64,000 nucleotides of DNA, taken from contig NZ_CP094357.1 in assembly GCF_014779555.2 (NCBI RefSeq), forward strand, positions 310,001 through 374,000, written 5' to 3'. The DNA comes from Lysobacter capsici. GTDB lineage: Bacteria > Pseudomonadota > Gammaproteobacteria > Xanthomonadales > Xanthomonadaceae. Position numbers and translations under genes: made by a program. The notes beneath the pieces were generated by a model. It did not search any database, was not told the DNA's origin, and worked only from the letters and a program-made list of their open reading frames with translations. Of this stretch, positions 1-64,000 are shown one piece after another (positions within the stretch are counted from its first letter, which is position 1; each line of letters begins with the position of its first letter).

Positions 1-1593
1 AAGGCCGTTGCCGCCAACACGGTTGGTTCCGTCATAAGTTCTGGAATAAGCGACGGGTTAGGGTTGATCACGGACAAATTCGGCACGAATCTAACTAATA
101 ATCTCGTCGGCGGAGTTGTTAGCCTGCATAGTCGGCGTGCCCTTGGATTCGATGAAGATATTAACTACAAAGATATCTTGGCCGACGCATTTGGTAGCGC
201 GATTGGTAGTGGACTGGTTGAAAAATCCATCGGTGGCAGTTTCTTCGGGCCCGCCAATGGAAGGATGAGTAAACGCGAAGGCGCAGTCGCTCTCGCGCGC
301 CATAATCGTGAACTGAATGGAAATGGTAAGCCGCAGCTCGCCGGGGAGAACGCAAAAATATACCTTGATCTGTTGGAGATTGGGCAGTACTTACAACGCA
401 ATGACGGCCGAATTGATGAATCAGATGCTTGGGTATGGAGTTCGCTAACGTCGATTAGCGGCCAAGTAGGTGGGGGTGCGCCTATGGCAGGCGCCATCGG
501 ATCGGGCTTGTGGGGGGCAATGGCGCTGCTCGGGCCGGCGCTGCCGTTGGTTGAGAAAGACCTTAGGGCGAAGACCAAAGTCGATCCCGCCGAATTATTA
601 CGGGATATCGCGCCAGGATTAGCGGGTTTGGAAGGAAAGCTGGATCAAGCAATTGATGCCCTGAATCGAGCTGGTCGGCAATTAGGTGAAATTAGAAGCG
701 ATGATCCGGCGGTAGAAACATATGTTCGAGGGATGGGGATCGCGCACGGCATCGCCATCGATGGACTTATCGCAAATGACATAGCGGGCGCCATCGGATT
801 CGTGGCCGAAGTAGCAACAGACACCCTCATTCTTTACGCATCTCAGACTACGAATTTCGACTTTGGCGTCGATGAGGTCAATCAAAAATACGGTGCGATG
901 TTCGAGGCAGTAACAGATTTTCTGTCGAGTCCTCTTGAGAACTCCAAGAAATACGCAAAGTCTCGCTGGGATGAGCTAGGGGCTTTGTACAGTACTGCAG
1001 AGAGTCCTGCCGATAACCGGCTGTACCATGATTTCGCATTTGGCCGCGCCGCTGGAAAGGCGGCTTACGATGCCGTGTCCACAGCCGCTTTGGGTGTTAC
1101 GGTAGCTGGTTTGGCGGTCAAAGGTGTCGCTGGGGCGACTCGTATTATCAAGGCCGCCGCAGCTGCGCGTAGAGCTACTGTGGTACCTGGGAAGTATACG
1201 GCGAAAATAAAAGATGCCCTCGCATCCAGTAAGCCTGGTACTCGGTTGGAGGGCGAAGTTGCTAAAGCTTTGGATGAACATGAGCTTCTGCTTAATTTCC
1301 AGAAACCATTTCATCGAGGGTTCAATAGTCGAAACGGAATTGGGGAGATTGATATTGAAACTCCTCGTTTTATAATAGAGATTGGGATTGGTAAAAAGCC
1401 GAATAAGAAAGAGCAACTAGAGAATCTTATTAACAATAGAAAAATAAATCCTGAGAATAAGCCTGTTATACTTTTTCTTCCGAACATGACTAGCCGACAG
1501 GCTGTTGCAGCTTATAAAAAAGCGGGGGCTATTGAAGTTGTCCACAATATAGATCAGTTGCTCCGTTACAATGCCGATAAGGGAGGGCTGTAG
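1..1593 (+). CDS. C-terminal part of a polymorphic toxin with a restriction-endonuclease-fold tip (5' end outside window)
   Basis: The reading frame is open from base 1, so this is the 3' part of a larger gene; the TTG near base 64 is only the first possible start inside the window. The middle is rich in Gly/Ala helices (roughly 1080-1190), as in pretoxin regions of secreted toxins. The last ~110 residues read like a PD-(D/E)XK nuclease: an early Glu (LEGEVAKAL), then GEIDIE, then IIEIGIGK (Asp, then Glu-x-Lys-like). Such tips normally cut DNA or RNA in a competitor cell. A small gene follows after two bases, as expected for its immunity protein. The nuclease call rests on motif reading only; the delivery route (Rhs, T6SS, CDI or other) cannot be seen. 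Confidence 0.6.
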   Translation, partial: KAVAANTVGSVISSGISDGLGLITDKFGTNLTNNLVGGVVSLHSRRALGFDEDINYKDILADAFGSAIGSGLVEKSIGGSFFGPANGRMSKREGAVALARHNRELNGNGKPQLAGENAKIYLDLLEIGQYLQRNDGRIDESDAWVWSSLTSISGQVGGGAPMAGAIGSGLWGAMALLGPALPLVEKDLRAKTKVDPAELLRDIAPGLAGLEGKLDQAIDALNRAGRQLGEIRSDDPAVETYVRGMGIAHGIAIDGLIANDIAGAIGFVAEVATDTLILYASQTTNFDFGVDEVNQKYGAMFEAVTDFLSSPLENSKKYAKSRWDELGALYSTAESPADNRLYHDFAFGRAAGKAAYDAVSTAALGVTVAGLAVKGVAGATRIIKAAAAARRATVVPGKYTAKIKDALASSKPGTRLEGEVAKALDEHELLLNFQKPFHRGFNSRNGIGEIDIETPRFIIEIGIGKKPNKKEQLENLINNRKINPENKPVILFLPNMTSRQAVAAYKKAGAIEVVHNIDQLLRYNADKGGL

Positions 1594-1595
1594 TA

Positions 1596-2012
1596 ATGGG
1601 TCTGTCAGCTTCAATAATTACTTCCGAATTCGTGTGTTCTAAAGAGTTGGGTGAATTTTGTTTTTCAATCGGAGGGTGGTTAGTCGAAGGCGGTGGCGGG
1701 GGAAGGTACGGCGTGAATAATGGTGACACTAACGTATGGCTCGCCATCCAGTCTGAGTGGATGACTGAAATGCTCTATGACCAGGATTTCGACAACGCGT
1801 GCGCGAAAATTTTATGCGCCCCGCCAAAAGTAGTCATCGAAATGGAGTGTGGTCGCGGAAGTAAGCAGGACAGCCTTTACGTCTATGTTGCCTACATGTT
1901 TTCAAAGAAGTGGAATATTGTTCTTTGTGATATTGATGAGCGCATACTTTCTCCAGCTGAGATAGAGGCTCGATGTGCGGCAGAGTGCGGTGATTTGCTT
2001 TCTGGATCTTAA
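1596..2012 (+). CDS. Putative immunity protein of the upstream nuclease toxin
   Basis: This 138-residue acidic cytosolic protein starts two bases after the stop of the toxin frame, which implies translational coupling. It has no signal peptide or membrane segment. I do not recognise a named immunity family. Its role is inferred from position directly behind a toxin tip, from its size and from its lower GC content than the housekeeping genes further right. Confidence 0.5.
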   Translation: MGLSASIITSEFVCSKELGEFCFSIGGWLVEGGGGGRYGVNNGDTNVWLAIQSEWMTEMLYDQDFDNACAKILCAPPKVVIEMECGRGSKQDSLYVYVAYMFSKKWNIVLCDIDERILSPAEIEARCAAECGDLLSGS

Positions 2013-2039
2013 TTTTTGACAATGCGGGCCAAGAAGTAG

Positions 2040-2310
2040 GGGGGTAACGGCTGGAGTTTGAGTGTCCCGCGAATTATTATCCGGAAACAGATTCCAGGCG
2101 CCCGATTTCAAGTGAACTTTCTCATCCTTTGACCCGACGTCGGCCGCATCCACATCGATGCGCGTCCGGCACTGCGCCCCGGCCAATGGATCAGCGCCAG
2201 CGCGATGGCTCAGCGCAACAGCAGCCACTCCGGCGGTGGGGTGTTCATTCACCTCCTCGACGGTACCGGCATCAGCGTCGCGTGCGGCACGACGCCTTCA
2301 TAAAGATATC
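2040..2310 (+). pseudogene. Degenerate Rhs linker fragment, decayed copy of the module at 2890-3130
   Basis: Around 2140-2290 the sequence translates to GRIHIDARPALRPGQWISAS, then SGGGVFIHLLDGTG. This matches GRIYSDARPVLRPGQWISAS and SGGGVFIHFLDANG in the Rhs fragment just downstream. Further left the similarity fades (NGWSL...) and frames shift, so it is a broken duplicate rather than a gene. It lies between two putative immunity genes, as expected when successive toxin tips displace each other by recombination in shared Rhs sequence. Confidence 0.6.
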
Positions 2311-2342
2311 CTCGATGGAAAGTATCACTATCGGGGGTGATA

Positions 2343-2555
2343 ATGAATTTCTCTTCATGGTCTGATCTTACAGGGGCGATTGATAAGTTAATGAAATCAG
2401 AAGGATCGGAGGAGGAGTCGGATGGCCTTCTGAATGATTTGTGTGTGTGGGCTGTTATGCCAAAGGTTTCGGATATGATTTTTTATCCGGAAGAAGATCT
2501 GACTGCCGAAGAAATCGCAGACCGTATTTCAAGTTACAAGCCTGTACTTTTGTAG
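2343..2555 (+). CDS. Small putative orphan immunity protein
   Basis: This is a 70-residue acidic protein (MNFSSWSDLTGAIDKLMKSE...). The ATG at 2343 has a G-rich stretch (GGGGG) just upstream; the in-frame GTG at 2337 adds two residues and is a weaker choice. It has no signal or membrane segment. It lies directly after a decayed Rhs fragment with no recognisable toxin tip of its own, which is the usual place of an orphan immunity gene. Function is inferred from context only. Confidence 0.45.
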   Translation: MNFSSWSDLTGAIDKLMKSEGSEEESDGLLNDLCVWAVMPKVSDMIFYPEEDLTAEEIADRISSYKPVLL

Positions 2556-2639
2556 GTTAAGAGTCTCTCTGTTCTTTGAAATCTAGGCAAACAGCAATCA
2601 TCAATCAATCCGCGCCTGGCAAGCGCTGCTCGACGTGCG

Positions 2640-3500
2640 CTATCGAGCGCCGGCGAAGCCGGCGCCAACCCGCTGCTCGACAGCGTGGTGCGCGGCAACA
2701 TGTTCACCAGCGGCTCGGGCGGCGCCTGGCATCCTTCGTCGCTGAGCGCCTTGGTGCCGCCGGGCGCGGCCTACATGAAGATCGGCGGTGTGGCGTATCG
2801 CACTAGCGGCAACGATCCGTTGTGGATGGACGACTTTCGCTGGTCGTTCTCGGTGCCCAACGGCGATTTCATCGACGGCGACACCGGCTGGAGCGTGAAA
2901 GAACCCGGTTGGAACATTGTGCCCAACGGCCTGCCGAACCCCGACTTGAGCGCCGCGTTCTTCGGCCCAACCGCCGGTCGCATCTACAGCGATGCGCGTC
3001 CGGTGCTGCGCCCCGGTCAATGGATCAGCGCCAGCGCGATGGTCCAGCGCAACAGCAGCCGCTCCGGCGGCGGCGTATTCATCCACTTCCTCGACGCCAA
3101 CGGCAACGGCGTCGCGCGCGGCACGATGATCGAAAGCGGCTCGGGCTGGCAGGAATCCGAACTCGGTCCGGTGCAGGTGCCGCCCGGCGCGGTCACCATG
3201 GTGATCGGCGGCGTGGCCTACACCAGCGGCAGCTCGGCGCTCGTGATGGATCGCTTCACCTGGCAGTACGCGCGCGACGAAGACACCCCGGGTACGCCGA
3301 GCCAGAGTCCGCGTTACAACGTCCCCGAAGCGCTGAAAACCTACTGGTACGACTACGACGCCGAAAACCGCGTCACCGTCGCGCACGGCAAGCTGGTCAA
3401 CGGCCAGATCGTGCTCGGCAATCCCGACGTGAGTTACGGCCTAGCCTACGACGGCGCCGGTCGCGCCGTGCATCGCCTTTTCTGCAAGGCCAGCAGGTGA
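2640..3500 (+). pseudogene. Truncated Rhs protein fragment: beta-sandwich-like repeat plus YD repeat
   Basis: The frame is open from 2580 but lacks a convincing start and any N-terminal Rhs shell. It contains two copies of a roughly 140-residue module. The first ends in SALVPPGAAYMKIGGVAYRT...LWMDDFRW, the second in GPVQVPPGAVTMVIGGVAYT...LVMDRFTWQ; both resemble carbohydrate-binding sandwich domains. They are followed by an RHS/YD signature, TYWYDYDAENRVTVAHGKLV and YGLAYDGAGRAVHR. The frame ends at a TGA a few bases before a palindromic repeat. It lacks the usual DPxG core boundary, so it is most likely a broken Rhs core whose 3' end was replaced. Confidence 0.65.
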
Positions 3501-3505
3501 TGCAT

Positions 3506-3561
3506 GAAAACAGGGGTCAGAGTGGACATTAGTTAGAAAGTCTACTCGGATCCCTGTTTTC
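3506..3561. repeat. REP-like palindrome, copy A
   Basis: An imperfect inverted repeat bounded by GAAAAC and GTTTTC, with arms built on CAGGGGTCAGAGTGGAC and a short AT-rich loop. It is the most diverged of three full copies in this island (others at 4650-4705 and 6224-6279) and lies between the truncated Rhs core and the displaced toxin tip that follows. Confidence 0.75.
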
Positions 3562-3565
3562 ACAG

Positions 3566-4213
3566 TTGGTGGTGAACGAAGTTGCGACCCTTCCATTCAA
3601 GGCGACTCGATTGGGTCGGGTCAATGGACCTGGAGGTGGTCATAGACACTCAGCCATCGATGACATATTGGCCGGAGGCTCCGGTAATCATCGTACGGTT
3701 GCCAGCGCGGACGGCGAATTCAATCCGTTCGTGCCGCAAATTTCGGCTCATCATGCGCAGGTGAGCGCTATATCCGGCGATGTCGGAGAAATCCGGGCAA
3801 AGATACGGGATTTAAGTAATAAAGATACGCGGGCGGAGCTAGATGCTGCGGTGATGCTGAGTAACTCAGGCCTCAATGTGCATTTCAGGAAGCCTGCCGG
3901 AGAGATCAGGGGCGGGGAGGGGCGCACATCGGACTTCTCGGTCGGCGGAGAAGCCGGGACTGGCGTAGGTGGTGTCAAGTACGACGTTTATGCGCCTACC
4001 ACGGACAAGTCCGGTGGTGTGGTCCGCATGGCTAAATCAAAGCTCGATCAGGCCGATCGACTGATAATATCTTTAGACAATACGCCATTGCAGGTGGCCG
4101 ATCTGTCGAACCTAGTGAAGCGGGTGAATGGCTTGGGCGGTAATAGGTTCCTGCAGGAAGTGATATTTATGAAGAATCAGCAGGCCGTTGCGCGAATTGT
4201 GAAAGGAGATTGA
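3566..4213 (+). CDS. Displaced CdiA-type tRNase toxin C-terminal domain
   Basis: The frame is open from 3533, inside the palindrome; the TTG at 3566 is just the first possible start and has no ribosome site, so this is probably a silent tip awaiting fusion. The last ~110 residues carry a pattern typical of the CdiA C-terminal tRNA nuclease family: DFSVGGE, then VKYDVYAPTT, then MAKSKLDQADRLIISLDNT. In that family the Asp and Lys residues belong to a PD-(D/E)XK-like core that cuts tRNA. A gene with a strong ribosome site follows after three bases and is the likely antidote. The domain call is from motif memory and needs a profile search. Confidence 0.55.
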   Translation: MVVNEVATLPFKATRLGRVNGPGGGHRHSAIDDILAGGSGNHRTVASADGEFNPFVPQISAHHAQVSAISGDVGEIRAKIRDLSNKDTRAELDAAVMLSNSGLNVHFRKPAGEIRGGEGRTSDFSVGGEAGTGVGGVKYDVYAPTTDKSGGVVRMAKSKLDQADRLIISLDNTPLQVADLSNLVKRVNGLGGNRFLQEVIFMKNQQAVARIVKGD

Positions 4214-4216
4214 TCC

Positions 4217-4513
4217 ATGGGTGTGGTGCTTTGTGGGTGCGGAAAAACGTTCAATGACGGTGAGATTCCATGCCCGCATCAATTCAATTTGATCGCCGAT
4301 GTCGATCTAGATGAAGTTTCGGATGCCATGGTCTTGGCCTTGAACGAAGCGGACGACGGCCATGTAAAAATGCAGGTGACGATGATGGCTGGGGGCAAGG
4401 TTACCTACCGTTGTCCACACTGCCATGGCCTTCTGGTTTTTTGGGATGGATTGGATCGGGCGCCTAAGTACTACCCGTTGGGCGACTGGGGCAAGTCGGA
4501 TGAGACGGATTGA
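4217..4513 (+). CDS. Putative immunity protein with paired Cys/His motifs
   Basis: This 98-residue protein starts three bases after the CdiA-type tip and has a strong ribosome site (AAAGGAG) ahead of the ATG, so it is translated independently of the broken toxin. It contains CGCGKTF, CPHQF and CPHCHG, a spacing that could bind zinc. Its position makes it the antidote candidate for the tRNase-like tip. I do not recognise a named immunity family. Confidence 0.5.
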   Translation: MGVVLCGCGKTFNDGEIPCPHQFNLIADVDLDEVSDAMVLALNEADDGHVKMQVTMMAGGKVTYRCPHCHGLLVFWDGLDRAPKYYPLGDWGKSDETD

Positions 4514-4635
4514 TGCTTAGCTGGCGATCGAGGTTGCCGGGCGCGCGTTGAGGTAATTCCAGCGTGCGCGATTGGACGGGAATTTCGACGGATAGTGTCT
4601 TGTCGGAAGAACGGCAGTCGAGGCGCATATTCTCC

Positions 4636-4705
4636 GAAAACAGGGGTCCGAAAACAGGGGTCAGAGTGGACTTTACTCAGAAAGTCCACTCTGACCCCTG
4701 TTTTC
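4636..4705. repeat. REP-like palindrome, copy B, with an extra half copy
   Basis: A near-perfect palindrome occupies 4650-4705, with arms GAAAACAGGGGTCAGAGTGG and its complement around a loop near TTTACTCAGA. A partial duplicate of the left end (GAAAACAGGGGTCC) sits at 4636-4649. It stands just before a scrap of a toxin tip and a putative immunity gene. Confidence 0.85.
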
Positions 4706-4798
4706 AGGCTGCCTCCTGAGAAGGTCCAGATTTCCATCACTGAAGCTTGGGGAGTATTTGACAATGGGCCTCAAACGCCGCTTTATTTCGGTTTCTAG
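4706..4798 (+). pseudogene. Scrap of a toxin tip
   Basis: Directly after palindrome B the frame reads LPPEKVQISITEAWGVFDNG...TPLYFGF and then stops, nine bases before the next gene. This is the position of a toxin C-terminus in front of its immunity gene. It is too short to be functional, and I assign no family. Confidence 0.35.
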
Positions 4799-4806
4799 GA
4801 AGGGCT

Positions 4807-5205
4807 ATGCCTGATCCATATTTCTGTAAGCTATATGTTGATACGGATGAAGAAATTTTGGAGCTTCAAGGGCTTTTAAAAAAACTGGAATTTGATATTT
4901 TTAATGAATTTTCCATCGAAATTATTGTCTATCGAAACGAAGATTTCAAAGAGATGGCTAGGAGGTTGGTTCCTTATAGTTTTATCGAGTGTTCACGGTA
5001 TTATGTGGAGGTTGGTACTTTGAAGGAAGTCCCGGAGTACATTTTAGGTTTTCAATCTGCGGTGGCGACGCTTGTGTCTAGTCTCAGAAGTGAAAAACGG
5101 TTTATCACGGTTTCCTGTGATTTCGAGGATATCATTGTTAATAAAACAGGTTGGAATTGGACAAGGGATACTCCTGAGCCGCCGGAAAGAACACTGTGCG
5201 AATGA
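4807..5205 (+). CDS. Putative immunity protein, AT-rich
   Basis: This 132-residue acidic protein (MPDPYFCKLYVDTDEEILEL...) has a GGAAGGG ribosome site. Its base composition is clearly more AT-rich than the rest of the window, a sign of recent transfer. It has no signal peptide or membrane segment. It follows a toxin-tip scrap in the cassette array, so an immunity role is inferred. No named family recognised. Confidence 0.5.
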   Translation: MPDPYFCKLYVDTDEEILELQGLLKKLEFDIFNEFSIEIIVYRNEDFKEMARRLVPYSFIECSRYYVEVGTLKEVPEYILGFQSAVATLVSSLRSEKRFITVSCDFEDIIVNKTGWNWTRDTPEPPERTLCE

Positions 5206-5521
5206 TGTTTGCCGGCCACGGCGAGATGGCTGTTAGGTTCAACCTGAGAGGCGAGGGCAAGCACGTAACTTGTAAAGCACCGATTTCCCATGCGGGTTGT
5301 TAAGCGCTCAGCCCTTGGTGCTATGGGTGCAACAAGGCGCCTCAAGTTTGCCGGAACAGGCGGGCGAACAGAGGCAGAGTGGACTTCCTGATATGGCTTG
5401 AGGTCGATCCACCTTCTTACGAGCGCTCGATCCTTCGCTGCTACCGCAGATCACTGCGGTTGAGTTATGAGCATTGCGTGTAATCGGTAGGGACCGAGCG
5501 CGTTAGTTTTACTCGAATAAA
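5206..5521. other. Stretch without a recognisable gene
   Basis: Between the AT-rich immunity gene and the next toxin scrap I see no frame with coding character, no ribosome site and no palindrome. It is probably decayed cassette DNA. Confidence 0.5.
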
Positions 5522-5725
5522 TTGAACGGTTTGTTGAGTTCTGATACGGATCCGAACACAGGGTGCGATAGCAAGTGCGTCAAGTTGATCGGTAGGGTCG
5601 CGCGCATCCAGCGCCGACGAAGCCAGGGGGCGATGTTCCCTTACTGGCTCGACAATCGGATTGGCATAGTTGTGCTTGAAAACAGGGGTCAGAATATCCA
5701 ACTGAACGTATTTACAGGAAACTGA
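5522..5725 (+). pseudogene. Scrap of a toxin tip joined to a half palindrome
   Basis: A short frame runs through a half copy of the GGGGTCAGA element (5678-5693) and ends QNIQLNVFTGN, five bases before the start of the next small gene. As at 4706-4798, a few residues of a toxin C-terminus appear to be left between the repeat and the antidote gene. Confidence 0.3.
5678..5693. repeat. Half copy C of the REP-like element
   Basis: GAAAACAGGGGTCAGA matches the left arm of copies A, B and D, but the right arm is missing. It sits just upstream of a toxin-tip scrap. Confidence 0.7.
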
Positions 5726-5729
5726 CGTC

Positions 5730-6116
5730 ATGACTAGTAGTGATGTTGCGGGTGGCCGGAAAAGGTCTTATCCGATGCTCTTGCTGGCGGTAGAATCCGT
5801 GTTCAATTCCGCTCTTGAAAAAGGTGGAATGAATCGATATCAGGCATTTGCCTTTACATACGATGAGATGGAGCGCCTGCTTAACGTTTCATCCCCTTGG
5901 ATAAGGTGTGCTACGCATATTGCGTTGTTCAAAGTCGCGCATGCTAATGGCGTGCATCTTAAGTTGGGTGATCCGTTTGAGTCCGATGTTCGAGATGAGT
6001 TGCGTGACTCTCTCAATGCTGTCGATATTTCTACGTTAAAGGACGCAACTTCAGTTCAAGATTTAGGTAACTTCGAGCGGGATGCCGAGCTCGTTCATGG
6101 CGCCTATCTATGCTGA
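5730..6116 (+). CDS. Putative immunity protein
   Basis: This 128-residue protein (MTSSDVAGGRKRSYPMLLLAV...) has a CAGGAAACTG ribosome site about 10 bases upstream. Composition is balanced and AT-richer than the genome average, with no signal or clear membrane span. It lies directly after a toxin-tip scrap and before another palindrome. Immunity is inferred from context; no family recognised. Confidence 0.45.
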   Translation: MTSSDVAGGRKRSYPMLLLAVESVFNSALEKGGMNRYQAFAFTYDEMERLLNVSSPWIRCATHIALFKVAHANGVHLKLGDPFESDVRDELRDSLNAVDISTLKDATSVQDLGNFERDAELVHGAYLC

Positions 6117-6223
6117 ACGTTGCAAACACCGGCAGTGCCAGACGAGTCAATGGCACTGTTCTGATGAATAGAGGAGACGCCGTTGGCGAGCTATATGGTG
6201 CTCAAAAGCTGGAGCATGTTCTT

Positions 6224-6279
6224 CAAAACAGGGGTCAGAGTGGACTTTCCTTAGAAAGTCCACTCTGACCCCTGTTTTG
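6224..6279. repeat. REP-like palindrome, copy D
   Basis: A near-perfect palindrome with arms CAAAACAGGGGTCAGAGTGG and its complement, and a loop near TTTCCTTAGA. It immediately precedes the toxin-tip scrap at 6282-6482. Confidence 0.85.
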
Positions 6280-6281
6280 AC

Positions 6282-6482
6282 CCTTGTTTTTCTACGCACG
6301 AACTTGGGCACAAAGCGCATAGAGGCACATCTGTTCCCCCAGGTGCTTGGAATGATGAGCTCAGGGCGAGCTATTGGACTGCGAGAAATGCACCAGGACT
6401 GAACCAAATGGAGCGCATTTATCTTTTGAATGATGCAACCATGCGCGCTAGAGAAGCTGGTGCGCCTATTCGGATGAATTAA
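6282..6482 (+). pseudogene. Displaced toxin-tip scrap, GHK/HNH-like
   Basis: The frame leaving palindrome D reads THELGHKAHRGTSVPPGAWN, then DELRASYWTARNAPGLNQME, and ends AREAGAPIRMN. The ELGHK and W-x-x-EL-x-x-x-Y pattern recalls HNH/endonuclease VII-like toxin tips, but this is a weak motif-level resemblance. It has no start codon or ribosome site. A small gene follows after 19 bases. Confidence 0.45.
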
Positions 6483-6501
6483 TTTATGCGAGAGATGCTC
6501 T

Positions 6502-6699
6502 ATGGCTACTGACAAAAGATGCCCCACGGAAGAAGAAGCTCTCCATGTGGAACAAGCATTTTCTAAGTCCATTGAGAATGGTCGTACTGAAAAGAGATGT
6601 CCATGGTGCGCTGGAGATTTTGATTTTAATGATGGTGGTAGCGGCTTTCTAATCACCTGCACAAACTGTGACTTACGGCTAACCGTCAGAGGAGTTTAG
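6502..6699 (+). CDS. Small zinc-ribbon-like protein, putative immunity
   Basis: This 65-residue protein carries CPWC and CTNC, two CxxC pairs about 20 residues apart, which suggests a zinc ribbon. It follows the GHK-like toxin scrap and so may be its antidote. It is the second cysteine-pair protein in antidote position in this island (the first is at 4217-4513). Function is inferred from position. Confidence 0.45.
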   Translation: MATDKRCPTEEEALHVEQAFSKSIENGRTEKRCPWCAGDFDFNDGGSGFLITCTNCDLRLTVRGV

Positions 6700-6788
6700 C
6701 CTTTAGAGACTTTCGATTACTTGATCGTTGTGTCGATCAGCGATGAATTTGCAAATACGATCTCTGCCAGTTCACCAGTTGAAATTGC

Positions 6789-7187
6789 TTGGGTGTGCCG
6801 TCCAATACTTGGGACGGAACATATGGAGCATGGAGTCGTGGTGACTACTTGTCGGCAGGCGAGACCATAGGCGGTGTTGTCGGCATTCCGTTGCCTTTGG
6901 CTAAGGTGGGGTGCTTCGGTAAGTTCCGTGCTTTGGACAATGTGGTTGCAGACATAGGCGGCGTCGGAAGCAAGGTGCGTATTGGTCCATGGAGCAAAGG
7001 CGCAAGCAATGTCGTGGAAGGCGGATTTTTTGAACAGTGTTTGCATGTGAACTGGCAGCAGAAATATGTGCAGTTCAAAAACGAGGGAGGTATGCCGAAC
7101 ATATTGCTAGGCAAGGGCGCGGGAATCGAGATCTTCAGATCCAACATCGTCGGATATACAGTTGTCAGCCAAGGGCGAGATAAGTAA
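6789..7187 (+). CDS. Displaced toxin C-terminal module, family unknown
   Basis: The frame is open from 6783 but has no ribosome site; the TTG at 6789 is only the first available start. The first part (GDYLSAGETIGGVVGIPLPL) is a Gly-rich pretoxin-like stretch and the rest (VGSKVRIGPWSKGASN... to VVSQGRDK) is a compact basic domain. It is followed 12 bases later by a gene with a good ribosome site. I do not recognise the catalytic family. Confidence 0.4.
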   Translation: MGVPSNTWDGTYGAWSRGDYLSAGETIGGVVGIPLPLAKVGCFGKFRALDNVVADIGGVGSKVRIGPWSKGASNVVEGGFFEQCLHVNWQQKYVQFKNEGGMPNILLGKGAGIEIFRSNIVGYTVVSQGRDK

Positions 7188-7199
7188 AGGAAGGGATCG

Positions 7200-7637
7200 A
7201 TGACAGGTTTAAAGAGAGTCTTTACCTTTCAGGAGGAGCTGAGGGCCGATCCGGCATTCCTGACCGCCATTCAAGAGGCAACCTTGGATCCGGAGGAAAA
7301 GGTGTTCGGTTTGAAAGGCACGCACGGACTCCTAGGCACAGAGGAGTGGTGGAGTAATGTCAGGAGCGGCGTCATCCGTTCGTTTGTGAAAGAGGGCGTC
7401 GTGATGGAAGTGATGAATGCCGATTCAGCCGAGTACGAGCCCAGCTTCGAGATGGATGTTGACGGCGGTCAGTATGAATATCACCAGTGCTTCGTGAACG
7501 ATCGGGCGGACTTGGCGCTTTACAGACCCGGTGCGAGAGTCAAGATGATCGTCGCGTTGGATGAGGGCAAGTCCTTGGACGAACATGGCAAGACCCGGTA
7601 CTTGGATCTGGTGTTGGAAGTGTTTGTGTCGACCTGA
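7200..7637 (+). CDS. Putative immunity protein
   Basis: This 145-residue acidic protein (MTGLKRVFTFQEELRADPAF...) has a strong AAGGAAGGG ribosome site. It lies 12 bases behind an orphan toxin module. No signal peptide or membrane span. Immunity inferred from the pairwise arrangement; no family recognised. Confidence 0.5.
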   Translation: MTGLKRVFTFQEELRADPAFLTAIQEATLDPEEKVFGLKGTHGLLGTEEWWSNVRSGVIRSFVKEGVVMEVMNADSAEYEPSFEMDVDGGQYEYHQCFVNDRADLALYRPGARVKMIVALDEGKSLDEHGKTRYLDLVLEVFVST

Positions 7638-8322
7638 GTACAGGAGCGTTGGGCAGCTTTAGGGAAGCTCTGAACAACTCCTGCGGAAAAACAAGAACGG
7701 AGTCAGGCTGGGGCTCAGGTTGCGTTATCTGAGCCGTGACCGTGCTGACACTAGCGGCTCGGCTCAACGGCTTCGCCGTTCAAGCCGAAGCCGTATCGCT
7801 GCGCCGAACTGGCATTGCGATCGGACGCGAGGGGCAACAGCAACCACCGCTTCACCGTGCACCGAACATCCCGCTGCAGGCCATCCTTGGCCCGCCGTCG
7901 ACGGCCACGGCGCTCCTTGCTCGCGGCGCGTACCGCGCCGGGGGCACCGCGACCCGAACGTCCGTCGTGCTTCGCGCGACCATCCATGGCCGCGTTCCTT
8001 CGTCCATCCTCACCGAGTTGCGTGTGGATCGACTGCTACCACTTCGGCGAGTTCATCGCCACGTGCCTGCACGCGTGCGGTGCACGCCTACAACAGCCGA
8101 ATGCCCACTACGTGCCCACGCTTCGCGTGTGCAGGTATGCGGGCGCGTCGGCTTAACCGCTGCGCGGTTCAAGCTGAACGCGAATTGTGGTCGCGGCGGT
8201 TTCAGCTGCAAAGCCAAAGCGCCGCAGCGGGGGGCTCCCGAGGAGCGCTGGTGTCGTCGCAGGTTAGCGCTGTGCTCCGCGCGTCAAGGCTAAGCCCGCT
8301 ATTCATTGCGCAACCGCTGGGA
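7638..8322. other. GC-rich stretch without a convincing gene
   Basis: Several frames are open on both strands, but all are Arg/Ala/Pro/Ser-rich, lack ribosome sites and have no recognisable motif. Short inverted repeats occur (for example around 7756-7782). I read it as decayed Rhs or intergenic repeat DNA. Confidence 0.5.
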
Positions 8323-8442
8323 GGCAGCGTGTCGGCCGCGTTGAAGGAGCGCTACGTCCACGACGCCCTGGGCCGTTTGAGCCAACACCTGGAGTACTTC
8401 GACGCCGCCGGCCGCGTGCTGCATCGGCAGCCACTCCGGTAG
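8323..8442 (+). pseudogene. Rhs YD-repeat fragment
   Basis: The frame reads GSVSAALKERYVHDALGRLS, then QHLEYFDAAGRVLHRQPLR and stop. This is a YD/RHS repeat unit comparable to YGLAYDGAGRAVHR at 3430-3480. Only about 40 residues remain, so it is a broken Rhs core left in front of the next toxin tip. Confidence 0.6.
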
Positions 8443-8446
8443 GTTC

Positions 8447-8692
8447 ATGCCGGAAGATCTTGCGCCAGTGCATCTTGCGATGGCCGGACAATCCGAAGGC
8501 AGGTTCGGCGGCGGTACTTCGCGCTTCCACCAATCTGAAAACACGCTTTATCATCAGCTTGAAATGATGAATATCCTCAATAGCGGACGTGGAAATCTTC
8601 CCACTTTCATCAGGGATATGCCCTTGAAGACGCATCTTCGGGCGTTCACCAATCAAGCCCGAGTGGTCGCCCGTGATCTGGGGGAAATATGA
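8447..8692 (+). CDS. Displaced toxin-tip candidate
   Basis: An 81-residue frame (MPEDLAPVHLAMAGQSEGRF...) begins just after the Rhs fragment stops and overlaps the next start codon by four bases. The C-terminal half (LPTFIRDMPLKTHLRAFTNQ...) looks like a small basic domain. Coupling to the following small gene supports a tip/antidote pair. Family unknown, and it may itself be a remnant. Confidence 0.35.
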   Translation: MPEDLAPVHLAMAGQSEGRFGGGTSRFHQSENTLYHQLEMMNILNSGRGNLPTFIRDMPLKTHLRAFTNQARVVARDLGEI

Positions 8693-9123
8693 GCGCCAGC
8701 CTGAATTCAATTGATCCGTCCGAGATCATTGGTCTGAGCACGATCGAAGAGGCCGTGCTTGACAGTGCATCCTTACCGTCGGATGAAGTTCGCAAGCGCT
8801 ATCTGCTGATAGGGGATGCACTGTACGTTAGCGCGCAGGCGCTCCGCCTCGACGAGGATTTTGACAACTTGTTGGTGTTCGCCGTCGGCGTGGCTGAGGA
8901 GATGTCCGATGTTCTGCTTCGACAGGCGATTGCACTATCGAACCGTAGGCATTGGCAGTATCGTCCTTTGATGTTGAAGAGCGATGAGGGTAACGATCCG
9001 AACAGCGAAGTGATCGCAAAAGACGACCAGAGCAATGCGATGGTGGATTGTTTGTTGTATCACCTGCGAAAGGACGATCGGTATGCAGCGGGTGCGGACG
9101 TATTGATGGCTTCGCAAGGGTGA
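8689..9123 (+). CDS. Putative immunity protein
   Basis: This 144-residue acidic, mostly helical protein (MSASLNSIDPSEIIGLSTIE...) overlaps the stop of the preceding frame (ATGA) and has GGGGGAAAT upstream. It ends the toxin/immunity array; the DNA to the right has ordinary chromosomal composition. Function inferred from position. Confidence 0.5.
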   Translation: MSASLNSIDPSEIIGLSTIEEAVLDSASLPSDEVRKRYLLIGDALYVSAQALRLDEDFDNLLVFAVGVAEEMSDVLLRQAIALSNRRHWQYRPLMLKSDEGNDPNSEVIAKDDQSNAMVDCLLYHLRKDDRYAAGADVLMASQG

Positions 9124-9586
9124 CGCCGAGGAAATTTCTGACGCGATCAAATGAGTAGACAGCCGCTATCAATCAGGCAGCGGCTGATGCGCGAAATTAT
9201 TCCGGTTGTATGACGTCGAGGATGCGCTCTACCTACTTGGCCTACAGCCGGAAGACTTTGGCCAACGCCCGACGCCTCGGTCGCTCGTGTTGCGAGTGTC
9301 AGGTTAAGGGTCGATGGTCGGGTCGATCATTTCGACGATGTTGAACAGTTCGTCGCGAAAGACTGGCAGGTCGTGAACGCGTGAATCGGCAGCGCGATGT
9401 TTCCCGGAACGCATGGTCGAGCCGATCGGCGCCGGCACACGGAACGCCGACAAACAGCGTAAGAGCATCACGGAGATTCTTTGGATCAAATGCGCCTTGG
9501 TCACGCTTGCGAAGTCGACGCCCGCATAGTTGCCGGAATCTCAATCGACCCGACGGCGCCGTTGGTAGCCCCAGCCACCTCAGCCG
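9124..9586. other. Gap at the right edge of the toxin island, possibly a gene remnant
   Basis: No convincing gene. On the minus strand around 9304-9504 a frame reads RVHDLPVFRDELFNIVEMID and stops, with protein-like composition, but it has no start region or known motif. It may be the end of a decayed gene. A short inverted repeat (AGCCGCT / AGCGGCT) lies near 9164-9186. Confidence 0.35.
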
Positions 9587-9985
9587 CTAAGCAGCACTAG
9601 GCACCCGTGCCGCCCGATCCATGAAGTACCCGACGATCGCGCCGATCGCGATCGGCACCAGCGCATAGATCGGGATGAACACCAAGGCGACCGCCGCCTG
9701 CGCGTCTGCGGCCAGATCCAGCGAGTAATGGGCGAAGGCGAGAAAACCGAAGCCCAGCAGCGCGGGCGCCCATAGGGACGACGGACGCTTGTAGAGGAGG
9801 CTGACGGCGATGATGGCGCCCCAGGCGATGGCGTTGAAGGCGCCCAGGAACAGCCAGGCGCCGATGCCCGTGTCCGTGTATTGCGCAAGCCAGCCGATGC
9901 CGTGCGGCAGACGCGCCGCATACGGCAGCAGTATCCCTACCAACATCACGATCAGTCGCGCCTTGCGCATCGTCATGACGACCAT
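9587..9985 (-). CDS. Small inner-membrane protein, four predicted spans
   Basis: A 132-residue hydrophobic protein with about four membrane segments (LIVMLVGILLPYAA, WLFLGAFNAIAWGAIIAVSL, LWAPALLGFGFLAF, ALVFIPIYALVPIAIGAIVG). The ATG at 9985 gives the longest form; internal ATGs at 9976 and 9970 are possible. No family recognised; a role in the inner membrane is all that can be said. Confidence 0.6.
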   Translation of the reverse strand: MVVMTMRKARLIVMLVGILLPYAARLPHGIGWLAQYTDTGIGAWLFLGAFNAIAWGAIIAVSLLYKRPSSLWAPALLGFGFLAFAHYSLDLAADAQAAVALVFIPIYALVPIAIGAIVGYFMDRAARVPSAA

Positions 9986-10224
9986 CCTGGTTGCGATCGG
10001 TCCCCAAGGGGGAATGGCCGGATTCTCGACGGACCATGGCGGGGCGTCAATCGGAACCGCGTGGCGACGCGCTCAATTCGTCGGATCGGCGGGGGCTGCG
10101 CAAGCCAATCGCCATTTCGGATTGGCTTTGGCCGATCTACCCGCCACAAGCAAAAGGCCTCGCCGAAGCGAGGCCCTTGCTGGATCACGCTTCGGCCAAC
10201 CCGTCGGATCGGCCAGCGCCGCGA

Positions 10225-10506
10225 TCAACCTTCCGGAAGATCGCATTTCATCCGCGCATCGATATGAAACGGCTTGGGCACGTCGGGGTTGGGACTCTTC
10301 TGCTCGCCGTCGAGCTTGAACGAATCCGGGTCGGGCTTGCCGCCGCGTTCGGTGCAGGCCGCGGTCAATTTTTCCTTCACCGAGGCGATGGCGCTGTCGC
10401 GGGTCGGGCCGGACGCGCTGTTGGTCAGATTGACCACTTCCGCGAACGCGTTGTGGCTCATGCCGAAAGCGACACCCATCAGGGCGATTACATACCACTT
10501 CTTCAT
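10225..10506 (-). CDS. Small secreted or periplasmic protein
   Basis: A 93-residue protein with a typical signal peptide (MKKWYVIALMGVAFGMSHNAFA, cleavage after AFA) and a strong AAGGAG ribosome site. The mature part has two cysteines (TAACTE and MKCDLP) that could form one disulfide, and a SVKEKLTAAC helix. Xanthomonads carry many such uncharacterised exported proteins; function unknown. Confidence 0.65.
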   Translation of the reverse strand: MKKWYVIALMGVAFGMSHNAFAEVVNLTNSASGPTRDSAIASVKEKLTAACTERGGKPDPDSFKLDGEQKSPNPDVPKPFHIDARMKCDLPEG

Positions 10507-11197
10507 GCTTACTCTCCTTAGTAAACGACTTTGCCGCGCGTCGATGGTACTGCGTGGGATGTTGGGCCGATGTTATCCGGCGCCCCTCGTCGATGCCGCG
10601 TAAAGGGTTGCGTTCAACAACTCACGAGCGGTCGCCGATTCAGTCGCGCGGCTGCAGTTTCGATGAGGTTCGTCGAGCGCGGGACTTCGCGATCGGTGAT
10701 GACGATATCTTTGGTTATTGCTGGATTTAACCGTGTTTCGTGGATTGTCGGGCGAGGTCGGATTTGGAAAAACGCGCAAGCAGATGACGAAGTTAAAGCG
10801 GCGTTACACAGTCGAGCTCGTATCCCCTCGGCCCGTCGATAATGAACATGTGGACTGAAAGTGATCTTCATGTGTCACTCGCCAAGGCGATGCGCGAGTG
10901 GCGAGGACATCACGATGCAATCGCTTGCGTTCGAGCCTTCGCTCCACCGCCTGGCGTCATGAGGCGACAACCGATCGCCATCGTCCTGCGCGAATGCACT
11001 TGATCCCTCTGTCGCGATTTAACCCAACCACTCCGCGCGATCGACACGCACAGGCTCAGCAGGTCCCCAGGACCATCAGGTAACGGGTTTCCATCCAGTC
11101 ACGGCTGCCGCCGTGGACCTGAAATGTGACGAATACCGGCGCCAAGCCCGCGACCGGTAGCCGATCCTCCCCCGAAGCTTTGCACTAAGATGGTGCA
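10507..11197. other. Intergenic stretch without a recognisable gene
   Basis: About 690 bases between divergent genes. Short frames exist on both strands, but none has a ribosome site, known motif or normal codon choice. A small inverted repeat (CACTCGC...GCGAGTG) lies near 10876-10900. Promoters for the secreted protein and for ntrB presumably lie at the two ends. Confidence 0.45.
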
Positions 11198-12253
11198 ATG
11201 CCCGCCGACCCCCAGCCCGCCCCCGACCTGAGCCTCGACAGCCTGACCACGCCGCTCGCCTGGAGCGATGCGGGTGGGACTTTGAGCGGCTGCAATACCG
11301 CGTTCTCGCGCTGGTTCGGAATCGGCGCGCGGCGGTTGCTGGGTTGGCCGCTGGCCGGCCTGGACGCGGGCGACGGTCGTCTGGCGCTGGCCTTGTCGCG
11401 CGAAGGCGGCGACGAGGCGCCGCTGCGGATGCGGCGGATGCGGCTGCGTTACGCCGACGGCGAGGAGCGTTTCGCCGATCTGTGGCTGAGCCGGCGCGAA
11501 GGTGGCGGCTGGTTGCTGGAAGCGCACCCGGTCGACGAATTTCCCGGCGACGACCCGGCCTTGCTGCTGCCGTCGGCGTTGTCTGCGTCGTTGAAGGGGC
11601 TCGCGCACGAATTGCGCAATCCGTTGGCCGGGCTCAAGGGTGCCTCGCAGCTGTTGGCGCGGCGGGTCGACGATGCCGATTCGCGCGAGTTGATCGGCTT
11701 GATCGACAGCGAGGTCGAGCGCCTGACCGGCCTGGTCGACCGTCTGCTGACGCCGGCGCCGCCGCGGCCGCACGCGCCGTTGAACATTCATGCCGTGCTC
11801 GAACGCGTGCTGCGTCTGGCCGAGGCCGACGCGGGTTGGGCGGTGCGGCTGGTGCGCGATTACGACCCGAGCCTGCCCGAATTCGACGGCGACGCCGATC
11901 GCCTGATGCAGGCGGTGTGGAACCTGGTGCGCAACGCGATCGAGGCCGGCGCGACCCACGTCAATCTGCGCACGCGCATCGAACACGGCGTGCGCATCGC
12001 CGACACTTCGCATCCGATCGCGTTGCGTCTGGAGATCATCGACGACGGCCACGGCGTGCCCGACGAACTGGCAGAGCAGCTGTTCCTGCCGCTGGTGTCC
12101 GGCCGCGCCGAAGGCAGCGGGCTCGGCCTGGCGCTGGCGCAGCAGGTCTCGCGCGAGCACCGCGGCTCGCTGGCGTATCGCTCGCGTCCGGGCCACACCG
12201 TGTTCACCCTGCTGTTGCCGATGCATATCGAAAGCGAAGGAGACGCGACATGA
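11198..12253 (+). CDS. ntrB: Nitrogen regulation sensor histidine kinase NtrB
   Basis: A 351-residue soluble histidine kinase. The N-terminal ~110 residues form a PAS-like sensor (LAWSDAGGTLSGCNTAFSRW). The dimerisation domain carries the phosphorylated His137 in GLAHELRNPLAGLKG, a signature typical of NtrB. The ATPase part shows the N box (NLVRNAIEAGA), G1 (IIDDGHGVPD) and G2 (GSGLGLALAQ). It would phosphorylate NtrC when nitrogen is short, under control of PII protein. Its stop overlaps the NtrC start by four bases, so the pair is translationally coupled. The ATG at 11198 is the only good start. Confidence 0.93.
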   Translation: MPADPQPAPDLSLDSLTTPLAWSDAGGTLSGCNTAFSRWFGIGARRLLGWPLAGLDAGDGRLALALSREGGDEAPLRMRRMRLRYADGEERFADLWLSRREGGGWLLEAHPVDEFPGDDPALLLPSALSASLKGLAHELRNPLAGLKGASQLLARRVDDADSRELIGLIDSEVERLTGLVDRLLTPAPPRPHAPLNIHAVLERVLRLAEADAGWAVRLVRDYDPSLPEFDGDADRLMQAVWNLVRNAIEAGATHVNLRTRIEHGVRIADTSHPIALRLEIIDDGHGVPDELAEQLFLPLVSGRAEGSGLGLALAQQVSREHRGSLAYRSRPGHTVFTLLLPMHIESEGDAT

Positions 12254-13650
12254 GCGCGGCGCGGGTGTGGGTGGTCGACGACGATCGTTCGGTGCGCTTC
12301 GTGCTGGCGACGGCGTTGCGCGAGGCCGGTTACAACGTCGATGCGTTCGAAAACGCGGCCGATGCGCTGGATGCATTGGATCAGCGCGGCGCGCCGGACC
12401 TGTTGTTCACCGACGTGCGCATGCCCGGCGATGGCGGCCTGGTGCTGCTTGAGAAGCTCAAGGCGCGCGCGCCGTCGTTGCCGGTGGTGGTGATGAGCGC
12501 CTACACCGATGTGGCGAGCACGGCCGGTGCGTTTCGCGGCGGGGCGCAGGAGTTCCTGTCCAAGCCCTTCGACCTGGACGATGCGGTGGCGCTGGCCGCG
12601 CGCACCTTGGCGGCGAACGAAGCGCAGGACGAGGTCGCCGAAACGCCGCAGGCCGCCGCCGATACCTTGATCGGCGACACCCCGGCGATGCTGACCTTGT
12701 TCCGCGCGATCGGACGCCTGGCGCAGGCGCCGCTGTCGGTGCTGATCACCGGCGAAACCGGCACCGGCAAGGAACTGGTCGCGCGCGCGCTGCATCGCGA
12801 ATCGCCGCGCGCGGCGCGGCCGTTCGTGGCCTTGAACACCGCGGCGATTCCGTCGGAATTGCTGGAAAGCGAACTGTTCGGGCATGAGGCCGGCGCCTTT
12901 ACCGGCGCCCAGCGGCGCCATGTCGGGCGGTTCGAACAGGCCGACGGCGGCAGCCTGTTTCTCGATGAAATCGGCGACATGCCCTTGCCGTTGCAGACCC
13001 GCTTGTTGCGGGTGCTGGCCGAAGGCGAGTTCTTCCGCGTCGGCGGACGCGAATTGATCCGGGTCGATGTGCGGGTGATCGCGGCGACCCATCAGGATTT
13101 GGAAACTCTCGTCGCGCAGGGCCAGTTCCGCGCCGATCTGCTGCATCGCCTGGACGTGGTGCGCCTGCGCCTGCCGCCGTTGCGCGAACGCCGCTTGGAT
13201 GTGCCGCAACTGGCCGAACGTTTTCTCGCCTCGGCCGCGATCCGGTTCGCGGCGCCGGCCAAGCGCCTGTCCAAGCCGGCGCTGGAGCGGCTGCGCGCGC
13301 ACGATTGGCCGGGCAACGTGCGCGAACTGGAGAACGTGTGCTGGCGCCTGGCCGCGCTGGCGCCGGGCGATACGATCACCCGCGAAGACATGGACGAGGT
13401 GCTCGGGGTTTCGGTGCGCAAGCCGAGCGACGCGGCCGAATGGGAAGCGCAGCTGTCGTCGTGGGCGCGCGCGCAACTCGCCGACGGCCGCGCGAACCTG
13501 CATGCCGATGCGCGCGAGCGCTTCGACCGCGCCTTGCTGGAAGCGGCGCTGGAACATACCGGTGGGCGGCGCACCGAGGCGGCGACGCGCTTGGGGCTGG
13601 GGCGCAATACCTTGACGCGCAAGTTGGGGCCGGGGCGCAAGCGCAGTTAG
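12250..13650 (+). CDS. ntrC: Nitrogen regulation response regulator NtrC
   Basis: A 466-residue sigma-54 activator. Receiver domain 1-120 with phospho-acceptor Asp55 in LLFTDVRMPG. AAA+ domain with Walker A GETGTGKE and the sigma-54 contact loop GAFTGAQ, then LFLDEIGDMP (Walker B). The C-terminal Fis-type helix-turn-helix is ALEHTGGRRTEAATRLGLGR. It activates nitrogen assimilation genes when phosphorylated by NtrB. The frame extends upstream, but ATG 12250 overlapping the ntrB stop is the correct start because the receiver domain begins there. Confidence 0.94.
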   Translation: MSAARVWVVDDDRSVRFVLATALREAGYNVDAFENAADALDALDQRGAPDLLFTDVRMPGDGGLVLLEKLKARAPSLPVVVMSAYTDVASTAGAFRGGAQEFLSKPFDLDDAVALAARTLAANEAQDEVAETPQAAADTLIGDTPAMLTLFRAIGRLAQAPLSVLITGETGTGKELVARALHRESPRAARPFVALNTAAIPSELLESELFGHEAGAFTGAQRRHVGRFEQADGGSLFLDEIGDMPLPLQTRLLRVLAEGEFFRVGGRELIRVDVRVIAATHQDLETLVAQGQFRADLLHRLDVVRLRLPPLRERRLDVPQLAERFLASAAIRFAAPAKRLSKPALERLRAHDWPGNVRELENVCWRLAALAPGDTITREDMDEVLGVSVRKPSDAAEWEAQLSSWARAQLADGRANLHADARERFDRALLEAALEHTGGRRTEAATRLGLGRNTLTRKLGPGRKRS

Positions 13651-13711
13651 TTGATGTGTTCGGTAGTTCATTCGTTCGGTAGTTCATCCGGTGGCGCCGG
13701 AGCGTGTGATT

Positions 13712-13776
13712 CGCGGTCGCGGCTCGCGCCGCTCCTACAGGGAGCCCTTGTAGGAGCGGCGCGAGCCGCGACCGCG
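13712..13776. repeat. Xanthomonad REP palindrome
   Basis: An inverted repeat with arms CGGCTCGCGCCGCTCCTACA and the complement, around a short spacer. Related sequences lie at 26517-26545, 27165-27193 and 57812-57873. It sits just after ntrC, where it may protect or end the transcript. Confidence 0.8.
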
Positions 13777-13913
13777 TCACATCGCATCGCGACGAACGCA
13801 TCGCTTCGAGGCCAATTCCCGCCATCCGCCCAGCACCGCCCGTCCGGCGATGCAGCACTTGGCGAAATCGCCGATCCGATGTCGCGCCGTCGCCCAGGCC
13901 GCCATAATCGCGA

Positions 13914-13997
13914 CGCCAGCCATTCGCCAGCCATTCGCCAGCCATTCGCCAGCCATTCGCCAGCCATTCGCCAGCCATTCGCCAGCCATTCGCCAGC
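13914..13997. repeat. 11-bp tandem repeat, seven full copies
   Basis: The unit CATTCGCCAGC is repeated seven times without error from 13921 to 13997, preceded by a partial unit CGCCAGC. Because 11 is not a multiple of three, a frame through it cycles three phases. It lies upstream of sodC and is unlikely to be coding. Confidence 0.9.
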
Positions 13998-14101
13998 CTC
14001 TCTCCGCCGCCGTTTCACCTGCGCTGAACCCGCGCGGGGCTAGCGTCGGGCCACCGTCCCATCCGGCGCCGCGTCATGGCGCCGACGCACAGGAGTCCCG
14101 C

Positions 14102-14674
14102 ATGAACCACGTACTTCGCACGATCACGATCGCCTCATTCGTCGGCGCGTTGGCCGCCTGCGGTGGACAAACCACCAAGCCCACGCCGCCGCCCGCGCCG
14201 CCCAGGCCGGTGTCGACCGCGCAATCGGCGATGGTGGTGCTCGCCTCGGCCTCCGGCAGCCTGGTCAGCGGCAAGTTGACCTTGCGCCCGATGGGCGACG
14301 GCGTGCATCTGACCGGCGAGATCGGCGGACTGACGCCCAACAGCGTGCATGCGATCCATATCCACGAGAAGGGCGATTGCAGCGCGGCCGACGCGAGCAG
14401 CGCCGGCGGCCATTTCAATCCGGCTGGCCAGCCGCACGGTCAGGTCGGTCACGGCGCGCATCATGCCGGCGACATGGACAATCTCAACTCCGATGCCGAA
14501 GGCGTGGCCAAGGTCGATGCGCATGCCAGCGGCGTGACTCTCGGCGGCGGCGCGGCCAACGATGTCGCCGGTCGCGCGGTGATCGTGCATGCCGTCCAGG
14601 ACGATTACAAAAGCCAGCCCGCCGGCAACGCCGGCGCGCGCGTGGCCTGCGGCGTGATCAAGATCGTGCAGTGA
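14102..14674 (+). CDS. sodC: Superoxide dismutase [Cu-Zn], lipoprotein
   Basis: A 190-residue exported enzyme that turns superoxide into oxygen and peroxide in the periplasm. It has a lipoprotein signal with lipobox ALAAC (Cys20) and a Pro-rich linker. The metal-site motifs are intact: AIHIHEKGDCS (copper ligands), GGHFNPAGQPHG (bridging His and zinc ligands), HAGDMDN and VIVHAVQDDY. The disulfide pair is in GDCS and RVACGVI. The frame is open further upstream through the 11-bp repeat, but ATG 14102 gives the signal peptide and sits behind GGAGTCCC. The lipid anchor means membrane attachment rather than free periplasm. Confidence 0.93.
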   Translation: MNHVLRTITIASFVGALAACGGQTTKPTPPPAPPRPVSTAQSAMVVLASASGSLVSGKLTLRPMGDGVHLTGEIGGLTPNSVHAIHIHEKGDCSAADASSAGGHFNPAGQPHGQVGHGAHHAGDMDNLNSDAEGVAKVDAHASGVTLGGGAANDVAGRAVIVHAVQDDYKSQPAGNAGARVACGVIKIVQ

Positions 14675-15053
14675 CGGTTGATCTGCGCTGAGCGCGGCCG
14701 ATCGCCTCCCGCCGCGGCGGGAGGCGATGGCGGGTTTGGCGAATCGGATCGATCGGGTGCCGCGGGATCTGTCGATGCTGGGCCTTCAGGTCCGAAACCG
14801 TTCGGTCCGCTCGAGCTTGAATTCGAGGATTCGATCAACCGGCGCCCAGGGTTTCGCCGATCACCGCGCGGCGATCTGAGCCGGAAGCGGAAGGCCTGAA
14901 GGCCTAACCGTAATAGGCCTCGCAGCACCGAGGTCCCGCGTGCGTGCACGTGGTCACGGCGTCGCGCCGATAACGATTCAGAGCGGGCGTCGCCATCGCC
15001 CATCGGCCACGCATCGCCTTATCCTGGGCGCATCCCATGCAGCGACCCACGCC
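14675..15053. other. Intergenic region with a strong hairpin after sodC
   Basis: A perfect 13-bp inverted repeat (ATCGCCTCCCGCC and its complement) lies at 14701-14728 and may end or stabilise the sodC transcript, although no T run follows. The rest of the gap shows no gene. Confidence 0.6.
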
Positions 15054-15536
15054 ATGACCCACTTGCGCATCCGCGACGCCGTTCCCGCCGACCGCGACCT
15101 GATCGCCGACTGGATGATCGCGATGGCCTGGGAAACCGAGCACAAGCGGCTCGACCCCGACACCGTGCGCGCCGGCGTCGCCGGCGGCCTGGCCGATGCG
15201 GCCCGGGCGCGCTACTTCATCGCCATGCGCGAGGCCGAAGTCGCCGGCAACGAAACCATCGCGGTCCCGGCCGGCACCTTGATGTTCACCCATGAATGGA
15301 GCGACTGGCGCAACGGCGACTGGTGGTGGATCCAGAGCGTGTACGTCGCGCCGGAGCACCGCAGGCAGGGCGTCTACAACGCCTTGCACGGCCACGTGGC
15401 GGCGTTGGCGCGGGCGACGCCGGGCGTGGTCGGTCTGCGGCTGTATGTCGAGCGCGCCAACGCCAATGCGCAACGCACCTACGAGGCGATGGGCATGGTC
15501 GATGCGGGATATCACATCTACGAACAGCACACATGA
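15054..15536 (+). CDS. GNAT-family N-acetyltransferase
   Basis: A 160-residue acetyl-CoA-dependent acetyltransferase. It has the GNAT core: WWWIQSVYVAPEHRRQGVYN, where Q/R-x-x-G-V/x binds the pyrophosphate of acetyl-CoA, then LRLYVERANANAQRTYEAMG, the usual C-terminal GNAT ending. ATG 15054 is chosen because the fold starts at MTHLRIRDAVPADRDLI. The substrate is unknown. The stop overlaps the start of the next gene (ATGA), so the two are probably cotranscribed. Confidence 0.85.
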   Translation: MTHLRIRDAVPADRDLIADWMIAMAWETEHKRLDPDTVRAGVAGGLADAARARYFIAMREAEVAGNETIAVPAGTLMFTHEWSDWRNGDWWWIQSVYVAPEHRRQGVYNALHGHVAALARATPGVVGLRLYVERANANAQRTYEAMGMVDAGYHIYEQHT

Positions 15537-16291
15537 CGGGCGCGATGCTCACGACGGCGCGCATCGGATTCGCGCTGGCCTGCGTGCTGTCCGCGGGTCG
15601 CGCCTGTGCATCCGGCGACGATCGCGCGAGCGATATCGTAGGTAAGTGCAGCACCGATACCCAGATCGAACACAATCGCGACGGCTCGCAACTGGAACTG
15701 CGCAAGCGTTCGTGCGAGGGCGGCGACCAGATGTCGGCGACGGTCTGGTACCGCGTCAGGCCGGAGGATGCGGCGCGCGAGCTGATGCATTACCAGTCGC
15801 CCGATACGCCGGGCTCCTGGGCCGCGAGCCTGGTCGATTTCGATCGCGACGGGTGGTTCGACCTGCGCCAGGGCGGCCAGTGCGGCGCAGGGCCGAACTG
15901 CGAAGGCGAGATCCATCGCTTCGACCCGCAGCAGCGCCAGTTGTACCTGATGCATGCCGGCGCCTGGGCCGATGTGAGTTTCGATGGCGAGTATCTGGTC
16001 GAATCCGGCCGCGCGAGTTGCTGCGCCTGGGAGTATCACGTCTACCGCGTGCGCCATCGGCCGCGCCCGGTGTTCGATGAAAGGCCGGACTTCATCATCC
16101 TGGCCGATGCCGGTTTCGTCGGCGACGACAAGGACGGCGAATCGCCGGCCACGCGTTGCCGTTTCAGCCGTCGCACAGGCGATGAGTACGGGGTGATCGC
16201 GCCACCGGCGAAACGCTGGCTCGAGTACTGCTCGCTGTATGGCGACGACTATGTGGTCGAGCCGCCGGAACCCGTCGCGGGCGAACCCTAG
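15533..16291 (+). CDS. Exported protein with an EF-hand-like DxDxDG motif
   Basis: A 252-residue protein coupled to the upstream GNAT by a four-base overlap. Residues 1-26 look like a signal peptide (GFALACVLSAGRACASG), so it is probably periplasmic. SLVDFDRDGWFDLRQ resembles the calcium-binding loop found in several exported xanthomonad proteins, and a second loop (VGDDKDGES) occurs near the C-terminus. It has several paired cysteines (GQCGAGPNC, ASCCAW). No enzymatic motif found. An alternative start is ATG 15545. Confidence 0.6.
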   Translation: MTGAMLTTARIGFALACVLSAGRACASGDDRASDIVGKCSTDTQIEHNRDGSQLELRKRSCEGGDQMSATVWYRVRPEDAARELMHYQSPDTPGSWAASLVDFDRDGWFDLRQGGQCGAGPNCEGEIHRFDPQQRQLYLMHAGAWADVSFDGEYLVESGRASCCAWEYHVYRVRHRPRPVFDERPDFIILADAGFVGDDKDGESPATRCRFSRRTGDEYGVIAPPAKRWLEYCSLYGDDYVVEPPEPVAGEP

Positions 16292-16328
16292 GCCGGATCG
16301 TCGGGAGCTTCCGCGCCGTCGGTCGTGC

Positions 16329-17252
16329 TTACAACTGACCGGGCTCCGGCGCCCCATCGCAATGCACGAACGTCACCGGCACCCCATGCGCGCCCAGCAC
16401 CGCGGCGATCTGCTTGAGCCGCGCTTCGAAGTGCTGATAGCGACGATTGAGTTTCTCGCGGCATTCCTCGGTGCCGCACGGGGCTTCGGGCGCGTAGCGC
16501 TGATGCCAGGCGTTCGGCGAGAACAGGGCGATGCGGGCTTCGCCTTCGCTGTAATGGATCAGCGGCTCGGGCGGGGCGTCCAGCCATTCCTCGCCGTCGG
16601 GCTGCAGCAGCGCGGTTTCCAGCAGCGGCCACAGCGGGCCGAGGCCGGCATGGTCGTACTGCATGGCCATCATCGCGGCGAGGTCGTGCACGGTCAGGTA
16701 GCGCGCGTGTTCGACCTGCAGGCCGAACGCTTCCTGCGCGGCCAGGGCGGTGTCGGCGCCGGCCATGCCGCGTTCGAGCAGGCTGGATTCGAGCAGTTCG
16801 CCGACCCGCGCGACCCGGTCCGGGTCGCCGCTGAGCACGAACGGCACCAGCCGCAGCGGGCCGCCGGCGTAATCGGGCGAGGGCGCCAGCGCGCCGGGCA
16901 GTTGCTGTTCGTGGGCGCCGAACGCGATCACCCGGCCGGCGTCGCCGGCGCCGCGCTCGCGCGGGGCGTTGGCCGACAGTTCGTCGAGTTCGCGGTGCAG
17001 CGGCCAGCCCGGGCGCAGCAGTTCGACCGGGTCGTAGTGGGCGCCGACGGTGACCAGGTCCAGCGCCGCGGTCTCGGCGGCGAAGCCGGCCAGGTCGCGG
17101 GCGATCTTCTCCGACAGGGCGCCCGCGTCGTGGCGCGGCAAGGCGCTGCGGCTGACCGCGGCGTCGCCCTTGAGCTCGAGCGCGAGGGCGCCGAGGACGT
17201 GCAGGGGCGCGGACGGGCCGCTGGCGGAGGGGCTGGCTGAGCTCATGGTCAC
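16329..17252 (-). CDS. Conserved hypothetical protein
   Basis: A 307-residue soluble protein (MTMSSASPSASGPSAPLHVL...) without signal peptide or membrane span. It has ordinary high-GC codon use over its full length and a candidate ATG at 17252, or two codons later. It is transcribed convergently with the exported protein and divergently from the thiolase. The segment GAHYDPVELLRPGWPLHREL is distinctive, but I do not recognise a family. Confidence 0.65.
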   Translation of the reverse strand: MTMSSASPSASGPSAPLHVLGALALELKGDAAVSRSALPRHDAGALSEKIARDLAGFAAETAALDLVTVGAHYDPVELLRPGWPLHRELDELSANAPRERGAGDAGRVIAFGAHEQQLPGALAPSPDYAGGPLRLVPFVLSGDPDRVARVGELLESSLLERGMAGADTALAAQEAFGLQVEHARYLTVHDLAAMMAMQYDHAGLGPLWPLLETALLQPDGEEWLDAPPEPLIHYSEGEARIALFSPNAWHQRYAPEAPCGTEECREKLNRRYQHFEARLKQIAAVLGAHGVPVTFVHCDGAPEPGQL

Positions 17253-17360
17253 CGAAGATACGCTGGCGTTTGGTAGAGCGCGTGTGCGGCGCTACACTGG
17301 GGCCCATTATGCCCGGTCCGCCGCGACGGGCCCTGTGAGAACTCCTTGCGAGGTGTGCCG

Positions 17361-18638
17361 ATGCGCCAAAACCGTCCCGTCGCCGTGCTCGGTGGCGTGC
17401 GTATTCCGTTCTGCCGCCAAAACACCGCCTATGCGGATGTCGGCAACCTGGGCATGTCGGTGCGCACCCTGGGCGCGTTGGTCGAGAAGTTCGGCCTGCA
17501 CGGCCAGCAGCTCGGCGAAGTGGCGATGGGCGCGGTGATCAAGCACAGCAGCGACTGGAACCTCGGCCGCGAGGCCGCGCTGTCGTCGGGCCTGTCGCCG
17601 CTGACGCCGGGCATCACCCTGCAGCGCGCCTGCGGCACCTCGCTCGACTCGATCATCACCATCGCCAACAAGATCGCGGTCGGCCAGATCGAGGCCGGCA
17701 TCGGCGGCGGTTCGGACACGACCTCCGACGTGCCGATCGTGTACGGCAAGAGCCTGCGCCGGCGCCTGCTGGAAGCCGCGCGCGGGCGTTCGACCAAGGA
17801 CAAGCTCGCCGCGTTTAAGGGCTTCCACCTGCGCGAACTCAAGCCCGAGTTCCCCGGCGTGGCCGAGCCGCGCACCGGCAAGAGCATGGGCGAGCACTGC
17901 GAGGACATGGCCAAGCAGTGGAACATCTCGCGCGATTCGCAGGACGAATGGGCGCTGTCGTCGCACCTCAAGCTGGCCGCGGCCTACGAGCGCGGGTTCT
18001 TCGACGATCTGGTGGTGAGTTTCCGAGGCGTGTCGCGCGACAACAACCTGCGCGCCGACAGCACCCTGGAAAAGCTCGCGACCTTGAAGCCGGCGTTCGA
18101 CAAGACCTCCGGGCGCGGCACGCTGACGGCGGCCAATTCCACCCCGCTGACCGACGGCGCGTCGGCTTGCCTGCTGGCTTCGGAGGAATGGGCGCAGGCG
18201 CATAACCACGAAGTGCTGTGCTATCTGCGCGACGCGCAAGTCGCGGCGGTCGACTTCGTCCACGGCGAGGGCCTGCTGATGGCGCCGACCGTGGCGGTGC
18301 CGGAGATGCTCAAGCGCAACGGCCTGACCTTGCAGGATTTCGACATCTACGAAATCCACGAAGCCTTCGCCGCGCAGGTGCTGTGCACGCTGCGCGCGTG
18401 GGAGAGCGAGGACTACTGCAAGACCCGCCTCGGCCTGGACGCGCCGCTGGGGCGGATCGATCCGGCCAAGATCAACCCGAACGGTTCCTCGCTGGCGGCC
18501 GGTCACCCGTTCGCCGCGACCGGCGCGCGCATCGTCGCGACCGCGGCGAAGGAGTTGAAGCAGCGCGGTGGTGGGCGGTGTTTGATTTCGATCTGCACGG
18601 CCGGTGGTATGGGTGTGGTGGCGATTCTGGAGCGGTGA
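17361..18638 (+). CDS. fadI: Acetyl-CoA C-acyltransferase (FadI-type thiolase)
   Basis: A 425-residue thiolase. The acylated Cys91 is in QRACGTSLDS; EIHEAFAAQV, NPNGSSLAAGHPFAATGAR and CTAGGMGVV give the catalytic His and second Cys. Length and sequence fit the FadI branch (beta-ketothiolase of fatty acid beta-oxidation) rather than the shorter biosynthetic PhaA type. The frame begins at TTG 17346, but ATG 17361 starts the conserved NRPVAVLGGVRIPF. No fadJ partner adjoins it in this window. Confidence 0.85.
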   Translation: MRQNRPVAVLGGVRIPFCRQNTAYADVGNLGMSVRTLGALVEKFGLHGQQLGEVAMGAVIKHSSDWNLGREAALSSGLSPLTPGITLQRACGTSLDSIITIANKIAVGQIEAGIGGGSDTTSDVPIVYGKSLRRRLLEAARGRSTKDKLAAFKGFHLRELKPEFPGVAEPRTGKSMGEHCEDMAKQWNISRDSQDEWALSSHLKLAAAYERGFFDDLVVSFRGVSRDNNLRADSTLEKLATLKPAFDKTSGRGTLTAANSTPLTDGASACLLASEEWAQAHNHEVLCYLRDAQVAAVDFVHGEGLLMAPTVAVPEMLKRNGLTLQDFDIYEIHEAFAAQVLCTLRAWESEDYCKTRLGLDAPLGRIDPAKINPNGSSLAAGHPFAATGARIVATAAKELKQRGGGRCLISICTAGGMGVVAILER

Positions 18639-18650
18639 GTTGCGCGGTTT

Positions 18651-18808
18651 CCTTCTCCCGCTTGGCGGGAGAAGGTGCCCGAAGGGCGGATGAGGGCGCG
18701 TTGCGCCGTTAGTGGCTAGTCCCGCGTGCCCTCACCCCAGCCCTCTCCCGCGAAGCGGGAGAGGGAGCAAAATGCCGCTGCTCATAGCTCATAGCTCATA
18801 GCTCATCG
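18651..18808. repeat. Intergenic palindromic element plus a heptamer tandem repeat
   Basis: From 18651 to 18767 lies an element with two hairpins (CTCCCGCTTGGCGGGAG and CTCCCGCGAAGCGGGAG) flanking GGGCGGATGAGGGC. A second copy is at 31822-31921. From 18781 the heptamer CTCATAG repeats three times, then diverges. It separates two convergent genes and could act as a bidirectional terminator. Confidence 0.75.
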
Positions 18809-18821
18809 CAGCAGCTAGATA

Positions 18822-20282
18822 TCAAGCAGCCGGCCCACCCCGACTCGTCCCCGCGATGTACTGCGGCGGCCAGCCCACCGGCGTCGTGCCCTTCTCCTTC
18901 ATCTGTATCGCCAACTCCGCTTCCAGCACCGCCTGCTGATCGGCGTAAGCCGGGTTGCCGGCCAGATTGGTGTTCTGCTGCGGGTCGGCGGACAGGTCGT
19001 ACAGCTCCCAGTCGCCGCCCTGGCTCTGCGCGCCCGCGGCCGGCGCATACACCGCATACGTCCACTGCGCCGAACGGATCGCGCGGATCACGCTCGGGCC
19101 GTTGCCGCCGATGTCGTCGTAGGTGTAATGCACATAGTCCTGCACCGAAGTGCCGGTGCCTTCGAGCAGCGGGCTCAGGTCGGTGCCGGCCAGGCCGGGG
19201 AACTGCGAGCTCACGCCGAGCAGGCTGGCCAAGGTCGGCAACAGGTCGACCGAACTGGCCAGCGCCTGCGTGCTTTGCGGCTGCGGCCACGCGATGGGAT
19301 TGGAGAACAGCAGCGGCACGTGGATGGCTTCGTCGTAGACGTTGACGAATTTCTCGACCATGCCGTGCGACAGCCCCAGCTCGCCGTGGTCGGCGAAACG
19401 CACGATCAAGGTCTGATCGATCTGTTCGGCGCTCATCGCATCGAGGATCTGCTGGATCTGCGAATCCACATAACCGACCAGATACGCATAGAAATCGACG
19501 AAGTCCTGCTCGGTGGCGCCGTCGTTGCCGCTCATCTGGGCGAAGGTGTAGCTCGATTGCGCGCGCGGTTTGCTCGATAGGTTCTCATTGGCGTTGAGCG
19601 GGATCGGCGCGGCGGCGGCGCGATACGTGGTCGGGTCGTAGTAGCTCGCGGCCTGATTGAGATAGCCCAGATGCACGTCGTGCGGATTGACCAGCGACAC
19701 CACCAGGCAATACGGCTCGGCCGGCGGCGCGGCGAGGAAGCTCAGCGCATCGGCGAGGTAGCGCTGATCGTTCTGGTTGGGCGCGCCGGGCGTGACCGGG
19801 CCGGTGTCGAGGGTGCCGCCGCCGAGGAAGGTGGCGTTCAAGCTGATGCCGGCGTCGTTCGGGTCCCAGGTCGAAAAGCCCCACTGCGCGAGCTCATCGT
19901 CCTGCGTGCCCGGTTCGTTGTTGCCGAGCAGATGCCACTTGCCGATCCAGTAGCAACCGTAGCCCGCGGCCTTGAGCACGCTGGCGAGATTGGGAAACTG
20001 CGAGGGCGGCGGCAGCGGCGCGCCGCCGGTGTGGGTGCAGCCGGTGACCGCCGGGTACTGGCTGGTCAGAAACGTCGCGCGGCTCGGCGAACACATGCAC
20101 GCGCCGGTGAACGCGGCCTGGAAATCGATGCCGTTGGCGGCGAGCTGGCGCATCGCCGGCATGGCCGCGGCGAGGGTCGGTTGGTAGGACGCCGGCCATT
20201 GCAGCAGGCTACGTTCCTGGTCGGTGATGATCAGCAGCAGGTTGGGTTGCTTGCCGTTCGAGAACAGATCGCTCAGGGCCAT
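18822..20282 (-). CDS. Type I sulfatase
   Basis: A 486-residue alkaline-phosphatase-fold sulfatase. NLLLIITDQER near the N-terminus gives the first metal Asp. Cys64 in MCSPSRATFLT is the C-x-P-S-R site that is converted to formylglycine. GKWHLLG, NPHDVHLGY and FADHGELGLSHG provide the other active-site groups. ATG 20282 is chosen because GGAG stands about 10 bases upstream; the open frame extends to 20408. No signal peptide follows this start, so the enzyme is probably cytosolic. The substrate is unknown and no formylglycine-generating enzyme is nearby. Confidence 0.85.
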   Translation of the reverse strand: MALSDLFSNGKQPNLLLIITDQERSLLQWPASYQPTLAAAMPAMRQLAANGIDFQAAFTGACMCSPSRATFLTSQYPAVTGCTHTGGAPLPPPSQFPNLASVLKAAGYGCYWIGKWHLLGNNEPGTQDDELAQWGFSTWDPNDAGISLNATFLGGGTLDTGPVTPGAPNQNDQRYLADALSFLAAPPAEPYCLVVSLVNPHDVHLGYLNQAASYYDPTTYRAAAAPIPLNANENLSSKPRAQSSYTFAQMSGNDGATEQDFVDFYAYLVGYVDSQIQQILDAMSAEQIDQTLIVRFADHGELGLSHGMVEKFVNVYDEAIHVPLLFSNPIAWPQPQSTQALASSVDLLPTLASLLGVSSQFPGLAGTDLSPLLEGTGTSVQDYVHYTYDDIGGNGPSVIRAIRSAQWTYAVYAPAAGAQSQGGDWELYDLSADPQQNTNLAGNPAYADQQAVLEAELAIQMKEKGTTPVGWPPQYIAGTSRGGPAA

Positions 20283-20422
20283 ATCGGTCGCTCCGTGGGA
20301 TGCAAGCTCAAACGCGGGTAACGACGCCGGCAGGACGGCCGTGAGCGCCGCGCGTCGGCCGGGCGCATACAGGCGCCGCGTGCTCGGGCAATATGTGCGC
20401 ACCGTCACGACAAGGAGCTGTC

Positions 20423-21160
20423 ATGCGTCGTTCCATTCCCACCGTTCTCGCCTTGCTGGTCATCGCGTTGTTGCCGCTGTCGGCCGCGGCGATGAGGTTG
20501 ACCGAGCAATCGTTCGTCTGCCCGATCGACGGCCAGAAGTTCTCCACCCGGCTGATGAGTTCGGGCACCTCGTTCGGCTCGTATTTCGATACCCAGCGCT
20601 TCGGCGCGATCGCCTCGCCGGCGCCGCTGCCGGCGTGCCCGGGCAACGGTTTCATCGTGGTCGACGACAGCCGCGTCTACAGCGATGCCGAGTTGGTCAA
20701 GCTGCGCGCGTTCGTGGCCTCGGACGACTATCGCGGCTGGGTCGCGAACGACACGCCGTATTACCGGTTGGCCAAGCAGATGGCCTGGTCGGGCGAAGCG
20801 CCCGACCGCATCGCCGGCGTATTGCTGCAGGCCACCTGGGAGGCCGGCGGCAAACGCTATCCGCGCTATGCCGCCGAGGCGCTGGAGGCGATGCAGCAAC
20901 GCGCCGCGCGCGAGGCCGGCAGCGATCGCGTCTACCACACGCGCATGCTGATCGGCGAATTGCAGCGTCGGCTGGGGCGCTTCGATCAGGCCCAGGCGAC
21001 CTTTGACGCGCTGCGCGAGGACCGCGCGTTTCCGGGCAAGCAGGAACAGGAAACCGCCGTCTACATGCGCAAGGTGCTCGACGCGCAGTTGCAGTTGATC
21101 CGTGCGCGCAGCGTCGCGCATGCGCGTCTGGACGAGGACGGCACGATCGTCGATTTCTGA
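20423..21160 (+). CDS. Exported DUF2225-like protein
   Basis: A 245-residue protein with a signal peptide (LALLVIALLPLSAAA), AAGGAG ribosome site and ATG 20423. The mature N-terminus FVCPIDGQKFSTRLMSSGTS resembles the CPxCG...F opening of DUF2225 proteins. The C-terminal half is helical with a TPR-like segment (LQRRLGRFDQAQATFDALRE). Probably periplasmic; function unknown. The DUF assignment is from motif memory. Confidence 0.6.
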   Translation: MRRSIPTVLALLVIALLPLSAAAMRLTEQSFVCPIDGQKFSTRLMSSGTSFGSYFDTQRFGAIASPAPLPACPGNGFIVVDDSRVYSDAELVKLRAFVASDDYRGWVANDTPYYRLAKQMAWSGEAPDRIAGVLLQATWEAGGKRYPRYAAEALEAMQQRAAREAGSDRVYHTRMLIGELQRRLGRFDQAQATFDALREDRAFPGKQEQETAVYMRKVLDAQLQLIRARSVAHARLDEDGTIVDF

Positions 21161-21292
21161 TCGTCGGTTGCGATGAGATCGCGCCGCGGTCGAGTGCGGC
21201 GCGATGCGTGATCGGATGGTTGCTCGATCGCCCGATGCGCGCGGCGATCAGGACTCGCGCCGACGCCAGAGCGCCGGCACGAATCACAGCGC

Positions 21293-22678
21293 TCAGGCCA
21301 TGCTGCGCACGGGATTGCGTTGCTGTTCGGCCTGCTGTTCCTGCTGCAGCGCCGCCTGCTGCGCAGTCGCCTGCGGCTGATTCATCGCCAGCGCCTGGAA
21401 CGACTGCTCGACCTTGGTCTCCATCGCCTCGCGGGTGTTGGTATGCGCGCGCTGGGCGGCCGGATCGGACGGATCGCCGCGGACCACGAACACGTTCTCG
21501 CCGGCGCCGAGCCGATCGGTGCCGCGGCTGAGCACGACCGCGTCGACCCGGTCGAAGCGGTTGTCGCCGGCGAGCTGGGTCAGGCGCGCGGTCAGGCGTT
21601 CGCTGCCTTCGTCATAGCTGCGGCCGTGCGCGGCGTCCAGACGCTGCACGCCGTCGCGGCATTGGCAGTACAGCGAGTGCTGCGGATGGTCGGCGCGGCG
21701 CGGGTCGAACGGCGCCGATTCGTTGCCGCCGACGCGATCGCCATAGTCGCCGAAGTCGGCGCGGGCCAGTTGCACCGGCGCTTCGCCGCGTCCGGGTTCG
21801 CGCGCCGGTTCGCCGGCGTCGGACAGCACCGCGGGGCTGCGCATGATCGGCCGGCCGCGATTGGGATCGGCCGGATGGAAATCGTCGCGCATCTCCTGCC
21901 GGTGCAGGCGCACCGCGCGGGCATCGTTGAGTTCGGCGATCAGGGCGCGATCGGTGACGGTGCGCGACATGCCCATGCCTTCGTCCGGCCCGGAAATCTG
22001 CGCCGATTCCGACCAGGTCCCCTGGCGCGGGCTGTACTCGTAGAGCATCGGCGCGCGCTGGATGCGGTTGGGGTCGATGTTGGATTCGCGGCCCATCGCG
22101 GTGGCGCTGACCGCGGCCAGGCGACCGGTGTAACTGGTGGCTTCGCCCGGCGGCAGATTGCGGCCGATGTCGTACAGGGTGCTGGCGGTGCGGCCCAGGC
22201 CGAGCGCGCCGTTGTTGAGCATGTGGTCCCAAACGCGTTCGACTTCGGCCTCGCCGTGGGTGCGGCGCGCGCCTTCGAGCAACTGCCGCGGCGTCCAGGC
22301 ATTGGGATTGATGCCGGCCTGGGTGAAGGATTGATCGTGGGCGCGCTGCACGTCGCGCGCGGGCAGGTTCAAGGCCAGTTCGGGATGGCCTTCGCGCACG
22401 TGCTCGCGGCGCATCGCCAGGTCGCGGGTGATCAGGTCGACGCCGAAACGCTCCCAGTCGCGCTCGCTCATGTCGCGGCCGTCGCTGCGCGCGCGCATGT
22501 CGGCATGCAGGTTGGCGACCCGGCCGGGCGCGTTGTCGTTGCGCACCACGCCCAGCGCGAGCGTGCCGTAGCCGTCGTTGCCCGGGTGCTGGGCGAGGTA
22601 GTTCCAGTACAGCTCGCGATTACCCTGCTGGGCGTAGTGCCCCAGGATGGTCAGGTCGCGTTCGTTCAATCCGCTCAT
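21293..22678 (-). CDS. X-T4SS effector candidate with C-terminal XVIPCD
   Basis: A 461-residue protein with no signal peptide. The C-terminal ~130 residues match the XVIPCD, the secretion domain recognised by VirD4 in the bacteria-killing type IV system of xanthomonads: HPQHSLYCQCRDGVQRLDA, LTARLTQLAG, RVDAVVLSRG, NVFVVRGDPSDPAAQRAHTN, then KVEQSF, ending in a Gln-rich tail. The N-terminal part opens with LNERDLTILGHYAQQGNREL, which I have seen in other predicted Lysobacter effectors, but its toxic activity is not recognisable. The lipoprotein gene just upstream on the same strand is the likely immunity partner. Confidence 0.75.
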   Translation of the reverse strand: MSGLNERDLTILGHYAQQGNRELYWNYLAQHPGNDGYGTLALGVVRNDNAPGRVANLHADMRARSDGRDMSERDWERFGVDLITRDLAMRREHVREGHPELALNLPARDVQRAHDQSFTQAGINPNAWTPRQLLEGARRTHGEAEVERVWDHMLNNGALGLGRTASTLYDIGRNLPPGEATSYTGRLAAVSATAMGRESNIDPNRIQRAPMLYEYSPRQGTWSESAQISGPDEGMGMSRTVTDRALIAELNDARAVRLHRQEMRDDFHPADPNRGRPIMRSPAVLSDAGEPAREPGRGEAPVQLARADFGDYGDRVGGNESAPFDPRRADHPQHSLYCQCRDGVQRLDAAHGRSYDEGSERLTARLTQLAGDNRFDRVDAVVLSRGTDRLGAGENVFVVRGDPSDPAAQRAHTNTREAMETKVEQSFQALAMNQPQATAQQAALQQEQQAEQQRNPVRSMA

Positions 22679-22717
22679 CGGGTGGTCTTCCTTGCTGTCG
22701 TTTCAGCCGGCGCCGGG

Positions 22718-23566
22718 TCAGGGCGCGGCGTTGCTGTGGTACTGGTCGAACAGGCCGCGCACGCGCGCGTCGATGCGTTGCCAGTCCTTGAGGAATACCC
22801 GCAGGTATTCGACGGTGACGCGGGTGTTGTAGCGCGGCAGGATCAGACTGTGCTCGCAGGTCGCGATCGGCGGCTTGATCTGTTCGAGCGTGTCGCCGTC
22901 GAGCACCACGCCGTCGGGCATTTCGCGCGCGCTGCAGGTGATCACCGTGGTCAGTTTGCCCTGCGCGTCGCGTTGCACGAACCAGTCGCGATTGAGCGCG
23001 GACTCGCGCTGCCGCGCCAGGTCGACCTTGTCGCCGTGCTGCTTGAGCAGGTAGGCGTCGAGTTTGTGGAAATCCAGATAGTAGGGCTGCAGGCCGAACA
23101 CCGGTTCGCCGCGCAGGCGCAGGTCGATGTTCAGCGAGGGGTCTTCCTGCGCGGCCTGCGGCGAATCGATATCGGAACGGATGATCCGCTCCAGCAGACT
23201 GTCGAGCGGCACCCGGTCGATGAAGCTCGGGGTGATGTTGACGCCCTTGCGGAACCGGTCCTGGTCGTCGAAATAGCGCACGCCCGGCGCCAGCGGCTGC
23301 AGGTCCGGCCACTGCACGATCAGCCGCATGTTGCCCTGGAAATCCGGGCCGAGCTGGGTGTCGAAGTAATTCGCGGGAATCTCGAAACGGTGCGGGCCGA
23401 GCTTGGCCTGCACCGGTTTGTCGTTATAGGGCGAGGCGACGGCGGCGTCCGTCATGGCATGAGGCTCCTGGGCTGGGCTGGAGGGCAGCGCCGACGATGT
23501 GCAGGCCACCAGCGCGAGGCTGGCGGCGAGGACGAAGCTGCGGCATGTCCGGGCCGAGGTCGTCAT
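22718..23566 (-). CDS. Lipoprotein, probable immunity protein (X-Tfi type) for the adjacent effector
   Basis: A 282-residue protein with a lipoprotein signal (LAASLALVAC, Cys22). ATG 23566 has GGAGG six bases upstream; ATG 23572 is possible. The mature protein is polar with a few cysteines. It lies 39 bases ahead of the XVIPCD effector on the same strand. In the xanthomonad killing T4SS, effectors are usually paired with periplasmic lipoprotein antidotes encoded directly upstream, so an antidote role is inferred from this arrangement. Confidence 0.6.
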   Translation of the reverse strand: MTTSARTCRSFVLAASLALVACTSSALPSSPAQEPHAMTDAAVASPYNDKPVQAKLGPHRFEIPANYFDTQLGPDFQGNMRLIVQWPDLQPLAPGVRYFDDQDRFRKGVNITPSFIDRVPLDSLLERIIRSDIDSPQAAQEDPSLNIDLRLRGEPVFGLQPYYLDFHKLDAYLLKQHGDKVDLARQRESALNRDWFVQRDAQGKLTTVITCSAREMPDGVVLDGDTLEQIKPPIATCEHSLILPRYNTRVTVEYLRVFLKDWQRIDARVRGLFDQYHSNAAP

Positions 23567-23915
23567 GGGCATCCTCCATTGATGCGGTGCGGATGTACGG
23601 GTGGGGGTCGCACAGCGGGCCAGTCTAGGTGTGGCTGCTGGAGGGGTAAAGGAAGCCGGCGATGCGCCGGTCCTTGCGACCGCGCAGCGCGGTTGGTTTG
23701 CGCCGATCGCGGCTCCCGGCGCGGCATCCCCGGCGATGTCGGCCAGGCAAATACCCGCCCGTGCCCCGATCCGTGATCGCAGTCGCGCCGGTTCACCAAG
23801 CTGCGCCGGTGGCACGGTTGTTGTGTCTCCATTCGCGGTGGTACGGTCGATCGGCAACAAACCATACGCAAACGTATCTTAATGTGCTGAACAGTCTCTG
23901 GGAGGGGACAGCCTC
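23567..23915. other. Divergent intergenic region
   Basis: About 350 bases between the lipoprotein gene and the hydrolase gene. No gene is visible. The AT-richer part near 23860-23885 probably holds the hydrolase promoter, but I cannot fix -35 and -10 boxes. Confidence 0.4.
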
Positions 23916-25496
23916 ATGCGCAAGCTCGGGTCGTGGTTCGTGTCATGTCTGGTCCTGACCGTGTTCGCCGCTCCGGCGATGGCGGGTGGTTTCAACGGCA
24001 GCTATCAACGCATTCCCGGTTGGGACGGCGCGGAAATGGGCGCATTCGTGATGGTGCCCAAGGACCAGGGCCCGGGACCGTTTCCGCTGCTGGTGATGCC
24101 GGCCAGCTGGGGCGCGCCGAACCTGGAATACGTCGGACGCGGCGCGGTACTCGCCGGCCAGGGCTATGTGGTGGTCAGCTACACCTCGCGCGGGTTCTAC
24201 GATTCGGCCGGTCAGATCGACATCGCCGGGCCGGGCACGGTCGAGGACGTCAGCGCGGTGATCGACTGGGCCCTGGCGCATACCCCGTCCAACCCGGCCA
24301 AGATCGGCGCCAGCGGCATTTCCTACGGCGCCGGCATCAGCCTGCTCGCGGCCGAGCGCGATCCACGGATCAAGGCGGTCGCGGCGCTGAGCGGCTGGGC
24401 CGACCTGGAGGCCTCGCTGTACGCCAACCGCACCGTCAGCCAGCAAGGCGCGGCCTTGTTGGTGGTGGCCGGTTCGCTGACCGGACGGCCCGGGCCGGAA
24501 CTGGCCGGCGCCACCGCGCGCATCGCGCTCGGCGACTTCGATGGCGCGGTCAACGGCCTGCTGCCGGTCGTGCCGCAGCGCAGCCCGATCACCGACGCGG
24601 CGGCGTTGAACCGCAACGGCACCGCGGTGTTCCTCGCCAACGCCTTCAACGACAGCCTGTTCCCGCCGGGCCAGTACATCGACTTCTACACCGGCCTGAG
24701 CGGACCCAAGCAACTGCTGTTCGCCCATGGCGATCACGCCACGGTCGAGGTCGCCGGCGCGTTCGGCCTGCCCAACGAGGTCTACACCGGCGCGGTGCGC
24801 TGGTTCGACCATCACCTCAAGGGCATCGACAACGGGGTCGAGCGCGAACCGGCGGTGCGGCTGAAATCGCAGGACGGCGACTGGCGCGGCTATGCCGACT
24901 GGAACGCGGTGCAGACCGGTTCGACCGTGCTCGCCTTGAGCCGGCCGAGCGGCCTGATCGCGCCGACCGGAGAACTGCGCGCCACGCCGAGCACCGGCTG
25001 GAGCCATTCGATCCTGACCGGTCTGCCGACCGTCGCCGATTCGGGCATCGCCTTCGTCAGCGGGTTCCTGCAATCGGTGCAGGTCGCGCCGCAGGCGTCG
25101 ATTCCGCTGGTCCTGCGCGCCGGCGCGGGCGTGTGGCAGACGCCGATGAACTGGCTGCCGCAGCAGCTCAGCGGCATGCCGAAGCTGCACGTCACGGTGA
25201 CGCCGAGCCAGTCCGAGGTCAGCCTGTTCGCCTATCTCTACAGCGTCGACCTGCTCGGCAACGGCACCTTGCTCAGCCACAAACCGTATTCGCTGCGCGG
25301 CGCGCGTCCGGGCGTGGCGCAGACCATCGACCTGCGCCTGGAAGCGACCAGCTGGGACATCCCGGCCGGCCGCCGACTGGTGTTGGTGGTCGATACCCAG
25401 GACCCGCGCTACACCAGCGCGAGCACGATCGGCGGCAGCGTGAGTTTCAGTTCGCCGGCGTCGGATCCTTCGACCTTGACGTTGCCGCTGCACTGA
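23916..25496 (+). CDS. Exported CocE/S15-type alpha/beta hydrolase
   Basis: A 526-residue exported hydrolase. Signal peptide 1-23 (CLVLTVFAAPAMAGG). The alpha/beta hydrolase domain has the nucleophile elbow GISYGAG (Ser136), and AHGDHATV supplies the catalytic His. The last ~200 residues form a jelly-roll domain as in X-Pro dipeptidyl peptidases and cocaine-esterase-like acyl hydrolases. It acts in the periplasm or outside the cell on an unknown peptide or ester. GGGAGGGG ribosome site at 23900. A terminator follows the stop. Confidence 0.8.
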   Translation: MRKLGSWFVSCLVLTVFAAPAMAGGFNGSYQRIPGWDGAEMGAFVMVPKDQGPGPFPLLVMPASWGAPNLEYVGRGAVLAGQGYVVVSYTSRGFYDSAGQIDIAGPGTVEDVSAVIDWALAHTPSNPAKIGASGISYGAGISLLAAERDPRIKAVAALSGWADLEASLYANRTVSQQGAALLVVAGSLTGRPGPELAGATARIALGDFDGAVNGLLPVVPQRSPITDAAALNRNGTAVFLANAFNDSLFPPGQYIDFYTGLSGPKQLLFAHGDHATVEVAGAFGLPNEVYTGAVRWFDHHLKGIDNGVEREPAVRLKSQDGDWRGYADWNAVQTGSTVLALSRPSGLIAPTGELRATPSTGWSHSILTGLPTVADSGIAFVSGFLQSVQVAPQASIPLVLRAGAGVWQTPMNWLPQQLSGMPKLHVTVTPSQSEVSLFAYLYSVDLLGNGTLLSHKPYSLRGARPGVAQTIDLRLEATSWDIPAGRRLVLVVDTQDPRYTSASTIGGSVSFSSPASDPSTLTLPLH

Positions 25497-25523
25497 CCGC
25501 CGCCTGAGCATGCGGGAACGGCG

Positions 25524-25556
25524 ACGGCGGCATCCTGGCGATGCCGCCGTTGTTTT
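25524..25556 (+). terminator. Rho-independent terminator after the hydrolase
   Basis: A perfect 10-bp stem (CGGCGGCATC / GATGCCGCCG) with a five-base loop, followed by TTGTTTT, 28 bases after the stop codon. Confidence 0.75.
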
Positions 25557-25735
25557 GTGCGCGATTGCGCAAACCATCGCAGCCGATAAGATGGGCGCGG
25601 GGAGTCATGCAGTCATTCGCGCACGGGCCGGAACTCGGGTCGGTGACGGATGTTGGCCGTGGCCCCATGCGGGTCAGGCGTTGCATCGGGCAGGGGGTCC
25701 GAAGCCGTGCTGGCCGCGATGCGAGACGCCGGGCC

Positions 25736-26308
25736 ATGCCGACCTTCAATCCCTACGAAGCACCGAAAAGCACGTTCGCCAGCCCGGTCGAATCCGATCA
25801 CATCGATGACCTGCAAGGCCCCTGGCGCGATGGCGCCGACCTGGTGGTCCGCCACGACGCTCATCTGCCGCAGCGCTGCATCAAATGCAACGCCGCCGCG
25901 GTCGTCCCGTTCAAGCGTCGGCGTTACTACTGGCATTCCGGCGGCTATTACCTGCTGATCCTGATCAACCTGCTGATCTATGCGGTGGTCGCCGCGATCG
26001 TGCGCAAGCGTGTCTACATCAGCGCGGGCCTGTGCGCACAGCACGGCAAGCGGCGCACGACGATGATCGTGACTTCGCTCGCCGGCGGCGTGGCGGCGGC
26101 CGGGGTGTTCATGCACGCCGCGCAGGGCGGTTACGGCCCGCCGCTTTTCCTGCTCGCGGCGTTTTTGCTGATCGCTTCGATCGTGGTCGGCATGGTCGGC
26201 GGACGTTTTCTCAATCCCAAGCGCATCACCGAGCGCTACGCCCGTTTCAAGGGCTGCGGCCCGGCGTTCCTGGACACCCTGCCGCGCTTTCGCGGCGCGG
26301 ATTATTGA
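25736..26308 (+). CDS. Inner-membrane protein with a CxxC motif
   Basis: A 190-residue protein. The N-terminal half is cytosolic and has CIKCNA, a possible half zinc site with a later Cys (GLCAQH). Three to four membrane segments follow (YYLLILINLLIYAVVAAIV, MIVTSLAGGVAAAGVFM, PLFLLAAFLLIASIVVGMVG). It opens MPTFNPYEAPKS, an NPYxAP motif common in small membrane proteins of unknown function. Start ATG 25736. Confidence 0.65.
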   Translation: MPTFNPYEAPKSTFASPVESDHIDDLQGPWRDGADLVVRHDAHLPQRCIKCNAAAVVPFKRRRYYWHSGGYYLLILINLLIYAVVAAIVRKRVYISAGLCAQHGKRRTTMIVTSLAGGVAAAGVFMHAAQGGYGPPLFLLAAFLLIASIVVGMVGGRFLNPKRITERYARFKGCGPAFLDTLPRFRGADY

Positions 26309-26516
26309 TGCCGCGCTTGCGCGATTCGTTCGGCATGGTCGGGCCGATTCGCTTGCGATCCGATTGAGCCTGCGGCAACGACTGCAGTGGTGTCCGATCG
26401 TGATGCAGATCCGTGATGCGCTCGTGTCGCGTTGGTAGTGGCAGTGGGATTCGGCGGGATTTCTTTCGGTCATGTGATATCGCTGCGTCGCCACCGCGGC
26501 GCCGTGATCGCAGTCG

Positions 26517-27193
26517 CGCGGTCGCGGCTTGCGCCGCTCCTACAGGTAGGCCATGCAGCTTTGGCTTTGGCTTGAGCGTGAAGCCTTGCAGTTCATCCAG
26601 CGCTGCGAGGCTTGTAACTCGCGAGAACAACAGCACACCCGTAGGGCGGCGCACATGGATGTGCGCCGTGCGGCACCGGGACAGGATGTCCCGTGTGGCG
26701 CATGCCCGCGGAAGCTCCGCACGCGCGGGCCCTTGATTCAAAGAAAAGCGTTTTTCTTTGGTTACCTTTCTTTTGTCGCTTTTGACAAAAGAAAGTAACT
26801 CGGCCGCTTGCGGACGAAAGCCGTTGATCTTGCCTTTGGCTTCAAAAGCTCTAGAGCTTCAAAGCTTTGAAGCCTTAAAGCTGCAAGCAGGATCAAAAGC
26901 GTTCCGCCGCTGAAGCGGCGGGTCACTTTCTTTTGTCTAAAGCAACAAAAGAAAGGTAACCAAAGAAAAATGCTTTTTTGTGAATCAAGGGCCCGCAAGA
27001 TCGGAGCAGACGCGGGCATGCGCCACACGGGACATCCATGTCCCGGTGGCGCACGGCGTGCATCCTGCACGCACGCCCTTCGGGTGTGCTGTTGCTAACG
27101 CGAGTTACAAGCCTCGCAGCGCTCGAGGTGATGACTGAAACGAGGCCAAAGCTACATGGCCTACCTGTAGGAGCGGCGCGAGCCGCGACCGCG
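26517..27193. repeat. 0.68-kb imperfect palindrome (composite inverted repeat)
   Basis: The left arm (about 26517-26809) is found again, reversed, at about 26917-27193. Matching blocks in order are: a REP core GCCGCTCCTACAGGTAGGCC, AGGCTTGTAACTCGCG, AACAGCACACCC, GTCCCGTGTGGCGCATGCCC, GGGCCCTTGATT and TTTCTTTGGTTACCTTTCTT. Arms are roughly 280 bases with scattered mismatches around a 110-base centre that has its own small palindrome (CTTCAAAGCTTTGAAG). It holds no believable gene and occupies the whole gap between two genes. Confidence 0.85.
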
Positions 27194-27298
27194 GGACTAC
27201 GACAACCTTGAAACTTATTCGTATGCGTGCTCCAACGGCAACCCGTGGCGTGCCAACACCGGCCGCGATGCGGCCACATCGTTGTCTGCATCCGCGCA

Positions 27299-27329
27299 AA
27301 ACAAAACGGCCGCCCCGAAGGCGGCCGTT
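27299..27329 (-). terminator. Rho-independent terminator of the hem operon
   Basis: Read on the minus strand: stem AACGGCCGCC / GGCGGCCGTT with loop TTCGG, then TTGTTTTG. It lies 25 bases beyond the hemY stop. Confidence 0.85.
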
Positions 27330-27353
27330 CCGGCGGACAAGCGACGAATCGAC

Positions 27354-28604
27354 TCAACCGCGCAACCGCGGCATCCCGAATTCGTCGCGTTCCTCGATCA
27401 CCGCCTCATCGAACAACTTCTGGCGCAGATCGCGACCCGGCAGCTCGGTGATCGCTTCGCCGCGTCCGGCGCGCAGGGCGTTGACGTAGCTCAGGCGCGC
27501 GCGGTTTTCGTCGCCGACCTGGGCGAAGCCGTGGCCGAGTTCTTCCCAGGCTTCGCTGTTGGCGCCCTGGGCCAGGGCCCGGTGCAGATAGGCTTCGGCC
27601 TGCGGCCACTGGCCCTGCGCGCGGGCGATGCGGGCCAGGCTGACCAGCAGGCCGGGACTGCCGGGGTGCGCCTGCAGCCAGCGTTCGGCGTTGGCGCGGC
27701 GCGCGTCGAGGCGGCCGATCGGCAGGCGGCCGTAGAGCGCGGCCAGCGATTCGTCCCAACGCGTGTCGAGCGCCTGTTCCAGACTCTTGGCGGCGGCTTC
27801 CTCCCAACGCAGCGCGGCGGCGCGTTCGGCGTAGGCGGCGACCGCGGCGGGGTCGGTCTTGAGCGGCTTGGGCAGGGTTTCCCAATGATCGGCGAGCACG
27901 TTCGCGTCGGCGGCTTCGCGCAGCGCGGCTTCGGCCCAGGCGGCTTCGTGCTGGCTCAGGCGTTCGGCCGGCCAGACGTTGTGTTGGCGCAAGGCGCCGA
28001 GCAGACCGTAGGCCTCGCCGGCACGGCCGAGCGCGGCCAGCGCCTGCGCGCGCAGGGCCAGGCCACGCGGCGGCAGCGGCTGCGCGGTCGGCATGTCGAG
28101 CGCGGCCAGCGCGTCGCCGGGACGGTCTTCGGCCAGCGCCAGGTCGGCGGCGGCGAGGGCGCGCGCGACCGGATGGTCGGCGGCCAGGGCATCGAGGTAT
28201 TGCACCTTCGCGGCGGCATCGCCGCGCGCGGCGGCGGCACGCGCGGCGGCGACGCCGGCGATCGCGGCCACGTCGCGGTTGCGCGCGGCCTGCGCCAGCG
28301 ACTTCTCGGCGCGGGTCCAATGGCCCTGATGCAAGGCGTCGAGGCCATCGATCAGACGCGCGCGCGCCTGCTTCTTGCGATGCCGGCGCACCGCGGTGAA
28401 CGGCAGACTGAGCACCTTCCACACCAGCCACAGCGCCAGCAGTCCGCCGATCAGCATCAGCAGCGCCTTGGGCACGTTGGTGAAATAGTTCATGCCGCCG
28501 TAGGTGACGACGACCTTGCCCGGATCCTGCACCAGCAGTTGCGCGGCCAACGCGCCGACCAGCGCGAGCACGATCCAGAACAGCAGATTGCGGAACAGAT
28601 TCAT
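27354..28604 (-). CDS. hemY: HemY, TPR protein of the heme pathway
   Basis: A 416-residue inner-membrane protein with two N-terminal membrane spans (LLFWIVLALVGALAAQLLV and ALLMLIGGLLALWLVWKVLS), the HemY_N region (PGKVVVTYGGMN), and a long TPR-like helical part. It is the proteobacterial HemY, not the Gram-positive protoporphyrinogen oxidase of that name; a scaffold role in heme synthesis is proposed for the family. ATG 28604 has AAGGAGC upstream. It is the last gene of hemD-hemX-hemY. Confidence 0.88.
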   Translation of the reverse strand: MNLFRNLLFWIVLALVGALAAQLLVQDPGKVVVTYGGMNYFTNVPKALLMLIGGLLALWLVWKVLSLPFTAVRRHRKKQARARLIDGLDALHQGHWTRAEKSLAQAARNRDVAAIAGVAAARAAAARGDAAAKVQYLDALAADHPVARALAAADLALAEDRPGDALAALDMPTAQPLPPRGLALRAQALAALGRAGEAYGLLGALRQHNVWPAERLSQHEAAWAEAALREAADANVLADHWETLPKPLKTDPAAVAAYAERAAALRWEEAAAKSLEQALDTRWDESLAALYGRLPIGRLDARRANAERWLQAHPGSPGLLVSLARIARAQGQWPQAEAYLHRALAQGANSEAWEELGHGFAQVGDENRARLSYVNALRAGRGEAITELPGRDLRQKLFDEAVIEERDEFGMPRLRG

Positions 28605-28698
28605 TGCGGTGGCTCCTTGCTCTGACTCGCGCGCCGGGAATCGCCCGGGCGCGCGCGTTGATGCATATGCGACGACGCTGGCGTGCGGTGCGGCCGGA

Positions 28699-29697
28699 TC
28701 AGTGGGCCGTACGCAACTGGCGCAATTGCTGCAGTGTGGTGCCCAGGGTAGGAACCGAGAGTGAAAGCGGCAGCGCGGCGATTTCGCGCAACTGCGCAAG
28801 CTGCCGCTGCTGCACGGGCGAGGCGGCCGACAGGCGCTGCACCCAATACTCCGCGCGGCTCAGCGCGGTGCGCAAACCCGGCGCGTCGCGGCGTTCGGCG
28901 GCGGCGCGGGCCAGCGAGATTTCCAGTTGCAGGCCGGCCAGCGCGGCGGCGCGGTCGGTCGGGTGCGCGGCCACGGTGCGGTCGACCGGCTGGCTTTCGA
29001 TCAAGGTGCCGAACGCGCGCTGCCACCACGGCGCCAGCACCGGCGCGGCGGCGCTGGCGGTGTCGGGCGGCAGGCTCAGGCCCTGGGCGAGCGCGTCGAG
29101 CTTGGCCATGGCCTGCACCCGCGGTTCGATCCCCAGTTCCTTGAGCGCGGCGGTTTCCTGCAGCAGGGTCTGGCGCAGGCTCAGGTAGGCCGGGTCGTCG
29201 ATGCCGTCGAGCACGCCGCCGGCCAGGGCGTAGGCGCGGCGCGCGCCTTCCAGGTCGCCGGCGATCAGCAGGCGCTGCTGGCCCAGGCTCAGCAGCAGCT
29301 CGGTTTCGTCCAGGCGCATCGCCTGGGCGCCGTGGCGGTCCGGGTCGGCGAGCTTGGACACGCTGTCCTCGATCAGCGCGGCGCGCTGGCCGATCCCGTG
29401 CAGTTCATCGCGCAGCACGCGGTTGGTGCTGTCGGCCTGGACGATGCGGCGGTTCTGCGCGTCCTGATTGGTGCGCAAGGTGCTCAGGCGCTGGTCCAGC
29501 GCGTCCAGGCGCTGGTCGGCATCGGCTTCGGCGGCGAGTTCGCGCGCCTGCCGGTGCTGCCATTCGCGCCAGCCGTACCAACCGCCGCCGCCGAGGATCA
29601 GCAGCACGATCAGCAGCCACAGCCAGCCATTGGAGCCACGCCGCGGCGGCGCGGAAGCGGAGGGAGTCGAGGACACGGTATCGAGGGGGACGTTCAT
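28699..29697 (-). CDS. hemX: HemX, inner-membrane uroporphyrin-III C-methyltransferase-like protein
   Basis: A 332-residue protein with a short cytosolic N-terminus, one membrane span (GWLWLLIVLLILGGGGWYGW), then a coiled coil (EADADQRLDALDQRLSTLRT) and a periplasmic helical domain with LDETELLLSLGQQRLLIAGD. Often annotated as a methyltransferase by name only; it has no methyltransferase motifs. Lies between hemD and hemY. Confidence 0.87.
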   Translation of the reverse strand: MNVPLDTVSSTPSASAPPRRGSNGWLWLLIVLLILGGGGWYGWREWQHRQARELAAEADADQRLDALDQRLSTLRTNQDAQNRRIVQADSTNRVLRDELHGIGQRAALIEDSVSKLADPDRHGAQAMRLDETELLLSLGQQRLLIAGDLEGARRAYALAGGVLDGIDDPAYLSLRQTLLQETAALKELGIEPRVQAMAKLDALAQGLSLPPDTASAAAPVLAPWWQRAFGTLIESQPVDRTVAAHPTDRAAALAGLQLEISLARAAAERRDAPGLRTALSRAEYWVQRLSAASPVQQRQLAQLREIAALPLSLSVPTLGTTLQQLRQLRTAH

Positions 29698-29832
29698 GAC
29701 CCGGCCATGCTACCGGATGAGCGCATCAAGACCGCCTTGACGGCGCAAATGGCCGGCGGCTGGCGGGGCCGCCGATGGTGCGGCCGGCCGGGTCGGCGCC
29801 GGCGCTCATCGCCCGTGCGCGGGCGCGCGACC

Positions 29833-30684
29833 TCAATCGTCCTCGGACGACGCCCGCGGCTCCGGTTCGGTGAGCGTCGCCCCGGGCAGCAGCGCCAGCG
29901 CGGCCGGATCGAGCAGGTCCTCCGGCCGCGGTCCGGCCGCCACCGCGACCTCGGCGAAGCCCAGGCTCCGCGCCAGATCGGCCAGACGTTCGCTGGCCGC
30001 GCTGACGTTTACGCCGCGCAGCCGCGCCGCCGCGGCGTCGGGCAATTGCGCGAGCACCTGTTGCAAGGCCTCGCCGCTGGACAAGGCGAGCACGGCCGGC
30101 GCATCGAGTCCGATCACCTGCGCGATCGCGAAGCGCGACAAGATCGATGGCTCGCGTCGATAAATGTCGGCGCGCAACACGCGCGCGCCGCGTGCCTCGA
30201 ACGCGGGCGCGAGCACGCCGCGTCCGCCCGGCGCTGTGATCAAGCCGACGCTGCTGCCGTGCAGTCGCTGCAACGACGGCAGATCGAGCAGACCTTCGCT
30301 GGTCATGCGTTCGGGCGATGCGACCTCATCGATGCCGATGTCGCGCAATCGCGCCGCGGTGCTTGCGCCGACCGCATACCAATGCTGATCCATGCGCCGC
30401 AGTGTGGAGCGCATCGACGGCGCATCGCTGCGCTGATCGGCCGCATGCAGATCGTGCAGCGCATGCGCTGCATTCGGGCTGGTGACGACGATATGCGTAG
30501 CGTCCAGTGCATCCGCCAGCGCGCGTCGCGCCGTAGCGTTGTTATGCGTATGCACCGACCAAGGTGACAGTTCGATCAATGCGCCGCCGTATCGTTTTGC
30601 TATCGCGCGCAATGCTTCATGCTCGTCGCTTGGGCGCAACGAGATCACGTACCATCGCGGCGGTTGTCGCGGCGTGCGGCTCAT
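29833..30684 (-). CDS. hemD: Uroporphyrinogen-III synthase
   Basis: A 283-residue enzyme that closes and rearranges hydroxymethylbilane to uroporphyrinogen III. Family features include VISLRPSDEHEALRAI at the start, HIVVTSPNAAHAL, WYAVGASTAARLRDIG, RMTSEGLLDLPSL, ADIYRREP and ALSSGEALQQVL. ATG 30684 is chosen because the fold begins at RWYVISLRP; the frame is open to 30789. hemC is not beside it in this window. It heads the hemD-hemX-hemY unit, divergent from the thioesterase. Confidence 0.87.
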   Translation of the reverse strand: MSRTPRQPPRWYVISLRPSDEHEALRAIAKRYGGALIELSPWSVHTHNNATARRALADALDATHIVVTSPNAAHALHDLHAADQRSDAPSMRSTLRRMDQHWYAVGASTAARLRDIGIDEVASPERMTSEGLLDLPSLQRLHGSSVGLITAPGGRGVLAPAFEARGARVLRADIYRREPSILSRFAIAQVIGLDAPAVLALSSGEALQQVLAQLPDAAAARLRGVNVSAASERLADLARSLGFAEVAVAAGPRPEDLLDPAALALLPGATLTEPEPRASSEDD

Positions 30685-30862
30685 GCGATCAGCTTCGCAC
30701 AGTGTCCGCATCGCGTGCAGTCGCGAACGGTCGCGGGCCGTCGCGATCGCGCGCGTCGACGCATCGCGCACAACGCGATGGGTTGCCATGAAGTCGTCAT
30801 GTGTCCGCTCCAGGTTGCCGCTTTCATTCCGCCTTGTCCTTCCCCCAACGTAGCCAGTCCCG

Positions 30863-31321
30863 ATGCCCTTAGATGCCGCTCAGCAACGTCTGCACCAGCA
30901 CTACCAGTCCATGCCGCCGGTCGCGGCCATGCAGGTTTCCATCGCCGGCTACGACGGCGCGCGCCTGCGGCTGCATGCGCCGCTGGCGCATCACGTCAAC
31001 GACAAGGGCTGCGCCTTCGGCGGCAGTCTGGCGTCGATGATGACCCTGGCCTCGTGGGGGCTGGTGTCGCTGGGGCTGGAACGCGCCGGGCTGCAGGCCG
31101 AGGTGTTCGTCGCCGACAGCCAGATCCGTTACCTCGCGCCGCTGTTCGCCGATCTGGAAGTGCATGCCGAGCTGGCGCCGGAGGCCGACTGGAACAGCTT
31201 CCTGGCCACCCTGCGCGAACGCCGCCGCGCCCGCACCTCGCTGGTCGCGCGCGCGCTGTTGCCCGAGGGCGGCATCGCGACCGAGTTCACCGCGCGCTAC
31301 GTGGCCATCGCTAAGCCCTGA
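30863..31321 (+). CDS. YiiD-C-type thioesterase
   Basis: A 152-residue hot-dog-fold protein. HHVNDKGCAFGGSLASMMTLASW is the typical helix and active-site region of the YiiD C-terminal thioesterase family, and VADSQIRYLAPLFADLEVHA is the strand region. Probably hydrolyses an acyl-CoA or acyl-ACP. A small lipoprotein follows 48 bases later in the same direction. Confidence 0.75.
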   Translation: MPLDAAQQRLHQHYQSMPPVAAMQVSIAGYDGARLRLHAPLAHHVNDKGCAFGGSLASMMTLASWGLVSLGLERAGLQAEVFVADSQIRYLAPLFADLEVHAELAPEADWNSFLATLRERRRARTSLVARALLPEGGIATEFTARYVAIAKP

Positions 31322-31369
31322 CGGCGCAGGTAGGATGCACGCCGAACGTCCCATCCGCCGGAGTCCGCG

Positions 31370-31792
31370 ATGCGCCTGCTGAAATTCGTGCTGCTGTCCT
31401 GCCTGTTCGCTTTCGCGCTGACCGCCTGCCAGACCACCGGCACCCAGAACAACAAGCTCAGCGAGATGCAGTACAACTACTCGGCGGCGATCCGCTGGGG
31501 CGATTTCGAGGGCGCGGTCAATCTGATGAAGCCCGAGCTGCGCGCCAAGATGGCGCCGACGCCGCTGCAGCTGGAGCGCTACAAGCAGATCCAGGTCTCC
31601 GGTTACGCCGACGTCGGCAGCAGCGCGGACAAGGAAAAGGGCACCGCGGTGCGCCTGGTCAACATCGGCGTGATCAACCGCCACACCCTGGCCGAGCGCA
31701 ACGTGCGCTACACCGAGGCCTGGGAATGGGACCCGGAAATCAAGACCTGGTGGCTGATCAGCGGCCTGCCGGATTTCTGGGAAGGGCAGTAA
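31370..31792 (+). CDS. Small lipoprotein
   Basis: A 140-residue protein with lipobox ALTAC (Cys20). The mature part (NKLSEMQYNYSAAIRWGDFE, TEAWEWDPEIKTWWLISGLP) has the look of a small cone-shaped NTF2-like domain. Probably an outer-membrane or periplasmic lipoprotein of unknown role, conserved in xanthomonads as far as I can recall. Confidence 0.7.
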   Translation: MRLLKFVLLSCLFAFALTACQTTGTQNNKLSEMQYNYSAAIRWGDFEGAVNLMKPELRAKMAPTPLQLERYKQIQVSGYADVGSSADKEKGTAVRLVNIGVINRHTLAERNVRYTEAWEWDPEIKTWWLISGLPDFWEGQ

Positions 31793-31821
31793 GCCCCAGG
31801 TTTCTTCTGCATCGCCCGAAT

Positions 31822-31921
31822 CCTTCTCCCGCTCGCGGGAGAAGGTGCCCGACAGGGCGGATGAGGGCACGCGGCTTGTTGGCCCCTCACCCCAACCCCT
31901 CTCCCGCACGCGGGAGAGGGG
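31822..31921. repeat. Intergenic palindromic element, second copy
   Basis: Same architecture as 18651-18767: hairpins CTCCCGCTCGCGGGAG and CTCCCGCACGCGGGAG flanking GGGCGGATGAGGGC. Family of interspersed repeats; it may stop or stabilise the lipoprotein transcript. Confidence 0.8.
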
Positions 31922-32080
31922 CTAAGCAATACCCGCGTTGGTTGCAGTGCGCCGCGTCGGCCACCGACCATCGCGCCCAGCCCCGTTTTGCTTGCCGGCC
32001 CGCCCTGGGCGACAATCGCCGCCCCGCGAGGGCCGTGCCGGCCTCCGCCCCGATTCGCCCCGTGCGTGAGTCCGCCTTCC

Positions 32081-32518
32081 GTGAGCTTTGATGAACTGCT
32101 GGCATTCGCCGGCCGCCACATGTACCTGTCGCTGGGCTTCGTCGGTCTGACCGTCGCCATCGTCTACACCGAGATCGCGCGCCTGTTCCGCGGCTACAAG
32201 GCCCTGCGCCCGGCCGAGCTGACCGCGCTGATCAACCGCGACAACGCCCTGGTGATCGACCTGTCGGCGAGCGGCGAGTTCGAAAAAGGCCATATCGCCG
32301 GCAGCCGCTCGGTCCAGGTCAGCCAGTTCGACCCGGAAAGCAAGCTGCTGGCCAACGCCAAGGCGCTGCCGGTGGTCGCGGTGTGCCGCACCGGCCAGGC
32401 CTCGGCCGACGCGGCCAAGCGGCTCAAGAAGGCCGGTTTCGAACAGGTCTATTGGCTCGACGGCGGCGTCCAGGCCTGGCAGCAGGCCGATCTGCCGCTG
32501 ATCAAGGGCCGCGGCTGA
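32081..32518 (+). CDS. yibN: Membrane-anchored rhodanese-like protein YibN
   Basis: A 145-residue protein with one N-terminal membrane span (YLSLGFVGLTVAIVYTEIA) and a rhodanese domain. VIDLSASGEFEKGHIAGSRS is the CH2-like motif and VCRTGQAS holds the active-site Cys. GTG 32081 is preferred over the long upstream frame because the YibN family starts with this membrane segment. The order yibN-secB-gpsA matches enterobacteria, except that grxC is missing between yibN and secB here. Confidence 0.85.
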   Translation: MSFDELLAFAGRHMYLSLGFVGLTVAIVYTEIARLFRGYKALRPAELTALINRDNALVIDLSASGEFEKGHIAGSRSVQVSQFDPESKLLANAKALPVVAVCRTGQASADAAKRLKKAGFEQVYWLDGGVQAWQQADLPLIKGRG

Positions 32519-32778
32519 ACCGGGCCGCCATAACGAGTCGGTCGTCGCGCAAACCGGCCGCGTGTCGCGAATACGCCACGCGCCGCGCCCACACTGCCTC
32601 AATCCGTGAGCGATTGCCGCCCGTGCCCTTGATTGGCGCCGGGCCCGCCTCAATTCACTCGATTCGTCGTCGATGACGGGCCGCAGGGGCGAACCCGGCC
32701 GGGCGTTTGGTCCCGGTCCGCGCGAGCGGGCATAATCGACCTCTTTTCCGATTTCAATTCCGCTGGGGGAGTCACCCG

Positions 32779-33291
32779 ATGTCCGAAGAAAACGTCAACG
32801 GCGCAGTAGCGCCGGCCGAAGCCGCAACCGGCCCCGCGTTCACCGTCGAGAAGATCTACGTCAAGGACGTGTCCTTCGAGGTGCCCAATGCCCCGGCGGT
32901 GTTCGCCGAGACCGCGCAGCCGCAGCTGCAGCTGAACCTGTCGCAGAACGTCCAGCGCGTCGGCGAGAACGCCTATGAAGTCGTGCTCGGCGTGACCCTG
33001 ACCTGCACCGCCAACGACAAGTCGATGTACCTGGCCGAAGTGAAGCAGGCCGGCGTGTTCGGCCTGGTCGGCTTCGACGCCCAGACCCTGGACGCGATGC
33101 TCGGCACCCACTGCCCGAACGTGCTGTACCCGTACGCGCGCCAGCTGGTCAGCGACCTGATCCAGGCCGGCGGCTTCCCGCCGTTCTTCCTGCAGCCGAT
33201 CAACTTCGACGCGCTGTACGCCGAAGGCATGCGCCAGCGCGCCCAGGGCGGCGACAACCTCGCCGACGCGGAAACCGCCGGCAACGCCTGA
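32779..33291 (+). CDS. secB: Protein-export chaperone SecB
   Basis: A 170-residue acidic tetrameric chaperone that holds preproteins unfolded and hands them to SecA. Clear family blocks: [79 protein letters not shown]. The ATG at 32779 begins MSEENVNG. It is followed after 31 bases by gpsA. Confidence 0.96.
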
Positions 33292-33322
33292 GTCCGATCA
33301 CTTTCAGGGCCCGCCCGCGCGC

Positions 33323-34369
33323 ATGAATTCACCCGCCTCGGCCACCACGGCTCCGAAACCGCGCATCGCGGTGCTCGGCGCCGGCTCCTGGGGCACCGCG
33401 CTCGCGGCCCTGATCGCCCGTCACGGTCATCCGACCGTGCTGTGGGGCCGCGACGCCGACGGCGCCGCGGCCATCGACACGCTTCACGAAAACCCGCGTT
33501 ACCTGCCGGGCATCGCCCTGCCCGAATCCTTGCGCGCGACCACCGATCTGGCGGCCGCGCTCAAGGACGCCGACCTGGTGCTGGTGGTCGTGCCCTCGCA
33601 CGCCTTCGCCGAAACCCTGCGCCAGCTGGCGCCGCACCGGCCGCCGCACGCCGGCGTGGCCTGGGCGACCAAGGGCTTCGAACCCGGCAGCGGCCGCTTT
33701 CTGCATGAAGTCGCCGGCGAAGTGCTCGGCGCGGACGTGCCGCTGGCGGTGGTCACCGGCCCCTCGTTCGCCAAGGAAGTCGCGCAGGGCCTGCCGACCG
33801 CGCTGACCGTGCATTCCGACGACGCGGCGTTCGCCCAGTCGGTGGCCGATGCGCTGCACGGTCCGGCGTTTCGCGCCTACACCGGCGACGACATGCTCGG
33901 CGCCGAGCTCGGCGGCGCGATGAAGAACGTGCTCGCGGTCGCCACCGGCGTCGCCGACGGCATGCAGCTCGGCCTCAACGCGCGCGCCGGCCTGATCACC
34001 CGCGGTCTCAACGAAATGCTGCGCCTGAACCAGGCGATCGGCGGCCAGCCCGAGACCCTGATGGGCCTGGCCGGTCTCGGCGATCTGGTCCTGACCTGCA
34101 CCGGCGATCTGTCGCGCAACCGCCGCCTGGGCCTGGCCCTCGGCCGCGGCCAGTCGATCGAAGACGCGGTGCGCGAGATCGGCCAGGTGGTCGAATCGGT
34201 GCAGACCGCCGACGAAGTCATGCGCCAGGCCGAACGTCACGGCATCGAATTGCCGATCTCCAACGCGGTGCGCGCGGTGCTGCACGGCGAAATCACCCCG
34301 GCCGACGGCTTGCGCAAGCTGCTGTCGCGCGAACAGAAGCCCGAGTACCCGACCGACCTGTTCGGTTGA
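33323..34369 (+). CDS. gpsA: Glycerol-3-phosphate dehydrogenase [NAD(P)+]
   Basis: A 348-residue cytosolic enzyme making sn-glycerol-3-phosphate for phospholipids. The NAD-binding motif [17 protein letters not shown] is at the N-terminus; [17 protein letters not shown] and [18 protein letters not shown] give the substrate site with catalytic Lys; [17 protein letters not shown] is the conserved C-terminal block. It follows secB, as in many gamma-proteobacteria. Confidence 0.96.
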
Positions 34370-34536
34370 GCCGTCGCTTACGGCGTTGATGCGTCAGCGG
34401 GCTGACGCACGTCGGAACCATCGCTTTGATCGACAACGCGGCCATCGCCGCGTCGGGCTTGCGTGCGCGCGATGTCTCGATCGGTGACGCGCGCGGCGGC
34501 GACTCGATGCGATCGTCGGCCACGATTTCGCGACGC

Positions 34537-34567
34537 AAAAAAAGAGCCCGGCTTTTCAGCCGGGCTC
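34537..34567 (-). terminator. Rho-independent terminator of the Ax21-like gene
   Basis: On the minus strand: stem GAGCCCGGCT / AGCCGGGCTC with a four-base AT-rich loop, followed by seven T. Confidence 0.9.
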
Positions 34568-34639
34568 GATCGCGACGATTCAGGGGGAGAGAGAGAGAAG
34601 AATCGCGATTGGTGCGGAGTGCTGGTCGGTAGCGCTTTC

Positions 34640-35266
34640 TTAGAAGCTGAAGCGCGGCCCGACGAAGAACTCTTTTTCGCCGCCGTCGAGGAACTTGGCG
34701 TCGGCGGTGATGCCCCAGCTCTGGTTGAACTTCACCAAGGTGCCGACGCGACCGTAGAACTTGCCGTCGTAGCCCTTGTCGTAGTCCTGGTAACCGGCCA
34801 GTGCGTAGCCTTCCCAATTCGGGGTGAGGGTGCCGCGAACGCCGGCTTCGACGCTGCCGCCCTTGATCTTGTCGCTGATGCTCAGGCCGTTCACGTCGGC
34901 CTTGCTCTGCTGGTACGCGATGCGGGTCAGCAGGTCGACGCGCTTGGTCAGTTCGTGGTTGTAGCCCACGCCCAGGTTCCAGTTGTCGACATCGATGCTC
35001 GGGGTGCGGAACACGCCGTTGCCGACGAAGATGTTCTTCGCGTCGGTTTCCTGCTTGCTGTAACCGCCGAACACATGGAAGTTCGGAGCGAACGCGTAGG
35101 AGCCGTTGACGGCCCAGCCGTCGGAGTCGGCGAAGCTCGACTTGGCGTCGGTCTTGGCGTAACCGGCTTCGACGTAGTTGTAGGAAACGCCTTCGGCCGC
35201 CGAAGCGGCGAACGGAATGGCGGCGGCGAGGGTGAGGGCAAGCAATGCGCGCTTCATAAAGGTCAT
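34640..35266 (-). CDS. Ax21-family outer-membrane beta-barrel protein
   Basis: A 208-residue protein with a signal peptide (MKRALLALTLAAAIPFAASAA) and an eight-stranded-barrel pattern of alternating aromatic strands, ending in the outer-membrane signature GPRFSF. SYNYVEAGYAKTDAKSSFAD and FHVFGGYSKQETD resemble the Ax21 family of xanthomonads. ATG 35266 is selected because AAGAGG lies just ahead; the internal ATG 35257 gives the classic signal start. Clean terminator downstream, long AT-richer leader upstream: a well-expressed monocistronic gene. Confidence 0.8.
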   Translation of the reverse strand: MTFMKRALLALTLAAAIPFAASAAEGVSYNYVEAGYAKTDAKSSFADSDGWAVNGSYAFAPNFHVFGGYSKQETDAKNIFVGNGVFRTPSIDVDNWNLGVGYNHELTKRVDLLTRIAYQQSKADVNGLSISDKIKGGSVEAGVRGTLTPNWEGYALAGYQDYDKGYDGKFYGRVGTLVKFNQSWGITADAKFLDGGEKEFFVGPRFSF

Positions 35267-35585
35267 AGCCTCTTTATTGGTTTTATTCCGAATCTCGCGC
35301 CTCGCGAGAGGCATCCAATGGATTCGGTGTGCGCAGTATCGTCATCGCGCTTCAATCGAAGCTGAATTTTCCGGGGGTTTTTACAGGAACTAAACGTTCT
35401 GCTTACGGTACTTGGACATTTTCTAGCCCATTGGTCATGGATTTTTTCGAGTTTCGAAATCCATTTGCGCGGCATTCTTGCTCGCGGCTGAATATGCACA
35501 CGACACATTCGGCAAGGTCGGCGATGAAACCCGCGCCACGGCGCAAGCAGCGGATATCCGGCGCGCGCGAATGCGCGAATCATCG
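35267..35585. other. Divergent intergenic region between the Ax21-like gene and the oxygenase
   Basis: About 320 bases, AT-richer than surroundings, with a short palindrome (CTCGCGAGGCGCGAG region near 35297). It must hold the barrel-protein promoter on the minus strand. Frames through it on the plus strand are not convincing. Confidence 0.45.
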
Positions 35586-36368
35586 ATGACATTCGTCATG
35601 CATGGCAGCCGTATGAACGCCGACCAAATCGAAGCCGACACAGTCTCGTCGCAAACAGACGAAACGCCGATCCGCCACGTCGATCGCCGCGACTGGGCCG
35701 CGCTGGCTGCCTCGCTCGATGCCAGCGGCCATGCGCTGTTGCCCGGCGTGTTGAGTCCGGCGCAATGCGAAGCGCTGGCGCGCGGCTACGACGACGAGGC
35801 GCTCTATCGCAGCCGGGTGGTGATGGCGCGGCACGGCTTCGGCCGCGGCGAATACCGATATTTCCGTTATCCCTTGCCGTCGCCGCTGCACGACCTGCGC
35901 GAAGCGTTTTATCCGCATCTGGCGCGCATCGCCCAGGGCTGGAACGAAAAGCTCGGTCAGGACCTGGAGTATCCGCCGACGCTGCAGGGCTTCCTCGACC
36001 GCTGCCACGCCGCGGGGCAGACCCGGCCCACGCCGTTGCTGTTGCGCTACCGCGCCGGCGATTACAACTGCCTGCATCAGGATCTGTACGGCGAGCACGT
36101 GTTCCCGCTGCAGCTGGCGATTCTGCTGTCCGAGCCCGGACGCGATTTCGAAGGCGGCGAGTTTGTGTTGACCGAGCAACGGCCGCGCATGCAGTCGCGG
36201 GTCGAGGTGGTGCCGCTGCGCCAGGGCGATGCGGTGGTGTTCGCGGTCAACCAGCGGCCGGTACGCGGCGCGCGCGGCTATTACCGGGTGGTGATGCGGC
36301 ATGGCGTGAGCCGGCTGCGCGCGGGCGAGCGGCATACCCTCGGGGTGATCTTTCACGATGCGACCTGA
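35586..36368 (+). CDS. 2-oxoglutarate/Fe(II)-dependent oxygenase
   Basis: A 260-residue prolyl-hydroxylase-like oxygenase. The iron facial triad is visible as HQDLYGEH (His-x-Asp), and the C-terminal segment RGYYRVVMRHGVSRL...RHTLGVIFHDAT holds the distal His and the Arg that binds 2-oxoglutarate. The core strand is FPLQLAILLSEPGRDFEGGE. It could hydroxylate a protein or repair alkylated bases; the substrate is unknown. Starts at 35586, 35598 or 35613 are in frame and none has a strong ribosome site. Confidence 0.75.
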   Translation: MTFVMHGSRMNADQIEADTVSSQTDETPIRHVDRRDWAALAASLDASGHALLPGVLSPAQCEALARGYDDEALYRSRVVMARHGFGRGEYRYFRYPLPSPLHDLREAFYPHLARIAQGWNEKLGQDLEYPPTLQGFLDRCHAAGQTRPTPLLLRYRAGDYNCLHQDLYGEHVFPLQLAILLSEPGRDFEGGEFVLTEQRPRMQSRVEVVPLRQGDAVVFAVNQRPVRGARGYYRVVMRHGVSRLRAGERHTLGVIFHDAT

Positions 36369-36613
36369 GCCGCGCGGGCGCGCGCCGCGATCGATGCATT
36401 GGCCGTCGCGCGCCGAATGATGCAAATCCGAACACCTCCACGTTGACCGTCCGCGCCGGCCTGTGGCGTTGGCTATGAGGTCGCGGCCTCGCGCATGAGC
36501 GCGCGCTGCCGCCGCGAACACCACGACGACCGCCGATGCGCGGCGCATGCCCGCGTGGCGCATGCCGCGGTTCGTCGTGCTCATGGACGCAGTAGCCGAC
36601 AGGGAGTAAGGCC

Positions 36614-37396
36614 ATGGCTTTGCAGGATCAGACTTATGTGCGCCGCGAGCTGGAGTTCCCGGGCGCGCTGACCAACGGCGCCAGCGGAGCGGGGACCCGG
36701 CGCATCCAGGAATGGCTGGGCTTTCACGGCAACGGCACGCCGATCGACGGCAAGTTCGGCCCGGCGACGAACCGCGCGATCGAAGCGTTCGCCGCGCGCA
36801 AGCAGATCGCTTACGCCGGCAGCCTGACTCAGCAGGTATGGAACGCGCTGGTCGAGCCGATGGCGCGCGTGGTGGCCTTGCCGGCGAGCGCGCCGAGCAA
36901 GCCGTATCCGCAACTGGTGCGCTGGTTCGCCGAGCAGCATCTGGCGGCGCATCCGGTCGAACTCGGCGGCGCCAATCGCGGCCCGTGGGTGCGCCTGTAC
37001 ATGAAGGGCAGCGAGGGCGACGCCATGCTGTGGTGCGCGGGCTTCGTCAGCACCGTGCTGCAGCAGGCGGCCGACAAGGCCGGGCGCAGCGCGCCGATCG
37101 CCGGCAGCTTCGGCTGCGACGAACTCGCCCGTCAGGCCAAGGACGCCGGCCGCTTCGTCGCGGGCAAGTCGGTGGTCAGCGGGAGTCCCGGGTTCGCCGC
37201 GCTCGGCGCCTGCGGCATCTTCCTGGTGCGCAAGACCGCGAGCGACTGGGTCCATACCGGCTTCGCCTTCGATGGCGATGGCGAAAGTTTTCTGAGCATC
37301 GAGGGCAACACCGACCACAAGGGTTCGGCCAACGGTTTCGAAGTGGCCAAGCGCACCCGGCGCTGCGCTTCGAACGATTTCATCCGGCTCGGCTGA
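36614..37396 (+). CDS. Peptidoglycan-binding amidase or endopeptidase candidate
   Basis: A 260-residue protein. Residues 25-80 form a peptidoglycan-binding-1-like domain (TRRIQEWLGFHGNGTPIDGK, FGPATNRAIEAFAARKQIAY). The rest looks like a papain-type NlpC/CHAP hydrolase: Cys141 in MLWCAGFVS, His214 in DWVHTGFAFD and Asn232 in SIEGNTD are in the order expected for a catalytic triad. It has no signal peptide, so it is either a cytosolic effector exported by a dedicated system or released on lysis. AGGGAGTAAGGCC provides the ribosome site. Confidence 0.7.
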   Translation: MALQDQTYVRRELEFPGALTNGASGAGTRRIQEWLGFHGNGTPIDGKFGPATNRAIEAFAARKQIAYAGSLTQQVWNALVEPMARVVALPASAPSKPYPQLVRWFAEQHLAAHPVELGGANRGPWVRLYMKGSEGDAMLWCAGFVSTVLQQAADKAGRSAPIAGSFGCDELARQAKDAGRFVAGKSVVSGSPGFAALGACGIFLVRKTASDWVHTGFAFDGDGESFLSIEGNTDHKGSANGFEVAKRTRRCASNDFIRLG

Positions 37397-37592
37397 GTTC
37401 GCTCACCGGGCACGCTTGGGCCGGTTCGGCTGGTTCGCCCGAGTCTCGCCACCGTTGTCGTGTTTGGCCCCCACGGCCCGCGCTTCTCTTTGGAGCGCGG
37501 GCCGTTCGCGTTGCTGAGTCTGCTTCGCTCAGCCAGACGAAATCTTGACGATGCGTATTGACGTGCCCCGCACCGCGACTTACATTGCGGTC

Positions 37593-37620
37593 GAATTGAA
37601 ATAATATAACGTTTCAATTC
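37593..37620. promoter_or_regulatory. Zur-like operator over the promoter of the metallophore locus
   Basis: A perfect 9-bp inverted repeat GAATTGAAA-N10-TTTCAATTC starts 53 bases before the first receptor gene. The 23-base stretch 37593-37615 agrees at 18 of 22 defined positions with the gamma-proteobacterial Zur consensus as I remember it (half sites GAAATGTTATA and TATAACATTTC, one base between). TAATAT at 37602 with TTACAT at 37580 (16-base spacer) could be the -10 and -35, so a bound repressor would block RNA polymerase. Assignment to Zur rather than Fur or another regulator is an inference. Confidence 0.6.
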
Positions 37621-37645
37621 ACACTTCTTCGGGGCGCAGATCACA

Positions 37646-39919
37646 GTGAGCAAATGCAGTCAGGGCGACCGCCCAGGGGCGGTCTACATAGCGCGGGCGA
37701 TGCTCGCGTGCGCGGTCGTGGCGGCCTTGCCGGCCCACGCGCAGGACGTCGCCACGCCCGGCGGTCGGGCCGACACCGCGACCAGTGGCGCGGCCAGCGA
37801 ATCGGCCGGCGGCGCCTCGCCCAAGCTGCTCGACCGGATCACGGTCGAAGGCGTCGCCACCCCGGCGACCTCGCTCGACAGCCCCAACAGCACCGGCTCG
37901 CGGCTGGGCCTGAGCGCGCGCGAGACCCCGGCCATGGTCGAGGTCCTGAGCCAGGACCAGATCCAGGCGCGCGGCCTGCGCGGCAGCGTGGAAGCGCTCA
38001 ACGCCGCGCCCGGGGTGCTGGCCGGGCAACTGCCGTCGTCGCCGGGCATGACCTCGATGCGCGGCTTCAGCGGCGGCGCGATCGCGCTGCTGGTCGATGG
38101 CGTGCGCCAGACGGCGGCGCCGTTGATCACCCGCGACTTCGACAGCTGGAGTTTCGAGCGCATTGAAGTGCTCAAGGGCCCGGCCTCGGTGCTGTACGGC
38201 GAAGGCGCGCTGGCCGGCGCGATCAATCTGGTGCCCAAGCGGCCGAACTTCGACGGCAGTGCGTTTTCCGCGCTGGCCGGCTGGGGCAGCTTCGGTAGCC
38301 AGCGTTATGCGCTCGACGCGAACTTGCCGGTCGGCGACGACCTCGCCCTGCGCGCGGTCGTCAGCCGTCGCAGCGGCGACGGCTATGTCGACGGCACCGC
38401 CAGCGATGCGACCTCGGCCACTGTGGCCGCGCTCTGGAAGCCGAGCGACACGCTCGACATCGACATCGCCCTGGATCACTTCGAGGACGACTACGACACC
38501 GCGTACTGGGGCACGCCGCTGATCCCGGCGGCGATCGCGCGCGATCCCAGCGGCCTGGTCCGCACCGGCAACGGTCTGGTGCTGGACAAGGCCATTGCCG
38601 ACCGCAACTACAACGTCGGCAACGGCGTGCAGGGCGGGCGCAGCGACTGGTTGCGCACGCGGGTCGCCTGGCAGCTCGGCGACGGCCTGCGTTTCAGCAA
38701 CGAATTCAGTTATTACGACGCGCATCGGCGCTGGTTGAATTCGGAGACGTATACCTACAACGGGCGCAGCGGCTTGCTCGATCGCGGCACCACCCGGATC
38801 GAGCACGATCATCAGTTCTGGAACGAGCGGGCGACGCTGTTCTCGGACGCGATCATCGGCGGGCGGCGCAACCGGGCTTCGGTTGGGGTCGAATTCACCG
38901 ACGGCGACTTCGCGGTGATGCGCCGTTTCGGCACCACCACCGCGGTCGATCCGTTCGCGCCGGTACGCGGCCAGGTTTCTTTCGACGACAACGCGATCAA
39001 TTTCCCGGGCGCCGGCAATCGGGTCGATTTCGATTCGAATACGCGGGTGGCGTCGTTGTTCCTCGAAGACGCGCTCAACCTGACCCCGCGCTGGCTGCTG
39101 CTGGCCGGGCTGCGCTACGACCGGATCGAACTCGAACGCAGCATCCGCGACTTGAACACCGGCAGCGTGAGCCGCTTCGAACGTCGCTACGAGCCCTTGT
39201 CGTGGCGACTGGGCACGGTGTTCGATCTGACGCCGAAGACGCAGCTGTTCGCCCAGTACAGCGAAGCGGTCGCGCCGGTCGGCAGCCTGCCGTTGCTGTC
39301 GTTGGCGAACTCGCGGTTCGAGTTGACCCACGGCCGCGCGGTCGATGTCGGAATCAAGAGTTCGTTCTGGCAGGACCGCGTCGATCTGAGTCTGGGCGGT
39401 TACTGGATCGAACAGGACGATATCGTCACCCGCGACCCGGCCAACGCCAATGTGTCGATCCAGGGCGGCCGGCAATCCTCGCGCGGCATCGAGCTGTCGG
39501 CCTCGGCCGCGCTGACCCGCGCGCTGCGGGTGGACGCGAGCGTGGCGGTGCTGGATGCGCGCTTCGATGAGCTGCGCGAGGCCGGCGGCGTGAATCGCGC
39601 CGGCAATGTTCCGCCGAACGTGCCCGAACGCGTGGCCAACCTGTTCGCGAGTTATCGCTTCGAAGGCGTGCCCATCACCCTCGGCGGCGGCGCGCGTCAT
39701 GTCGGCGCGTTCTACACCAACAACGCCAACAGCATCCGCGTCGCCGCGCACACGGTGTGGGACGCGTCGGTCGCGTACCGCTTGCCGTTCGGCGAGATCG
39801 CGCTGTTCGGACGCAATCTGACCGACGAGTTTTACGCCGACTGGTCCGGAGGCGCGACCGACCAGATCGTGATCGGCGCGCCGCGCAGCGTCGAGCTGAC
39901 TTTCAAGGTGAATCTATGA
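37646..39919 (+). CDS. TonB-dependent siderophore-type receptor
   Basis: A 757-residue outer-membrane receptor. Signal peptide to about residue 33 (ending PAHAQ), TonB-box-like DRITVEG, plug domain with LSARETPAMVEVLSQDQIQA, GMTSMRGFSGGAIALLVDGV and SFERIEVLKGPASVLYGEGA, then a 22-strand barrel ending VELTFKVNL. The plug is typical of FhuE/FpvA-type siderophore receptors. GTG 37646 is the start; the stop overlaps the next ATG by four bases. It is first in the locus behind the Zur-like box, so it probably brings in the metal complex of the compound made downstream. Confidence 0.88.
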   Translation: MSKCSQGDRPGAVYIARAMLACAVVAALPAHAQDVATPGGRADTATSGAASESAGGASPKLLDRITVEGVATPATSLDSPNSTGSRLGLSARETPAMVEVLSQDQIQARGLRGSVEALNAAPGVLAGQLPSSPGMTSMRGFSGGAIALLVDGVRQTAAPLITRDFDSWSFERIEVLKGPASVLYGEGALAGAINLVPKRPNFDGSAFSALAGWGSFGSQRYALDANLPVGDDLALRAVVSRRSGDGYVDGTASDATSATVAALWKPSDTLDIDIALDHFEDDYDTAYWGTPLIPAAIARDPSGLVRTGNGLVLDKAIADRNYNVGNGVQGGRSDWLRTRVAWQLGDGLRFSNEFSYYDAHRRWLNSETYTYNGRSGLLDRGTTRIEHDHQFWNERATLFSDAIIGGRRNRASVGVEFTDGDFAVMRRFGTTTAVDPFAPVRGQVSFDDNAINFPGAGNRVDFDSNTRVASLFLEDALNLTPRWLLLAGLRYDRIELERSIRDLNTGSVSRFERRYEPLSWRLGTVFDLTPKTQLFAQYSEAVAPVGSLPLLSLANSRFELTHGRAVDVGIKSSFWQDRVDLSLGGYWIEQDDIVTRDPANANVSIQGGRQSSRGIELSASAALTRALRVDASVAVLDARFDELREAGGVNRAGNVPPNVPERVANLFASYRFEGVPITLGGGARHVGAFYTNNANSIRVAAHTVWDASVAYRLPFGEIALFGRNLTDEFYADWSGGATDQIVIGAPRSVELTFKVNL

Positions 39920-40674
39920 GCCTGTTGCAAGCGCCGCCGAGCCCGCGGCAAACCCCGACCTTGCAGATCCATGCGGTGCGCAAGGACTTCGGCGACCGGC
40001 ATGCGCTGGAGGCCTTGTCGATGACGATCGCGCCGGGCGAGGTGTACGCCTTGCTCGGCCCGAACGGCGCGGGCAAGACCACCACGCTCAATCTGATCCT
40101 GGGTTTTCTGACGCCCGAGTCGGGCCATATCGAAGTCGCCGACGTGCGCGTGGAACGCGATCCGCTGGGCGCGCGCGCCAAGATCGCGTACTTGCCGGAA
40201 ACGGTGATGCTGCATCCGACCCTGAGCGCGATCGAGAACCTGAGCTACTTCGCCCTGCTCGGCGGACGCCGGCTCGACGAGGCGCAGGCGCGCGCGTTGC
40301 TCAGCGAAGCGGGCTTGCAGGACGAAGCGCATGCGCGTCGCGCCGCCGGTTTTTCCAAGGGCATGCGGCAAAAAGTCGGGCTGGCGATCGCGCTGGCCAA
40401 GAACGCGCAACTGCTGTTGCTGGACGAACCGACCTCGGGCCTGGACGCGAGCGCGGCCAACGATCTGTCGCAGGGCGTACGAGCGGCGTCGCGGCGCGGC
40501 ATCGCGGTGTTGATGGCGACCCACGATCTGTATCGGGTCAAAGACGTCGCCCATCGGCTCGGCATCCTGCGCGCCGGCCGATTGCTGACCGAGCGCCACA
40601 CCGCCGAGTTGTCGGCCGCGCAGATCGAGTCCTTGTATCTCGAATTGCTGGCGGTGGACGGGCAGGCCGCATGA
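39916..40674 (+). CDS. ABC transporter ATP-binding protein (ABC-2 type)
   Basis: A 252-residue ATPase with Walker A GPNGAGKT (48-55), signature FSKGMRQK, Walker B LLLLDEPTSGLD and switch His in MATHDLYR. The signature is a variant of LSGGQ, as is common in NosF-like ABC-2 systems. It overlaps the receptor stop and the following permease start, so the three are coupled. Together with two permeases it forms a full transporter; ABC-2 systems usually export, but a role in metal or metallophore handling at the inner membrane is likely here. Confidence 0.9.
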   Translation: MSLLQAPPSPRQTPTLQIHAVRKDFGDRHALEALSMTIAPGEVYALLGPNGAGKTTTLNLILGFLTPESGHIEVADVRVERDPLGARAKIAYLPETVMLHPTLSAIENLSYFALLGGRRLDEAQARALLSEAGLQDEAHARRAAGFSKGMRQKVGLAIALAKNAQLLLLDEPTSGLDASAANDLSQGVRAASRRGIAVLMATHDLYRVKDVAHRLGILRAGRLLTERHTAELSAAQIESLYLELLAVDGQAA

Positions 40675-42074
40675 GCGCGTCGCTGACCCGCTTCGAGTGG
40701 ACCTTGCTGCGCCGCGACCGGCGCGCGTGGTGGGCGTTGCTGTGCCTGGGCGCGCTGGTGCTGATCGCGTTCGCGGTCGATCTGTCGGCGATCGCCGGCG
40801 CCAACGCGGCCAAGGCCGAGGTCGCCCACGCCGAACGCGCGCGCTGGCTCGGCCAGGGCGAGAAAGATCCGCATTCGGCCGCGCACTACAGCATCTTCGC
40901 GTTCAAGCCCACGCCGGTGCTGGCCGCGCTCGATCTGGGCGTGGAGCCCTTCGTCGGCCAGACCGTGTGGCTGGAGGCGCACGTGCAGAACGACATGCTG
41001 TATCGGCCGCAAGGCGACGCCTCGGCCTTGCAACGCGCCGGTCTCACAAGTCCGGCCGGATTGCTGATCGGGTTCGCGCCGCTGGTCGCGTTCCTGCTCG
41101 CGTTCACCGCGGTGGCGATGGACCGCGAACGCGGCACCTTGCGGCTGGCGCTCGGCGCGGCGTTGCGGCCGCGCGCGATCGTGATGAGCAAGGCGCTGGC
41201 GATCTGGCTGGCTTTGGTCGCGACCTTGGTCGCGCCGGTGACGCTCGCGGCGACGATCGCGGCGGCGGCGCTGGACGCGTTCGACGGCGATATCGCGCTG
41301 CGGCTGTTGCTATGGGCCGGTGCGATGTCGCTGTATCTCGCGGTGCTGACCGCGGTCGGGGTGACAGTATCGATGCTGGCCGGCAGCGTGCGCGGCGCGC
41401 TCGCGCTGCTGTTCGGGCTGTGGATCGTGTTCGGCCTGGCCTTGCCGCGCTGGGCCAACAGCGCGGTCGAACGCGCGCAGCCGCTGCCGTCGTCGCAGGC
41501 GGTCAAGCAGCAGTTGATCGATCAGGCGCCGTCGTTCTGGACCGCCGAGGACGCGAAGAAACATCAGGCCGCCTTGCTGGCCAAGTACGGCGCACGCAGC
41601 AAGCAGGAGCTGAGCGTGGACTTGCGCGGCGCCGAGCTGGATCTGAGCGAGCGTCATTCGCACGAAGTCTTCGATCGCGTGCTCGGCGGCTTCTACGACC
41701 AGGTCGAAGCGCAGGACCGCGCCTATGCCGCGATGGGCTGGCTGTCGCCGATGGCGGCGATGCAGAGTCTGTCGCCGCTGCTCGCCGGCAGCGACTTCGT
41801 CCATCACCGCGGTTTCATCGACGGCGCCGAGCGTTACCGCCGCGCCCTGGTCAATCGCATGAATCAGGACGTGATGGCGCATCCGCTCAACGGCGAACAG
41901 GCGCGACACACCGCCGGCGAATCGCTGTGGGCGCAGATACCCGAGTTCCGCCATCAACCGCCGCGTCTGGGCGCGGCATGGGGCAATGCCGCCGCGGCGC
42001 TGTTCGCATTGCTGGGCTGGAGCGTGCTGGCCTTGGCCGGGTTGCTGTGGACGGCGCGGAGGATGAAGCCATGA
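40671..42074 (+). CDS. ABC-2 permease, DUF3526-type, first copy
   Basis: A 467-residue membrane protein. One span at the N-terminus (WWALLCLGALVLIAFAVDLS), a large non-membrane loop, then a cluster of spans (LLIGFAPLVAFLLAFTAVAM, IWLALVATLVAPVTLAATIA, GALALLFGLWIVFGLALPRW) and a final C-terminal span (WSVLALAGLLWTARR). Two large extracytoplasmic segments are characteristic of the DUF3526 group. Start ATG overlaps the ATPase stop; its own stop overlaps the second permease. Confidence 0.82.
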   Translation: MSASLTRFEWTLLRRDRRAWWALLCLGALVLIAFAVDLSAIAGANAAKAEVAHAERARWLGQGEKDPHSAAHYSIFAFKPTPVLAALDLGVEPFVGQTVWLEAHVQNDMLYRPQGDASALQRAGLTSPAGLLIGFAPLVAFLLAFTAVAMDRERGTLRLALGAALRPRAIVMSKALAIWLALVATLVAPVTLAATIAAAALDAFDGDIALRLLLWAGAMSLYLAVLTAVGVTVSMLAGSVRGALALLFGLWIVFGLALPRWANSAVERAQPLPSSQAVKQQLIDQAPSFWTAEDAKKHQAALLAKYGARSKQELSVDLRGAELDLSERHSHEVFDRVLGGFYDQVEAQDRAYAAMGWLSPMAAMQSLSPLLAGSDFVHHRGFIDGAERYRRALVNRMNQDVMAHPLNGEQARHTAGESLWAQIPEFRHQPPRLGAAWGNAAAALFALLGWSVLALAGLLWTARRMKP

Positions 42075-43606
42075 GCGCGATCGCACACGAGGCCGGTCGC
42101 TTGCGCGCGGCCGAGACCGCGCCGGTGACGGTGGGTTTCAGCACGCTGCTGGCCTGGGAACTGCGCCATATCGGCCGCCAGCGCCTGCTGTGGATGGTGC
42201 TGGTGTTGCTCGGCCTGGCGATGCTGTGGGGCGCGTACAGCGGCGCGAGCCTGCATCGCGCGCAGACCGCGGCGATCGCGCGCAGTCACGCCGCCGATGC
42301 GGCCTGGACCGCGCAGATCCGCGAGCGCGCGCGCCGCTATGCCGAGCCGGCCGAAAGCCCGGTGCCGTATTGGCAGGACCCGACCGACGTGGCCGGTTTC
42401 AGCCGCTATTTCCTGCGCGCGCAGAGCGACAAGCCGCATCTGCCGTTGTCGCCGCTCGCGGTCGGGATCAGCGACCTGATGCCCAGCCGCCTGCCGGTCA
42501 AGCTGGAAACGCCGTTCGGCGCCGAGCCCGCGTACGACTTCGAAAATCCGCGCGGGCTCGGGCTCGGCCGGTTCGATCTGGGCTTCGTGCTGATCTATCT
42601 GTTGCCGGTGGCGACGATCCTGTTGATCGGTCTGCTGTCCACGTTCGAACGCGATCACGGCATGTTGCGGCTGATCGCCGCGCAGCGGGTCGGGCCGCGG
42701 GCGTGGCTCGGCGCGCGCGTCGCCGCGATCTTCGCCTGGCTCGCGCCGGCGACGCTGGCGTTGTTGTTGTTGAGTCTGTTGTTCGCCGGGGTCGACGCGA
42801 CTGCGGCGATGCCGGAACTGTTCGCGTCGGCGGCACTGGTGGTGGCCTACCTGTCGTTCTGGGCCACGCTGGGATTCGTCGTGGTGTCGGCATGGCCCAG
42901 CGCCGCCGGCGCGATCAGCCTGATGGGCGCGCTGTGGGCGGCGCTGGTGATCGGTGTGCCGCTGCTCGGCAGCGCATGGGCCGATCGTCTGGGCGATGCG
43001 CCTACGCCGGTGGCCTATGTCGATGCGCAACGCCGCGCCAACGATGCGATCGGCAGCGAGCGCGACGCGATCGTGACCGCGATGTTTCGCGCGCGCGCCG
43101 ATCTGGCCGCAGCGACCGATCGCGTCGCGAAGATCGATTACGCGACCCGCATGACCTTCCTGGCGCCCGAGCTGGAGCGACGGCTGGCGCCGTTGCGCGA
43201 TCGTCAGCTGGCGGCGCGCGCGGCGCGCGAACGCGTGTCGGACTGGGCCGGCTATGTGTCGCCGTCGCTCGGCCTGGAGCAGGCGCTGTCGGTGCTCGCC
43301 GGCACCGACAGCGATCGGCATCGGCGTTTCGAGCAGCAGACCCGCGCCTACCAGCTGCGCCTGCGCGATTGGTTCTATCCGCGCATCCAGCGCGAGATCG
43401 CCACGCCGACGCCGCGACCGCCCAACAGCTACGGACGAATGAACTTCGCCGAGTACGACGCCATCCCGGTCTACCTCGGCGCCGAACTGCCGGCGTCGGC
43501 GCGGGTCGCCGCGACCTTGCCGTTCGCGGCCTGGCTGTTGCTGTTGGCCGCGCTGCTGACCGGCTTGGCGTTGCGGCGGTTGCGGCGCTGGCCGACGGAG
43601 CTTTGA
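42071..43606 (+). CDS. ABC-2 permease, DUF3526-type, second copy
   Basis: A 511-residue permease of the same layout as its neighbour: LLWMVLVLLGLAMLWGAYSG, periplasmic loop, then FVLIYLLPVATILLIGLLST, LAPATLALLLLSLLFAG, ALVVAYLSFWATLGFVVVSA, and a closing span WLLLLAALLTGLALRRL. The two permeases would pair as a heterodimer with the ATPase. It contains YDFENPRGLGLGRFDLGF before the first main span, a block seen in DUF3526 proteins. The next receptor gene starts four bases after the stop. Confidence 0.82.
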   Translation: MSAIAHEAGRLRAAETAPVTVGFSTLLAWELRHIGRQRLLWMVLVLLGLAMLWGAYSGASLHRAQTAAIARSHAADAAWTAQIRERARRYAEPAESPVPYWQDPTDVAGFSRYFLRAQSDKPHLPLSPLAVGISDLMPSRLPVKLETPFGAEPAYDFENPRGLGLGRFDLGFVLIYLLPVATILLIGLLSTFERDHGMLRLIAAQRVGPRAWLGARVAAIFAWLAPATLALLLLSLLFAGVDATAAMPELFASAALVVAYLSFWATLGFVVVSAWPSAAGAISLMGALWAALVIGVPLLGSAWADRLGDAPTPVAYVDAQRRANDAIGSERDAIVTAMFRARADLAAATDRVAKIDYATRMTFLAPELERRLAPLRDRQLAARAARERVSDWAGYVSPSLGLEQALSVLAGTDSDRHRRFEQQTRAYQLRLRDWFYPRIQREIATPTPRPPNSYGRMNFAEYDAIPVYLGAELPASARVAATLPFAAWLLLLAALLTGLALRRLRRWPTEL

Positions 43607-43609
43607 TCG

Positions 43610-45547
43610 ATGAAACAACGTCATGGATGGATCTGGAGTCTGAGCGGCGCGCTGGCCCTGGCCGGCAGCGCGCACGCGCAGCGCGCCGGCGACAACGCGG
43701 TGACCGCGGCCGAGGACGCGTTCGGCGCGACCCTCGGCAACGAAACCATCGGCCTGTACAGCAGCAAGCAAGTGCGCGGATTTTCGCCGGTGGACGCCGG
43801 CAACGTGCGCATGGACGGGGTGTACTTCGATCGCCAGGGCACGGTGCCGCCGGCGCTGGTCGAAGGCTCCACCATCCGGGTCGGTCTGTCGGCGCTGAAC
43901 TATCCGTTCCCGGCGCCGACCGGCATCGTCGACTATCGCTTGAAGAAGGCCGGCGACGAACGCGTGATCAGCGTGCTCGCCGCGCTCAATGCCTACGGCG
44001 CGCCGGCGCTGGAACTGGATGCGAAACTGCCGATCGTCGATCAGCGCTTCGGCCTGGCCGGCAATATCTCGTTCGCGCGCGAGGAGTACTACGACGGCGC
44101 CGATGCGCGCTATGTGCGCGCCGGCCTGGTGCCGCGCTGGCGGCCGACCGAGAACATCGAGATCCTGCCGTTCTGGAGCATCTCGCGCGGCCGCGACGAA
44201 GAGGTCGCGCCGACCATCATCACCTCGGGCAATCACCTGCCGCCGAAGATCGCGCGGCGTCGGCATTTCGGCCAGAGCTGGTCGGACAACGAATACGACA
44301 GCCGCAACTACGGCGTGCTCGGCAAGGCGCGCTTCGGCAACAACTGGGCGCTGGCCGGCGGCGTGTTCCGTTCGATCAACAACCAGCCCAGCGGCTTTGC
44401 CGAATTGTTCGTCGAAACCACAGCCGATGGCATGACCCGCGAGAAGGTGATCGCCGATCCGCGCCAGCGCTACGCCTCGACCAGCGGCGAGTTGCGCCTG
44501 AGCCGCAGTTTCAGCGAAGGCCCGCGCCTGCACGTGCTGCATCTGGCGCTGCGCGGGCGCAGTCTCGACAGCGAGTACGGCGGCTCGGCCGACGCGATCG
44601 ATTACGGCTGGCGCCGGCTCGGCGAACCGCGGCCGATGCCTCAACCCGACAGTTTCGAATTCGGCGCGCGCACCCGCGATCACGTCGAACAATGGACCGG
44701 CGGGCTGGCCTACGAAGGCCGTTGGCGCGATGTCGGCGAGTTGAGCGTCGGCGTGCAGCGCAGTCGCTATCGCAAGAGCGTCGATCAACCTGGTCTGCCG
44801 CGCACCTCGTCGCGCGACGATCCGTGGCTGCCGAACGCGACCGCGTCGGTGTACTTGAACAAGTCGCTGGCCTTGTACGCCGGCCACACCCGTGGCCTGG
44901 AGGAAAGCGGGATCGCGCCGGACGACGCGGCCAACCGCAACCAGGCGCTGGCGGCGATCCGCACCCGCCAGACCGACGCCGGCCTGCGCTGGGCCTTCGC
45001 CGACAACATGAAACTGGTGGCCGGCGCGTTCGACGTGCGCAAGCCGTACTTCACCACCGACGAGAACAACGTGTATGGCGCGATCGGCGAAGTGCGCCAT
45101 CGCGGGCTCGAGCTGAGCCTGAGCGGACGGCCGATCGACAGCCTGAGCCTGGTCGCCGGCGCGGTGCTGATGCGTCCGCGCGTGAGCGGCGAAGCGGTGC
45201 GGCTGGGGCGCGTCGGCGATCGTCCGATCGGCCAGACCGAACGGGTGCTGCGCAGCGATCTGGAGTACCGCCCGCCGATGCTGCCGGGCTGGTCGTTCGA
45301 TCTGGCGATGAGCCACTACGGCGAACGCGTCGCCTCGCGCGACGGCTTCAACCGGGTGCCGGCCTACACCCTGGTCGATGTCGGCGCGCGCTATCGCTTC
45401 AAGCTCGGTTCGGCGCCGGCGAGCTTGCGCCTGCTGGTCGCCAACGCGGGCGACACCTACACCTGGACCATCTACGGCAACAACAGTTTCGGCCTGACCG
45501 ACGGGCGGCGCTACGTGGCGCAGCTGGCGGTGGATTTCGACGGCTGA
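43610..45547 (+). CDS. Second TonB-dependent receptor
   Basis: A 645-residue outer-membrane receptor with signal peptide (GALALAGSAHAQ). The plug is shorter than usual (SSKQVRGFSPVDAGNVRMDG, STIRVGLSALNYPFPAPTGI) and no clear TonB box is visible. The barrel is complete and ends QLAVDFDG, a weak C-terminal signature. It differs strongly from the first receptor, so the locus has two receptor types, perhaps for two forms of ligand. Same strand and spacing as the rest of the operon. Confidence 0.82.
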   Translation: MKQRHGWIWSLSGALALAGSAHAQRAGDNAVTAAEDAFGATLGNETIGLYSSKQVRGFSPVDAGNVRMDGVYFDRQGTVPPALVEGSTIRVGLSALNYPFPAPTGIVDYRLKKAGDERVISVLAALNAYGAPALELDAKLPIVDQRFGLAGNISFAREEYYDGADARYVRAGLVPRWRPTENIEILPFWSISRGRDEEVAPTIITSGNHLPPKIARRRHFGQSWSDNEYDSRNYGVLGKARFGNNWALAGGVFRSINNQPSGFAELFVETTADGMTREKVIADPRQRYASTSGELRLSRSFSEGPRLHVLHLALRGRSLDSEYGGSADAIDYGWRRLGEPRPMPQPDSFEFGARTRDHVEQWTGGLAYEGRWRDVGELSVGVQRSRYRKSVDQPGLPRTSSRDDPWLPNATASVYLNKSLALYAGHTRGLEESGIAPDDAANRNQALAAIRTRQTDAGLRWAFADNMKLVAGAFDVRKPYFTTDENNVYGAIGEVRHRGLELSLSGRPIDSLSLVAGAVLMRPRVSGEAVRLGRVGDRPIGQTERVLRSDLEYRPPMLPGWSFDLAMSHYGERVASRDGFNRVPAYTLVDVGARYRFKLGSAPASLRLLVANAGDTYTWTIYGNNSFGLTDGRRYVAQLAVDFDG

Positions 45548-45573
45548 CCGATCCACAACGGGGAGACGTGGCG

Positions 45574-46566
45574 ATGCTGCGGCAGCAATACATCGGTGGC
45601 TTTCAACGCGGCATGCCGGCGGCGCCGGACGGGACATGCGCGGGTTCGGCAAGCGGCGAGGCGGGTTACGCCGAATCGGCGGCCGCGGCGTCGCGTCATG
45701 CATCGGCCGCGATCTGCAGCGGCGTGTGTCACGGCACCCTGGGCGAATTGCTGCAGGGGCCGTACGAACACGACGGCGAGTTGCATATCGGCCTGATCTC
45801 GCTGCCGGTGCGCAAATACAGCTGGATGCATTTCACGCCGGGCGAGGCGGGCGATATCGAGGCCGAGCTGGCCGGCAAGGACAAATGCCGGCGCGCGATC
45901 GAGCTGTATCTGCGGCATTACGGCAAGCGCTTGCCGGCCGGGCGCTGGAGCCACGATTCGGAATTGCTGCTCGGCAAGGGCATGGCCAGCTCCACCGCCG
46001 ACTTGGTCGCGACGATCCGCTGCCTGGACCGGATCTTCGGCCTGCATTCGCCGGCGCCGGTGATCGCCGCGCTGCTGCGCGAAATCGAACGTTCCGACAG
46101 TGTGTTTCTCGACACCCATGCGCTATACCTCAGCGGCCGCCAGGAAATCGTGCGCGCGTTCGATGCGCCGGTGCGGCTGCACGCGTGCTACATCGACGAA
46201 GGCGGCACGGTCGAGACCGAGAAGGTCGCCCATCCCTTGCTCGCCCACTACCAGCGCAATCTGGCGGCGTACCGGCATAACCTCGATCGCGCGATCGACG
46301 CCTTCGCCCGCCACGATCTGCGCCGTATCTGCGAATGCTCCACGCGCAGCGCCGAACTGGCGCAGGGCGTGATCGCCAAGCGTCATTTCGAGGTGTTGCT
46401 CGAACGCCAGCGCGATTTCGCCGCCGACGGCATCGTCGTCGCCCACACCGGCAGCCTGCTCGGCTATCTGTTCATCGCCCGCCCCGATCCGGCGCGCATG
46501 GGCGAGCTGTCGTCCTTCTTCCGCGGCCTGGGTCACCAGTGCCGCTTCGCCGAGACGGGGTTGTGA
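45574..46566 (+). CDS. GHMP-family kinase, PduX-like (L-threonine/serine kinase candidate)
   Basis: A 330-residue kinase. CHGTLGELLQGP (52-63) and LLGKGMASSTADL (132-144) match the nucleotide-binding motifs of PduX, the L-threonine kinase of cobalamin synthesis; SDSVFLD follows, comparable to the substrate loop. No cobalamin genes are nearby. Next to a cysteine-synthase-like enzyme, the likely product is O-phospho-L-serine or O-phospho-L-threonine used as an activated side chain. GGGGAG ribosome site; residues 1-45 are Ala-rich and unlike the family, so a later start such as ATG 45613 is possible. The stop overlaps the next ATG. Confidence 0.8.
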   Translation: MLRQQYIGGFQRGMPAAPDGTCAGSASGEAGYAESAAAASRHASAAICSGVCHGTLGELLQGPYEHDGELHIGLISLPVRKYSWMHFTPGEAGDIEAELAGKDKCRRAIELYLRHYGKRLPAGRWSHDSELLLGKGMASSTADLVATIRCLDRIFGLHSPAPVIAALLREIERSDSVFLDTHALYLSGRQEIVRAFDAPVRLHACYIDEGGTVETEKVAHPLLAHYQRNLAAYRHNLDRAIDAFARHDLRRICECSTRSAELAQGVIAKRHFEVLLERQRDFAADGIVVAHTGSLLGYLFIARPDPARMGELSSFFRGLGHQCRFAETGL

Positions 46567-47627
46567 TGACCGTGCATGCGCATATCGCCGACGCGATCAA
46601 GGTGCCCGATCTGGTGCGGCTCGGGCCGAACCTGTACGTGGCCCGCTTCGAAACCATGAAGGTGTACTCGACCCTGGTCGCGGTCGAGCGCCTGCTCGCC
46701 GATGGCCGCATACAACCTGGCGCGACCTTGATGGACAGCTCCAGCGGCATCTACGCCTACGCGCTGGCGCTGGCCTGTCACAAGTTCGGACTCAAGTGCC
46801 ACATCGTCGGCTCCAAGACCGTCGACAAGACCTTGATGCTGCAACTGCGCATCCTCGGCGCGACCATCGAGCAGGTCGAGCCGCGGGCGACCTTGAAGAT
46901 GGATCAGAGCCTGCGGGTGGCGCGCATCCGCGAGTTGCTGGATGCCGATCCCTCGGTGCACTGGATGCAGCAATACCACGACGACATCCACTACGACGGC
47001 TACGAGCCGGTGGCGCAACTGCTGCTCGATTCGATCGGCGGCGCGGCGCTGAGCGTGATCGGCGGGGTGGGCTCGGGTTGCTCGACCGGCGGACTGGCGC
47101 GCGCGTTGCGCGCGCACGATCCCGCGGTCGAACTGATCGGCGTGCAGCCGTTCGGCAGCATGACCTTCGGCTGCCAGCACATCGAAGATCCCGGCATCAT
47201 CATCGCCGGCATCGGCAGCTCGATCCCGTTCCGCAACGTGCGCCACGGGCTGTACGACGAGATCCATTGGGTGTCGTTCGACTATGGCCTGTCGGGATCG
47301 ATCGCGCTGCTGCGCGAGCACGCGGTGTTCGCCGGCCTGTCGACCGGCTGCTGCTATCTGGTCGCGCAACGCGAGGCGGCGCTGCGGCCCGAACGCAACA
47401 TCGTGTTTCTCGCCGCCGACACCGGCCATCGCTATGTCGATGGCGTGTTCGCTCAGCACGAACAGGCGCTGGCCTTGTCCGATCTGCAACCCACGCGCAT
47501 CGATTCGCTCGATCGGCTGGTGCTGCCGTGGTCGGCGATGGCGTGGCGGCGCGCCGATTTCGACGACCAGGCGCCCGCGCCGCAAGTCCTTCCCCTTCCG
47601 GCGCCTTCGCTTGCCGCCGTTTCCTGA
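46566..47627 (+). CDS. PLP-dependent cysteine-synthase-family enzyme (SbnA-like)
   Basis: A 353-residue fold-type II PLP enzyme. Lys32 in FETMKVYSTLVAVERLLADG is the candidate Schiff-base lysine, SSSGIYAYALA (58-68) replaces the usual TSGNTG loop, GGVGSGCSTGGL (166-177) is the phosphate loop, and GLSTGCCYL corresponds to GxSxGAAL. SbnA and related enzymes swap the phosphate of O-phosphoserine for an amine to reach 2,3-diaminopropionate. The four-base overlap with the kinase gene suggests that the kinase makes the substrate. The altered SSSGIYA loop points to an unusual substrate. Confidence 0.8.
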   Translation: MTVHAHIADAIKVPDLVRLGPNLYVARFETMKVYSTLVAVERLLADGRIQPGATLMDSSSGIYAYALALACHKFGLKCHIVGSKTVDKTLMLQLRILGATIEQVEPRATLKMDQSLRVARIRELLDADPSVHWMQQYHDDIHYDGYEPVAQLLLDSIGGAALSVIGGVGSGCSTGGLARALRAHDPAVELIGVQPFGSMTFGCQHIEDPGIIIAGIGSSIPFRNVRHGLYDEIHWVSFDYGLSGSIALLREHAVFAGLSTGCCYLVAQREAALRPERNIVFLAADTGHRYVDGVFAQHEQALALSDLQPTRIDSLDRLVLPWSAMAWRRADFDDQAPAPQVLPLPAPSLAAVS

Positions 47628-47651
47628 TTCCCCTCCTGGAGCACTATCGCC

Positions 47652-48920
47652 ATGGCGCATTTCTTGATGATCGAAAGCTGGGTCGGCGGCACCGGCCGGA
47701 TATTTCCGCCCGCGATCGGCCGGCTCGGCCATCGCTACACCTTCGTGACCCGCAACCGCGGTCATTATCTGGATGCGCGCTCGCGCGAGATCCATCCGGT
47801 GATCGAACACGCCGAACACGTGTTGACCACCGAGACCAATGACGTGCCGGCGCTGATCGAATTCCTGCGCGCGCAGCACGCGATCCTGAAGTTCGATGGC
47901 GTGGTGACGATCTGCGATTACTACATCGACACCGTGGCCCAGGTCGCGCAGGCGCTCGGCCTGCCGCAGGCGTTTTCGGCCAATGTGGTGATGGAGCGGC
48001 GCAAGGATCAGGTGCGCGAGGCGATCGAGCGCGCGGGCCTGCCGAATCCTAAGTTCGCGGTGACCGCGTCGTGGGACGAAACCCGTCGCGAAGCACAGCG
48101 GATCGGCTATCCCTTGATCGTCAAGCCGACCGACCTGGCCTCGAGTGCGTTCGTGCGTCTGATCCACGACGAAGGCGAGTTACGCCAATCCTTCGATGCG
48201 CTGGAGCAGTTCCCGCGCAACTTCCGCGACCAGGCGCGGGTGCCGCTGCTGTTGCTGGAGGAGTACATGCTCGGCGAAGAGGTCAGCGTGGAGGCGTGCA
48301 CCTATCGCGGCCGCACCACGGTCATCGGCATCACCGACAAGAGCGTGACCGGGTTTCCGTATTTCATCGAGGACGGGCATATGTTCCCGGCCAAACTCGA
48401 CCCGGCCCGGGCCACGGCGATCGAAGCGCTGGTATGCGGCGCGCTGGAGGCGGTCGGGCACGATCACGGCATCAGCCATACCGAGGTGAAACTCACCGCG
48501 AATGGGCCGCGCATCGTCGAGATCAATCCGCGTCCGGGCGGCAACTACATCGCCGAGCTGATCCAGCGGGTGACCGGTATCGATTTGCTCGACGCGCAGA
48601 TCGAGCTGGCGTTGGGTCGCGAACCGGATCTGACGCGCAAGCCGACCGGCGTGGCGAGCGCGGCGATCAAGTTCCTGGTGCCGCCGCGCGCGGGGCATGT
48701 CGCCACGGTCGATGGGGTGGCGTCGTTGGACACCGATCCGGCGGTGCAGCGATGGAGTCTGTCGCCGATCGCGGGCAGCGAGGTCGCCGCGCCGATCGAT
48801 AACGCTTGTTATCTGGGGCATGTGGTCGCGGTCGACAGAGAGGGCCTGGAGGCGCGCGCGTATGCCGAGCGTGCGTTGGGGCGGGTGGTGTTGCATTACG
48901 CCGAGGCTGTTGCGGCGTGA
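47652..48920 (+). CDS. ATP-grasp amino-acid ligase
   Basis: A 422-residue ATP-grasp enzyme. Lys158 in PLIVKPTDLASS and LLLLEEYMLGEEVSVEA bind ATP; Glu278 (HTEVK) and Glu290-Asn292 (VEINPRPGGNYI) bind magnesium. The layout fits L-amino-acid ligases that join a carboxylate to an amine through an acyl phosphate. In this operon it would link a diamino acid from the PLP enzyme to another acid or amino acid. CTGGAGC ribosome site. No peptide carrier protein is present, so the product should be a free small molecule. Confidence 0.85.
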   Translation: MAHFLMIESWVGGTGRIFPPAIGRLGHRYTFVTRNRGHYLDARSREIHPVIEHAEHVLTTETNDVPALIEFLRAQHAILKFDGVVTICDYYIDTVAQVAQALGLPQAFSANVVMERRKDQVREAIERAGLPNPKFAVTASWDETRREAQRIGYPLIVKPTDLASSAFVRLIHDEGELRQSFDALEQFPRNFRDQARVPLLLLEEYMLGEEVSVEACTYRGRTTVIGITDKSVTGFPYFIEDGHMFPAKLDPARATAIEALVCGALEAVGHDHGISHTEVKLTANGPRIVEINPRPGGNYIAELIQRVTGIDLLDAQIELALGREPDLTRKPTGVASAAIKFLVPPRAGHVATVDGVASLDTDPAVQRWSLSPIAGSEVAAPIDNACYLGHVVAVDREGLEARAYAERALGRVVLHYAEAVAA

Positions 48921-48954
48921 TGCGTCTCTCGTAGTCACCAAGCCCCTTCGTACT

Positions 48955-49090
48955 GCTTTTCCCCCCTTTGTAAAAGGGGGTAGGGGGGATTCGCTTTTGC
49001 TCCTGCTCTAAAAGCAACAGAAGCGGCGACGGCAACAGCAACGGCAACAGCGAATCCCCCCTACCCCCCTTTTACAAAGGGGGGAAAAGC
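48955..49090. repeat. Long inverted repeat inside the metallophore locus
   Basis: The arms at 48955-48994 and 49050-49090 are reverse complements over 40 bases with one single-base indel; each starts GCTTTTCCCCCCTTTGTAAA or its complement. The 55-base loop and the flank carry CAACGG-type hexamer repeats. It fills the 292-base gap between the ATP-grasp and DUF364-like genes, with no gene inside. It may stabilise the upstream transcript or reduce downstream expression. Confidence 0.85.
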
Positions 49091-49212
49091 AACGGCAACC
49101 GCAACAACAACGGCAACAACAAAGCGAAAAGCACCGCGGCCGCATCAGTGGCCCACCAGCCATCAATCCGCTTCGCCCACATCGCCCCAACCGCCAAACT
49201 CCGAGACCCACC

Positions 49213-50073
49213 ATGCCCACCGCCACCCAGTCCCTCTCCCACACCTCCGTCGCCGACCTAACCGCCTCCGTACTGCGCGGCGATTACGGCGACGACCCGG
49301 CGCAGCTGCATGCGGTGGGCGCGTTCTGGGTCCGCCAGAGCACCCAGTTCCCCGGCACCGACACCAAGTACCGCAACTACTACCTGGTGCTGCGGGTGGA
49401 ATCGGGTTTCGGCGGCTGTTGCGTCGAACGCGATCAGCTCGATTCGGTGATCGCCGAAGAACTGTCCGGCCGCAGCGTCGCCGAGCTGCTGCGCGATGAA
49501 CGCACGCCGGTGCGGATCGCCGCGCTCGATGCCTATCTGTCGCTGGTGCGGCCGCACCGCGAGGCCGCGCGGGCGCAGGTGTTCATGCTGCCGCACGGCA
49601 CGCCGCTGCAGCGCGCGAAGGCGCGCGATCAGGCGATCGCCAGTCTGCTGCGGATCGAGCCGGGCATGCGGGTGGGTTTGATCGGCGTGGTCAATCCGCT
49701 GGTCGATGCGATCCGCGCGCATGGCGGGATTTGCTTGCCTTGCGACTTCAATATGGAGCGGACGGCCGACGGGACTGAAGTAGTTAAAGACATGGCGCTT
49801 GTTTTGGCGCAGGCCGACTTGGTCATCGCCACCGGCATGACCCTGAGCAATGGTTCGTTCGACGAGATCCTCAGCGCCACGCGCTTGCGCAATATTCCGC
49901 TGATCGTCTACGCGCAGACCGGCAGCGCGATCGTGCCGCGTTTCCTCGGCGACGGCGTGGCCGCGGTGTCGGCCGAACCGTTTCCGTTCTCGCAGTTCAG
50001 CGCCGATCCCACCCCGATCCATCTGTATCGCGCCGAAGGCTTCGCCGCCGGCGATGCGCGCGTGGCGGCCTGA
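49213..50073 (+). CDS. DUF364/DUF4213-like Rossmann protein, putative metal handling
   Basis: A 286-residue cytosolic protein. The C-terminal part has the pattern of the family labelled putative heavy-metal chelation (DUF364): VGLIGVVNPLVDAIRAHG, CDFN, ADLVIATGMTLSNGSFDEIL, IPLIVYAQTGSAIVPRFLGD, then FPFSQFS. Cysteines at 69-70 (GFGGCCVERD) and 174/177 (CLPCDFN) could bind a metal. In this operon it may insert, release or sense the metal, or act as a dehydrogenase-like biosynthetic enzyme. Family membership is by motif memory; function in general is unproven. Confidence 0.65.
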   Translation: MPTATQSLSHTSVADLTASVLRGDYGDDPAQLHAVGAFWVRQSTQFPGTDTKYRNYYLVLRVESGFGGCCVERDQLDSVIAEELSGRSVAELLRDERTPVRIAALDAYLSLVRPHREAARAQVFMLPHGTPLQRAKARDQAIASLLRIEPGMRVGLIGVVNPLVDAIRAHGGICLPCDFNMERTADGTEVVKDMALVLAQADLVIATGMTLSNGSFDEILSATRLRNIPLIVYAQTGSAIVPRFLGDGVAAVSAEPFPFSQFSADPTPIHLYRAEGFAAGDARVAA

Positions 50074-50082
50074 GGGCGCGAG

Positions 50083-51318
50083 GTGGAGGCGACGTCGGTG
50101 GCGATCGATGAAGGCGCGACGCTGAGCGAAGCCGCGCGGCGTCGCGGATTGCATGGTTTGCTGGTTTACACCTTTCTCATGGTGACCGGCTTCGCCATGC
50201 TCATGCCGCTGGTCGCGGTGCACTTCGTCAACGACCTGGGCATGGCGGCCGCGGCGGTGGGGCTGGCGTTGGCGGTGCGGCAACTGACCCAGCAAGGGCT
50301 GGCCCTGATCGGCGGCGTGTTGTCGGATCGCTACGGCGCGCGGCGAATGATCTGCCTGGGCGTGTTGCTGCGCGCCGCGGGTTTCGCCAGCCTCGCGTTC
50401 GCCGACGCATTGCCGATGCTGCTGTGCGCGATGCTGCTGTCGGCGCTGGGCGGGGCCATGTTCGAAGCGCCGTATCAGGCCTCGATCGCCGCGCTGACCG
50501 ACGAAAACACGCGGCCGCGCTATTACGCGATCAGCAACTGGATCAGCGGCGTGGCAACCACGCTGGGGCCGCTGCTGGGCGTGGCCCTGCTGCATTACGA
50601 CTTCCGTGTGGTGTGCCTGGCGGCGGCGGCCTGCTTCGCGGTGAATTTTCTGGTGGCGCTGCGCCTGCCGCAGGTGCGCATGCCCGACCGACCGCCGCCT
50701 CTGCGGCATGGGCTGGATCTGGTGCGCGGCAACCGCGCCTTCATCGTGCTGGTCGGCTTGATGATGTTGTATTGGTTCGTCGCGGTGCAGATCAACATCA
50801 GCTTCCCGCTGCTGGCGCAGCGCCTGACCGGCACGGTCGACAGCGTCGGGGTGATGTTCGCGCTCAGCGCCGGGCTGACGGTGGCGCTGCAATACGGCCT
50901 GGTGCGCTGGCTGGAGCGGCGCTGGAGCAGCGCGCAGGTGCTGGTGGCCGGGGTGGTGGTGATGTCGCTCGCGGCCGGCGCGATCGGCCTGGTGCGCGAC
51001 TTCGCCGGCCTGCTGATCTGCGTGGGCGCGTTCTCCATCGGCGCGCTGATGACCCGGCCCACCCAACAGACCTTGATCGCCGGCCTCGCCGATCCGCGCG
51101 CGCTGGGCACCTTCCTCGGCGTGAGTTCGCTCAGCCTCGCGGTCGGCGGCGGCATCGGCAATATCGCCGGCGGCTGGATGGTCGATCTGGCGGCGACGAA
51201 GCAATGGCCGTGGCTGCCGTGGGCGGTGTTTTGCGTGGTCGGTCTGGCCAGTGCGTTCGGCCTGCATCAGGCGACGCGTGTACGTCGCGAGCGCGCGCCG
51301 GTCGTCGCCGAATCCTGA
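50083..51318 (+). CDS. MFS transporter, probable metallophore exporter
   Basis: A 411-residue major-facilitator protein with about 12 spans, starting at GTG 50083. The motif-A region is LSDRYGARRMICLGVLLRAAG, with RxG in loop 2-3. A second half repeat begins near FIVLVGLMMLYWFVAVQINI. Siderophore loci often end with an MFS pump that exports the product. A strong terminator lies 21 bases downstream, which ends the operon. Confidence 0.85.
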   Translation: MEATSVAIDEGATLSEAARRRGLHGLLVYTFLMVTGFAMLMPLVAVHFVNDLGMAAAAVGLALAVRQLTQQGLALIGGVLSDRYGARRMICLGVLLRAAGFASLAFADALPMLLCAMLLSALGGAMFEAPYQASIAALTDENTRPRYYAISNWISGVATTLGPLLGVALLHYDFRVVCLAAAACFAVNFLVALRLPQVRMPDRPPPLRHGLDLVRGNRAFIVLVGLMMLYWFVAVQINISFPLLAQRLTGTVDSVGVMFALSAGLTVALQYGLVRWLERRWSSAQVLVAGVVVMSLAAGAIGLVRDFAGLLICVGAFSIGALMTRPTQQTLIAGLADPRALGTFLGVSSLSLAVGGGIGNIAGGWMVDLAATKQWPWLPWAVFCVVGLASAFGLHQATRVRRERAPVVAES

Positions 51319-51338
51319 TTTCCCCTCGTGCTGCAATT

Positions 51339-51374
51339 GCCCTCTCCGCAATCCGGGCGGAGGGGGCTTTTTTT
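51339..51374 (+). terminator. Rho-independent terminator of the metallophore operon
   Basis: Stem GCCCTCTCCGC / GCGGAGGGGGC with a short loop, followed by seven T, 21 bases after the MFS stop. Confidence 0.9.
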
Positions 51375-51423
51375 CGCGCTGGTGCGAGCGCGCTTCGAAC
51401 GTCGTACCGCGGGTTCGGAGCGA

Positions 51424-51903
51424 TCACTCCCCGCCCACGAACCCCAGCTGCCGCCACGCCTCGAACACCACCACCGCGACCGAGTTCGACAGGTTCAAGC
51501 TGCGATTCTCCGGCCGCATCGGCAGGCGCAGGCGCTGCGGCTGCGGCACCGCGTCGAGCACGTCCTGCGGCAAGCCGCGGGTTTCCGGGCCGAACAGGAA
51601 GGCATCGCCGGCGCGGTACTGCGGGCTGTCGTGACGGGTGCGGCCGCGGGTGCTCAGGGCGAACAATCGCGGCGTGGCGGACTGGGCCTGCGCGATCGCG
51701 GCCAGCGCGGCGTCGAGGCTGTCGTGCACGCGCAGGCTGGCGTACTCGTGGTAGTCCAGCCCGGCCCGGCGCAGTTGCTTGTCTTCCAGGGTGAAGCCCA
51801 GCGGCGCGATCAGGTGCAGGCGCGCGCCGGTGTTCGCGCACAGGCGGATCACGTTGCCGGTGTTGGGCGGAATCTCGGGCTGGTAGAGGATGACGTCGAA
51901 CAT
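51424..51903 (-). CDS. trmL: tRNA (cytidine(34)-2'-O)-methyltransferase TrmL
   Basis: A 159-residue SPOUT methyltransferase that methylates the ribose of the wobble base in two tRNA-Leu species. Family blocks are intact: FDVILYQPEIPPNTGNVIRL at the N-terminus, GDAFLFGPETRGLP, and the trefoil-knot SAM site RLPMRPENRSLNLSNSVAVV. It is convergent with the MFS gene and divergent from the M16 peptidase. Confidence 0.94.
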   Translation of the reverse strand: MFDVILYQPEIPPNTGNVIRLCANTGARLHLIAPLGFTLEDKQLRRAGLDYHEYASLRVHDSLDAALAAIAQAQSATPRLFALSTRGRTRHDSPQYRAGDAFLFGPETRGLPQDVLDAVPQPQRLRLPMRPENRSLNLSNSVAVVVFEAWRQLGFVGGE

Positions 51904-52071
51904 GCGCGCATTATGCCGCCCGGCCGTCGGCGAACGCAGCGCGCATGCGCCGGCGAACGCAAAAGCGCGGCCTCACCCCCTGTGACCGGCGGCCTATGCC
52001 GGCGGCACCCCGCCCGCCTAGGATGGAGGCCTTGGTCCGTCCGCGGACATTTGATTTTCCAAGGAGTTCGC

Positions 52072-54936
52072 ATGCCCTCGTCCCGCCCGCTGTCCCTTCG
52101 TCCGCGCACCGGCGCGCTCGCCCTGGCGCTGGGCCTCGCCCTGGCCGGCGGCCTCGCCGCGCCCGCGCTCGCCGCGCCCAAGGCCGAGGTCTCGATCCCG
52201 TACCAGGAATTCACCCTGCCCAACGGCCTGCGGGTGATCGTCCACACCGACCGCAAGGCGCCGATCGTCGCGGTCAATGTCTGGTACCACGTCGGCAGCA
52301 AGAACGAGCAGCCCGGGCGCACCGGCTTCGCGCATCTGTTCGAGCACTTGATGTTCCAGGGTTCGGAAAACTACAAGGGCGAGTTCTTCACTCCGTTCGA
52401 ACTGGTCGGGGTGACCGATCAGAACGGCACCACCAACGTCGACCGCACCAATTATTTCCAGAACGTGCCGACCACCGCGCTCGACATGGCGCTGTGGATG
52501 GAGTCCGACCGCATGGGCCACCTGCTCGGCGCGATCGACCAGAAGACCCTCGACGAACAGCGCGGCGTGGTCCAGAACGAAAAACGCCAGGGCGAAAACC
52601 AGCCCTACGGCCGCCGCATCAGCGCCAAATTGTACGAAGCGCTGTACCCGGCCGATCATCCCTACAGCTGGCAGACCATCGGTTCGATGGCCGACCTCGA
52701 TGCCGCCTCGCTGGACGACGTCAAGACCTGGTTCCGCAGCTGGTACGGCCCCAATAACGCGGTGCTGGTGCTGGCCGGCGACATCGACCTGGCCACCGCC
52801 AAGCAAAAGGCGCTGCGCTACTTCGGCGACATTCCCGCCAGCGCGACCCTGGCCGACATGGCCACGCGCATTCCCAAGCGCGAGCGCGACACCGAGGAGG
52901 TCATTCCCGACCGGGTACCGCAGGCGCGCATCTACCGCGCCTGGCCGGTCGCCCAGTTCGGCGCGGCCGACGGCATCGATCTGCAATTGTTCGCCCAGGT
53001 GCTCGGCGGCAGCGCGGCCTCGCGCCTGGACGCGCGGCTGGTGCATAAGGATCGTCTCGCCGACGGCGCCAGCGTGTCGATCAACGACGCCGAGATCAGC
53101 GGCACCCTGGTGATCATGGCCACGGTCAAGCAGGGCGTGGACCCGGCCAAGGTGCGCGCGGCGATCGACGAAGAGGTCAAGCGGCTGATCGCCGACGGGC
53201 CGAGCGCGGAAGAACTCGAACAGGCCAAGACCTCGACCCGCGCCGAATTCGTGCGCGGCATCGAGCGCATCGGCGGCTTCGGCGGCAAGTCCGACGTGCT
53301 CGCGCGTTGCGCGGTGCTGCTCGGCAAGCCCGATTGCTATCGCGACGAACTCAAGGAACTCGACAAGGCCAGCATCGCCAGCGTGCAGGCGGCCGGGCGC
53401 AAATGGCTCGGCGTGGGTTCGCACACCTTGCTGGTGCAGCCCGGCGACAAGCCGGCCTCCTCGCTCCCGGAAACCGTGCGCGCCGCGCCGGCGACCAAGC
53501 CCGCGGCGATTCCCGCCGCCGATCCGCGCTTCAAGACGGTCGCCTCCGACCTCGACCGCAGCACCGGCGTGCCGGCGACCACGAGCTTCCCCGCACTGCA
53601 TTTCCCCACCCCGCAGACCGCGCGCCTGAGCAACGGCATGCAGGTGGTGCTGGTCGAACGCCACGAAACCCCGGTGGTGCAGTTGTCGATGGAATTCCCC
53701 GGCGGTTTCAGCGCCGACCAGGGCCGCAAGCTGGGCACGGCCAACTTCGCCATGGCCATGCTCGACGAAGGCGCCGGCGAATACGGCGCGCTGCAATTGT
53801 CCGGACGCAAGGAGGCGCTCGGCGCCGAGCTGTCGAGCAATGCCAGCCTGGACATCGCCAGCGTGTCGCTGTCGGCGCTGACCGACAAGCTCGATCCCTC
53901 GCTGGACCTGCTCGCCGACGTGGTCCTGCGTCCGCGTTTCGACAACGCCGAGATCGAGCGCGTGCGCGCGCAGTGGCTGGCCGGGATCAAGCAGGAGAAG
54001 GCGCGCCCGCAGACCGCCGCGCTGCGCGTGTTGCCGCCGCTGCTGTACGGCGCCGGCCACCCGTACGCGATTCCGTTCACCGGCACCGGCACCGAGGCCT
54101 CGATCGCCTCGCTCACGCGCGAGGATCTGGTCGCGTTCCACAGCGACTGGCTGCAGCCCGACCGGGTGCGCGTGATCGTCGCCGGCGACACCACGCTCAA
54201 GCAGATCGTGCCGCTGCTCGAACGCCGCTTCGGCGACTGGAAGGCCAAGGCCGGCGCCCCGGCCTTGCCGGATCTGGCCCAGGTCGCGCGGCCGAAGGCG
54301 CCGCGGGTGTTCCTGGTCGACCAGCCCGGCGCGATCCAATCCAACATCTATGTCGGCGAACTGATCGCGCCGACCGGCGACGCGGGCACGATCGATTTCG
54401 ATTTCGCCAACGGTGTGCTGGGCGGCGAGTTCAGCTCGCGCCTCAACATGAACCTGCGCGAGGACAAGCACTGGGCCTATGGCTCCTACAGCGGCGCCGG
54501 CAATGCCAAGGGCCAGCGCCCGTGGATCGCGCAGGCCGCGGTGCAGTCGGACAAGACGGTCGAATCGCTGAGTGAACTCAAGCGCGAGATTGGCGCCTTC
54601 GCCAGCGGCGCCAAGCCGGTGACCGCGGCCGAAGTCGCCAAGGTCCGCGCCGCCAACACCCTGAGCCTGCCGGGCGCTTATGAAACCAACAGCGCGGTGA
54701 TGCTGCAGGTCAGCTCCGACCAGCGTTACGGCCGCCCGGCCGATTACATCCTGCAGTACAAGGCGCGCAACGACGCCATGACCCCGGCGCTGACCCAGGC
54801 CGCGGCCAAGGCGCTGGACCCGGATGCGTTGACCTGGGTGGTGGTCGGCGATCTGTCCAAGATCGAGCAGCCGATCCGCGACTTGAAGATCGGCCAGGTG
54901 CAGGTGATCGACAACGACGGCAAGCCGGTGCGGTGA
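52072..54936 (+). CDS. M16-family zinc metallopeptidase, double-domain, exported
   Basis: A 954-residue peptidase with a signal peptide (ALGLALAGGLAAPALAAP) and AAGGAG ribosome site at ATG 52072. The active half has the inverted zinc motif HLFEH (88-92) and the downstream Glu in LDEQRGVVQNEKRQ. The second half (from about residue 515, PQTARLSNGMQVVLVERHET) is an inactive M16 domain without HxxEH. Such pairs form a closed chamber for peptide digestion in the periplasm. A terminator follows. Confidence 0.9.
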   Translation: MPSSRPLSLRPRTGALALALGLALAGGLAAPALAAPKAEVSIPYQEFTLPNGLRVIVHTDRKAPIVAVNVWYHVGSKNEQPGRTGFAHLFEHLMFQGSENYKGEFFTPFELVGVTDQNGTTNVDRTNYFQNVPTTALDMALWMESDRMGHLLGAIDQKTLDEQRGVVQNEKRQGENQPYGRRISAKLYEALYPADHPYSWQTIGSMADLDAASLDDVKTWFRSWYGPNNAVLVLAGDIDLATAKQKALRYFGDIPASATLADMATRIPKRERDTEEVIPDRVPQARIYRAWPVAQFGAADGIDLQLFAQVLGGSAASRLDARLVHKDRLADGASVSINDAEISGTLVIMATVKQGVDPAKVRAAIDEEVKRLIADGPSAEELEQAKTSTRAEFVRGIERIGGFGGKSDVLARCAVLLGKPDCYRDELKELDKASIASVQAAGRKWLGVGSHTLLVQPGDKPASSLPETVRAAPATKPAAIPAADPRFKTVASDLDRSTGVPATTSFPALHFPTPQTARLSNGMQVVLVERHETPVVQLSMEFPGGFSADQGRKLGTANFAMAMLDEGAGEYGALQLSGRKEALGAELSSNASLDIASVSLSALTDKLDPSLDLLADVVLRPRFDNAEIERVRAQWLAGIKQEKARPQTAALRVLPPLLYGAGHPYAIPFTGTGTEASIASLTREDLVAFHSDWLQPDRVRVIVAGDTTLKQIVPLLERRFGDWKAKAGAPALPDLAQVARPKAPRVFLVDQPGAIQSNIYVGELIAPTGDAGTIDFDFANGVLGGEFSSRLNMNLREDKHWAYGSYSGAGNAKGQRPWIAQAAVQSDKTVESLSELKREIGAFASGAKPVTAAEVAKVRAANTLSLPGAYETNSAVMLQVSSDQRYGRPADYILQYKARNDAMTPALTQAAAKALDPDALTWVVVGDLSKIEQPIRDLKIGQVQVIDNDGKPVR

Positions 54937-55002
54937 TCGCGGGCGCGCGATCGCGGGGCAGGTTGGCCGCGGTCGCGAAGTGATGAGGCGAGGTGATTGC
55001 AG

Positions 55003-55037
55003 CGGGCCGCATCGATGATGCGGCCCGTTGTGTTTTT
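55003..55037 (+). terminator. Rho-independent terminator after the M16 peptidase
   Basis: A perfect 10-bp stem CGGGCCGCAT / ATGCGGCCCG, five-base loop, then TTGTGTTTTT. Confidence 0.85.
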
Positions 55038-55083
55038 GTCGGTTTGCTGCGCATGCAGCGTCAACTGCAGAACGCTCCAGGAC

Positions 55084-55264
55084 GTCATCCCGCGAAGGCG
55101 GGCTTTGCTTTGGCGCAGCCGAACATCCAGAGACTTCAGCGCCATCTCTCCAGATCGTCATTCCCGCGAAAGCGGGAATCCAGTGACTTCAAGCGTTCTC
55201 GCACGAATAGCCCTGGATGTTCGGCTGCGCCGAAGTAAAGCAAAGCCCGCCTTCGCGGGAATGA
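55084..55264. repeat. Nested inverted repeats (CCCGCGAAGGCGGG family)
   Basis: The outer arms at about 55084-55130 and 55212-55264 are inverted copies (CGAAGGCGGGCTTTGCTTTG, GCAGCCGAACATCCAG and complements). A third related unit (TCATTCCCGCGAAAGCGGGA) lies in the centre. It sits between the peptidase terminator and the lipoprotein gene and contains no gene. Confidence 0.8.
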
Positions 55265-55348
55265 CGGTAGGGAAGTACGTTGGGCGTGGAATCAGGTTGC
55301 TTCGGATGACTTGCGTAACTGGCAACGGTGGAACGCTACGCTCTCACC

Positions 55349-55390
55349 GATTCCCGATTCCCGATTCCCGATTCCCGATTCCCGATTCCC
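55349..55390. repeat. Heptamer tandem repeat GATTCCC, six copies
   Basis: GATTCCC repeats six times without error just upstream of the small lipoprotein gene. Seven is not a multiple of three; it lies outside any credible gene and is a likely slippage hot spot. Confidence 0.9.
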
Positions 55391-55469
55391 GATCGCCCAG
55401 CACCATTCCCCCCGCGCTCAGCCGATTCCAGCGACAATGCGCCCGGTCCAATCCCTACCCGAGGTCCTC

Positions 55470-55859
55470 ATGCGCGCACCGGCACTGCTGTCCCTGTCAG
55501 CCATCGTTCTGGCGTTGAGCGCCTCGGCCTGCACCTGGGTCAACATGGCCCCGGGCGCGCAGGCGGTGCGGGTGTTGTCCGCGGGCGCGGCGCCGGGCTG
55601 CGAGAAGCGCGGCGAAGTCGTGGTGTCGGTCAAGCACAACGTCGCCTTCTACGAGCGCAACGCGCTGCGCGTGCGCGAGGAACTGGAAACCCTGGCCCGC
55701 AACGAGGCCCCCGGCCTGCAGGCCGATACCATCCAGCCGCTGGCCGATCCGTCGCAGGGTTCGCAGCGTTTCGCCGCCTACCGCTGCGGCCCCGGCGCGG
55801 CCCCGGCTGCGCAAAAACCGGCTTCCGGCGCCGCCCAGACCTACCCGGTGGGTGGCTGA
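55470..55859 (+). CDS. Small DUF4156-like lipoprotein
   Basis: A 129-residue protein with lipobox SASAC (Cys21). The mature part (TWVNMAPGAQAVRVLSAGAA, CEKRGEVVVSVKHNVAFYER) resembles DUF4156 lipoproteins, including the cysteine pair GCEKRG and RCGPG. Function unknown. The long frame upstream runs through tandem repeats and is not used. Confidence 0.75.
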   Translation: MRAPALLSLSAIVLALSASACTWVNMAPGAQAVRVLSAGAAPGCEKRGEVVVSVKHNVAFYERNALRVREELETLARNEAPGLQADTIQPLADPSQGSQRFAAYRCGPGAAPAAQKPASGAAQTYPVGG

Positions 55860-56045
55860 GCGGGTTTCCAAACGGCCGCGTACGGGTTTTTTGAGTGCCG
55901 GTAACGCCTGTAATCGATTGTTTAGCAAGGGTTTTAGGCCGGTAAGGCCGGCCGGCACCCCGGTCGCGGTGTGACCGGAGCTAATGCGCGGGGGGCGGGA
56001 AGACGCTACGCTGTCGCACTTTTCTGCCCCAAGGGTTTAACGCCC

Positions 56046-57068
56046 ATGCTGTTCCAACATGTCGCCATCGCCGGCCTCGCTCATGTCGATGCGCCGCGAA
56101 AGCTGACGTCCGATGAGATCAACGCCCGGCTCAAGCCGACGCTCGACCGCCTCGGCATCAAAGTGGATGTACTGCAGGACGTCGCCGGTGTGCGCGAGCG
56201 TCGTCTTTGGGACGGCGATATGAAGCCTTCCGACGCCGCCACCCTGGCCGGCGTCAAGGCGCTGGCCGACGCCGGCATCGATGCCGACCGCATCGGCCTG
56301 CTGGTCAACACCTCGGTCAGCCGCGACTACCTGGAGCCGTCCACGGCCAGCATCGTCTCGGGCAATCTGCGCCTGGGCGAGAACTGCCAGAACTTCGACG
56401 TCGCCAACGCCTGCCTGGCCTTCATCAACGGCATGGACATCGCCGGCCGCATGATCGAGCGCGGCGAGATCGACTACGCGCTGATCGTCGACGGCGAAAC
56501 CGCCAACCTCGCCTACGAGAAAACCCTCGAACGCCTGAGCCACGCCGAAGTCACCGAAGCGCAGCTGCGCGACGAGATGGCGACCCTGACCCTGGGCTGC
56601 GGCGCGGCGGCGATGGTGCTGGCGCGTTCGGAGCTGGTGCCCGGCGCGCCGAAGTACCGCGGCGGCGTGACCCGTTCGGCGACCGAGTGGAACCATCTGT
56701 GCGTGGGCGATCTGCACCACGACCGCATGGTGGCCGACGGCCGCATGCTGATGATCGAAGGGCTCAAGCTCGGCCACAAGACCTTCGCCGCGGCCAAGGC
56801 CGCGCTGGGCTGGGCGGTCGAGGAACTCGACGAGTTCGTGATCCATCAGGTCAGCCGCGCCCACACCCAGGCCTTCCTCAAGGCCTTCGGCATCGACCCG
56901 AAGAAGGTCATGACCATCTTCGGCGAGCACGGCAACATCGGTCCGGCCTCGGTGCCGATCGTGCTGAGCAAGCTGCGCGAGATGGGCCGCCTGAAGAAGG
57001 GCAGCCGCGTCGCCCTGTTGGGCATCGGCTCGGGCCTGAACTGCTCGATGGCCGAGGTGGTCTGGTAA
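56046..57068 (+). CDS. oleA: OleA, head-to-head acyl-CoA condensing enzyme
   Basis: A 340-residue thiolase-fold enzyme that joins two fatty acyl-CoAs to a beta-keto acid, the first step to long-chain olefins. It is closely similar over its length to Xanthomonas campestris OleA as I recall it. Catalytic Cys123 (FDVANACLAFINGMD), Glu97 (RDYLEPSTAS), His265 (FVIHQVSR) and Asn295 (HGNIGPAS) correspond to Cys143, Glu117, His285 and Asn315 there. The frame opens earlier, but ATG 56046 begins MLFQHVAIAGLAH. No oleB, oleC or oleD follows in the visible 6.9 kb. Confidence 0.9.
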   Translation: MLFQHVAIAGLAHVDAPRKLTSDEINARLKPTLDRLGIKVDVLQDVAGVRERRLWDGDMKPSDAATLAGVKALADAGIDADRIGLLVNTSVSRDYLEPSTASIVSGNLRLGENCQNFDVANACLAFINGMDIAGRMIERGEIDYALIVDGETANLAYEKTLERLSHAEVTEAQLRDEMATLTLGCGAAAMVLARSELVPGAPKYRGGVTRSATEWNHLCVGDLHHDRMVADGRMLMIEGLKLGHKTFAAAKAALGWAVEELDEFVIHQVSRAHTQAFLKAFGIDPKKVMTIFGEHGNIGPASVPIVLSKLREMGRLKKGSRVALLGIGSGLNCSMAEVVW

Positions 57069-57128
57069 CTCCCGCGCGATCCGCGCGGCCGTGATGCCGC
57101 CGCGGCGAACGGCGATCGAAACAACGAC

Positions 57129-57162
57129 AGGCCCGGTGCGAAAGCATCGGGCCTGTTGGTTT
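57129..57162 (+). terminator. Probable terminator after oleA
   Basis: Stem AGGCCCGGTGC / GCATCGGGCCT with a GAAA-type loop and a G-T pair, followed by GTTGGTTT. The T run is weak. Confidence 0.6.
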
Positions 57163-57510
57163 CTGGATGCCGGCGAATGCGCGCGGTGATCGAACAGGTT
57201 CGTGTTCGTTTGCATGGCTGCGCTGTTTTGGTGGAATCGGTTTCGGCTGCCGATGCGTTTTGCGTAGTGTTCCGGGCACTTCGATGGTGAGAGGTTCACG
57301 GCGATCGCGGCGACAAGCGTCGCGGCGCAAGCCCCTGTGAACGACGACGTTGCCGAAGCGCCGCGCGGAGCGCGCGGCAGCCGGGATATCGGGCGCATCG
57401 CCGCGATACGTGCATGTGCTCACGCTTGCTATAGTCGAGGTCTACCGCGCGCGCGTCGCCATCGCCGCCGCGCCAAGGACCGATTCCTCACCCGCAACGG
57501 AGTTGCCGAC
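57163..57510. other. Intergenic stretch between oleA and the small gene
   Basis: About 350 bases with no believable gene; antisense frames of the oleA region continue into it. It presumably holds the promoter of the small gene at 57511. Confidence 0.4.
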
Positions 57511-57756
57511 ATGGCCCAGCCCAAGAGCCACCTCGAGATCGCCCTGGCCTCGATCCCGGTGTTCACCAACGACGGCACGCTCGACGTCGCCGAACTGCAG
57601 AAACTGCTCGACCTCGCCCTGCGCGATAAACTGGTCGACGAAGACGAAAAGCGCGTGCTCGGCAACATCTTCAAGCAGGCCGAACTCGGCGAGCTCGATG
57701 CCGAGGTGAAGCGGCGTATCGACGAAGCGCGCAAGCTGCACGACATCCCGGCCTGA
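57511..57756 (+). CDS. Small conserved cytosolic protein, helical
   Basis: An 81-residue protein (MAQPKSHLEIALASIPVFTN...). Charged helices with a TerB/EF-hand-like feel (TLDVAELQKLLDLALRDKLV, DEDEKRVLGNIFKQAELGEL), but without a full calcium loop. AACGGAG about 11 bases upstream. Function unknown. Confidence 0.7.
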   Translation: MAQPKSHLEIALASIPVFTNDGTLDVAELQKLLDLALRDKLVDEDEKRVLGNIFKQAELGELDAEVKRRIDEARKLHDIPA

Positions 57757-57811
57757 TGCGTGGCCGGCGGCCTTCGCGGTCGCCGGTCGGGTTTCGTCGT
57801 GGTCGAACTGG

Positions 57812-57873
57812 CGCGGTCGCGGCTCGCGCCGCTCCTACAGCTAGCCCATGTAGGAGCGGCGCAAGCCGCGACC
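57812..57873. repeat. Xanthomonad REP palindrome
   Basis: Arms GGTCGCGGCTCGCGCCGCTC plus CTACA and the inverted complement around AGCTAGCCCA; same family as 13712-13776. Located after the small gene and before yjfI. Confidence 0.8.
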
Positions 57874-58022
57874 ACGCATCCTCACGCGACGGCGCAAGCC
57901 CAATCCCTTGCCTGCCCAAGTCCTTGAATTCCTTGACAAGCCCACCGCATTCCGTGGCCTCCATCACCGTCCGTCGGCTCTTACATGTCACGTCTTGCCA
58001 ATGTCACATGTGATGAATTAAC

Positions 58023-58658
58023 GTGAACGCCATGGAACGCCGATCCTCCGCCTATTACCAGCGCCGCCATCGCGAACGTCTTCGCGACAAGGGTCTGGTC
58101 AAGAAAGAGCTGTGGGTGCTGCCCGAGTTCGCGGACGAACTGCTGGTGGTGGAAAAGCGGATGCGGCAGCCGCGCGGTGCGGCGCCGGGGCGTGGACGCG
58201 TGGAGAGGGCGATGAGCGACGGAAAGGTATGGACGGCCGAAGGGCTGTTCGACGCATTGGCGCAGGCCGACGAATTCGTCTACGGCGAATCGCATATCGA
58301 GCTGATCGACGGCGCGCAGGCCAGCCTGCACCTGGTCATGGGCGACTACGGCGATCTGCCCTTGTTCCTGGCCGTGGTCGGCGACCAGATCGTGGTCGAG
58401 GCGCTGCTGTGGCCGGTCTCGCACGTGCGCGACCCGGCCGCGTTCAACGAAGAAGTGCTGCGCACCCACAAGGTGATCTTCCCGTTGTCGACCATCGGCA
58501 TCGAGACCCTGGCCGACGGCGAGTCGGTGTACATGATGTTCGGATCGCTCAGCGCCGCGTCCTCGCTGTCGAACGTGCTGTACGAAATCGAGACCCTGGC
58601 CGACAACGTGATCAAGGCCACCGAGGCCTATGAGCAACTGCTGCTGGAGGCGGCCTGA
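58023..58658 (+). CDS. yjfI: YjfI-family (DUF2170) protein
   Basis: A 211-residue acidic protein. The first ~40 residues are basic (SSAYYQRRHRERLRDKGLVK); the rest matches the DUF2170 fold (FVYGESHIELIDGAQASLHL, GIETLADGESVYMMFGSLSA, SSLSNVLYEIETLADNVIKA). In E. coli yjfI lies directly ahead of the PspA paralogue yjfJ, and the same order is seen here. GTG 58023 gives the longest form and ATG 58032 is equally possible; no clear ribosome site. Confidence 0.8.
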   Translation: MNAMERRSSAYYQRRHRERLRDKGLVKKELWVLPEFADELLVVEKRMRQPRGAAPGRGRVERAMSDGKVWTAEGLFDALAQADEFVYGESHIELIDGAQASLHLVMGDYGDLPLFLAVVGDQIVVEALLWPVSHVRDPAAFNEEVLRTHKVIFPLSTIGIETLADGESVYMMFGSLSAASSLSNVLYEIETLADNVIKATEAYEQLLLEAA

Positions 58659-58659
58659 C

Positions 58660-59370
58660 ATGCCCAAGTCCGACGGCGGCAATATCTGGAGCAAACTGCT
58701 CGGCTCGCTGCGCGGCGGCGCGCACGAGCTCGGCGAAGACTGGCTCGACAGTCGCGCGCTGCGCATCCTCGATCAGGAAATCCGCGACTGCGACATCGAA
58801 CTGCGCCAGTCGCGCGAATCGCTGGCGCACCTGCTCGCCCGCCACACCCTGGCCGAGCGCGCGCTGAGCGAATCGGGCGAGAAGATCGCCGAATACGAAA
58901 CCTACGCGATCAAGGCCCTGGCCTCGGGCGAGGAAACATTGGCGCGCGAAGTCGCCGACAAGATCGTGCAGCTCGAATCGAGCCGCAGCGACGATCAACG
59001 CCATGTCCAAGCGCTGGCCGCCAGCGTGGCCGAACTGCGCAAGACGGTGGCGATGGCCGAAGGCAACATCCGCCGCTTGAAACAACAGCTCGACACGGTC
59101 AAGGCGACCGAGAGCGTGCAGCGCGCGCAGGCCGCGGTCGCCCAGCGCTATGCCGGGCCGCATAACAAGATGCCGACCGCGATCGACTCGCTGGCGCGGA
59201 TCAAGCAAAAACAGGCCGAGCGCGGCGCGCGGGTGGAAGCGGCCGAGCAACTGGCGCGTACCGATCGCGGCGACGCGCTGGAACGCAAATTGCGCGACGC
59301 CGGGATCATGGCCGATGACGCCGGCACCGATGCGGTGCTGACGCGATTGCGACAAAAATTGCCGGATTGA
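58660..59370 (+). CDS. pspA: PspA/IM30-family protein (YjfJ-like)
   Basis: A 236-residue, almost fully helical protein with long coiled coils (RILDQEIRDCDIELRQSRES, VQLESSRSDDQRHVQALAAS, NIRRLKQQLDTVKATESVQR). It fits the PspA/Vipp1/ESCRT-III superfamily that coats and repairs stressed inner membranes. It starts two bases after the yjfI stop. The C-terminal extension (ERKLRDAGIMADDAGTDAVL) is as in YjfJ rather than classical PspA. The neighbours support a flotillin-linked membrane-stress module instead of the pspF-pspABC system. Confidence 0.85.
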   Translation: MPKSDGGNIWSKLLGSLRGGAHELGEDWLDSRALRILDQEIRDCDIELRQSRESLAHLLARHTLAERALSESGEKIAEYETYAIKALASGEETLAREVADKIVQLESSRSDDQRHVQALAASVAELRKTVAMAEGNIRRLKQQLDTVKATESVQRAQAAVAQRYAGPHNKMPTAIDSLARIKQKQAERGARVEAAEQLARTDRGDALERKLRDAGIMADDAGTDAVLTRLRQKLPD

Positions 59371-59425
59371 CCGGCGCGATGGCAGTGCCGCCCGGACGGC
59401 GGCGAGCGGGGAAGGGAGGGGTGCG

Positions 59426-60196
59426 ATGATCGAATTTCTGACGATCGTGTTTGCGTTTCCGACGGCGTTCTACACCGTGCTGCTGGGGGTGGTGATCGGC
59501 TATTGGTTGTTGTCGGCGCTGGGACTGGTCGGCATGGACGCGGCCGACGGCTTGTTCGGCGGCGGTCACGGCCACGGTCACTTCGGCGGCGACGGCCACG
59601 GGCTCGGGCACGGCCACGGGCACGGTTTGGGGCATGGTCATGGACACGCCCTGGGTCATGGCCATGCGCTCGGCGACGTCGCCCACGGCCACGGCCACGG
59701 CGATGCCGCGCACCATCATCAAAGCGTGTTCGATCCGCTGATGCGCCTGGGTCTCGGCGGCATTCCGGTAACCGTGGTGCTGAGCACCCTGATCGCCAGC
59801 GGCTGGGCCTTGAGCTTCTTCGCCGACCTGTTGCTGCTGCGCCTGCTGCCCGACGGGCCGCTGCGCACCGTCGCCAGCGTCGGCGTGATCATCGTCGCCT
59901 TCATCGTCTCCATTCCGGTCGCCGCGCTCGCCTTGCGCCCGGTGCGCAAGCTGCTGCGCAAGATGCAGCCCGAGCCGCCGCGTCCGTTGCTGGGTCAGAC
60001 CGCGACCGTGCGCAGCCCGGTCAACAAGGTCACCGGCACCGCCGCGCTGGAAGACGGCGGCGCCGGCCTGATCCTGCAGATCCGCGACGACAAGGGCCCG
60101 GGCTACCAGCGCGGCGACCGGGTCGTGCTGATCGAATACATCGCCGAACAAAACGCTTACCGGGTGGTGAGCGAAGACGAATTTCGCGGCGCCTGA
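59426..60196 (+). CDS. yqiJ: YqiJ/OB-fold membrane protein with a His/Gly-rich insert
   Basis: A 256-residue membrane protein, partner of flotillin YqiK. N-terminal span 8-33 (VFAFPTAFYTVLLGVVIGYW), then residues 45-99 are almost only Gly and His with 18 histidines, then two spans (VVLSTLIASGWALSFFADLL, TVASVGVIIVAFIVSIPVAA) and a C-terminal OB/NfeD-like domain (LLGQTATVRSPVNKVTGTAA...VSEDEFRGA). The His-rich stretch would lie between the first and second spans and could bind zinc, nickel or copper. GGGAGGGG ribosome site. The flotillin gene follows after 76 bases. Confidence 0.82.
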   Translation: MIEFLTIVFAFPTAFYTVLLGVVIGYWLLSALGLVGMDAADGLFGGGHGHGHFGGDGHGLGHGHGHGLGHGHGHALGHGHALGDVAHGHGHGDAAHHHQSVFDPLMRLGLGGIPVTVVLSTLIASGWALSFFADLLLLRLLPDGPLRTVASVGVIIVAFIVSIPVAALALRPVRKLLRKMQPEPPRPLLGQTATVRSPVNKVTGTAALEDGGAGLILQIRDDKGPGYQRGDRVVLIEYIAEQNAYRVVSEDEFRGA

Positions 60197-60272
60197 GCCG
60201 TATCCGCAACCGTAGTTCCGACGCCGCTCAGGTCGACGCGTCCGCAACGTTGAGTCATAGGGAGATGCAACA

Positions 60273-62336
60273 ATGAGCTTGCCTTCGAGTGCTTTTACGA
60301 TCCTCACCCTGGTCGGGTTGGGCGTCCTGATCGTGTTCGTCCTGCTGATGATGTTCAAGGCGTTCTACATCAAGGTCCCGCAGGGCACCGCGCTCATCGT
60401 CAACGACATGTCGTCCACGCCCAAGGTGCATTTCACCGGCGCGCTGGTGTACCCGGTGATCTACAAGAAGGAGTTCATGAAGATCTCCTTGATCACCCTG
60501 GAAGTCGACCGGCGGGCCAAGGACGGGTTGATCTGCAAGGACAACATGCGCGCCGACATCACCGTCGCGTTCTACCTGCGGGTCAACGAGACCCAGCAGG
60601 ACGTGCTCAAGGTCGCCAAGGCGATCGGCGTGGACCGCGCCTCCGACCGCACCGCGGTCAACGAGCTGTTCAACGCCAAGTTCTCCGAGGCGCTCAAGAC
60701 CGTCGGCAAGCAGATCGACTTCGTCAAGCTGTTCGAGAACCGCCAGGAATTCCGCGACCGCATCATCGAGGTGATCGGCAACGACCTCAACGGCTACATC
60801 CTCGAGGACGTCGCGATCGACTACCTGGAGCAGACGCCCAAGTCGTCGCTGGATCCGACCAACATCCTCGACGCCGAAGGCATCCGCAAGATCACCGAGC
60901 TGACCGCGGCGCAGAACGTGATCACCAACGAGCTCGAGCGCAACGAGCAGCTGGCGATCACCAAGAAGAACGTCGAGACCCGCGAAGCCATGCTCGCGCT
61001 CGAACGCCAGCAGGCTGACGCCGAGGCGCGGCAGAAGCGCGAGATCCAGACCATCCAGGCGCGCGAACAGGCCGAGACCGCCAAGGTCCAGGAAGAAGAG
61101 CGGCTCAAGTCGGAGAACGCGCGCATCTCGGTGCAGGAGCAGCTCGACATCCGCGAGGAGAACCGTCAGCGCGAAGTCGAAGTGGCGCAGCAGAACCGCC
61201 AGCGCGCGGTGGTGATCGAGGTCGAGAAGGTCACCCGCGCCAAGGATCTGGAAATCGTCGCGCGCGAACGCGAGGTCGAGCTCAACCGGATCGAGAAGGA
61301 AAAGGCGCTGGAGGAACAGCGCAAGGAAATCGCCAACGTGATCCGCGACCGGATCGCGGTCGAGAAGACCGTGGCGCAGGAGGAAGAGCGGATCAAGGAA
61401 GTGCGCCAGGTCTCCGAGGCCGACCGCGCCAAGCAGGTCATGGTGCTGCACGCGCAGGCCAAGGCCGAGGAAGAGATGGTGCGCCAGGTCAAGCAGGCCG
61501 AGGCCGACGAGACCGCGTCCAAGCACAAGGCGGTGGAGATCACCACCTTGGCGCAGGCCGAGCTGGAATCGGCCGGCAAGCAGTCCGAAGCCAAGAAGAA
61601 GATGGCCGAAGGCATCGAGGCCGAGCGCGCGGCGCCGGGCCTGGCCGATGCGCGGGTGCGCGAGATCACCGCCGCGGCGATCGAGAAGGAAGGCATGGCC
61701 AAGGCCCGCGTGGTCGCCGAGACCATGGGCGCGGAAGCCAAGGGCGAGCAGGAAAAGGGCATGGCGCAGGCGCGGGTGATGGAAGCCCAGGCCGACGCCA
61801 AGCAGAAGCTCGGCCTGTCCGACGCCAAGGTGCTGGAAGAAAACCTGTTCGCGCAGGCGCGCGGCGAAGAGCAGCTGGGTTCGGCCAAGGCCAAGGCCAA
61901 CCGCGACCTGGGCATGTCGGAAGCCGACGTGCTGCTGCAGAAGCTCAAGTCCGAAGCCGAGGGCCTGTCGCAGAAGTTCGGCGCGCTCGATTCGCTCAGC
62001 GACCAGTCGCGCGCGCATGAAGAGTTCCGCATGCAGCTGGAGAAGAACTTCGAGCAGGCCATCGCCGGCATCGACGCCAACAAGGAAGTGGCGAAGGAAC
62101 AGGCCGACGTGCTGGCCGCCGCGCTCAGCAAGGCCAACATCGACATCGTCGGCGGCGAAGGCGCGTTCTTCGATTCCTTCGCCAAGGCGCTGTCGGTCGG
62201 CAAGGCGATCGAAGGCGTGGCCGGCAAGAGCCCGATCGTGCAGGACGTGCTGCAGCGTCTGCTCAGCAAGTCCGACGACAAGAGCGCGAGCAAGGGCGAC
62301 GGCAAGCCCGCCGGCGAGACCGCGCTGGATTCCTGA
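60273..62336 (+). CDS. yqiK: Flotillin-like protein YqiK
   Basis: A 687-residue flotillin. One N-terminal membrane anchor (TILTLVGLGVLIVFVLLMMF), then a SPFH/band-7 domain (KVPQGTALIVNDMSSTPKVH, DNMRADITVAFYLRVNETQQ), then a very long Glu/Ala/Lys coiled coil (roughly 230-590) and a helical C-terminus (FFDSFAKALSVGKAIEGVAG). It organises membrane microdomains. AGGGAGATG ribosome site. Together with YqiJ and PspA it forms a membrane-integrity module. Confidence 0.92.
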   Translation: MSLPSSAFTILTLVGLGVLIVFVLLMMFKAFYIKVPQGTALIVNDMSSTPKVHFTGALVYPVIYKKEFMKISLITLEVDRRAKDGLICKDNMRADITVAFYLRVNETQQDVLKVAKAIGVDRASDRTAVNELFNAKFSEALKTVGKQIDFVKLFENRQEFRDRIIEVIGNDLNGYILEDVAIDYLEQTPKSSLDPTNILDAEGIRKITELTAAQNVITNELERNEQLAITKKNVETREAMLALERQQADAEARQKREIQTIQAREQAETAKVQEEERLKSENARISVQEQLDIREENRQREVEVAQQNRQRAVVIEVEKVTRAKDLEIVAREREVELNRIEKEKALEEQRKEIANVIRDRIAVEKTVAQEEERIKEVRQVSEADRAKQVMVLHAQAKAEEEMVRQVKQAEADETASKHKAVEITTLAQAELESAGKQSEAKKKMAEGIEAERAAPGLADARVREITAAAIEKEGMAKARVVAETMGAEAKGEQEKGMAQARVMEAQADAKQKLGLSDAKVLEENLFAQARGEEQLGSAKAKANRDLGMSEADVLLQKLKSEAEGLSQKFGALDSLSDQSRAHEEFRMQLEKNFEQAIAGIDANKEVAKEQADVLAAALSKANIDIVGGEGAFFDSFAKALSVGKAIEGVAGKSPIVQDVLQRLLSKSDDKSASKGDGKPAGETALDS

Positions 62337-62445
62337 GCGCGCGCCTGACCCAGGGAATGCGCCGCCGCTCGCGGCGGCGCATCGGATTGACGTCCGCGGC
62401 GCAAGCGTTTCGCGCCGCGGGCAGGACCGGTAGGACGAACCACTG

Positions 62446-64000
62446 ATGGCCGACACCAAGCCGACCGCTTCCACGCCGAACACCGGCGCGGGCGACATTT
62501 CCAACGACAGCGCGAAGGCGGCCGCTCACGCGGCGGTCGATCAGGCCGTCGCCCAGGGCGGCGCGTACGAGGTGCTGAGCAAGCGGCTGAGCGAACAGGG
62601 CCTGCGCTTGCGCGGCATCGCGCAGGGGCTGAACCAGCAGCGCCTGAGCGAGTTCGGCAGCAGCCAGATGGAGGTGATCGGGCGGTTCCGCATCCGCACC
62701 GAGAACAACTGCGTCGCCCGCGACATCGTGCAGGTCGGCGATCTGTTGCTGTTCGGCTACAACGTGTTCATGGGGTTGAAGAAAGAGACCGTCGTCGCCG
62801 ACGTGTTCTCGCTGTACAAGCTGGTGCAGGGGCCGGAAGGCTACGACGTCACCCCGGTCGAGCTGAAGGGCAGTTTCCTGGGCATCGACAGCTTCGCTCA
62901 GGACTTCCGCGAGCTGTACGCGTACTACAAGCACACCCGCCTGATCCAGCTGATCGTGCGCGACGGCAAGCTGCTGGCCGCGTTCCAGATCGGCGAGCGC
63001 ATCACCGACCTGCGCGTGTTCCGCTGGTCGGTCTCGCCCAGCGGCGAAGTGCGCTACATCGACAACCGCGGCGAGCGCGACATCGCGCTGCCTGCGCCGT
63101 TCGATTTCGAATGGACCCGCGCGACCCGCGAGATGGTGGTCAACGGCCGCCATCCGCATTTGAACATTCTCGACAGCGTGTTCGTCGAGACCGTCAACGG
63201 CGATCTCACCATCAAGGTCGAGAACAACACCGAGGACGGCAAGGGCATTTACCGCGAACCGGTCGAGGACAAGACCCAGTCGCTGGACGATGCGCAGGTC
63301 GATTTCGCCAAGGTCGGCAGCCTGATCCTGCTCAAGATCCTGCCGTATCGCGAGGAGCAGTGGCGCTACCTCGTGTTCAACACGCTGACCCGTAAGGTGC
63401 TGCGCCAGGATGCGATCGGCCTGGCTTGCATCCAGTTGCCCGAGGACCACGGCATCATCTTCCCGGGCGGGTACTACCTGCAAAACGGCGAGCACAAGAG
63501 CTTCGACCAGTCGATGGACGGCATGCGCTACAAGCGCAGCATCCGTTCGCCCAACGGCGAGGACGTGCTGTACCTGTTCTACGAGCCCGAACAGGGCCGC
63601 ACCGCGATGTTCACCTACAACATGATCGAGCGGCGCCTGCAGACGCCGATCTTCGGTCACGGCTATGCGCGCCTGGACGACGGGCGCATGGTGATCTTCG
63701 CCACCGAAAGCGACGAGCCGACCCGCGTGCATCCCATGCAGGTCTGGCAGACGCCGTACTACAGCGACGAATACGCGGCCAAGCAGCCGGCCGGCAACAG
63801 CTTCATGGGCAAGATCGGCAACGCCGAGCTGGTCCGCGGCGTGTCCGAGCTGATGAGCCTGTCGCGCGAGATCGAGGCCACCGAGGTCTCGGCCAAGCGT
63901 TACGGCCTGCTCGCGCAGAACACCCGGCGCCTGTTCGACGCGCATCACTGGCTGTCGGATCCGAACTGCGGCGAGACCGCGCCGCTGTTGCGCGAGATCG
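62446..64000 (+). CDS. N-terminal part of a large protein of the type annotated as DNA repair ATPase (runs off window)
   Basis: The frame starts at ATG 62446 (MADTKPTASTPNTGAGDISN...) and is open for 518 codons to the window end. Many proteobacteria encode a very large AAA+-type protein next to YqiK/PspA, annotated DNA repair ATPase, with a beta-propeller-like N-terminus; this fits in place and style (RIRTENNCVARDIVQVGDLL, EIGRRI-free but repeated FRWSVSPSGEVRYIDNRGER, YLFYEPEQGRTAMFTYNMIE). No Walker motifs lie in the visible part, so the ATPase part would be downstream. Real function unknown; a role in membrane or envelope stress is suggested by its neighbours. Confidence 0.75.
   Translation, partial: MADTKPTASTPNTGAGDISNDSAKAAAHAAVDQAVAQGGAYEVLSKRLSEQGLRLRGIAQGLNQQRLSEFGSSQMEVIGRFRIRTENNCVARDIVQVGDLLLFGYNVFMGLKKETVVADVFSLYKLVQGPEGYDVTPVELKGSFLGIDSFAQDFRELYAYYKHTRLIQLIVRDGKLLAAFQIGERITDLRVFRWSVSPSGEVRYIDNRGERDIALPAPFDFEWTRATREMVVNGRHPHLNILDSVFVETVNGDLTIKVENNTEDGKGIYREPVEDKTQSLDDAQVDFAKVGSLILLKILPYREEQWRYLVFNTLTRKVLRQDAIGLACIQLPEDHGIIFPGGYYLQNGEHKSFDQSMDGMRYKRSIRSPNGEDVLYLFYEPEQGRTAMFTYNMIERRLQTPIFGHGYARLDDGRMVIFATESDEPTRVHPMQVWQTPYYSDEYAAKQPAGNSFMGKIGNAELVRGVSELMSLSREIEATEVSAKRYGLLAQNTRRLFDAHHWLSDPNCGETAPLLREI

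Follow-up and report, generated by a model that had tools for sequence, protein, structure and literature searches.

What do ten close-packed genes make when they combine small-molecule enzymes, an exporter and outer-membrane receptors behind a Zur-type palindrome, and which metal does the product serve? The genes lie in a window of 64,000 nucleotides (the whole stretch of DNA analyzed) from Lysobacter capsici, and a first-pass annotation had read them as a locus that makes, exports and recovers a small chelator under zinc limitation. We conclude that the operon is probably a Zur-repressed metallophore system that employs neither a nonribosomal peptide synthetase (NRPS) nor a nicotianamine synthase. 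It is most likely a zincophore, zinc being deduced from the regulation only.

The operon and its operator

The ten genes (g1 to g10, Table 1) span positions 37646-51318, all on the + strand, and their junctions are short or overlap. A promoter precedes the set and a terminator follows it. They were typed with Pfam profiles and curated NCBIfam-type models with cut-offs. The open reading frames, a GC-frame plot that backs the coding frames of all ten genes, and the Pfam matches bear out the earlier description of a co-directional, close-packed set, and the strong terminator described at its end is found with its T-run. The two TonB receptors, ABC-2 transporter, MFS pump, cysteine-synthase-like PLP enzyme, ATP-grasp ligase and DUF364-like protein named in the annotation are all matched by Pfam, with the Plug domain of g5 unmatched. 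Enzymes, exporter and outer-membrane receptor are thus all contained within one unit. The operon has no gene for a conventional inner-membrane metallophore importer. Among the ten genes Pfam and the curated models match no NRPS adenylation or thiolation domain, and there is no family match to nicotianamine-synthase-like CntL or to the opine dehydrogenase CntM, in agreement with the description of the locus as free of NRPS and nicotianamine synthase.

Table 1. Positions, strand and supporting evidence for the features of the Lysobacter operon
Feature	Position	Strand	Evidence
Sigma70-like promoter, TTGACG-17-TACATT	37558-37586	+	9/12 consensus positions; shuffles mean 0.1
Zur-type operator palindrome GAATTGAAATAATATAACGTTTCAATTC (predicted)	37593-37620	.	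E. coli Zur motif exact at 37597-37616
g1, TonB-dependent siderophore-type receptor	37646-39919	+	Pfam; TIGR01783 257.6 vs cut-off 223.5, passed
g2, ABC ATPase	39916-40674	+	Pfam
g3, ABC-2/DUF3526 permease	40671-42074	+	Pfam
g4, DUF3526/ABC-2 permease	42071-43606	+	Pfam
g5, TonB-dependent receptor barrel	43610-45547	+	Pfam; Plug domain unmatched
g6, GHMP-family small-molecule kinase	45574-46566	+	Pfam GHMP_kinases_N
g7, SbnA/cysteine-synthase-like PLP enzyme	46566-47627	+	Pfam; clade profile best = SbnA structures (3.6e-24)
g8, ATP-grasp ligase, L-amino-acid-ligase-like	47652-48920	+	Pfam; nearest solved structure 3VOT (L-amino acid ligase)
Inverted repeat, g8-g9 gap	48954-49091	.	Dispersed element, probably outside the system
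g9, DUF364 protein	49213-50073	+	PF04016 39.0 bits vs gathering cut-off 23; profile matches 3NPG
g10, MFS exporter, MdtH-like (below MdtH model cut-off)	50083-51318	+	Pfam
Intrinsic terminator with T-run	51339-51367	+	Confirmed in sequence

The operon is conserved as a whole. The order of all ten genes is kept in 9/9 relatives fetched, and genes for DUF364 and the g7-type PLP enzyme co-occur in the same 10 of 198 genomes of the family. The operon is missing from one of nine members of the genus.

The published E. coli Zur motif, TRWNAYRWTATAWYRTNWCA (PMC6103462), is matched exactly inside the palindrome. This is the single match in the whole 6.24 Mb genome with up to one mismatch allowed; the reversed pattern, searched as a control with the same tolerance, gives no match. 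An order-0 model predicts 0.0007 matches per strand at the composition of the window, and 0.05 at 50% GC. The Zur-like palindrome of the first reading thus holds, as sequence, an exact and unique occurrence of the E. coli motif. The promoter lies just upstream, which would place the expected start of transcription inside the box. Among the proteins encoded by the genome is a Zur-like one (NCBIfam Zur 3.7e-42, though under the cut-off of the model), whose best match among solved structures is 7DH7 (1.3e-68), with E. coli Zur 4MTD at 6.3e-35. A Zur regulon with one detectable box is unusual, and this counts against our main reading; the L31 gene, present in single copy in the genome, has no obvious Zur box.

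The motif is largely conserved across the relatives fetched, and is found upstream of g1 in most Lysobacteraceae relatives. We searched 16 further whole genomes, comprising Sulfitobacter and 15 of the 22 genomes with proteobacterial loci. The exact motif is present in eight, at one place only in each, lying just upstream of g1 in seven and of the ATP-grasp gene in one (L048); it is absent from the other eight. Within the 22 proteobacterial loci themselves it occurs in 1/22, a low count because the 10 kb flanks end before the promoter in most of them. ZnuA is present in 0/10 genomes with the operon and 23/188 of the others (p 0.61). Its absence is uninformative because 165/188 genomes without the operon also lack it, and we reject ZnuA loss as evidence of replacement by the operon.

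The enzyme core in other phyla and the choice of metal

We found 312 relatives of the DUF364 protein, and examined the loci of the best 80 with 10 kb flanks. A gene for an SbnA/cysteine-synthase-like PLP enzyme lies nearby in 75 of these best 80. As a raw count, the flanks of 69 of the 80 contain a TonB receptor or a binding-protein importer. Within this set one importer family takes the place of another around a constant enzyme core. Divergence of the enzymes is correlated (Mantel r 0.78-0.95), and gene fusions join ATP-grasp to DUF364 in one locus (L043) and kinase to PLP enzyme in another (L048). In a Paenibacillus locus (L104) ZnuA, an ABC-3 permease and two CobW-family proteins adjoin the core; the CobW-family protein that was scanned is nearest to ZigA, under the ZigA cut-off. 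Binding proteins related to NikA/CntA are found in L104 and L092 and one related to NikA in L096, all under cut-offs. All-against-all clustering of open reading frames from the 80 loci was dominated by antisense frames, and pointed only to importers and the CobW family.

Boxes of Zur type accompany the core in these other phyla. A looser actinobacterial Zur consensus is matched at 11/14 positions or better in 39/46 actinobacterial loci, compared with 2/46 shuffled, and a Firmicutes Zur-type box with at most two mismatches in 4/6 Firmicutes loci, compared with 1/30 shuffled. The S. coelicolor Zur motif (taken from PMC5472717) is exact in 16/46 actinobacterial loci, compared with none in 5 x 46 shuffles. 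In Herpetosiphon the enzyme core is present with no convincing Zur box. The first-pass annotation had proposed looking for the enzyme neighborhood together with receptors and Zur boxes in other genomes, and the outcome is favorable; importers and Zur-type boxes elsewhere support its view that the locus would make, export and recover a chelator when zinc is limiting.

Some of the loci also carry signs of iron. The E. coli-type Fur consensus is matched at 13/19 positions or better in 33/46 actinobacterial loci and 0/46 shuffled, because the Zur and Fur palindromes overlap in sequence; motif scores alone cannot fully separate the two. Fur-like palindromes lie upstream of the Massilia loci, and a Bacillaceae locus (L075) has two TGATAATGATTATCA (Fur-like) sites, so that the metal may vary by lineage and be iron in some. 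FecCD-type siderophore importers are present in many Streptomyces loci, and g1 itself passes the siderophore-receptor model. We therefore regard as possible, though rather unlikely, a metallophore that serves the cell for iron, or for several metals, Zur and Fur regulation having been re-wired among lineages. This alternative disputes the metal only and shares the metallophore part, so that its probability overlaps with that of our own conclusion. Against it stand the exact Zur motif in Lysobacter and the actinobacterial and Firmicutes Zur-type matches above, and in the 46 actinobacterial loci IdeR boxes do not exceed the shuffled level. Moreover, znuA is found near the core in 2/80 and a ZigA-like gene in 6/80 of the best 80 of 312 loci, and FecCD importers also accompany opine-like zincophores (PMC7438024).

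A putative pathway and its alternatives

On the zincophore reading, scarcity of zinc would cause Zur to leave the operator. The kinase g6 may then make the phosphate ester of serine, threonine, homoserine or a similar hydroxy-amino acid, and g7, by its similarity to SbnA, could exchange the phosphate for an amine nucleophile to give a diamino or imino-diacid unit. The ligase g8 would join a further amino acid through an amide bond, and g9 may perform a further condensation or reduction. The chelator would be exported by g10 and its metal complex recovered by the TonB receptors. The ABC-2 module (g2-g4) could act as a second exporter or carry out the inner-membrane step.

The individual enzymes are related to known families to different degrees. 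The annotation had called g6 PduX-like; its GHMP_kinases_N domain stands, but kinship with PduX is not confirmed, as the remaining matches are weak ones to generic kinase models. Comparison with the PDB gave no convincing match. g7 scores 134.8 bits against the curated SbnA equivalog TIGR03945, below the cut-off of 349.95, and belongs to the same wider family. g8 is like the L-amino acid ligases, BacD and, weakly, dapdiamide synthase. It also aligns, under cut-off, to the first 398 of 890 positions of PRK02186, sharing the first part of these ATP-grasp/argininosuccinate-lyase proteins and stopping before the presumed lyase half. g9 passes the Pfam cut-off for DUF364, yet is distant from solved members (3NPG at 2.3e-4, with 3L5O absent from four profile matches). 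On the basis of its structure and gene neighborhood, DUF364 has been proposed to act in metal-chelator synthesis (PMC2954201); the papers on the family that we consulted name no reaction.

The resemblance of g8 to these ligases, and the presence of an SbnA-like enzyme, would also suit a dipeptide antibiotic containing diaminopropionate or diaminobutyrate, in the style of dapdiamide or bacilysin, exported by the MFS protein and entering cells as a Trojan horse by way of TonB receptors. A streptomycete locus (L006) in which DUF364 lies beside a dipeptide epimerase and a methyltransferase, with a P450 further off, points the same way. We consider this improbable. Unrelated phyla also have the Zur-type boxes and the importers, importers are kept beside the enzymes in the producers, and Pfam and the curated models recognized no self-resistance enzyme among the ten genes, though the MFS pump could serve. 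Kinase-PLP pairs do make 2,3-diaminobutyrate for peptide antibiotics, but that the enzymes merely supply a modified amino acid to another pathway, with the TonB and ABC genes as co-regulated passengers, is very improbable given that the window and 9/9 relatives keep all ten genes as one set, and that differing importer families interchange around the same core.

Relation to known chelators

A zincophore made in this way would have relatives among known systems. The aminopolycarboxylate metallophores [S,S]-EDDS (aes) and EDHA of actinomycetes are NRPS-free and use SbnA-type chemistry; the EDDS pathway employs SbnA/SbnB/argininosuccinate-lyase-like enzymes and, to our knowledge, no DUF364 or GHMP kinase. 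The Lysobacter operon is likewise NRPS-free with an SbnA-like enzyme but, judged by these gene sets, is set apart by its GHMP kinase, ATP-grasp ligase and DUF364 protein. EDDS is repressed by zinc through Zur (PMC9252823). The opine-like zincophores (staphylopine, pseudopaline and bacillopaline) are zinc-linked small chelators with an exporter and an Opp-type or FecCD-type importer, and both importer types also lie near relatives of the Lysobacter core. However, they are built by a CntL-type nicotianamine synthase and an opine dehydrogenase (PMC7438024), families unmatched in the ten genes. The staphyloferrin B precursor pathway (SbnA/SbnB) is comparable in that SbnA structures are the best match to the profile of the g7 clade, but g7 falls below the SbnA cut-off, and the SbnB and siderophore synthetase families are unmatched among the ten genes. 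We found no description of the ten-gene set in the open-licence literature, judged by titles and the start of abstracts.

With somewhat less confidence than for the operon itself, we favor a previously undescribed class of zincophores that crosses phyla and dispenses with NRPS and nicotianamine synthase. It would pair an SbnA-like PLP enzyme with a DUF364 protein of new catalytic function, add kinase, ATP-grasp, methyltransferase or hydroxylase by lineage, and swap importers according to the cell envelope, in Lysobacter, Streptomyces, Kribbella, Paenibacillus, Sulfitobacter and others. If true, small-molecule zinc scavenging would be far commoner than one would judge from the opine-like and EDDS cases, and would extend to common genera of the soil. 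A subfamily of DUF364 would gain a first function, in a family for which the 2010 structure paper went no further than proposing a role, and the search for new chelators would gain a genome-mining rule, namely PLP enzyme, DUF364, importer and Zur box.

The inverted repeat noted earlier in the main gap, between g8 and g9, is real but probably incidental to the system. Its arm sequence is present elsewhere in the genome too (L002), and several relatives have no more than tens of bases between the two genes. The repeat therefore looks dispersed, and we reject it as a regulatory part.

An operon behind a single Zur-type operator

The genome, 6.24 Mb in a single contig, contains the window at positions 310001-374000. 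Open reading frame and domain analysis bore out the ten genes of the first-pass annotation, in their order and domain content. Its ABC-2 transporter is present as transporter genes, which are more exactly an ATPase and two DUF3526-type permeases. The palindrome is placed directly 3' of the promoter, and a terminator closes the operon. The product of the fifth gene is a TonB barrel in which no Plug domain was matched.

The E. coli Zur motif, as given in PMC6103462, occurs within the palindrome with 0 mismatches, and this is the sole place in the genome with one mismatch or fewer. The expected number of matches per strand under an order-0 model is 0.0007 at window composition and 0.05 at 50% GC, and the reversed pattern, used as a control, gave 0 places in the whole genome. 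A 23-base Zur consensus (with two positions relaxed) led to the same single place. Two FUR-family proteins are encoded in the genome, one of which passes the Fur model. The second matches the Zur model at 3.7e-42, with a score of 143.9 that lies below the cut-off of 167. The best solved-structure match of this Zur-like protein is 7DH7 (1.3e-68), a record itself labelled simply as a Fur-family regulator and which we take to be the Xanthomonas Zur, followed by E. coli Zur.

DUF364 matches were found in 10 of 198 family genomes, comprising eight of the nine of the genus (our own included) and two of another genus, and a search with the PLP enzyme g7 at 1e-60 returned the same ten. All nine relatives fetched, being those with a DUF364 match, carry all ten genes in the same order. 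Among named relatives, the closest one found was Lysobacter sp. Root690, whose DUF364 protein is 98% identical. Within 450 bases upstream of the first gene, g1, read on the operon strand, eight of ten genomes (the window and seven relatives) hold the Zur motif without a mismatch. Of the two from the second genus, one has a single mismatch and the other has two; one of this pair is also exact when the other strand is read. Whole-genome searches of 16 genomes reached through loci, a set partly overlapping these ten, gave an exact motif in eight, at one place each, just upstream of g1 in seven and of the ATP-grasp gene in locus L048. No exact motif was found in the other eight of the 16, namely the MAGs L038 and L039, Massilia L043 and L044, Tahibacter L047, the Sphingomonas-like pair L049 and L050, and Sulfitobacter L092.

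Coordinates of features in the window and in related loci
Feature	Position	Strand	Remark
E. coli Zur motif, exact	window 37597-37616
TonB barrel	window 43610-45547		g5
Palindromic element, CCCCCTTTTNCAAAGGGGG arms	window 48954-49091		between g8 and g9
Palindromic element, CCCCCTTTTNCAAAGGGGG arms	L002:1236-1254		elsewhere in genome
Fur-like GATAAT..ATTATC site	L043:6660-6690 and T-b intergenic region		also L044, L045, L046, L086
ATP-grasp and DUF364 fused	L043:8720-10792
Kinase and PLP enzyme fused	L048:6561-8492	-
TGATAATGATTATCA site	L075:8520-8534
TGATAATGATTATCA site	L075:8674-8688
PhyH-type hydroxylase	L091:9159-9935		between PLP and DUF364

The enzyme core across phyla

The DUF364 alignment, run against 84,980 species genomes, gave 312 confirmed relatives. 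We examined the best 80 loci of the 312, with gene content taken from best-hit ORF labels; 22 are proteobacterial or similar (including one labelled Acidobacteria and one labelled Bacillus), 46 actinobacterial, six from Firmicutes and six other. A PLP gene lies near DUF364 in 75 of these 80, the exceptions being L040, L068, L070 and L073, each cut by a contig end, and L094. The PLP enzyme and DUF364 are the minimal shared core. Ten loci (three Herpetosiphon, six Firmicutes and Tannerella) have a divergent PLP type, 22-28% identical to g7. An ATP-grasp relative is found in 32 of the best 80, that of L068 (35% identity) being doubtful. Only 17 of the 22 proteobacterial loci show a DUF364 label, because five Massilia loci label that ORF ATP-grasp or MFS; in L043, the one of the five scanned with Pfam, ATP-grasp and DUF364 are fused in one protein. 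In L048 the kinase and PLP enzyme form one ORF, a natural fusion. Mantel correlations of pairwise divergences are r = 0.78 for DUF364-PLP (71 loci), 0.84 for DUF364-ATP-grasp (32 loci), 0.95 for PLP-kinase and 0.93 for DUF364-kinase (33 loci each). A module would be expected to give such values, although common ancestry by itself raises them too.

The kinase seems from these comparisons to be optional, because a tblastn search with g6 gave no match in 41 of the best 80 loci, all six Firmicutes among them; with other kinase queries, more of the actinobacterial loci (24 of 46) receive a kinase label. The g6 protein carries GMASSTAD, which we take to be the GHMP signature. A dispensable kinase would be consistent with a supply of O-phosphoserine from primary metabolism. 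g7 is a member of the cysteine-synthase fold family, with a clade profile closest to SbnA, and lies far below the SbnA equivalog cut-off; 22 aligned homologues are 55-83% identical to it. SMKDRPA of SbnA aligns with TMKVYSA of g7, the lysine of which is presumably catalytic. The closest match of g8 is to L-amino acid ligases, and g9 belongs to DUF364, for which PMC2954201 proposes chelator synthesis from gene context and notes NAD-binding-like homology of the C-terminal domain. Both the reaction sequence proposed for the operon and its product are predictions.

Genes for uptake lie near the core in most loci. Of the best 80, 69 have a binding-protein importer or a TonB receptor in their flanks (raw count). 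In Proteobacteria it is TonB, accompanied in most cases by ABC-2 genes; actinobacteria have importers of the FecCD or Opp/Nik type, and Firmicutes and Sulfitobacter those of the Opp/Nik type. Several of the 11 negative loci (L040, L051-L053, L062, L063, L066, L070, L085, L091 and L098) end at contig ends. FecCD or Opp-type importers also serve opine-like zincophores in actinomycetes, according to PMC7438024, and EDDS, a Zur-controlled chelator according to PMC9252823, establishes that the general kind of system exists. The present system is most likely of a known kind, an NRPS-independent metallophore, and may well be a distinct class. No description of this gene set was found in the literature searched, which included few subscription papers and nearly no preprints, and the primary work on EDDS and EDHA only as cited elsewhere.

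Some loci carry further genes. PhyH-type relatives, a possible tailoring step, occur in 11 of the best 80, all actinobacterial; that of L091 is tabulated. Locus L006, on plasmid p1 of Streptomyces angustmyceticus, groups ATP-grasp, DUF364 and cysteine-synthase-like genes with genes for a dipeptide epimerase, an MFS protein and a methyltransferase, and has a P450 at a distance of a few kb; it is possibly an antibiotic offshoot of the same core. L049, labelled Bacillus sp. 2B10, is a TonB/ABC-2 locus laid out as in the Sphingomonas MAG L050, and its record is possibly mislabelled or contaminated.

Zinc and iron signals in other lineages

The S. coelicolor Zur ChIP motif (PMC5472717) is exact in 16 of the 46 actinobacterial loci, against none when all 46 were shuffled five times. 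A looser 15-base consensus matches at least 11/14 in 39 of 46 (2 of 46 shuffled) and 12/14 in 33 of 46 (0 shuffled), some sites falling inside coding sequence. The Firmicutes box TCGTAATNATTACGA is found within two mismatches in four of the six Firmicutes loci, against 1 of 30 shuffled, and is exact just upstream of the ATP-grasp gene in Saccharibacillus L081. These 46 and six loci are drawn from the best 80 of 312. Sulfitobacter L092 carries two similar palindromes, GTTATACTATAAC just upstream of the gene for its binding protein and a related one upstream of the kinase. The cluster of Paenibacillus L104 has as neighbours ZnuA, an ABC-3 permease and two proteins of the CobW family; the CobW protein scanned matches ZigA at 540.4, below the cut-off of 600. 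ZigA relatives occur in six and ZnuA in two of the best 80. A FUR-family regulator lies downstream of the cluster in Cohnella L076, and at an E-value of 1e-20 or lower it matches a single NCBIfam entry, a Fur model, below cut-off.

Iron may be the metal in two or more lineages, because Massilia loci have Fur-like sites upstream of both the ABC genes and the kinase, and Bacillaceae L075 has two TGATAATGATTATCA sites, presumably of Bacillus Fur type, upstream of the cluster. Fur-like sites in place of Zur boxes in Massilia suggest that the same core has come under the control of another metal. An E. coli-type Fur consensus also matches at least 13/19 in 33 of 46 actinobacterial loci (0 shuffled), as Zur and Fur palindromes overlap; the iron-type IdeR box, however, does not rise above shuffles there (10-12/19 in all 46, shuffled 10-13). 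Neither box type clearly exceeds shuffles in the 22 proteobacterial loci, most of whose flanks stop short of the promoter.

ZnuA is absent from 175 of 198 sampled family genomes, our own included. A dispersed palindromic element with CCCCCTTTTNCAAAGGGGG arms occurs both in the operon and elsewhere in the genome.
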